25,258 bases of DNA from a virus: positions 1-25,258 of the IMG/VR virus record IMGVR_UViG_3300031463_000029, one strand, 5' to 3'. Made by a program: the position numbers and the translations under genes. Every line of letters begins with the position of its first letter. Positions within the stretch are counted from its first letter, which is position 1. The notes under the pieces were generated by a model. That model worked only from the letters and a program-made list of their open reading frames with translations, was not told the DNA's origin and did not search any database. Shown here one piece after another: positions 1 through 25,258 of this stretch.

Positions 1-101
1 CCACGAGGCGGAAGTTTTTCTGTGCCATACATCTTTTTGTGTCTGGCTCTCCTCTCTGCCTCGGTTCGTGGTTTGCCAAAACGTCTTTGACCTACAGTCA
101 T
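1..101 (-). CDS. Small basic phage protein, 3' part cut by window edge
   Basis: The visible part is 33 codons from an ATG at 101-99, reading MTVGQRRFGKPRTEAERRAR and then HKKMYGTEKLPPRG before the sequence ends. An AAAGGAG motif sits 6 bases before the ATG, which fixes the start. The protein is rich in Arg and Lys and has no membrane segment. It follows the Lys/Pro-repeat peptide by 12 bases and belongs to the leftward morphogenesis operon. Short basic proteins of this kind are common next to phage head genes, but I cannot assign a function. The C-terminus lies outside the window. Confidence 0.8.
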   Translation of the reverse strand, partial: MTVGQRRFGKPRTEAERRARHKKMYGTEKLPPR

Positions 102-113
102 TTTAACTCCTTT

Positions 114-239
114 CTATTTAATCTTTGGCAATTTAATTTTAGGAACTTTAATTTTTGGCATTCTGGGAACTTTAATCTTGGGAACTTTGATAGACGCTTT
201 GTAAGACGGCATTTTTACTGTTTTCCTTGCTCTTGTCAT
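114..239 (-). CDS. 41-aa Lys/Pro-repeat basic peptide
   Basis: A GAGGAGG site precedes the ATG at 239-237, so this short frame is very likely translated. The peptide starts MTRARKTVKMPSYKAS and the rest is a run of short P-K-I-K-V / P-R-M / P-K-I-K-L units, five in all. It has no acidic residues and no Cys. Alternating Lys and hydrophobic residues broken by Pro would suit nucleic-acid condensation inside the capsid or a modified peptide. The gene lies 10 bases downstream of the ATP-grasp gene and 12 bases upstream of the next, so the three are probably co-transcribed. Function is unknown; the repeat is seen directly, the roles are inference. Confidence 0.75.
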   Translation of the reverse strand: MTRARKTVKMPSYKASIKVPKIKVPRMPKIKVPKIKLPKIK

Positions 240-249
240 TTTTACCTCC

Positions 250-1491
250 TCAAAAATTAATACCAAACGATTTCGCTTTCTCGACCTCTTTTTGAGCTAA
301 TTCCAATCCCCCCAAAACATCGGTTTGCAGTCCATAAGCATCAACTTCATCAACAAGTTTCTTAATTTTATTATACACCTCTTTTACCGAATTTCCATCA
401 GCAATGATATTGACTACCCCCGAAAGTCCTGGCACAGCATAGTATTTATCTCCAACTTGACAATATTGTCTCATTTTAATCCACTTTTCTAACTTTCTAT
501 CAAAATCAATCACCACCCATTTTGAATTGGCGTGACTTGATTCCAAAGGCAAGCAAGCAACATAAAGAGCGGAAGGCTGGATTTCCACATCTTCTTTTTT
601 CGCCACTTTGTAAATTAACTCATCGAAGTTTTTAATCCACTCCACATAACCCGCACTGGCAGGAGCAAAGAGCCTGCTACACATATCCAAAAGATAAGCA
701 GTTCTGGTAGAGACCACCTTTGCCTCTATAGAAAATGCCCCACGGTAATCTAACTTTTTCAAAACAGGTTGCAGACCTTCTAAGATTTTTCTTAGTTGTA
801 CTGGCAGTTCTTTAAACCTAACAAACTTACCTAAGTAGGAAGCCTTTTGGATTTCAAAAGCTAAAAGCAACGGTTCAACAAACTTTTCACCATTAAAAAA
901 GCCATCACAGCCTGGCTCTACGCTTTCATCCGCTTTAATCGCATCTTCAACAATAAAATTAAATTGGTCTTTTATCGGACCATAAACGACATCTAATTCA
1001 TCTAAAAGCAGTTTCACCGATTCATAGTTCTTGGCGTGAAAGGAATCCACATCGCGCCTAAAGACATCGATTTTCACATATTTATTGGGATGAGTTTTCA
1101 GATACTCTCTCAAAGCGGTCAGTCCCTTAATTTTGACTGCATTATGTAAAGGCAATCCCGCTTTTTTAACAACCTGCTTTAACATCCAGCGATGATTTTC
1201 TAGCAATTCTCCCTTGCTAGCACCAAAAACCGTATAGCCTTTTTTTCTTAACCAGTCAGCTAAATCATTACCATAAACATCAAAGAAGACAATACAATCT
1301 GCTTCGTCTACATAGTTCCAAAAATATAATACTTTTTCTACTCCTGGTATTCCTAAACCAACAGCGTATTTTAAAAATGATGGAAAAGCATCTTGCCAAG
1401 GCGAATAATAAAATACCTGATTTTTACCATCAGCTGCTAATCTCTTAGCGTGTACAATGAAAAGATTAAAGTCATATACCAGAAACTTCAT
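250..1491 (-). CDS. ATP-grasp family ligase (PurD-like fold)
   Basis: This 413-residue protein has the layout of an ATP-grasp enzyme. Residues 1-90 form an N-terminal domain. GASKGELLENHRWMLKQ at 90-106 resembles the lid-helix region of PurD-type proteins. KYVKID at 137-142 fits the nucleotide-binding Lys strand, FIVEDAIKADE at 179-189 the Glu/ribose-binding region, and GAFSIEAKV (251-259) with YLLDMCSRL (266-274) the metal-binding strands, although the usual E-x-N-x-R appears here as D-x-C-x-R. ATP-grasp enzymes join a carboxylate to an amine or thiol through an acyl phosphate. The substrate is unknown. It starts by ATGA overlap with the upstream 43-aa gene and sits in the virion-assembly operon, so modification of a virion component or of the adjacent Lys-rich peptide is possible. 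True PurD activity is unlikely in this context. Confidence 0.7.
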   Translation of the reverse strand: MKFLVYDFNLFIVHAKRLAADGKNQVFYYSPWQDAFPSFLKYAVGLGIPGVEKVLYFWNYVDEADCIVFFDVYGNDLADWLRKKGYTVFGASKGELLENHRWMLKQVVKKAGLPLHNAVKIKGLTALREYLKTHPNKYVKIDVFRRDVDSFHAKNYESVKLLLDELDVVYGPIKDQFNFIVEDAIKADESVEPGCDGFFNGEKFVEPLLLAFEIQKASYLGKFVRFKELPVQLRKILEGLQPVLKKLDYRGAFSIEAKVVSTRTAYLLDMCSRLFAPASAGYVEWIKNFDELIYKVAKKEDVEIQPSALYVACLPLESSHANSKWVVIDFDRKLEKWIKMRQYCQVGDKYYAVPGLSGVVNIIADGNSVKEVYNKIKKLVDEVDAYGLQTDVLGGLELAQKEVEKAKSFGINF

Positions 1492-1619
1492 TTTCTCTTT
1501 TTGAAAGCCTGAATCTGTTGCAGTCTCTTTTCCGCCTCCGCTTTTGTCTTGTAGGTTCCAAGATTTTTGCCAGTGCGATGAGAAACTACCCGATACCCGC
1601 CTTTAACTTTTCTAATCAT
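1488..1619 (-). CDS. 43-aa conserved-type small phage protein
   Basis: The ATG at 1619-1617 follows an AAAGGAG site and overlaps the stop of the preceding gene as ATGA; its own stop overlaps the ATP-grasp start in the same way. The protein begins MIRKVKGGYRVVSHRTGKNL and ends in a KAEAEKRLQQIQ helix and a basic tail. A short GGYRVVSHRTGKNLGTY beta-hairpin followed by a KTKAEAEKRL helix is a pattern I recognise from small proteins near phage structural genes. No function is established. The gene is firmly locked into the operon by its two overlaps. Confidence 0.85.
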   Translation of the reverse strand: MIRKVKGGYRVVSHRTGKNLGTYKTKAEAEKRLQQIQAFKKRK

Positions 1620-1822
1620 TTTTTGCTCCTTTTACCAGCCCGTCCTATTCCTCTTTTTCCGTACTCTACCGCCAAAACCTGCTTGATCGCCTCTTTCTTA
1701 CTTTTGGGATGATAAGTAGCACGGCTGGTAGTAATCTTACCCGTCTTTTCATACTCTCTCACTAAGTCGCTAACATCTTTACTAATTGCCTTTTGTTGTT
1801 TTCTGGTTGGTTTTTTTGACAT
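1616..1822 (-). CDS. 68-aa basic protein, DUF6496-like
   Basis: I chose the ATG at 1822-1820 because GGAGAGG lies 4 bases before it; a longer frame has no such site. The protein is lysine-rich, with an N-terminal KKPTRKQQK stretch, a central helix DLVREYEKTGKI and a second segment HPKSKKEAIKQVLAVEYGKRG. The order 'short helix, G-K, K-S-(K/R)-K-x-A-I-x-x-x-L' resembles the small domain called DUF6496, found in phage and bacterial proteins of unknown function. Its start follows the stop of the 70-aa gene by one base and its stop overlaps the 43-aa gene. Confidence 0.8.
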   Translation of the reverse strand: MSKKPTRKQQKAISKDVSDLVREYEKTGKITTSRATYHPKSKKEAIKQVLAVEYGKRGIGRAGKRSKK

Positions 1823-1823
1823 T

Positions 1824-2036
1824 TTACCTCTCCTCTCCAAACTCTTCTTCAAATAACTGATCTTGCAATTCATTAACCATATCTTCGTCGCTCTGATTCA
1901 TATCAACTCCACGATAAATCGCTTCCCTAACCGTTCGTCTGTTAGCACCTACCGCTCCTGATCTAACAGCACGAATCCCATTAAAGGCTTGATGCCTTAA
2001 GGTCTCTTTCATCTTCTCTTTGTAATTATTTGGCAT
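1824..2036 (-). CDS. 70-aa small protein of unknown function
   Basis: A GGAGG site lies 5 bases before the ATG at 2036. The protein has a basic N-terminal half (MPNNYKEKMKETLRHQAF and an Arg-rich segment) and a strongly acidic C-terminal half (EDMVNELQDQLFEEEFGEE). No membrane segment or known motif is visible. This charge split could suit a protein that bridges DNA or a basic partner, but that is inference. It overlaps the end of the 29-aa gene upstream and is one base from the 68-aa gene downstream. Confidence 0.75.
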   Translation of the reverse strand: MPNNYKEKMKETLRHQAFNGIRAVRSGAVGANRRTVREAIYRGVDMNQSDEDMVNELQDQLFEEEFGEER

Positions 2037-2115
2037 TTTTCCTCCTTCTCTTTTTAGTCTTACCTTTGCTTACGACCTTCTGAAGCAAAGACGAAATTGA
2101 AGAAATGTTTAACAT
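2026..2115 (-). CDS. 29-aa basic peptide downstream of portal
   Basis: This short frame begins at an ATG preceded by AAAAGGAGT, one of the better ribosome binding sites in the operon. It starts one base after the portal stop. It reads MLNISSISSLLQKVVSKGK and then TKKRRRKNAK, a short amphipathic helix followed by a very basic tail. Its last codons overlap the start of the 70-aa gene in another frame, so it may serve mainly to couple translation. The spacing and Shine-Dalgarno support translation; function is unknown. Confidence 0.55.
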   Translation of the reverse strand: MLNISSISSLLQKVVSKGKTKKRRRKNAK

Positions 2116-2116
2116 C

Positions 2117-3865
2117 TTAACTCCTTTTAATGCTTTTTCTCGCCTTTTTTCTTTGCTTTTCCATCGTCTCCGCTCTCGCCAGCGGATTTTGCAACATCAC
2201 TTCTGGTTGTGTTAGATATTCTAAAATGTGTTGTTTCAATTCATCGGGTAGAAGTTGAAAGTCAGGTGTTTCAGTCATTGAAATATTCGTTTCCTCTTTT
2301 GTCCTTTCCAATATCTCTCCAACATTACCAAACTTAAATCCTTCCAACAAAGTTCTTTTATCAATCAATCCCGCAGAATAAAGTTCTCTCAAAGTATCTC
2401 TCTTACCCTCTTCGGTATAGGACAAAGCCGATTCAATAGACGCCTTGACTCGGAATGACTTTTTAATCACAATCGCATTTTCTCTTTCAGCCAACTCTTG
2501 TCCCAAAGGATGTTTCATACCTTCTTCACCAATCACCTTAAAGTAATCAGGTTGATCTTCATCCCCCATTCTATAAATCGTCTTTGGCAAGAGATAATTC
2601 GTCGCCGCCAAATCAATAATCTTTTCCGATAATTTTTGAACCGTATCTTGGAGATTCATAATAGGAACTCGCAGATTAGCAAAATCAGATTGCTTTAAAG
2701 ATTCTATTGCTTTATATGCCCTCACCCCTCGAGGCACTTTCCCTAAAGCGGCGGTTGAAGTTCCTGATTCCTCAACCCACTTTTCCAGATTGTTGGTATG
2801 GACAAACAAGAAGTTAGGCAAAGTGGGGATTTCCATCGGTTGAGGCGGCACAGTATCGTATTCTACAATTTCTCCATCCTCATTGACCAAACGGGAAATG
2901 GTCGCCATCTTTTGTTTGAGATACCTACCTCTTACCATTACATTGGTAAAGTTTTCAATTTGCGAAACAAAAACATCAAGAGATTTGTTCAGGGGAATCA
3001 ACTTCTCAATAAAAGCGGGCTGATAAACTGGTCCAGAAAATGGTTTATACAAAACAAAAGGATATTGATGCATATCATAAACTTCTTCCCTTAACTTCTG
3101 ACCACCAGCCACAGTGATAACCCGCATTCTAACACCGTCTTTCGTTTTCTCTTTAATCCAGGCTTCCTTAACAATGACAGTCTGAAACTCCTCATATTGT
3201 GGCTTAAAGGCGGCGAACTTATCCGATAAACGGGCTTCTTTCATTTGAGAAGCGGCTAAACGATTATCATAAACAATCTTTGAGGTGTTGCTAAAATTGG
3301 GATTGGCATCCAAATCCGCTTTGGTCATAATGGTCGTTTTAATGATATAGGGCGCTTCTTCAATGTCCTTAATATTCAAAGGCACAGCAATATCAAAAGC
3401 GTCATAAACATCAACATAGATATCGTCTTTAATGGAATCAAAACCTACTTCTAAAACGGAGTAAGGATAAATCAGAGAATACAAAACCATCTCATCTAAC
3501 AATGCCCTGATATTCCAATGTTGCCAACCTTCTTGCAAAAATTGATTCACTCTTTTGGCAACTTCATCAGCGTCTTCGGTTTGTTCATCAGGAATAATCA
3601 CCCATCGTGGTTCGGCAGATAAAATAAGATTTTGCACTCCTTCAACTTGCCTTCTCGCTTTTGGAATCGCCCTTAAAACAGTCCCTTTTGGCGGATTAAC
3701 TCTATCCACAGTTTGAGTGCTTTTTCTCCACCAAACAAAATGATTGTTTTCATAAAAAGCCCAGTTGATATACCACTGACGGGTATATCGGAAACGGGCA
3801 TCTTCTAATTGCTTCCATAAGGTTTCTACTTTGTTAACCGTATCATCGTTTGATGGTCTTGACAT
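2117..3865 (-). CDS. Phage portal protein
   Basis: The 582-residue protein has the length and layout of portals of tailed phages. It begins with a helical segment (TLWKQLEDARFRYTRQWYIN), then IPKARRQVEGVQNLILSAEP, the region where portals enter the wing domain, with repeated beta segments such as PYSVLEVGFDSIKDDIYVDV and EAPYIIKTTIMTK. A long helical part around residues 330-450 fits the stem and crown. The C-terminus is basic (EKQRKKARKSIKRS). The portal is the dodecameric ring at the DNA entry vertex; it binds the terminase during packaging and later the adaptor. The position just downstream of the large terminase is the classic order. The binding site before the ATG is weak (AGAAAG), so coupling to the upstream gene is likely. 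Confidence 0.85.
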   Translation of the reverse strand: MSRPSNDDTVNKVETLWKQLEDARFRYTRQWYINWAFYENNHFVWWRKSTQTVDRVNPPKGTVLRAIPKARRQVEGVQNLILSAEPRWVIIPDEQTEDADEVAKRVNQFLQEGWQHWNIRALLDEMVLYSLIYPYSVLEVGFDSIKDDIYVDVYDAFDIAVPLNIKDIEEAPYIIKTTIMTKADLDANPNFSNTSKIVYDNRLAASQMKEARLSDKFAAFKPQYEEFQTVIVKEAWIKEKTKDGVRMRVITVAGGQKLREEVYDMHQYPFVLYKPFSGPVYQPAFIEKLIPLNKSLDVFVSQIENFTNVMVRGRYLKQKMATISRLVNEDGEIVEYDTVPPQPMEIPTLPNFLFVHTNNLEKWVEESGTSTAALGKVPRGVRAYKAIESLKQSDFANLRVPIMNLQDTVQKLSEKIIDLAATNYLLPKTIYRMGDEDQPDYFKVIGEEGMKHPLGQELAERENAIVIKKSFRVKASIESALSYTEEGKRDTLRELYSAGLIDKRTLLEGFKFGNVGEILERTKEETNISMTETPDFQLLPDELKQHILEYLTQPEVMLQNPLARAETMEKQRKKARKSIKRS

Positions 3866-3867
3866 TG

Positions 3868-4113
3868 TTATTTCTTTCTAATCGCCTCTTCAAACTTCTC
3901 TTTATCTTCCCAAATAGGCGATTCTTCTATGGGAAGATAATCCGATTCGGAAATAGGAGTTTTTTCGGGACTTCCGCTTTTAGAAGTTAAAAGCAAGTAT
4001 TCCTCAAGATTTTTTGCCATAATTTTAGTTGTCAAGTCTTTAATCACCTTTTGGGTTTGCCACTCTTTAAACAAGAGATAAACAATGAGAAGCGAAGTTA
4101 AAATATAAATCAT
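3868..4113 (-). CDS. 81-aa single-pass membrane protein
   Basis: I place the start at the ATG at 4113-4111 rather than 24 bases upstream, because it overlaps the terminase stop as ATGA and has GAGG 5 bases before it. The first 15 residues (MIYILTSLLIVYLLF) form a membrane segment or signal anchor, followed by an amphipathic helix and a Ser/Pro/Glu-rich tail ending EKFEEAIRKK. Lying between terminase and portal, it might be a virion or assembly factor, but no family is recognised. Its stop is 2 bases before the portal start. Confidence 0.75.
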   Translation of the reverse strand: MIYILTSLLIVYLLFKEWQTQKVIKDLTTKIMAKNLEEYLLLTSKSGSPEKTPISESDYLPIEESPIWEDKEKFEEAIRKK

Positions 4114-6461
4114 ATTACCTCGTTGATCATATTCCAATAATCTTCGTCATCATATTCTCCGAACCTTAATCTTTGATAACTCCTGTTAATATCTTCTTTA
4201 ACTTCCTTCCAAAATTCATCAGTCTTTTGGTCGGCGGAATAAACCTTCCCCTCATTTTCAAGTTGCATAAACTCGGGGTGCGAAGCAATGGCGTATCTGA
4301 TTGCATCCATCATATGATTATTTTCATCCGCTGGTTCTTCTACCATTTTATCATTTTCTTTGTAAACATACAATGTAAACTCTTCCAAAGCGTTGGTGCA
4401 TCTTCTATGGATAAAAAACCTTCCCATCCGAATCAAAGCCCTTACCCTTCCAATTCCAAAAAATATCTCGTTATTAGCAGCCATAGTAGGAATGCCTTTG
4501 AGATTCAACTCGTCAATATAGCCTGGCTGGTCTTTTCCTGCGTAGATAAAACTAATTTTATTTTCAAAAACCTTATCTTTTAAAATTGAGATAATATCGG
4601 GTAAAGTCAAACCGCTTTTATAAACCTCATCAAAAAGATAAACCTGTCCATTTTCCGTAATTCCCAAAAAAGCGAGAGCGGTAGGGTCTCGGTATCCCCA
4701 GTCAACTCCGCAAATCACTTTTTGAAACTGCGGAAGATCCGAAACCACATTTCTAAAATTACCTTGATCGTCAAAAATATCCTCATAAACCAACCCTTGC
4801 ATCCTGCGAAACATCCCCTTATATTTCCTTTCAAACTCGGACAAGGGCAAAACCATCTTGGCGTGTTCATAATTTTCTTTAGGGAAGTAGGGATTATGAA
4901 CACTCTCCCATTCAACAATCTCAAAGTTTTCATAACCCAACTCTTTGCTTTTCACTTTCTGATAAATCTGTTTATACAGCCAGTTAACAGTGTTTCCACT
5001 AATACATTCTTCTCCATTACGCCTTACTAAAATCAATCCTGTAGACACAGCTACACAACCGATATAACCATCATAATCAACAATCCTTTGTTCTCTAACC
5101 ATCACCCGTTTCCTTACTCTCTCCGTGATATGAAATATAGAAGTTGTTGCCTTAATTATCCTACCTTGAATACAAGAATCCGCTTGTTTGCGTTCGGAAA
5201 TTTTAGTAGGAATACCACAAAGCATACAGACCTCTTGAAAATCCTCGGCTAGTCTTTTAGAGACTGTATAATAAGAAAATCCCTTTTTACCATTCTTTCT
5301 ATAAGAACCATCTCCCAAAATCATCCTATCTATCAAAACCATCAAATTATTTTTTCCAACAAACTTAAATTCATTGGGAATATATTTGGTGTATTTGTCC
5401 CCCAATTTTTTGAGATAACTCCAAAGTTGTTTATTAGAGCAAAGGAATAAACCTGATTTTTTATTATAACTAAACTTAAAAGGCAGTTTTTCTAAATCTG
5501 ACTTGAGAATTTCCCACTTCTTACCCTCTTTTTGAGAAATATATATTTGATATTGACCATCCTTTCCTTTTTTTCTAATCCCACCTTCTGGCAAAAACCA
5601 CCCCAAAAAAGCCAGCCAATCTTTCATATTGATTTTTATTGGTTTTGATATGCGACATTTATTCTCAACAGGAGGCAAGACAAAAAACTCCTGTTCTTGA
5701 ATTTTTGGAAATACGGCTTTAGGAATTGATAAATATCTGTTTTTCAGTTTAAAAAAATGTTCCGCAGTTTTGATATAAAATCTGTTGGAGTTTTTATACA
5801 AAATGCGATGATTAGGGGTGACCAACAAATCTATAGCGTGTCCCTTAAAATGAAACATCTTGCCTTTATATCTTTGCCAAACAATCTCTTGAGGTTTCTC
5901 AAACCAACCTTCTCCATTCTCATTACAAGCAAAAACCTCATCATCATCAGTCAACTCACCAAACTTCTTCCAACCATTCCTTGTATAAATTTCTGTTTTC
6001 TCGTCATAACAGTAAGGTGAGCTTGTGATTAAAATCCGTCCATTAGTGGCGGAAACTCGGCTCAAAACATTAACCCAAGCCCGATATTTCATCTGACCCG
6101 CTTCGTCCAACCAAACAGCGTTGGCTGTCATACCCTCAACACTATCTGGCGATTCCAAACTTCTAAAAAAGATTTTCCCTCCACTTTTTAAACGATAAAC
6201 CTGTTCCATCTTGTTATACGAACCCCAAACTCCTTCTGGCATTACTTCAAAAATCTTTTCCAGCGTAGACTGATTCAAAATCTTAAAAGACGGAGCGCCA
6301 ACCAAAAAAGTGCCTCTGGGATTTTTCTTAATTTCCTGTATTAGCCACAAAACACCGCAAAGAGTTTTACCAGCCTGAATACCCGCTATCGCAATAACAA
6401 ATCTCTTTTTGGAAAGTAAAACCTGCTTCTGATATTTATGTGGAATGATCACCCGAGGCAT
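4110..6461 (-). CDS. terL: Terminase large subunit, interrupted by an intein
   Basis: Residues 1-150 and 491-783 form a normal large terminase of 443 residues once the intein is removed. The packaging ATPase shows Walker A GIQAGKT (27-33), Walker B with catalytic Glu AVWLDEAG (115-122) and the coupling motif TSSPY (146-150). The nuclease domain starts at VICGVDWGYRDP with the metal-binding Asp 587 and ends with NNHMMDAIRYAIA. The enzyme cuts concatemeric DNA and pumps it into the prohead through the portal. The intein sits immediately after the coupling motif, where the unspliced protein cannot be active, so splicing is required. The start overlaps the upstream gene by 26 bases and has AAGGA before it. 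Confidence 0.95.
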   Translation of the reverse strand: MPRVIIPHKYQKQVLLSKKRFVIAIAGIQAGKTLCGVLWLIQEIKKNPRGTFLVGAPSFKILNQSTLEKIFEVMPEGVWGSYNKMEQVYRLKSGGKIFFRSLESPDSVEGMTANAVWLDEAGQMKYRAWVNVLSRVSATNGRILITSSPYCYDEKTEIYTRNGWKKFGELTDDDEVFACNENGEGWFEKPQEIVWQRYKGKMFHFKGHAIDLLVTPNHRILYKNSNRFYIKTAEHFFKLKNRYLSIPKAVFPKIQEQEFFVLPPVENKCRISKPIKINMKDWLAFLGWFLPEGGIRKKGKDGQYQIYISQKEGKKWEILKSDLEKLPFKFSYNKKSGLFLCSNKQLWSYLKKLGDKYTKYIPNEFKFVGKNNLMVLIDRMILGDGSYRKNGKKGFSYYTVSKRLAEDFQEVCMLCGIPTKISERKQADSCIQGRIIKATTSIFHITERVRKRVMVREQRIVDYDGYIGCVAVSTGLILVRRNGEECISGNTVNWLYKQIYQKVKSKELGYENFEIVEWESVHNPYFPKENYEHAKMVLPLSEFERKYKGMFRRMQGLVYEDIFDDQGNFRNVVSDLPQFQKVICGVDWGYRDPTALAFLGITENGQVYLFDEVYKSGLTLPDIISILKDKVFENKISFIYAGKDQPGYIDELNLKGIPTMAANNEIFFGIGRVRALIRMGRFFIHRRCTNALEEFTLYVYKENDKMVEEPADENNHMMDAIRYAIASHPEFMQLENEGKVYSADQKTDEFWKEVKEDINRSYQRLRFGEYDDEDYWNMINEVI
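4992..6011 (-). mobile_element. Intein with LAGLIDADG homing endonuclease
   Basis: Terminase residues 151-490 (340 aa) are an intein. The N-terminal splicing block begins with Cys 151 (CYDEKTEIYTRNGWKKF), block B is LVTPNHRI (Thr 215, His 218), and the C-terminal blocks are DGYIGCVAV and LVRRNGEECISGN, ending in Asn 490 before extein Thr 491. The penultimate residue is Gly where most inteins have His. Between the splicing blocks are two DOD-type endonuclease motifs, WLAFLGWFLPEGG (282-294) and VLIDRMILGDGSY (375-387), each with its acidic residue (Glu 292, Asp 384), so the endonuclease looks intact. Inteins spread by cutting intein-free terL genes at the same codon. Confidence 0.93.
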
Positions 6462-6876
6462 CGTCCATCCTTATCTCAACAGAATCCTTCCAACTTTCTT
6501 CTTTATCCTTTGATTTAATTTTACCAGTAGGTAAAATCCCCTTCATTTTCATCAGAAGTTCAATCGCTTTGATTCTAACTTGCCTTTCGGGAGCGTTGCT
6601 CGCTCCTTTTTCAAAAATCTCTTCTATCAGAGCCTCTTTTAACTTCATCTCAGCCATATTCTCATTCTCAATAAGATGGTAATTCAAAACCCGTTTCACC
6701 CTTTTTCTCCGAGACATCATCTCCCCGAGCCGACTGGCTTTTGTTCTGTCTTCTATTTCAAAAGCCCTGACCGCCGCCTCTGTTTTATTTCTCGTCTCCA
6801 GATAATATTTTAGCCACAACTTTTCATTTAGGGTAAGAAGATCTAACAAACTTTGTGGGATTTTAGAGAAGTCCAT
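6436..6876 (-). CDS. terS: Terminase small subunit candidate
   Basis: The 146-residue protein sits directly upstream of the large terminase and overlaps it by 26 bases. Residues 20-60 contain a helix-turn-helix-like segment (LETRNKTEAAVRAFEIEDRT followed by KASRLGEMMSRRKRVKRVL) of the kind seen in small terminases, where 'N-x-T-E-A-A' starts the DNA-binding unit. The middle is helical and the C-terminus is highly charged, suiting oligomerisation and contact with the large subunit. The small subunit recognises the packaging site. No Shine-Dalgarno motif precedes the ATG. A stop codon (TGA at 6894-6892) closes the frame upstream and no other start codon lies between, so this ATG is the only practical start. 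Confidence 0.75.
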   Translation of the reverse strand: MDFSKIPQSLLDLLTLNEKLWLKYYLETRNKTEAAVRAFEIEDRTKASRLGEMMSRRKRVKRVLNYHLIENENMAEMKLKEALIEEIFEKGASNAPERQVRIKAIELLMKMKGILPTGKIKSKDKEESWKDSVEIRMDDASGDHST

Positions 6877-6885
6877 AGCAGTTAT

Positions 6886-6894
6886 ATTATATCA
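6886..6894 (-). promoter_or_regulatory. Extended -10 promoter giving a near-leaderless terS message
   Basis: On the minus strand TG-A-TATAAT is a perfect extended -10 element. Its last base lies 9 bases before the ATG of the small-terminase candidate. Normal spacing would put the transcript start about 3 bases before the ATG, which agrees with the absence of a ribosome binding site there. The -35 region is poor, as is usual for extended -10 promoters. A second, stronger promoter lies about 480 bases upstream. Confidence 0.5.
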
Positions 6895-7119
6895 CTAAAA
6901 ACTTCTTCTACTAACTCTTCGACCACTTCTTTGTTGCTCCTTTAATGTAGTAATAAAGTTTTCTAACATACCTCCTCCAATATATTTATGCTTTACGCAC
7001 AGTCCACCTAAAGCCTGTCGCTCATCTCTTTTTTTGGGGTTTTTTCTCCCCAGAGATTTAGGCAATACTCTCGGAAGACCGTTTATTCTCGTATCTTCCT
7101 GCGGCTGGGTTATTGCCAT
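6895..7119 (-). CDS. Possible 74-aa (or 24-aa) small protein in the terminase leader
   Basis: A frame from ATG 7119 gives 74 basic residues beginning MAITQPQEDTRINGLP and ending TTLKEQQRSGRRVSRRSF. No ribosome binding site precedes this ATG, and it lies in the loop of a TGGGTT/AACCCA stem. An internal ATG at 6969-6967 has a strong GGAGGAGG site and would give a 24-residue peptide (MLENFITTLKEQQRSGRR plus VSRRSF). Which start is used cannot be settled from the sequence. It could be a small regulator or a leader peptide for the terminase operon. It ends 18 bases before the terS ATG. Confidence 0.4.
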   Translation of the reverse strand: MAITQPQEDTRINGLPRVLPKSLGRKNPKKRDERQALGGLCVKHKYIGGGMLENFITTLKEQQRSGRRVSRRSF

Positions 7120-7277
7120 CTCGCTACAACCCAATTGCCGATTAAGTGTGATATGCTATTACGCTCGGCTCTCCACTGGCAGCCGAAACCAGACACCTTT
7201 TATCCTATGATTTAATGGCATCCAGTCGGAGGCTCATAGGTTCGCCTACCTAACCCGACCAGTATTAGTTTTAAATT
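7120..7277. other. Structured non-coding segment upstream of the terminase genes
   Basis: This segment lies between the leftward promoter and the first terminase-side frame and has several inverted repeats. They include TCGGCT/AGCCGA (7175-7180 with 7191-7196), CCTATGA/TCATAGG (7204-7210 with 7234-7240), TAGG-TTCG-CCTA (7237-7248) and GTCGG/CCGAC (7225-7229 with 7254-7258); some overlap, so alternatives compete. Read leftward it would be the 5' leader of the terminase operon. Read rightward it could be a short RNA ending in the hairpin at 7291-7332. No tRNA or known riboswitch could be matched. Confidence 0.4.
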
Positions 7278-7332
7278 AAAATCTGGCGTCGAAACCCGCA
7301 AAGGTTGGAAACGCCAGATTTTTGCGGGTTTC
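7278..7332. terminator. Two interlocked perfect 12-bp inverted repeats
   Basis: Arm A, AAAATCTGGCGT (7278-7289), pairs with 7311-7322. Arm B, GAAACCCGCAAA (7291-7302), pairs with 7321-7332. The order is A-B-A'-B', and A' and B' share two bases, so both hairpins cannot form in one RNA. Read rightward, the B hairpin is followed by CTTTTTG, a reasonable intrinsic terminator tail. Read leftward, from the promoter at 7390, the B arms are made first and the A hairpin is followed by ATTTTAATTT, giving a terminator/antiterminator arrangement. The repeats are certain; the role is inferred. Confidence 0.6.
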
Positions 7333-7361
7333 TTTTTGTGAATTTGTTCCCATCGTCTCTG

Positions 7362-7390
7362 ATCATATCACAAATTGATTTCTTTGTCAA
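7362..7390 (-). promoter_or_regulatory. Leftward sigma70-type promoter for the terminase/portal operon
   Basis: On the minus strand a consensus TTGACA (7390-7385) is separated by exactly 17 bases from TATGAT (7367-7362). The transcript would begin near 7355 and run through the structured leader into the terminase genes. It faces away from the rightward promoter at 8161, making the 0.8 kb between them a divergent control region. Confidence 0.75.
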
Positions 7391-7421
7391 GAGGGGTGGG
7401 GAGTATGAGTATAAAAAATGA

Positions 7422-7475
7422 CCGCCCCGTCTATCTCTTGCGAGAAGAGCCCGAGGGCTCTTATCAATGGGGCGG
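7422..7475. terminator. Compound hairpin, probably a bidirectional insulator
   Basis: CCGCCCC (7422-7428) pairs with GGGGCGG (7469-7475), and within the loop AAGAGCCC (7445-7452) pairs with GGGCTCTT (7455-7462) around a 2-base loop. On the minus strand the outer stem is followed by TCATTTTTTA; on the plus strand the tail is AACCTTTATTTTA. It could block transcription entering the leftward promoter, or serve as a cruciform in the origin region. No gene lies within it. Confidence 0.5.
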
Positions 7476-7527
7476 AACCTTTATTTTATAATATCAAAGT
7501 ATTTTCAAAAAAACAAGTCAAATCCAC

Positions 7528-8053
7528 AAGAGCGGAGGAGTCCGATCCCGAGCCCGAGTGGGGAGAGTGGGAAGTGGGGAGTGGGAAATGCTAGGGGAGG
7601 GAGACCTATCCGAGAGGGGAGTGGAATGCCCGAGAAGGGACTTATCCGAGGGGGGACATACCTCTACCCGTACTCGGGCGGCGGGGCGGACCCTCTCTAC
7701 TTCTCCGAGACCCGAGCCCGAGCCCGTATACGAGTATACGAGTACCCGTACCCGTACTCCTACCCGTACCCGAGCCCGAGTACCCGTACCCGTACCCGAG
7801 TACCCGTACCCGTATACGAGCCCGTACCCGTATACGGATACGTATCCGAACCCGAGCCCGTACACGGATACGGAAACCGTACCCGAGCCCGAGCCCGAGC
7901 CCGTACTCGTACCCGAGCCCGAGCACGGACACGGACACGAGCACGAAACCGAGCCCGAGTATAAACCCGATTCCGATCCCGATCCCGAGACCGAGACCGA
8001 GACCGAGACCGAGTCCGAGTAGGTACCTGGTCCGAGCCCGTGCTTCCGCTCTT
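7528..8053. repeat. Degenerate CCCGAG-like hexamer array with terminal inverted repeats
   Basis: This GC-rich island stands out sharply from the AT-rich genome. From about 7695 to 8026 it is built of units such as CCCGAG, CCCGTA, TACGAG, CACGGA and GAGACC, with CpG steps spaced mostly 6 and sometimes 8 bases apart. GAGACC is repeated perfectly four times at 7987-8010. The left part (7542-7690) is G-rich with scattered CCCGAG or TCCGAG. The island is bounded by AAGAGCGGA (7528-7536) and TCCGCTCTT (8045-8053), a 9-bp inverted repeat. Frames are open on both strands simply because of the even-numbered period, giving dipeptide-like translations, so I do not call genes here. Possible roles are an iteron-like origin region, a regulatory array or a non-autonomous element. 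Confidence 0.75.
7560..7601 (+). other. G-quadruplex motif
   Basis: Runs GGGG (7560-7563), GGG (7569-7571), GGGG (7576-7579) and GGG (7583-7585) are separated by 5, 4 and 3 bases, matching the canonical four-run G-quadruplex pattern. Two further runs (7594-7597 and 7599-7601) follow. It lies at the left side of the hexamer array. Confidence 0.55.
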
Positions 8054-8160
8054 ATTAAAAAAGCCCGCTTTTATCTTTTATTTACTGTTTAAAATAAAAC
8101 TTCCTTCTTGTTATTCTTTTCCGTGCTTAAGGTTGTGGATAAGTGGTAAGGGTGGGGGAC
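8054..8160. other. AT-rich stretch with a perfect DnaA box (origin candidate)
   Basis: After the hexamer array comes a very A/T-rich run (8054-8130), then TGTGGATAA at 8134-8142, the complement of the consensus DnaA box TTATCCACA. A weaker box (AAATCCACA, two mismatches) lies at 7520-7528 just left of the array in the opposite orientation. AT-rich DNA, a DnaA box, an adjacent repeat array and divergent transcription fit a DnaA-dependent origin. One perfect box alone is not proof. No gene is seen here. Confidence 0.45.
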
Positions 8161-8189
8161 TTGACAAATGACTGACAATATGTTATTAT
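8161..8189 (+). promoter_or_regulatory. Rightward sigma70-type promoter, first of two related copies
   Basis: TTGACA (8161-8166) and TATTAT (8184-8189) are separated by 17 bases. The 37-base segment from the -35 element matches the promoter at 9497 at 30 positions, including TGACTGA inside the spacer and ATTGG just after the -10. The shared spacer bases suggest one regulator reads both. Transcription would start near 8196 and run into the early block. Confidence 0.75.
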
Positions 8190-8199
8190 ATTGGTAGAT

Positions 8200-8289
8200 A
8201 TGCTGAAGGATGGAGCAGGAGCAGGGTGCGCAATACAAACGCAAAAGACCCAGCCCGCACATCCCAAAGCATCAAAGAGGACAAAATGA
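8200..8289 (+). CDS. Possible 29-aa peptide at the start of the early transcript
   Basis: An ATG lies about 4 bases after the predicted transcript start, so this frame would be read from a nearly leaderless message. It encodes MLKDGAGAGCAIQTQKTQPA followed by HPKASKRTK and ends in an ATGA overlap with the next small frame. There is no ribosome binding site. The exact overlap is suggestive but short frames like this can arise by chance. No family is recognised. Confidence 0.3.
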   Translation: MLKDGAGAGCAIQTQKTQPAHPKASKRTK

Positions 8290-8384
8290 AAAAGAGGATT
8301 AAAATTAAAAGGTTTTATCTGGTGAAGGTTAAACATTACTTGAAGGACAGAAGATTTAAAAGCTATTCAGTGGTTTACAGGTGA
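8286..8384 (+). CDS. 32-aa very basic peptide
   Basis: The ATG follows GAGG by 5 bases. The peptide begins MKKRIKIKRFYLVKVKHYLK and continues DRRFKSYSVVYR. It is strongly basic with alternating hydrophobic residues, as in small nucleic-acid-binding or host-takeover peptides of phages. It is the first frame with a recognisable binding site after the rightward promoter. Function is unknown. Confidence 0.45.
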   Translation: MKKRIKIKRFYLVKVKHYLKDRRFKSYSVVYR

Positions 8385-8408
8385 ACCTTAGATAGCACAG
8401 AACGGACT

Positions 8409-8495
8409 GCGAGGGTGCTTAACAGCCAGGCAATGTAAAACAGCAAGCTGGCTGATGGTTAAGGTAAATGGTTTGATCTGAAAACCAGCCCTCGC
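8409..8495 (+). ncRNA. Candidate three-way-junction RNA in the early leader
   Basis: An outer stem GCGAGGG (8409-8415) with CCCTCGC (8489-8495) encloses two more: CAGCCAG (8423-8429) with CTGGCTG (8448-8454), and TGGTTT (8469-8474) with AAACCA (8482-8487). This makes a compact three-way junction of 87 bases lying 30 bases before the ribosome binding site of the gene at 8537. It resembles a tRNA only in its 7-bp closing stem; the anticodon arm and T loop are wrong. A cis-acting element or an independent small RNA are both possible. Confidence 0.45.
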
Positions 8496-8536
8496 CTCCA
8501 ATCTGAAAAAATGAAATTTAAATGAAAGGAGGAAAA

Positions 8537-8929
8537 ATGAAAATCTCTAAAGAACTTGAACCATTAGCAGAAGAAGCAAGGAAATATAAGAGTACGGAAG
8601 AGTTTATAAAAAAAGCTGTAGAACCATTAGGTGAGCCAATAAGACCAATAAAAAAAGGGAGGGTTGGTGAATATGTAAGAATACAAAGCAAATGGGCGGG
8701 ACATAAAACGCCAAGAGAATTTAATTTAGGAGTGCCTAAAATAGGTGAAATTATAAAAATAAACCCAATATCTGTTTCTATAAAAACAAATGATGGAATG
8801 ATTTATAAATTTCCTCCAGAAGCAAAAATTTCTGTTGATTTAACTCCTTTTAAGATGAAATCAAAAGAATATTTTATTGACTTATACAACCAAGCTACCA
8901 AAGGAATAAAAGAAGCCAAGAGCAAATGA
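8537..8929 (+). CDS. 130-aa hypothetical protein
   Basis: The ATG at 8537 is preceded by AAAGGAGG and is preferred over an in-frame ATG 15 bases earlier that lies before that site. The N-terminal third is helical and charged (KELEPLAEEARKYKSTEEFI). A central part rich in beta strands (GRVGEYVRIQSK, GEIIKINPISVSIKTNDGMI) could be a small barrel. A helical C-terminus ends NQATKGIKEAKSK. No motif identifies it. It is the first larger gene of the rightward block, so an early role is likely. Confidence 0.8.
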   Translation: MKISKELEPLAEEARKYKSTEEFIKKAVEPLGEPIRPIKKGRVGEYVRIQSKWAGHKTPREFNLGVPKIGEIIKINPISVSIKTNDGMIYKFPPEAKISVDLTPFKMKSKEYFIDLYNQATKGIKEAKSK

Positions 8930-8940
8930 AAGGAGAAAAA

Positions 8941-9081
8941 GTGAAACTTTTAGAAATGACAAAAGAGGAGATTGAACAAGAAAAAATGAGAATTAAAAAG
9001 CAATTGGAGTTTCTTTTTGTGCTTTTTTTAAGTGTCCTGTTTTTCGCTTCAATTCTTTTTGATATTTATTTTAGACAATGA
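8941..9081 (+). CDS. 46-aa membrane peptide
   Basis: A GTG start at 8941 has AAAGGAG 5 bases before it. The first 20 residues are charged and helical (MKLLEMTKEEIEQEKMRIKK); the rest (LEFLFVLFLSVLFFASILF) is a single membrane segment near the C-terminus, so it would be tail-anchored with the charged part in the cytoplasm. Its stop overlaps the next start as ATGA. Small tail-anchored proteins in phage early regions can affect host membranes or exclude other phages, but nothing specific can be claimed. Confidence 0.65.
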   Translation: MKLLEMTKEEIEQEKMRIKKQLEFLFVLFLSVLFFASILFDIYFRQ

Positions 9082-9335
9082 AAAAAATTAAAGTCAAAAA
9101 ACTATGGAACAATTGCGTCTCTGTTAGAGATTATGACATTGAAAAAGCCAAAGAGCAAGGCGGTTTGATTATAGAGTTTGAAGGTGAAAAGATGATGCTA
9201 TCTAAAGAAGATTTAGAAAAAGGCAAGCCAAGTGGGGTAAAAGTGAGAAGCAGGTGGGGAAATAAAATTTATGAGTTGATTGATTTTGAGTGGAAACCCC
9301 AGCAGATCAAACTATTTAAAAGGAGAAAAAAATGA
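9078..9335 (+). CDS. 85-aa hypothetical protein
   Basis: It starts by ATGA overlap with the membrane peptide and ends by ATGA overlap with the 59-aa gene. The protein begins MKKIKVKKLWNNCVSVRDYD and contains a compact segment of strands (GLIIEFEGEKMMLS) and a basic C-terminus (QQIKLFKRRKK). It looks like a small soluble domain, possibly nucleic-acid binding from its charge. I do not recognise a family. Confidence 0.8.
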   Translation: MKKIKVKKLWNNCVSVRDYDIEKAKEQGGLIIEFEGEKMMLSKEDLEKGKPSGVKVRSRWGNKIYELIDFEWKPQQIKLFKRRKK

Positions 9336-9511
9336 AATACAAAATCTACATCAAAAACCACTGCGAGTATCCCGACTATGAAGACGAGTGCGAGGCGACT
9401 GACAAAGTAGAGGCGGCAATTCTTTTTATGAGAAGGCTGAACCAGAATGGGGAGATTTGGAATTGGCTGGAATTGATGGATTACATTGAAGAGGACTTGA
9501 CAGTTGACTGA
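9332..9511 (+). CDS. 59-aa acidic hypothetical protein
   Basis: The ATG overlaps the previous stop and is preceded by AAAAGGAG. It reads MKYKIYIKNHCEYPDYEDEC, then a helix with ILFMRRLNQNGEIWNWLELM, ending DYIEEDLTVD. The pattern of a strand followed by two helices suggests a compact domain. It is clearly acidic. Its final codons overlap the second promoter of this block, so the promoter is embedded in coding sequence. Function unknown. Confidence 0.75.
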   Translation: MKYKIYIKNHCEYPDYEDECEATDKVEAAILFMRRLNQNGEIWNWLELMDYIEEDLTVD

Positions 9512-9525
9512 AAGTGTGCTATTAT
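9497..9525 (+). promoter_or_regulatory. Second copy of the rightward promoter, before the regulator gene
   Basis: TTGACA (9497-9502) and TATTAT (9520-9525) are 17 bases apart and match the promoter at 8161 at 30 of 37 positions. The stop codon of the upstream gene lies inside the spacer. Transcription would begin near 9532, just before the GGAGGT of the helix-turn-helix gene. Shared spacer bases such as TGACTGA are candidate operator positions. Confidence 0.75.
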
Positions 9526-9544
9526 ATTGGCAGTGGAGGTAAAG

Positions 9545-9760
9545 ATGATTACCAAAGAAGAAATTAAAAAAATGATTGAGGATATGATTTTTAAGTTTGG
9601 CATCTCTCCCGCTAAAATTGCCGACAAAATGAGAATCTCCACCCGAACCCTTGACCGATGGCGGACTGGTCAAACCGAGCCGAAATTGCAAGACAAGTTT
9701 TATTTAAGGCAAATGTATCGAGGCTATGCTCATCGACTGGGCATAAAGGTGAAAAAATGA
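9545..9760 (+). CDS. 71-aa helix-turn-helix transcription regulator
   Basis: I use the ATG at 9545 because GGAGGT lies 3 bases before it and the promoter start leaves only a short leader. Residues 15-45 contain a helix-turn-helix of Cro/XRE type (KFGISPAKIADKMRISTRTL then DRWRTGQTEP), where 'A-x-x-M-x-I-S-x-R-T-L-x-R-W' is the recognition-helix pattern. The C-terminus is basic. Directly behind one of two matching promoters, it is a good candidate for the repressor or activator of both. It ends by ATGA overlap with the next gene. Confidence 0.8.
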   Translation: MITKEEIKKMIEDMIFKFGISPAKIADKMRISTRTLDRWRTGQTEPKLQDKFYLRQMYRGYAHRLGIKVKK

Positions 9761-10092
9761 AAGAGATTTTAGAGAAGATTAAAAATTATGAAGATGACCC
9801 AAACCAACTTTCCAAAATCCTTTTGGAAGTGGTTTCGCAACTTTATTATTTAGGCAATGAACAACACCAAGCCAATTTGGAATATGCAACCAATGTAGTG
9901 GTTGAATTAAATAAAGTTGAAGGAGGGAAAAAACCAAGTGTAGCAGAAGCAGAAAGACGAGCAGAGGTTTTAACTAAAGGAAAAGTAGACAAGATTAGAT
10001 ATGAAAGGGAAGCACTTCAAGAACTGATTAATGCTATCAAAACAAGATTAAGAGTCCTAGAAAGTGAAATGCTTTTGCAACCTCATAATTGA
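9757..10092 (+). CDS. 111-aa helical early protein
   Basis: The ATG overlaps the regulator stop as ATGA. The protein is almost entirely helical, beginning MKEILEKIKNYEDDPNQLSK, with a C-terminal half (EAERRAEVLTKGKVDKIRYE followed by REALQELINAIKTRLRVLES) predicted to form a coiled coil. Small helical proteins with this 'EAERRAE...I..LK..I..IK.RL' texture occur in phage replication or recombination neighbourhoods, and the next gene looks OB-fold-like, so a role in DNA metabolism is plausible. No catalytic residues are visible. Confidence 0.75.
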   Translation: MKEILEKIKNYEDDPNQLSKILLEVVSQLYYLGNEQHQANLEYATNVVVELNKVEGGKKPSVAEAERRAEVLTKGKVDKIRYEREALQELINAIKTRLRVLESEMLLQPHN

Positions 10093-10105
10093 GAAAGGAG
10101 ACAAA

Positions 10106-10588
10106 ATGAAAATTAAAATTTGCGACCCACGCATTTGGGAAACGACAACAGGAAAAAAGAAAGTGCTTTTTAGAGATGAAAATGGAAATCAGTTTGACTC
10201 TTGGGATTTAAGTTTGATGGAAAAGAAAGACCAGTTAGCAGAGGGGACAATTAAAAGCAGAACTTTTAAAGGCAGGACATTTAATACCTTTGTTCCTTTA
10301 GAAGAGAAAAAAGAAGAAAAGAAAGTTGAACTAACGCCACAGCAAGTTTCATCTGATGTTTGGGAAAGAAGGGATCGCTGGCAAGCAAAGATGAGTGCGT
10401 GGAAATCCGCTTGCACTTTATACGAGGGGACAGGTAAAGAAGCAGAAGCAAGGAAATTAGCCCAAGAGATATTTGAGGATATTGTTTCTGCAAAAACTGA
10501 ATCAGAAGAGATTGAAGAGTATCTTAATAAAGAAGCTCAAGATTTAAACGAACCGCCTAGCGAGGAGGAGCTTATTGGCTTGTCATAG
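10106..10588 (+). CDS. 160-aa protein with OB-fold-like N-terminus
   Basis: AAAGGAG precedes the ATG at 10106; upstream in-frame codons belong to the previous gene. The first 65 residues (MKIKICDPRIWETTTGKKKV ... GTIKSRTFKGRTFNTFVP) have the alternating strands and Gly turns of a small OB fold. A charged linker EEKKEEKKVE and helical region follow, ending in the acidic tail EPPSEEELIGLS. A single-stranded-DNA-binding protein with an acidic tail would fit this architecture, but the match is by pattern only. Confidence 0.65.
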   Translation: MKIKICDPRIWETTTGKKKVLFRDENGNQFDSWDLSLMEKKDQLAEGTIKSRTFKGRTFNTFVPLEEKKEEKKVELTPQQVSSDVWERRDRWQAKMSAWKSACTLYEGTGKEAEARKLAQEIFEDIVSAKTESEEIEEYLNKEAQDLNEPPSEEELIGLS

Positions 10589-10591
10589 CAG

Positions 10592-10744
10592 ACAAGACTG
10601 GCGGGAAAAATCCCATCCCTGCCCGCCAGTCTTGTGCGGAGGATTCATCCTCCGCTCCACCTGACAGCAAGGTAGCAAAAAAACAAAAAGCCCCTCCTTA
10701 ACACTACCTTGCTGTCAGGTACCTACAAGGATAAATCTTGTAGG
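10592..10744 (+). repeat. Array of four perfect hairpins
   Basis: Four consecutive inverted repeats fill the gap between two genes: a 14-bp stem (10592-10605 with 10622-10635), a 9-bp stem with a 2-base loop (10636-10644 with 10647-10655), a 17-bp stem (10659-10675 with 10704-10720) and an 8-bp stem (10722-10729 with 10737-10744). All are mismatch-free. None has a T tract on either strand, so they are not ordinary terminators. They end 4 bases before the AAAGGAG of the hexapeptide-repeat gene. Roles in mRNA processing, stability or translation control are possible. Confidence 0.75.
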
Positions 10745-10756
10745 GAAAGGAGAAAA

Positions 10757-11377
10757 ATGAAATTTAGAATCAAAGATGGCACAATTTTAGAGGGAGAACC
10801 AGTAGAAGTATTACAACCTACTCCCAGTGATAAAGTAGCAGCGGCTGATTATAAGTTTACAGATGAAGAGGATTGGGAAGAAGTAGAGGAGGTTTTGGTT
10901 ACTGATGAGCCAGAACAAAAGATATTTGTAAACAAGAAGTTTGCCTCTGGAAGTAAGTTTGGTGATAATTGTATTTTCATTAACTGCATTTTTGGTCCTG
11001 ATTGTAAGTTTGGCTATGGGTGTGAGTTTAGTTCTGGGTGTGATTTCGGTTCTAGATGTAAATTTGGTTCTTGGTGTAAGTTTGGTTCTGAGTCTAAGTT
11101 TGATTCTGATTGTGAGTTTGATTCTGATTGTGAGTTTGATTCTGATTGTGAGTTTAGTTCTTGGTGTGAGTTTGATTCTTTTTGCCAGTTTGGTTCTGGT
11201 TGTAAATTTAGTTTTTCTTGCTGGTTTGGCACTAGGTGTGAGTTTGATTCTGGGTGTGAGTTTGGTTCTGATTGTAAGTTTGATGCTGGGTGTGAGTTTG
11301 GTTCTGGGTGTGAGTTTGGTTCTGATTGCAAGATAACCACACCTTACTGGGATGAGAAAGGTAAACACGAAGAATAA
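10757..11377 (+). CDS. Cys/Phe hexapeptide-repeat protein, beta-helix candidate
   Basis: The ATG at 10757 has AAAGGAG 5 bases before it. After an acidic N-terminal region of about 60 residues, the protein becomes about 20 units of the form C-(K/E)-F-(G/D/S)-S-x, for example CKFGSWCKFGSE and CEFDSDCEFDSD. Aligned as F-(G/D)-x-x-C-x this fits the hexapeptide rule of left-handed beta helices, with Phe in the large core position and Cys in the small one. The array would place rows of Cys on top of one another, suited to disulfide ladders or metal binding. It ends CKITTPYWDEKGKHEE. DNA units of 18 bases are nearly identical in the middle, showing recent expansion. Function unknown. Confidence 0.8.
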   Translation: MKFRIKDGTILEGEPVEVLQPTPSDKVAAADYKFTDEEDWEEVEEVLVTDEPEQKIFVNKKFASGSKFGDNCIFINCIFGPDCKFGYGCEFSSGCDFGSRCKFGSWCKFGSESKFDSDCEFDSDCEFDSDCEFSSWCEFDSFCQFGSGCKFSFSCWFGTRCEFDSGCEFGSDCKFDAGCEFGSGCEFGSDCKITTPYWDEKGKHEE

Positions 11378-11400
11378 TTAAAGGGAAGGAAAGGAGAAAA

Positions 11401-11580
11401 ATGAGTTTAACAAAACTGAAACAAGCCTATGAGAAGTTAGCAGGGATTATCCTGCTTGTGGCTGTTTTAGTCGGAATCGGTTTCGGAATCGCCTACAAGT
11501 ATTATGTCAAACCCCTAAAGGCAGAACTTCAGCAAAAACAGAACCAGATTGAGGAACTTTTAAAACAAAAGGCAGGGTGA
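11401..11580 (+). CDS. 59-aa signal-anchor membrane protein
   Basis: AAAGGAG precedes the ATG. The protein has a short basic N-terminus (MSLTKLKQAYEKLAG), one membrane segment (IILLVAVLVGIGFGIAYKYY) and a coiled-coil tail (KAELQQKQNQIEELLKQKAG). This is the shape of small spanin or holin-accessory proteins. Its stop overlaps the GTG start of the lytic transglycosylase. The same overlap contains a slippery heptamer, so some ribosomes may instead produce a membrane-anchored fusion. Confidence 0.75.
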   Translation: MSLTKLKQAYEKLAGIILLVAVLVGIGFGIAYKYYVKPLKAELQQKQNQIEELLKQKAG

Positions 11581-11634
11581 ATCAGCGGGTGACTGAGGTA
11601 AATCAGGCAACCCCTTTGGCATCCTCAGCCACCC
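11559..11634 (+). promoter_or_regulatory. Candidate -1 frameshift signal: slippery heptamer and hairpin
   Basis: In the frame of the 59-aa membrane protein, T-TTA-AAA (11559-11565) has the X-XXY-YYZ form. Twenty-one bases downstream, GGGTGACTGAGG (11587-11598) pairs with CCTCAGCCACCC (11623-11634) at 11 of 12 positions around a 24-base loop. A -1 shift would enter the transglycosylase frame. The spacer is longer than the usual 5-9 bases, so efficiency is uncertain; the hairpin may instead act on the GTG start. Confidence 0.4.
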
Positions 11635-11948
11635 CACGAAACACCCTACCGAGAGAGGAGAGGAATCATCTCATAGAGTTGATTGAAAGGTATGACTGGA
11701 ACGATGAAATCGCTATCAAGGTGTTTTGGGCAGAGTCAGGACTGAACCCAAAAGCGGTTCACAAAAACAAGGATGGCACGCTGGACTTGGGAATCGCCCA
11801 GATTAACACTCGGCACTGCGGCAAGGTTAGGGGAAACTGCTTGAGACTGCTTGAGCCAGAAGAGAACCTGCGGGTCGCCTATGAGATTTATAAGGCATCG
11901 GGTTGGTGTGCTTGGGTGCAAGCAAGGAAGATGGGTTATTGTAAATAA
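11577..11948 (+). CDS. Lytic transglycosylase (SLT domain)
   Basis: The 123-residue protein carries a compact SLT-type transglycosylase domain. Catalytic Glu 53 lies in VFWAESGLNPKAV, followed by the GIAQIN motif (72-77) and the helical region ENLRVAYEIYKASGWCAW. Such enzymes cleave the MurNAc-GlcNAc bond of peptidoglycan with formation of an anhydro end. The GTG start overlaps the previous stop as GTGA, with AAGG 4 bases before it. There is no signal peptide, so export needs a holin or fusion to the preceding membrane anchor. It sits in the rightward block with holin-like genes, whereas the other cell-wall enzyme is encoded on the opposite strand. Confidence 0.85.
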   Translation: MNQRVTEVNQATPLASSATPRNTLPREERNHLIELIERYDWNDEIAIKVFWAESGLNPKAVHKNKDGTLDLGIAQINTRHCGKVRGNCLRLLEPEENLRVAYEIYKASGWCAWVQARKMGYCK

Positions 11949-11960
11949 GAAAGGAGGAAA

Positions 11961-12140
11961 ATGAAAACCTTCTCAATCATCTCAATCGCCCTTTCATCAC
12001 TCGGATTGCTTGGAAGCCTGATGTTAATTTTCACTTCTGAAATCGTTTCAGAGGTTCAGGGCGGTGTCATCGCCTTGTTACTGTTCGGCTTCTATCTGGT
12101 CTTCTCAATCTTGGTTTATCGGGACAATAGGAGGTGGTAA
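11961..12140 (+). CDS. 59-aa two-segment membrane protein, holin-like
   Basis: AAAGGAGG lies 4 bases before the ATG. The protein has a first hydrophobic segment (FSIISIALSSLGLLGSLMLI), a short loop with Glu (TSEIVSEVQG) and a second segment (GVIALLLFGFYLVFSILVY), ending in the basic tail RDNRRW. Size, two membrane segments and charged C-terminus fit a class II holin. It directly follows the transglycosylase, as holins often do. Functional assignment rests on topology and position. Confidence 0.7.
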   Translation: MKTFSIISIALSSLGLLGSLMLIFTSEIVSEVQGGVIALLLFGFYLVFSILVYRDNRRW

Positions 12141-12141
12141 G

Positions 12142-12246
12142 ATGCGGTTCTGGTCTTGCTTAGGGGCGTTGGTTATGCTGGTGGTGTTGTGGGTTTTGGT
12201 TATTTATGGGGTATTCTTTGTGTTGAAGTTATTTTTTGGAGGATGA
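12142..12246 (+). CDS. 34-aa single-pass membrane peptide
   Basis: The ATG at 12142 has GGAGG 8 bases upstream, inside the end of the holin-like gene, and starts 1 base after its stop. It reads MRFWSCLGALVMLVVLWVLV then IYGVFFVLKLFFGG, almost entirely one membrane segment. A longer in-frame extension upstream overlaps the holin-like gene and lacks a site, so I reject it. Its final GGAGG codons provide the ribosome binding site for the methyltransferase. Confidence 0.55.
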   Translation: MRFWSCLGALVMLVVLWVLVIYGVFFVLKLFFGG

Positions 12247-12247
12247 G

Positions 12248-13012
12248 TTGTATAGGATAGAGGAGATTAAAAACAAGATTTTGTGCGGGGATGCTCTGGA
12301 AGTTTTGAAGGAAATACCGAACAATTCTATTGACTTAGTTCTTACCGATCCGCCTTTTATGATTAGTCAAGAAATAAAAATTCATAGAGCATCTAATTTA
12401 AAATATAAAGGAAATGACATAAATTTAGATTTTGGCGAGTGGGATAAACAATGGGGAAGTGAAGAAGATTACTTAAAATGGTGTCAAAAGTGGTTAAAAG
12501 AATGCGTAAGAGTACTAAAACCTTATAAACATTTATTATTTTTCTTTGATAATAAAAAAATCAGTTGTGTATCGGATTTTTTAGAAAAATTAGGAATGAA
12601 AAGAAGAAACCCCTTGTTTTGGATAAAAAGTAATCCAGCTCCACGAGGAAGAAAAGTAGATTTTATGAAATCTGTAGAAATGTGTTTATGGTTCACAAAA
12701 GAAAAAGTTAAGCAAGAATACTTTAATTATCATTTGGGACAACAGAAAGATTATATATTAGCATCTATCCCACAAAATCCACGATATCACCCCACTCAAA
12801 AACCAGAAAAACCCTTGAAGGTATGGATAGATTATCTTACAAATAAAGGAGATATTGTCCTTGACCCCTTTGCGGGAAGTTGCACCACCGCAGCTGTCGC
12901 TAAAAAGTTGGGCAGAAACTATATTATGATTGAAATAAATCCCGAGTATTGTGAAGTAGGTAGAAAAAGATTGGAGAAAATACCAAGTCCATTACCATTA
13001 GGAGAAGAATGA
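12248..13012 (+). CDS. Beta-class DNA methyltransferase (N4-cytosine or N6-adenine)
   Basis: The motif order is that of the beta class: catalytic motif IV TDPPF at residues 33-37, HPTQKPEKPL (181-190) and then the S-adenosylmethionine-binding motif I DPFAGSCTTAAVAKKLG (206-222), followed by YIMIEINPEYCEVGRKRL. The predicted length of about 254 residues fits small orphan phage methyltransferases. It transfers a methyl group to an exocyclic amine, probably to protect phage DNA. DPPF with HPTQKP is seen in both N4C and N6A enzymes, so the base is undecided. I prefer the TTG at 12248, with GGAGG 5 bases before it, to the TTG at 12236. No cognate restriction enzyme is recognised nearby. Confidence 0.88.
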   Translation: MYRIEEIKNKILCGDALEVLKEIPNNSIDLVLTDPPFMISQEIKIHRASNLKYKGNDINLDFGEWDKQWGSEEDYLKWCQKWLKECVRVLKPYKHLLFFFDNKKISCVSDFLEKLGMKRRNPLFWIKSNPAPRGRKVDFMKSVEMCLWFTKEKVKQEYFNYHLGQQKDYILASIPQNPRYHPTQKPEKPLKVWIDYLTNKGDIVLDPFAGSCTTAAVAKKLGRNYIMIEINPEYCEVGRKRLEKIPSPLPLGEE

Positions 13013-13242
13013 AGAAACCTTGTAAAAAAAGTGAGTGTCTAATTTGCGGAGAAGAAGTTGATTGTAATTGGTGGCATCAAGTTAAAGAACATAATATGCC
13101 TATTGGTTTTTGGGGTGTAGAGAAAATATCCGACGAACTTCATTATCATCTTGGTTATTTCTGGGAACAAATAAAAGAGTTAATAAACAATCCCAAAAAA
13201 GTGTTTTGTCGGGGACAGAACAAAGAGATATTGAGTATTTAG
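13009..13242 (+). CDS. 77-aa small zinc-binding protein
   Basis: It starts by ATGA overlap with the methyltransferase. Near the N-terminus C-L-I-C-G-E-E-V-D-C is followed by WWHQVKEHN, giving a C-x2-C ... H-x4-H pattern typical of a small zinc finger. The remainder (GFWGVEKISDELHYHLGYFW) is aromatic-rich and helical. Possible roles are DNA binding or help for the neighbouring DNA-modifying enzymes. The family is not recognised. Confidence 0.75.
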   Translation: MKKPCKKSECLICGEEVDCNWWHQVKEHNMPIGFWGVEKISDELHYHLGYFWEQIKELINNPKKVFCRGQNKEILSI

Positions 13243-13255
13243 CAAAGAAGGAACA

Positions 13256-13531
13256 ATGAAAACCAGACGCAAAGGCTACAGTTTAGAAAACCTTGTTGTT
13301 AACCTTGCCAAGCAATATGGCTTAAAAGCGAGAAGACAATGGTTGAGCGGAGCGGGTGAGGGTTATGATGTTGAAATAGAAGGGATGCGTGGTGAGTGCA
13401 AGGTGCGACACGGCGACTTCAAAAGAATATATGAGTGGTTGGAAGGCAAAGATTTTCTGGTAATAAAACAGGATAGAAAACAACCACTTTTTATTTGCGA
13501 TTTAGAAGCGTTTTTAAAAAGGTTAAAATGA
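13256..13531 (+). CDS. PD-(D/E)xK nuclease, Holliday-junction-resolvase-like
   Basis: The 91-residue protein follows the pattern of Hjc-type resolvases: KGYSLENLVV with Glu 11, then LKARRQWLSGAGEGYDVEIE with Asp 38, then GECKVR with Glu 47 and Lys 49. A helix (GDFKRIYEWLEG) and strand (DFLVIKQDRK) follow, as expected. The family cuts branched DNA, which a phage needs to resolve replication intermediates before packaging; related domains also occur in restriction enzymes. The start has only a weak AAGAAGGA site. It is the last gene of the rightward block and ends 15 bases from the end of the convergent endolysin gene, with no clear terminator between them. Confidence 0.75.
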   Translation: MKTRRKGYSLENLVVNLAKQYGLKARRQWLSGAGEGYDVEIEGMRGECKVRHGDFKRIYEWLEGKDFLVIKQDRKQPLFICDLEAFLKRLK

Positions 13532-13546
13532 ATCGAAAAACATCTT

Positions 13547-14176
13547 CTAAACCTTTAAACCACCTTTCCAAACATAATTGCCCTTTTGACTTTTTACCCA
13601 GATGTTGGTATTGCCAACCAGTTCACCAACCACTTCTCCGACAGCGATAAACCTATCACCCTGATGCAATACCTTTGAGCCACAGAGACCAGAATTTCTC
13701 GTCGGCTGATATCTTACATAAAGCGTCGGCACAATCACTTCTACTGCTCTGGGGTATGTTGTCGTCTCTGTATAAGGGGCAATCGCTTTTGGTCGGATGT
13801 TCCTGTAAGAGACAATCGGATAAGGATTGTTTTTCTGCACGCCATCCCAGGGGTCAATGATTGTTTTCTCATCCAGCATTACCACAAAGTGCATATCATT
13901 ACCAAATCTTACATCAGCAATACAAGGAAAGAACTGACTGGTATTACCGCTACCTGCCCACTCCAGTCCCAACAGGGAAGCCGCTCTATCCCAGATAACC
14001 AGACAACCAGCAAGAAAGCCACCACCATTTTTTAAGATGTCGTTGACTTCATCAGGTCTTCTATCCGCCATAATACCCAAACAGGTAATAGCACAACCGT
14101 TTTGACCGATGCTGGTTTTACAAAAACCTAGTTGTTTCCAAGACCAGAGCCAGTTGCGTTGTGAGAATGGTGTCAT
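13547..14176 (-). CDS. Endolysin: C39-like peptidase with C-terminal SH3-like domain
   Basis: The start is the ATG at 14176, with AAAGGAGG just before it; five upstream codons are rejected. The N-terminal part is a papain-like C39 fold: catalytic Cys 28 in SIGQNGCAITCLGIMA, His 96 in GNDMHFVVMLDEK and Asp 108 in TIIDPWDGV. Residues from about 145 (VEVIVPTLYVRYQPTRNSGL ... NIWVKSQKGNYVWKGGLKV) form an SH3-like cell-wall-binding domain. It should cut peptide bonds in peptidoglycan and release progeny. The lack of a signal peptide implies holin-dependent release. It is the last gene of the leftward virion block and converges with the nuclease gene. Confidence 0.85.
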   Translation of the reverse strand: MTPFSQRNWLWSWKQLGFCKTSIGQNGCAITCLGIMADRRPDEVNDILKNGGGFLAGCLVIWDRAASLLGLEWAGSGNTSQFFPCIADVRFGNDMHFVVMLDEKTIIDPWDGVQKNNPYPIVSYRNIRPKAIAPYTETTTYPRAVEVIVPTLYVRYQPTRNSGLCGSKVLHQGDRFIAVGEVVGELVGNTNIWVKSQKGNYVWKGGLKV

Positions 14177-14187
14177 ATAACCTCCTT

Positions 14188-17100
14188 TCATTCTCCATAA
14201 TACTCTTGTTCCAATTCTTGTGTTATGGCTGATTTATCTTTACCTTTCTGTTTCCATTTTTCAAAACTTTCTCTTTTAGGAATAATCAGAACTTGTCTTT
14301 GAGCCACATCCCAATTCACTTTCACACCTTCTTTTTCAACATCTCTTAATAAGGAAATTACTCGTTGATTGTAATTTCTTAAAAGTTTCTGGGCTTCTGC
14401 TGTCTTTCCTTGATCAGTTAATTGATAGGCTTGGTGTAATACGTTAGTCCTATTATCTACTGAAGACAAATCATAAATCTTTGATTGAGTATCTTGTAAT
14501 CTTTTTGTCGCTGCTTTGTAGGTTGGCTGAAATCCTAATTCAGAAAAGAATAATGCTTGAGAAGAAGGAGCGCCTCTTTGTATAGCATTTTTTATTTCGC
14601 TTACAGTGATTGGAATTCCTACTGCATCACCACTTTGCTGAATAAACTTGGTAAATTTAGTTTCAAAACTATCGGCTTGATTATAAATCGGCTTACCAAA
14701 ATTATCAGTTGGAATTTGATTTGAGAATAAAGCATACATCAAATCCAAAACAGGAACACGACGGTTGGCTAACGATTGCCAAATTGGTCTTGTCCAGTCT
14801 TTTTCATAAGTTAAAGTATTCCAAACAATTTCTCTACCTTTATTATCTCTCTGTCCTGTCTCAATCGTAAATAAATCCTGCCAATCCTTAACAGATTTTG
14901 GCATTTTCTTCCACACTCCTTTAACAAGATATGTTCCCACTCCCGCTGTGACTAAATCAAACAATAAAGAATTAGCCATAAAAGCACGTTCTAATCTTCC
15001 ACCTTTTGTAAATGCGCCAAGCATATTTCTAAAATTACCTTCCATATATCCAGGCACAAAGTATAATATTCGTAACCATCTTGTTAATTCTTTAGACCTT
15101 CCTAAAAGTTGTTCATTTAACATACCAAAATTTCTATCTACTGCTCTAGCGGCTACTTGTTGTAAGGTTTCTTTGGTCACCTCTCCTCTTAAAATTCTTT
15201 CAGCGTTTTGTTCTAATAATCTGTTAGTTATATTAGACCACGCTGAAAATTTAACAGCGGGAACGATTTTCTCAAATTGTAATCCTCTTGACGCTTCTGG
15301 AACTGTCAAAACGTTTGCTAAAGGTAGTTTTAAAACACCTTGTAAAATTTGACCTTGCTTAAACATATTAGCAATGTCGCCCAAGGTGGCAAACGCTTGT
15401 TTTTCAAACGGCTGAAATCCTTCTTTGCTTAATCCTCCTACACCAGCCAAAATTGCTTCCTGAAATTCTGGTGTGAAATCTCTCATTGCTTTGGTTCCTT
15501 TAATCAATCCAGTAATCGGAGAAAGCCAAACAGTAGGATTTAAAAGTCCACCCTTTGTAACAGCAGCGTTGGTAGCGATACTTCCTTTTATCCACGTATT
15601 CCACAAATGAAATGCTCCCAATGAATAACGGAAAACAGTTGTTCCAACGCTGGTTTTGTAAAGCATATTTTTAATAGGATTAGAAGAATAATCTGCTTTG
15701 AAGTTTTGTAAAATGTGAAATACATTCGGTTCTATCTTGTATTTAGCAAAAAGGGGGTCAAGCAAAGCGCCTGAAATCCAATCTTCTGTAGCCTTTTTAG
15801 GATGACGAGAGGTTAAAAAAGAGGCTGTTGCTTCTGGTTCTTTTTTTAACAAAGTATCAAGTATCTTACCCGTTTTACTTGTCGCTGTTTTCACTGATTT
15901 ATCTAAAGCAATAAAACTACCATCTTTAATCAAATCCTTCTGAACATCATAAAGGAATCTTAAATTTTGAACATTATTAAATTCTCTAAAGGCTAATTTC
16001 ACTGGATTATATTCTTTTAATCTAAAACCAGCATCGTGAGCCTCAAGTAATAAATCAAAATACTTTTCTTTTGTGAAAGAACGACTAGCAGCAATTTTTG
16101 GAAATCGATTTTTTAACCACGCTTCAACTTGTTTCGGATTTTCATACATACCAGGAAAATAATTCTTAACATAGTGAACATCTAATTCTTTAGGTATAGC
16201 ATCATAAACCATATCAAAAATCTGCCTAACAGATTGTTTTACTTCAGGATGAGCTAAATCAGGATGTAAACCCTTTCCTAAAGTATCGTAAATCTTTTGT
16301 AATCCTTTATTAGTAGGACGGTCTTGACTTGTTACAATGAAAGAAAATTGTTGTTCTTTGGGGAATTTATCAAACCATTTCCCTAATTCTTCTACCGTTT
16401 TATTGACTTGTGGTAAAGGAGTTCTTTTCAATTTCTCAAAAGCAAGAACACCTTTTCTTTCAGCAAGCGTCAAAGTAGTTCTCATCGGTTCGGGAACAAA
16501 AGATTTCCAACCAACCAAGTCTTTAAAAAAATTAGTAATAGGTTGGAGTTTTTCAGCAATCGGATGAGTAATCGGTGTGGTCAATCTTTTTGCTAATTGT
16601 TCTGCCTCTGGCGTAGCGGCTGGCGCTAATCCCAAAGCAGTATATATAGGAAGACTTTTTGCTATCTCTCCCACTCTACCCTTGCCAGGTTCTCTCGATA
16701 ATTGTTCTAACGCAGTCCAAGAAAGTCCACCCGCTGTTGCTCTTGGTAATAATTGAGCAATTCTTGTTCCTAAAGTTGGCACTCCATAACGATAAATCCC
16801 AGTTGCTCCTCCAGTTAAAAGTTTCCGTAATGGAGAAATACCTGCAATACCTTTAACGGCTGGCAATAAGGCTTCTTCACCCGCTATTGCAGGTAAAGTT
16901 TGTCCTACTATCTTACCTACTTCTGTAGCAATCTTTTCTGCTCTTGTTGTTGGGTATCTTTCTCTATAAACTTGAGGAGCGTATTTCTGTAAAGCCTCTT
17001 TTTCTTCAGGAGTTTCTTCTATTCCTATTTTTTGTCTCAACTTTTGAGGCAATAAAGTTTCTATTATTCCTTGTCCAACTGCTTCGAGTCCTCTTTTTGA

Positions 17101-17262
17101 CAAATCCAAAATATCCCTTCCTTCCATCTTTAAACTTTCTAATCTCGTCGGAGCTCGCAATATTTCTTGCCTATCTTCTGCTTGGGTTTTGGTAGGGTGA
17201 AACAATCTAGAAATTAAATCTAGAGGATTTTTAGATTTTTTTAAGAAATCTAGTAAAGGCAT
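14188..17262 (-). CDS. 1024-aa internal virion / ejection protein candidate
   Basis: This is the largest protein in the window. Most of it is helical. Hydrophobic Gly/Ala-rich stretches occur at 115-220 and 760-785. Residues 365-380 (YVKNYFPGMYENPKQ) and 718-750 (LLGRSKELTRWLRILYFVPG and the following YMEGNFRNM) resemble segments of the large polyvalent proteins of phages (LPD38-like). In podoviruses such proteins are stored in the capsid and ejected into the cell envelope with the DNA. Position beside a Gln/Ala-rich coiled-coil protein and before the endolysin supports this. No enzymatic motif is recognised. There is no good ribosome binding site, so translation is likely coupled to the 360-aa gene 2 bases upstream. 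Confidence 0.6.
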   Translation of the reverse strand: MPLLDFLKKSKNPLDLISRLFHPTKTQAEDRQEILRAPTRLESLKMEGRDILDLSKRGLEAVGQGIIETLLPQKLRQKIGIEETPEEKEALQKYAPQVYRERYPTTRAEKIATEVGKIVGQTLPAIAGEEALLPAVKGIAGISPLRKLLTGGATGIYRYGVPTLGTRIAQLLPRATAGGLSWTALEQLSREPGKGRVGEIAKSLPIYTALGLAPAATPEAEQLAKRLTTPITHPIAEKLQPITNFFKDLVGWKSFVPEPMRTTLTLAERKGVLAFEKLKRTPLPQVNKTVEELGKWFDKFPKEQQFSFIVTSQDRPTNKGLQKIYDTLGKGLHPDLAHPEVKQSVRQIFDMVYDAIPKELDVHYVKNYFPGMYENPKQVEAWLKNRFPKIAASRSFTKEKYFDLLLEAHDAGFRLKEYNPVKLAFREFNNVQNLRFLYDVQKDLIKDGSFIALDKSVKTATSKTGKILDTLLKKEPEATASFLTSRHPKKATEDWISGALLDPLFAKYKIEPNVFHILQNFKADYSSNPIKNMLYKTSVGTTVFRYSLGAFHLWNTWIKGSIATNAAVTKGGLLNPTVWLSPITGLIKGTKAMRDFTPEFQEAILAGVGGLSKEGFQPFEKQAFATLGDIANMFKQGQILQGVLKLPLANVLTVPEASRGLQFEKIVPAVKFSAWSNITNRLLEQNAERILRGEVTKETLQQVAARAVDRNFGMLNEQLLGRSKELTRWLRILYFVPGYMEGNFRNMLGAFTKGGRLERAFMANSLLFDLVTAGVGTYLVKGVWKKMPKSVKDWQDLFTIETGQRDNKGREIVWNTLTYEKDWTRPIWQSLANRRVPVLDLMYALFSNQIPTDNFGKPIYNQADSFETKFTKFIQQSGDAVGIPITVSEIKNAIQRGAPSSQALFFSELGFQPTYKAATKRLQDTQSKIYDLSSVDNRTNVLHQAYQLTDQGKTAEAQKLLRNYNQRVISLLRDVEKEGVKVNWDVAQRQVLIIPKRESFEKWKQKGKDKSAITQELEQEYYGE

Positions 17263-17264
17263 TT

Positions 17265-18347
17265 TTAAAGTTTACTAATTATTTTTTGCCAAGTTCCTCG
17301 CAACCAATTTTGCAACCAATTAGATTGTTGTGTTTGTGGTTGTGTTTCAGCTCCAATCGTGGATGGCTCATATAGAGTCTGTTTTCCTCCTCCAGTCGTC
17401 TTTTTTCCCATTATTTTTTCAAATGCGCCAGCCTCTCTCCACTCTACTCCTAAAGCAGCATCAATTGCTTCATTTGGTATGTCTGGAAATTGAGCTTTAA
17501 TTCTGTTCCAAACTACACCCCAAGGTATTCCTTTTTGTAAATCTTGTTGTCCCCTTTTGATTGCGTCATCCCATCTTTTTACTTGCTCCTTCTCAGTTAA
17601 ACCTCCTGTTGTTGCTGCTGCCTCTGATGCTTTTGCCTCCCTTACACTCTCCGCAAACTCCGCTTCCCATCTTCTCCTCTCTTCCGCCGCTTGAGCCGCT
17701 TCTGCCTGTGCTTGAGCAATTTGAGCCAGAAGTTGTTGTCTTGCTTGTTCCTGTTGACCCAAAATTTGGGCAATCTGCGCTTGAACTGATTGCTCTGCTT
17801 GTGTGCCTGCTAATTGTGTTTGCGTTTCTTGTTGAGCCGCTTGCGCCAATAAATCAGCGATAGATTGCTGATAACCAGTTTGAATTTGTTGTATCGCTGC
17901 CATTTCAGGAGTTCCATAAGCGGGTGCGACCCCAGCCGCTGCCGCTCTCGCTTGTTCTGTCCCGACAGTCGTTGTTTGTTGTTGTTGTAGTTGTTGCTGT
18001 TGTTGTGTTGTGCTTTGTCTCAACTGTTCTAATAAAGATTCATACTGCTTCTGGATAGTCGGAATGGTGGCTTGTAATGCCTGAACTTGCGGTTGATAAA
18101 TAGAAGGCAATTGCTGAACTTGTTGCTGTAATTGCTGGACAATCGGAGTATAAGCACCATAATCAGGAGCGGCAGGTTGAGCAGGAGCGGCAGAAGCAGT
18201 AGCCCCTCCTGGTCTCCAACCACTCAGCAATTTTCTCTGTAAAGCAAGATTGGCGGCTGCTGTCCCTGTTGTGTATCCTCGCTTTTGTGCTTCTGACCAG
18301 GGAAGTCCTGTAAGACGTTGCCAAGTTTGATATACTTGCTCTGCCAT
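17265..18347 (-). CDS. Gln/Ala-rich coiled-coil virion protein
   Basis: The protein has 360 residues with an AAGGAGAG site before the ATG. Residues 65-225 are dominated by Gln and Ala with long heptad-like runs (LEQLRQSTTQQQQQLQQQQ, ILGQQEQARQQLLAQIAQAQ), predicted as extended coiled coil. An N-terminal domain (MAEQVYQTWQRLTGLPWSEA) and a C-terminal domain (KRWDDAIKRGQQDLQKGIPW) flank it. Low-complexity coiled-coil proteins beside a giant helical protein are typical of podovirus internal core or ejection sets. The family is not identified by motif. Confidence 0.6.
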   Translation of the reverse strand: MAEQVYQTWQRLTGLPWSEAQKRGYTTGTAAANLALQRKLLSGWRPGGATASAAPAQPAAPDYGAYTPIVQQLQQQVQQLPSIYQPQVQALQATIPTIQKQYESLLEQLRQSTTQQQQQLQQQQTTTVGTEQARAAAAGVAPAYGTPEMAAIQQIQTGYQQSIADLLAQAAQQETQTQLAGTQAEQSVQAQIAQILGQQEQARQQLLAQIAQAQAEAAQAAEERRRWEAEFAESVREAKASEAAATTGGLTEKEQVKRWDDAIKRGQQDLQKGIPWGVVWNRIKAQFPDIPNEAIDAALGVEWREAGAFEKIMGKKTTGGGKQTLYEPSTIGAETQPQTQQSNWLQNWLRGTWQKIISKL

Positions 18348-18390
18348 TTTATCTCTCCTTTTTTATAACTCGATCCTCTCAATTTATATT

Positions 18391-19188
18391 TTACACAATT
18401 TTCTCATAAAAAATAAGATATTTAAAGGTATTAGGATTAACGGAATCTTCGGTAGAAAAATAAAGTTTGCTACTATCAGCCCAAACTTCAATATGCCTTA
18501 CTGTTCCGTTAAAAATACCACTTGTTGGAGTAATAAAATAAGCATCACCATAAACAGAGTCACCAGTTGGATTAAACCAAACGAGATAAATTGGAACATA
18601 TCCTAGATTATGCGTTATATCACCTCTATCTGTAACACTAACACTATTAGACAAAGCAACGGTTAAATTAGAATATTTGCTTGTCATCGATAACTCACTA
18701 TCTTTGGCTGTTAAAACAGAAACTCCTTCTTTAGCAATCTTGATGCCGAAATTATCAATAGAAGGCAATGTTTGTGGTGTACCGCTAAATTGATCAACGA
18801 AAAGGATAATTTTAAAGGTGAAAGTGCGAGTTCCTGTTCCAATATGGGAAATATAGCAATCAAAAAGATTTTGATTTAGATTGTAAAAAACAGCCACTCC
18901 GCCCCAGTTATAATCATCAGGCATTGAAACCGACCCACCCATTAAAGCGGGACGCCATTTATTAGGAATGGTTGAAGATTGAACATAAGGAAAAAAAACG
19001 GGTGGATAAGGCAAAGGATTAGCAACTGTGTTTGTACCTTCTTGTTGAGTACCAGTTAGAGTAACAGTGCAATCTAAAGTGGTATAAATTTTAAAATTAG
19101 ACCATTTGCTGGAATAAATCAGTTGACTCGGTGTAGCGGTCTTGACATCATAACCTTCTTTCGAAATTTTAATTCCATAATTGCCCAT
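18391..19188 (-). CDS. Tail fibre/appendage protein with two GIK-type repeat domains
   Basis: I place the start at the ATG at 19188, one base after the previous stop; the upstream extension would be a hydrophobic artefact of the neighbouring frame. The 265-residue protein begins MGNYGIKISKEGYDVKTATP and has a second, diverged copy at IDNFGIKIAKEGVSVLTAKD. Each copy is followed by a beta-rich domain (for example HNLGYVPIYLVWF). The preceding gene has a third copy. Such beta-rich repeat domains at the end of the adaptor/tail cluster fit a receptor-binding or decoration role. The C-terminus (PNTFKYLIFYEKIV) closes a beta sandwich. Confidence 0.75.
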   Translation of the reverse strand: MGNYGIKISKEGYDVKTATPSQLIYSSKWSNFKIYTTLDCTVTLTGTQQEGTNTVANPLPYPPVFFPYVQSSTIPNKWRPALMGGSVSMPDDYNWGGVAVFYNLNQNLFDCYISHIGTGTRTFTFKIILFVDQFSGTPQTLPSIDNFGIKIAKEGVSVLTAKDSELSMTSKYSNLTVALSNSVSVTDRGDITHNLGYVPIYLVWFNPTGDSVYGDAYFITPTSGIFNGTVRHIEVWADSSKLYFSTEDSVNPNTFKYLIFYEKIV

Positions 19189-19189
19189 A

Positions 19190-19558
19190 TTAACCCGCAC
19201 TTTCTGTTTCTGATACAAAATAAGCAACATTATATGTAGAATTGGGATTAAACAAAGTAACATAAAAAACAATATTTGTCGTGGTTACATAATAGGTAGC
19301 AAGACCTTCTATCGGAATGCAAGGCATTGGATACCATATATTGGGTTCTCCTTCAATAAAAGCAATAACAACTGGTCTGAAAGATAAACCGTGTGGAACA
19401 AACTTAGTACCGTCTCCGTTTATATCTGTTTGAATTGTTGTCGTAGCAAGGGATTTAACCTTAAGACAATTTTTCGCACTTGATAAAATTAAATTTTCCA
19501 AAGTTGCCGTCTTAACATCATATCCTTTTTTGCTAACCTTAATTCCATAATTTGCCAT
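19190..19558 (-). CDS. Tail fibre/appendage protein with one GIK-type repeat domain
   Basis: The 122-residue protein starts MANYGIKVSKKGYDVKTATL, almost the same as the next gene, and continues with a similar beta-rich domain including PHGLSFRPVVIAFIEGEP. It is a clear paralogue of both halves of the 265-aa protein, so this locus arose by domain duplication. It starts directly after the 81-aa gene. A GGAGG motif lies 3-8 bases before the ATG, overlapping the end of that gene. Likely role is a trimeric fibre or baseplate appendage; direct evidence is limited to the repeat and position. Confidence 0.75.
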   Translation of the reverse strand: MANYGIKVSKKGYDVKTATLENLILSSAKNCLKVKSLATTTIQTDINGDGTKFVPHGLSFRPVVIAFIEGEPNIWYPMPCIPIEGLATYYVTTTNIVFYVTLFNPNSTYNVAYFVSETESAG

Positions 19559-19804
19559 CTAAAATCCTCCTTCTTGGCAGCCGATCAAAACACGATCTGT
19601 CGTTCCATCATTAATAATTATCTTTTGATTTTCCAAATCAAAAGTTACTCTACCATCAGTGCTGGAAATCACTCCTACATTCAACTTTGAACCAGATAAG
19701 TTTTCAATCAGGTCGTCCAATTTTGTTGCTGAAGTCAAAGAACTTCCTTCCCCCATTGGTCGGTTTCCATAAGCGTCAAAACCCAAATCTTCTAATGTTG
19801 GCAT
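19559..19804 (-). CDS. 81-aa small tail-fibre-associated protein
   Basis: The ATG at 19804 has AAGGAGG 5 bases upstream; nine upstream codons belong to the end of the previous gene. The protein begins MPTLEDLGFDAYGNRPMGEG and ends with a strand-turn-strand pattern (VTFDLENQKIIINDGTTDRVLI) often found in phage fibre proteins. It likely caps or assembles with the neighbouring fibres. Its size is too small for a whole fibre. Confidence 0.7.
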   Translation of the reverse strand: MPTLEDLGFDAYGNRPMGEGSSLTSATKLDDLIENLSGSKLNVGVISSTDGRVTFDLENQKIIINDGTTDRVLIGCQEGGF

Positions 19805-19805
19805 T

Positions 19806-21260
19806 TTACCTCCTTGCTTTACCTGCTTCACCTCCGCTCACATCATAGTGATAGATTATTTTTCTCACAACTGGCTGAATATTCGTCCCGCTTTCCACTA
19901 ATCTAAACTTAATTCTCTGGTGGAAAGAATTGGTTACATCTGGGTCAAAATAAAATCTGGTTAGAGTGTTAATACACTCTCCCGCTAACCGCCACTCTCC
20001 ATCATCAACCGAGTAATAGACTTTCAAACCATTATGCGGTTTCGCTTCTACATACATTTTAGAATACTTTTTATCAGTTTGTGGATAGCCTTCATCAAAG
20101 TTCTTTGTTTCTATGACCATTTGGATTGGATTTCCATCATCGCTTGTGCCTGAATTCCAAAGATAGCACTGACCATTACTATCGCCAAAATACAATTTGA
20201 AGTTGTTATTTTCGTCTATCGCTGTTGTCCAAGCAACGGGTTTGTGAGCGAAAGAGTGAACATACCACATTGAGTTATCAAAATCTAAAACTAAAACACA
20301 ATTAGAATAAGTTTCGCCATCATCAGTGGTTACGTCTCCCACCGAGCAGAAGTATTGTTTGTTGTAAACAATCCCTGCCGCTCCTACAAAGTTATTGCCT
20401 GAAATGTTGTTAACAAAATCTCTTAAAGGTTTGGAAAAAAGTTCTGGTGTTGAACCAGCGTATCCCCAGATACCATCATAATTGATGAAGAAAATATAAT
20501 CCTTGTAACTGCTAATAGATAAATGAGAAGTGGTCGGAACATAGTTTAAGTCAGTTAAGGTTGACCCATCATATTTATACACTGCTCCTTGCTTAAAAAT
20601 AATCAACCTATCCAAAATCTTTCCCAAGCCCGTAATTCTTCCATTCTCATCTGGGTCAATATATTTCCAACCTGCTTCAGCAGGATTGGTCAAATCTATT
20701 GCCCAATCAGTTCCATTGTTAACGGCTGACCAATAAATAGAACTGGGACCAGTTCCAGAAATTTGGGTTCCAACTTCTGATGTTGAACCCGCTCCATAAA
20801 TCCTACCTTGAAAAGTCTTTAGAAATCTTGGTTTCGGCGGAGTGCCAGATATATCATTAAAGGTTGAACCATCAGATGTATAGAACATATTGTCCACGCC
20901 ATTTGAAAAAAATAAGTTACCGCTTAGCAAACTGAAAGACATTTTCTCTGTCGTTGAAAGTCCAGTTTTGGAAGTTAAAGTCCAGGTAGAAGCACCACTA
21001 CCAAACTGATATTTATAGACCTTGCCATTTGAAACTCTAAAAAGAAGTTTCGTCCCATCCGCTTTTATCCAATAAAAAAGTCCCTGAATAGGAGAACTAT
21101 CAGGATTGTCTAAAAACTTCGCATAACCTACTCTTTTCCTTTTCGCTCCTAAAATCTCGCTATCGCAATTGATTGCCAACCTTAATTCAGAAGGCTTGGT
21201 TGCATCGTCGGCGGCTAATCTGTTTATTCCCTCAAAGGTGTTCAGAACAACAATAGCCAT
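19806..21260 (-). CDS. Tail stabilisation / tubular-type beta-propeller protein
   Basis: The 484-residue protein consists of repeated beta-strand blades, e.g. GLFYWIKADGTKLLFRVSNG, GNLFFSNGVDNMFYTSDGST, GRIYGAGSTSEVGTQISGTG, DRLIIFKQGAVYKYDG and DYIFFINYDGIWGYAGSTPE. The N-terminal NTFEGINRLAADDATKPSEL is typical of podovirus tail tubular B or P22-type stabilisation proteins, which bind the adaptor and hold the tail needle or fibres. The gene directly follows the adaptor gene, which is the expected order. The overall pattern makes the call firm, though the exact family is not proven. Confidence 0.8.
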   Translation of the reverse strand: MAIVVLNTFEGINRLAADDATKPSELRLAINCDSEILGAKRKRVGYAKFLDNPDSSPIQGLFYWIKADGTKLLFRVSNGKVYKYQFGSGASTWTLTSKTGLSTTEKMSFSLLSGNLFFSNGVDNMFYTSDGSTFNDISGTPPKPRFLKTFQGRIYGAGSTSEVGTQISGTGPSSIYWSAVNNGTDWAIDLTNPAEAGWKYIDPDENGRITGLGKILDRLIIFKQGAVYKYDGSTLTDLNYVPTTSHLSISSYKDYIFFINYDGIWGYAGSTPELFSKPLRDFVNNISGNNFVGAAGIVYNKQYFCSVGDVTTDDGETYSNCVLVLDFDNSMWYVHSFAHKPVAWTTAIDENNNFKLYFGDSNGQCYLWNSGTSDDGNPIQMVIETKNFDEGYPQTDKKYSKMYVEAKPHNGLKVYYSVDDGEWRLAGECINTLTRFYFDPDVTNSFHQRIKFRLVESGTNIQPVVRKIIYHYDVSGGEAGKARR

Positions 21261-21268
21261 ACGCCTCC

Positions 21269-22408
21269 TTAAAAGCCTTGATCTAACAAACTTTCATAAT
21301 ATTCACTGCTGGTGATATGCACAAAATCTGGTTTGTGGATTTGCCTCTCGGCTAAATCAGTCAACATTGTTTGGATTGCCTCATCTGCCAAACCTTTGTA
21401 TTCGGCTACTCTTTCTGGCTTGTGTATTTGGCAAAATCTAAACATCGCATAGTTGACAAATATCTCGGGATATTGATTGTAGGGGTAGAGCAACTCGTCA
21501 GCATCGGAAGACAAGGTTGTAGGAGTGGGATAATACCAAAGTTTGTAAGTGCCAGAAGTTGGGGTGGGTTTAAATCCAATTTTATTATCAAGAAAATAAA
21601 AATATGGTTCAGAAGCAGTAAATATTCTTGTCGGCTCAACATCTCTCATATCAAGCGGAGTCGGATTAACATAGGTTGAACTATCCATCGCTACTTCTAT
21701 TTTGAAAAGTTGAACAAAATCTGATGGCAAGTCATATTCTGCCTGACCTTGAGTAAAAGGAAGTTCGCCAGAGTATTTTAAAGCGTAAGCCAAGTTTTTT
21801 TGCCTTACTTTATGTTGAACCTTGCGATAAATTTCATTTATCCAAACGGTAATATCATCTCTTCTAATTCTCTGTTCAAAAGGATCATTGGCTAAAGTAA
21901 CCACCGCATCTTGAAGTCCTCTTAAACAGTAATCAGTAATGCCTGTAGCGGGGAAGGGATCAGATAAATCGGATTGAACGCCAGTAAGCGAGTTATAATA
22001 AGCAGCCTTATACCAAGATGAAGATGTTCCTGTGGTGTCGTCATAGCGAGTGCCATCAGGATAATCAACTTCTATGTTTATGCCAACAAGAATTAAAGAA
22101 TAAGTTCCAGTTTTTGAAGAGGCTTTATAAATTCTAACCTGATTATATTTGATATAGGTGACTGGTGTATCCACTCCGTGATCAAACTTCAAAGCATCAA
22201 CCAATAAAGTATTGTTGCCTGAAATAGAATTGATTTTGGTAATTTCCGAATTTTCGTTTCCAATCTCGCCAACAACAACATAATCATTAGCGGAAAAACC
22301 TTGCGTATTTTTTGTAACTAATTGAGTAGTTCCACTACTCGCACTACTTGTAAGATATGTTTGTTCACTTGAACTTATATCAGGATGTTCTATTATTAAG
22401 ACTGGCAT
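21269..22408 (-). CDS. Head-tail adaptor protein with replaced 5' end
   Basis: The C-terminal two thirds, from about residue 160 (GLQDAVVTLANDPFEQRIRR, DITVWINEIYRKVQHKVRQK and LPSDFVQLFKIEVAMDSSTY), have the helical-plus-beta layout of phage adaptor proteins (gp6/tail tubular A type) that bind the portal. The first 160 residues form beta-rich domains (SSASSGTTQLVTKNTQGFSA) possibly exposed on the tail. A GAGGAG site precedes the ATG. The first 21 codons match in protein, but not in codons, a fragment left at 22996-23058 on the far side of an HNH endonuclease gene, so the start has been rebuilt after an insertion. Confidence 0.8.
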   Translation of the reverse strand: MPVLIIEHPDISSSEQTYLTSSASSGTTQLVTKNTQGFSANDYVVVGEIGNENSEITKINSISGNNTLLVDALKFDHGVDTPVTYIKYNQVRIYKASSKTGTYSLILVGINIEVDYPDGTRYDDTTGTSSSWYKAAYYNSLTGVQSDLSDPFPATGITDYCLRGLQDAVVTLANDPFEQRIRRDDITVWINEIYRKVQHKVRQKNLAYALKYSGELPFTQGQAEYDLPSDFVQLFKIEVAMDSSTYVNPTPLDMRDVEPTRIFTASEPYFYFLDNKIGFKPTPTSGTYKLWYYPTPTTLSSDADELLYPYNQYPEIFVNYAMFRFCQIHKPERVAEYKGLADEAIQTMLTDLAERQIHKPDFVHITSSEYYESLLDQGF

Positions 22409-22458
22409 AATTTCTCCTCTTGACTTTTAACAATTAAAGTTGTAGCATTAAAGTTGAT

Positions 22459-23004
22459 ATGATTAAAGTTATTTGTCAAATTTGTAAAAAACCGTTTTGG
22501 GTAAAACCTTACAGAATTAAGCGTGGAGTAAAATGTTGTTCTAAAAAATGTAGAAAGAAATTGCCTATGTCTATAGAACAACGGAAGAAACTTAGTGAAT
22601 TCCATAAAGGAAAAAGTTTTCTTTCCAAAGAAACACGAAAAAATCTTAGTGATAGATGGAAAGGTAAAAATAATCCTAATTGGAATAATGGAAAATTGTT
22701 TCATAGCCAAGGTTATGTAATTATTAAAGATTCTTCTCACCCTTTTGCTTATAAAAATAGAAATCAAGGCTATATTTTTGAACATCGTCTTGTTATGGAG
22801 AAAAAAATTGGTCGTTATTTGCTTCCTCAGGAAAGAGTTCATCACATCAATGGTATAAAAGATGATAATAGACCAGAAAATCTGGAACTTTTTGCTAATA
22901 ATTCTGAACATCTTAAACAAAGACATATGAAACAATGGGAAAAAGTTAAACTTATAGGTTGGAAAAAATTGGCTGAACTTGCTTATAAACAATCTCGAAG
23001 TTAA
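22459..23004 (+). CDS. HNH homing endonuclease (with NUMOD3-like segment)
   Basis: The 181-residue protein lies antisense to the virion block. It starts with a Cys-rich segment (CQICKKPFWVKPYRIKRGVK then CCSKKC) likely to bind zinc, then a NUMOD3-like DNA-binding segment (LSDRWKGKNNPNWNNG), then the HNH_3 core EHRLVMEKKIGR, ERVHHINGIKDDNRPENLEL and the ending NNSEHLK. These enzymes cut one site in relatives lacking the element and are copied into it. Its stop codon lies within the leftover start of the adaptor gene. No good ribosome binding site is seen. It occupies the only plus-strand interval inside the 11 kb leftward block. Confidence 0.88.
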   Translation: MIKVICQICKKPFWVKPYRIKRGVKCCSKKCRKKLPMSIEQRKKLSEFHKGKSFLSKETRKNLSDRWKGKNNPNWNNGKLFHSQGYVIIKDSSHPFAYKNRNQGYIFEHRLVMEKKIGRYLLPQERVHHINGIKDDNRPENLELFANNSEHLKQRHMKQWEKVKLIGWKKLAELAYKQSRS

Positions 23005-23058
23005 ATAAGTTTGTTCTGAATTATCTGTTGAGGGATGATCAACAATAATAACTGCCAT
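22996..23058 (-). pseudogene. Leftover 5' end of the adaptor gene
   Basis: Twenty-one codons, MAVIIVDHPSTDNSEQTYLT plus Ser, keep an ATG with a GAGG site but run directly into the antisense of the HNH gene. They match the first 21 residues of the intact adaptor (MPVLIIEHPDISSSEQTYLT plus Ser) at 13 positions, but only about 35 of 63 bases agree, and 8 of the 12 shared residues after the Met use different codons. This is the original start, orphaned by insertion of the endonuclease with a new start. Confidence 0.75.
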
Positions 23059-23059
23059 T

Positions 23060-23815
23060 TTATAACCTCATTTCTTCAATAAATAATGTTGCTCCGCTAT
23101 AGGTTGCATCGCCGAAAGTCATAATGTTAATTGTCGATGCAGAAGTTAGATGTTTGATTTGCAAAGTAAAGTAATAAGTGGTGTTGGCAGTCAACGAAAC
23201 GACCTTTTGTGTCGCCAAACAAGCAGTGTCATTGTAGTCAACCGAATCAGTCGCTCCTAAAATAGTCGTTCCCACAAGTTCCGTTCCTCCATCATTAGTT
23301 GTATCATTGTTGTAGGCTGGAGAAGAAGTGTCTTGTGTTAATCTCATACAAACAGTTGTTGGTCCATTTGCTCCATATGCTCTAATGGAAGTAGTCGCTG
23401 TCAGTCTATAATATCCTGTTCGGGGAGCGGCGAAATAAAACCCACCAACAATACCCCAAACCAATCTTGATTTAAAACCATTAGAGTTGGGTTGCAAAAC
23501 GGTTACAGTGTAATCGGCGTTCTTCGACAATGTAGCCGAGCCTTGCGCAGTTAAAGTAGTGCCAGTGGTGTTAACTTCTGCCCAAAACTTGGTTGGTTTA
23601 GCCAAAGTTAAATCCTTGCTGTTCGTCCCATTATGGTTGTGTCCGCTTGATGTATCAAAAATAAGATTAGTTTCAGATACTTTTTTACTATCCGTCCCAT
23701 CGTGATCGTGTCCGTTTGTCGGATCGGCAATTTCTGTTTCTAAAGTTTGAAGTTCATTTCTAACAACAGAAGAGGACAAAGTTGAGTTGCCTACAGGATT
23801 GGTGATGGTTCGCAT
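23060..23815 (-). CDS. Tail fibre protein with HxH repeats and C1q-like end
   Basis: The 251-residue protein has an N-terminal helix (NELQTLETEI), then two similar metal-binding-type segments, GHDHDGTDSKKVSE and GHNHNGTNSKDLTL, as found in phage fibres where His-x-His binds metal at the trimer axis. The C-terminal half (WAEVNTTGTTLTAQGSATLS ... APRTGYYRLTATTSIRAYGA ... GATLFIEEMRL) has the jelly-roll pattern of C1q/TNF-like heads. It should be trimeric and may contact the receptor. It starts directly after the 82-aa gene and sits just upstream of the interrupted adaptor. Confidence 0.75.
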   Translation of the reverse strand: MRTITNPVGNSTLSSSVVRNELQTLETEIADPTNGHDHDGTDSKKVSETNLIFDTSSGHNHNGTNSKDLTLAKPTKFWAEVNTTGTTLTAQGSATLSKNADYTVTVLQPNSNGFKSRLVWGIVGGFYFAAPRTGYYRLTATTSIRAYGANGPTTVCMRLTQDTSSPAYNNDTTNDGGTELVGTTILGATDSVDYNDTACLATQKVVSLTANTTYYFTLQIKHLTSASTINIMTFGDATYSGATLFIEEMRL

Positions 23816-24064
23816 CTATTCTCCTCTGATTTTCATAATCTTGGGAACTATATTTCTAATACTCACTACTCTTCCTTTTATTATATCATACTTCATTGTC
23901 TTTGGCTTTTCTCCTTGAATTTTCGTTTGACCATACGGATACCACTCGTCCCACTTTGCTCCCGATATATCCCAATTTGTAACATTAGGGTCAGAATCCC
24001 AAATCACGGGTCGTCCACTCGTAGAAGTTGAAGTTGTTGGAACGATAATTTTAATTTTTGGCAT
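23816..24064 (-). CDS. 82-aa hypothetical virion-block protein
   Basis: I place the start at the ATG at 24064 (MPKIKIIVPTTSTSTSGRPV); a GTG 9 bases upstream is an alternative. Both overlap the end of the holin-like gene. GGTGGAG sits immediately before the ATG, too close to be ideal. The protein contains a Trp-rich middle (DPNVTNWDISGAKWDEWYPY) and a basic C-terminus (KIMKIRGE). No family is recognised. Position before a fibre gene suggests a structural or chaperone role. Confidence 0.65.
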   Translation of the reverse strand: MPKIKIIVPTTSTSTSGRPVIWDSDPNVTNWDISGAKWDEWYPYGQTKIQGEKPKTMKYDIIKGRVVSIRNIVPKIMKIRGE

Positions 24065-24281
24065 CTCCACCAACTGATGTGGTCAATTTCACTCCCCCAG
24101 CAGCCGCCAATCCTATCATCAAACCCTGTATCCAGTTAGTCCCTTCCAAGCCAGCAATACCCGCTAAAAGACCCAAAACTCCCGCAACACAAATTGTAAT
24201 CCAACCTGAAACTTGAGGCACTGCTTGTTTGATTGCCTCAACAACCGCAATGATTGCAGCAGCCAATGTGAATTGTGTCAT
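24051..24281 (-). CDS. 76-aa two-segment membrane protein, holin-like
   Basis: AGGAGAC precedes the ATG. A first hydrophobic helix (LAAAIIAVVEAIKQAV) and two further hydrophobic stretches (ITICVAGVLGLLAGIAGL and GLMIGLAAAGGV) leave short loops, with a Lys and acidic tail (TTSVGGDAKN). This is the shape of small phage holins. Together with the adjacent 76-aa membrane coiled-coil protein it forms a second potential lysis pair, on the same strand as the endolysin. Confidence 0.7.
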   Translation of the reverse strand: MTQFTLAAAIIAVVEAIKQAVPQVSGWITICVAGVLGLLAGIAGLEGTNWIQGLMIGLAAAGGVKLTTSVGGDAKN

Positions 24282-24508
24282 TTTGTCTCCTTTCTCTTAA
24301 ACCCCTCTAATCTTTTATCCATTAAAGTTAGTTGCTTCTCCAGATAACCGTTCCGTTGCTTGAGATAAATCCTCATCTGTTCAACCGTCTCTACCAGGTC
24401 TTTGAACACAGGCAGAAACAATCTCAAGGCGTAAGCGAAAAATAATAGGATAGCAATTGCGACACCCGTTGAACCATACTCTGCTAATCTTGATAAACCT
24501 TCCATCAT
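24278..24508 (-). CDS. 76-aa membrane protein with coiled-coil tail
   Basis: Two adjacent ATG codons follow AAGGAGAGG; the second gives the better spacing. The protein has one membrane segment (GVAIAILLFFAYALRLFLPVF) then a coiled-coil region (DLVETVEQMRIYLKQRNGYL followed by EKQLTLMDKRLEGFKRKETK). This resembles the small haemolysin/XhlA-type or spanin-like proteins in phage lysis modules. It overlaps the start of the holin-like gene by 4 bases (ATGA). Confidence 0.7.
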   Translation of the reverse strand: MMEGLSRLAEYGSTGVAIAILLFFAYALRLFLPVFKDLVETVEQMRIYLKQRNGYLEKQLTLMDKRLEGFKRKETK

Positions 24509-24524
24509 TCCTCTCCTTTCATTT

Positions 24525-24588
24525 GGGCGGGGAAAAGACCCTTAATGTTTTTTGAGGCTCAATCCTCTGCTTTTGGTCTTCCCCGCCC
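24525..24588. repeat. Long GC-rich hairpin before the small membrane genes
   Basis: GGGCGGGGAA..GACC (24525-24540) pairs with GGTCTTCCCCGCCC (24575-24588) in 14 base pairs with a 2-base bulge. A smaller GAGG/CCTC stem (24554-24557 with 24564-24567) lies in the loop. Read leftward, the structure ends just before the AAGGAGAGG of the 76-aa membrane gene, so it may control its translation or act in mRNA processing. There is no clean T tract. Confidence 0.6.
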
Positions 24589-24594
24589 ATTTCT

Positions 24595-24783
24595 TTACGA
24601 CAGGCTGATTGAGGTGATTTTCATCCTCGCACCGATGGCGAAGTTGATAGCACTTGCAAGCGAAGGAAACCGACACAGATAGACCTCTCCCGAAAGGGGA
24701 AAGTTCAGATAGACGATGAACCATTTGCGGTAATCGGCACTTGGTTCCTGGCACAGATTCCATACGGGCGACGGCTTCTTCAC
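24595..24783 (-). CDS. 62-aa hypothetical protein
   Basis: A GTG at 24783-24781 has AGGAGG 8 bases upstream, better spaced than the GTG three codons earlier. The protein reads MKKPSPVWNLCQEPSADYRK then WFIVYLNFPLSGEVYLCRFP and SLASAINFAIGARMKITSIS. The pattern KWFIVY...VYLCRF is a beta hairpin followed by an Ala-rich helix, as in many small folded domains. A competing 73-residue frame (24542-24763) lacks a binding site and has a low-complexity texture, so I prefer this one. Function unknown. Confidence 0.55.
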   Translation of the reverse strand: MKKPSPVWNLCQEPSADYRKWFIVYLNFPLSGEVYLCRFPSLASAINFAIGARMKITSISLS

Positions 24784-24797
24784 CTCTCTCACCTCCT

Positions 24798-25139
24798 TTA
24801 ATTGCTTTTTAAGGCACTTTCTAAATATCGCTTCAGAAAGCCTCTCTCATCACGATTTAAAATGGGAATTTCCTGTCCTGTGGTATAAATCTTTGCGGTA
24901 TTGCAATTTACTGCCTCTTGCAGAAGATTGAATTCATCCTCTTCCAATTCTACCACATCCTTTGCCGATGCAATCTTACTCATCACCACATAAATACGGT
25001 TTTCTTTTGACTTATCCAAATTCACATTTCTCAAAAGAGCAACCAAAACAATCTGGACTGTCTCCTCAGCCCCTGTCTGGTCTTTGATTGGTTTACCAAA
25101 AACATCTAAAACTTTTGTTTTAACATTGATGCGTTTCAT
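24798..25139 (-). CDS. 113-aa hypothetical protein
   Basis: GGAGG lies 5 bases before the ATG. The protein starts MKRINVKTKVLDVFGKPIKD, with a beta-rich N-terminal half, then an acidic helical part (KDVVELEEDEFNLLQEAVNC) and a basic C-terminus (RGFLKRYLESALKSN). It is soluble and shows no catalytic motif. It lies between a proline-rich protein at the window edge and the small membrane genes, so a virion assembly role is possible. Confidence 0.75.
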   Translation of the reverse strand: MKRINVKTKVLDVFGKPIKDQTGAEETVQIVLVALLRNVNLDKSKENRIYVVMSKIASAKDVVELEEDEFNLLQEAVNCNTAKIYTTGQEIPILNRDERGFLKRYLESALKSN

Positions 25140-25178
25140 ATTTCCTCCAATTTCATTGTATCAACTTTTTGTAATCAT

Positions 25179-25258
25179 TTACCATTCTTGTCCAAAAAAC
25201 AAACTATCAACTGTTGGTGGTGGTGGTGGCGGCGGTGGCGCTCCCCCACTATAATTCC
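25179..25258 (-). CDS. C-terminal end of a proline-rich phage protein, cut by window edge
   Basis: The last 25 codons of a leftward gene are visible, reading NYSGGAPPPPPPPPTVDSLF then FGQEW and a TAA stop. A run of eight prolines followed by a short aromatic tail looks like a linker and C-terminal peptide that docks to a partner. The frame is open to the edge of the window. The identity of the protein is outside the sequence. Confidence 0.6.
   Translation of the reverse strand, partial: NYSGGAPPPPPPPPTVDSLFFGQEW

Follow-up and report, generated by a model that had tools for sequence, protein, structure and literature searches.

Minisatellites formed by slippage are characterized by adjacent units that resemble each other most and by a length that is polymorphic between close relatives, whereas iteron arrays consist of at least three direct repeats of about 17–22 bp bound by an initiator. 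DnaA-dependent origins are recognized by clustered DnaA boxes adjacent to an AT-rich element at which the DNA unwinds, and the origin of phage lambda sits in the coding sequence of O. The iterons to which lambda O binds are four in number and 19 bp long (PMC3985674), and in bacterial origins the initiator sites are paired with an unwinding element (PMC10797057).

The window considered here is the whole of the virus record IMGVR_UViG_3300031463_000029 (25,258 bases, possibly a fragment), in which terminase, portal and tail genes lie to the left of a GC-rich array (7528–8053) and the early genes to its right. As described in the original prediction, the array belongs to an AT-rich phage (63% GC vs about 39% for the whole record) and is located between divergent promoters (Table 1). 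The early promoter recurs as a near-copy (TTGACA..GTGTGCTATTATATTGGCAG) at 9490–9525, which is kept in the relative L005 (IMGVR_UViG_3300031749_000026), which also shares the LAGLIDADG intein carried by the large terminase (4110–6461, minus strand).

Table 1. Features in and around the GC-rich array; positions are those of the window.
Feature	Position	Strand	Remarks
Small terminase (Terminase_2)	6436–6876		First gene leftward of the array
Leftward sigma-70-like promoter, TTGACA-17-TATGAT	7362–7390	minus	Equivalent TTGACA..TATAAT in L005
AAGAGCGGA, left copy of the claimed inverted pair	7528–7536	plus	Missing at the corresponding place in L005
G-rich stretch with canonical G-quadruplex motif	7560–7585	plus	
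Core block common to the window and L005 (81% identity)	7607–7726	plus	Contains TATCCGAG direct repeats
Degenerate hexamer tract	7706–8022		CpG each 6 or 8 bp; noncoding; mostly missing from L005
TCCGCTCTT, right copy of the claimed inverted pair	8045–8053	plus	Within the conserved right flank
AT-rich block, candidate DNA unwinding element	8054–8133		27.5% GC; mostly 90–97% identity to L005
Perfect DnaA box TTATCCACA	8134–8142	minus	Same place in L005
Rightward sigma-70-like promoter, TTGACA-17-TATTAT	8161–8189	plus	Start of the early unit
Early leader	8190–8271	plus	97–100% identical to L005
HTH protein(s)	9527–9760		Encoded in the window; HTH proteins encoded in L005 too

L005 was located through its portal protein (95% identity) and its DNA is about 90% identical to the window over the shared genes; relatives were sought by portal, large terminase and O-like proteins, with L005 and one distant record as the only results. 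The two phages have in common the core block and the divergent promoter layout, and the right flank is kept in L005 from 8032 onwards (89%, TTCCGCTCTTATT included). L005 is without most of the hexamer tract, without the left flank and without the left AAGAGCGGA; at the position of the tract it has TCCGAGCCCGAGACCGAGCACGGAACACGGAACACGG, followed by unrelated sequence with two DnaA boxes. The length variation that the prediction proposed to look for in related genomes is evident: the tract spans about 317 bp in the window, and in L005 similar words fill about 50 bp. It had also been stated that an unrelated sequence without a conserved role at this position in related phages would speak against the array; the tract is in fact mostly replaced, but the role of the region appears conserved.

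The original observation is mostly correct: the degenerate CpG-phased hexamer tract is real and is built of the words CCCGAG, CCCGTA, ACCGAG, CACGGA, and TACGAG. Its 49 CpGs are spaced by exactly 6 bases in 40 of the 48 successive gaps, the others being of 8 (four), 12 (two), and 7 bases (two), with 96% of the spacings even; in 500 dinucleotide shuffles of the tract, spacings of 6 averaged 5.4 (maximum 13) and even spacings 50% (maximum 75%). Over the whole array, the most frequent CpG-centred words are CCCGAG (16), CCCGTA (13), TCCGAG (5), and ACCGAG (5). The claim of a hexamer array of about 500 bp holds for the phased tract and not for the 5′ part of the array (about 7528–7705), a G-rich block of a different kind that between 7556 and 7705 is without the 6-bp CpG phase and holds two TATCCGAG repeats. 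Stop codons are missing from most frames of the tract because of its composition, and the translated tract ORFs match L005 in several frames and run across stops, so the tract is not a conserved gene; a protein-coding repeat gene was rejected since the frame is not kept between the window and L005.

A search of metagenomes for similar arrays had been proposed; the specific array patterns gave no second such array in IMG/VR or in GTDB genomes, in exact-pattern scans that would miss arrays of other words. CCCGAGCCCGAGCCCG occurs in IMG/VR at at least 120 loci, the best in GC-rich records, and the tract of the densest one (L092) looks like glycine-rich coding sequence and was discarded as unrelated. 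Likewise set aside were the single match of the array pattern in GTDB genomes (Plantactinospora, GC-rich coding-like sequence), the DNA search of GenBank phages, whose only match, a weak one of low complexity (72%), was to a Gordonia phage, and weak Rfam matches on the array, which are composition-driven and below cut-off. At curated cut-offs, Rfam families matched nowhere in the window, and a literature search on such arrays found nothing.

The order of the units carries a slippage signal. Neighbouring hexamers agree at 0.65 of the variable positions vs 0.50 in permuted order, with 0 of 2000 permutations attaining the observed value, identical neighbouring units number 15 vs 6.6 (1 of 2000), and no clear excess of similarity is found beyond lag 1, while Tandem Repeats Finder returns nested periods of 6, 20, 26, 36, and 58; similarity confined to neighbours, together with nested periods, is what repeated local duplication would give. 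Both the neighbour similarity and the length difference from L005 are those of slippage-formed minisatellites. Since a close relative is without most of it, the tract is probably a fast-changing stutter repeat and not an element of a new type; most likely it is a product of ordinary slippage, and what is unusual is its words. Of the "slippage under constraint" suggested originally, the unit-order test upholds the slippage but not the constraint: L005, whose CpG spacings show runs of 7 (7-bp units) and are even in 59% of cases, keeps neither the inverted pair nor the even phase, and therefore neither is under visible constraint.

The locus is thus best explained, with a confidence somewhat above even, as a noncoding tract expanded by slippage and set in a divergent control region that is probably also the phage's origin of replication. 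The minisatellite-like tract would have started as a short seed, presumably CCGAG-CCCGAG-ACCGAG-CACGGA, which is still present in L005; local slippage during replication would have lengthened it, and point mutation would then have degraded it; with one relative, gain in the window vs loss in L005 is unrooted, and loss in L005 is possible. Host DnaA, in L005 also a lambda-O-like initiator, would bind near the AT-rich block and open it, the divergent promoters would transcribe the terminase genes in one direction and the early genes in the other, and the hexamers would most likely be a spacer tolerant of length change. The tract, the promoter matches, the DnaA boxes, the conservation pattern, the unit-order signal, and the O-like gene of L005 are observed; we infer from there growth from the seed, origin function, use of DnaA, and no sequence-specific role for the hexamers.

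The proposed tie between the divergent control region and replication is supported by the DnaA box beside the AT-rich block, the O-like gene of L005, and the divergent promoters. Exact DnaA boxes, expected about 0.3 times per record, occur once in the window and four times in the L005 record, three of them within this intergenic region. The L005 gene beside the region is a lambda-O-like initiator (phrog_678, E=4.5e-11, plus four further O-like families) that matches Phage_rep_O weakly (E=0.002, below the family cut-off). Weighing against the proposed origin, the window, which is possibly incomplete, has a single DnaA box and no match to the O-like gene, and in L005 replication could instead start within the O gene, as in lambda. 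The cumulative GC skew has its minimum at about 7250–8250, a position equally explained by divergent transcription and gene orientation.

Directly downstream of the leftward promoter, a highly structured leader RNA (6990–7358, minus strand; z −4.1, 0 of 100 shuffles) occupies the position of the L005 O-like gene. Its two interleaved perfect 12-bp stems (7278–7289/7311–7322 and 7291–7302/7321–7332) correspond to an H-type pseudoknot, and the leader, without an Rfam match at curated cut-offs, is a candidate noncoding RNA.

The strong 6-bp phase, the location between promoters and beside a DnaA box, and the HTH proteins encoded in the window and in L005 would suit a multi-site binding field, iteron-like or a regulator array, in which the CpG steps act as contacts at a fixed helical phase. 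Such a field is nevertheless unlikely: L005, at roughly 90% identity, retains neither the tract nor its phase, the similarity of the units depends on adjacency, as would be predicted for slippage but not for sites held to one consensus, and a hexamer is too short in comparison with the iterons of lambda (four 19-bp repeats, PMC3985674). The hexamers are abandoned as an iteron field because neither their spacing nor the tract is conserved in L005. The TATCCGAG direct repeats, of which the window has two (7607 and 7643) and L005 three, at distances of 36 and 39 bp, are better iteron candidates. A structural role, in which minus-strand G-quadruplexes (GGGCTC/GGGTAC) and the plus-strand one of the G-rich stretch hold the strands of the origin or promoters open, is less probable again. 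All four canonical motifs of the 25-kb window lie within the array, three in the hexamer tract and one in the G-rich block, against averages of 0.002 (plus) and 0.5 (minus) in array shuffles; however, no canonical motif is present in the whole L005 record, which argues against a conserved need, so that structure-based roles are possible but not conserved, and the array, folded as single-stranded DNA, scores no better than shuffles (z 0.13).

A low-complexity tract in a metagenome contig may also raise the suspicion of an assembly or amplification artefact inside a true intergenic region, a doubtful explanation given that the tract has ordered, varying units and distinct segments within reach of short reads, and that the right flank, the core, and the seed words recur in a second contig, L005. 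The small terminase as the next leftward gene would agree with a packaging (pac/cos) recognition region upstream of it, but in L005 the region and the small terminase gene have two other genes between them and no terminus is seen in the window, making this reading very improbable. Finally, the 9-bp terminal inverted repeats originally reported exist as an exact AAGAGCGGA/TCCGCTCTT pair at the array edges, and a further AAGAGCGGA copy is found at 565 in the window, but they are not terminal repeats: the left copy is missing from L005, and the pair therefore marks no element. A non-autonomous mobile element bounded by them can hardly be credited, being contradicted by L005, where the right copy is conserved flank; no target-site duplication flanks the array in the sequence, and no other copies were found by the patterns scanned.

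Other differences between the two phages lie outside the control region. About 680 bases (22313–22995), located where the leftward gene ending at 21269 begins, are missing from L005, and this stretch, with a putative HNH-type endonuclease-like ORF (22459–23004, plus strand), is a candidate homing insertion or intron. The gene at 10709–11377 contains 18-bp repeats (FGSGCKF-type six-residue units) scrambled relative to L005, and the large virion protein encoded at 14188–17262 (1024 aa, weak tape-measure match) is exchanged in L005 for a mostly unrelated 1012-aa protein between flanking DNA more than 90% identical, a module swap.

The slippage-expanded tract in a probable origin locates such an origin, with its divergent control region, for an uncultured phage group, and shows that a relative with about 90% identity can be without most of a striking phased array; phase alone is not to be taken for functional constraint. 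It is improbable that the CpG/G-quadruplex hexamers are an evolvable origin module whose length tunes origin opening or divergent transcription; if this were true, the phage would possess a simple phase-variation device in which slippage adjusts either replication or the expression of early genes.

In comparison with known systems, the region looks as if it worked in the manner of lambda O and bacterial origins. Like lambda-type origins, L005 presents an O-like protein encoded beside direct repeats and an AT-rich block; in contrast, the candidate origin here is intergenic with DnaA boxes, and the window is without an O gene. As in bacterial oriC and DnaA-box plasmid origins, TTATCCACA boxes adjoin the AT-rich block, although L005 has three of these boxes, which are sequence matches, and the window just one. 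With degenerate micro- and minisatellites the tract shares short units, neighbours that are most alike, and a length that differs between close relatives, and it is distinguished from them by an unusually high GC content and a CpG phase within an AT-rich phage, with mixed units and 8-bp steps.
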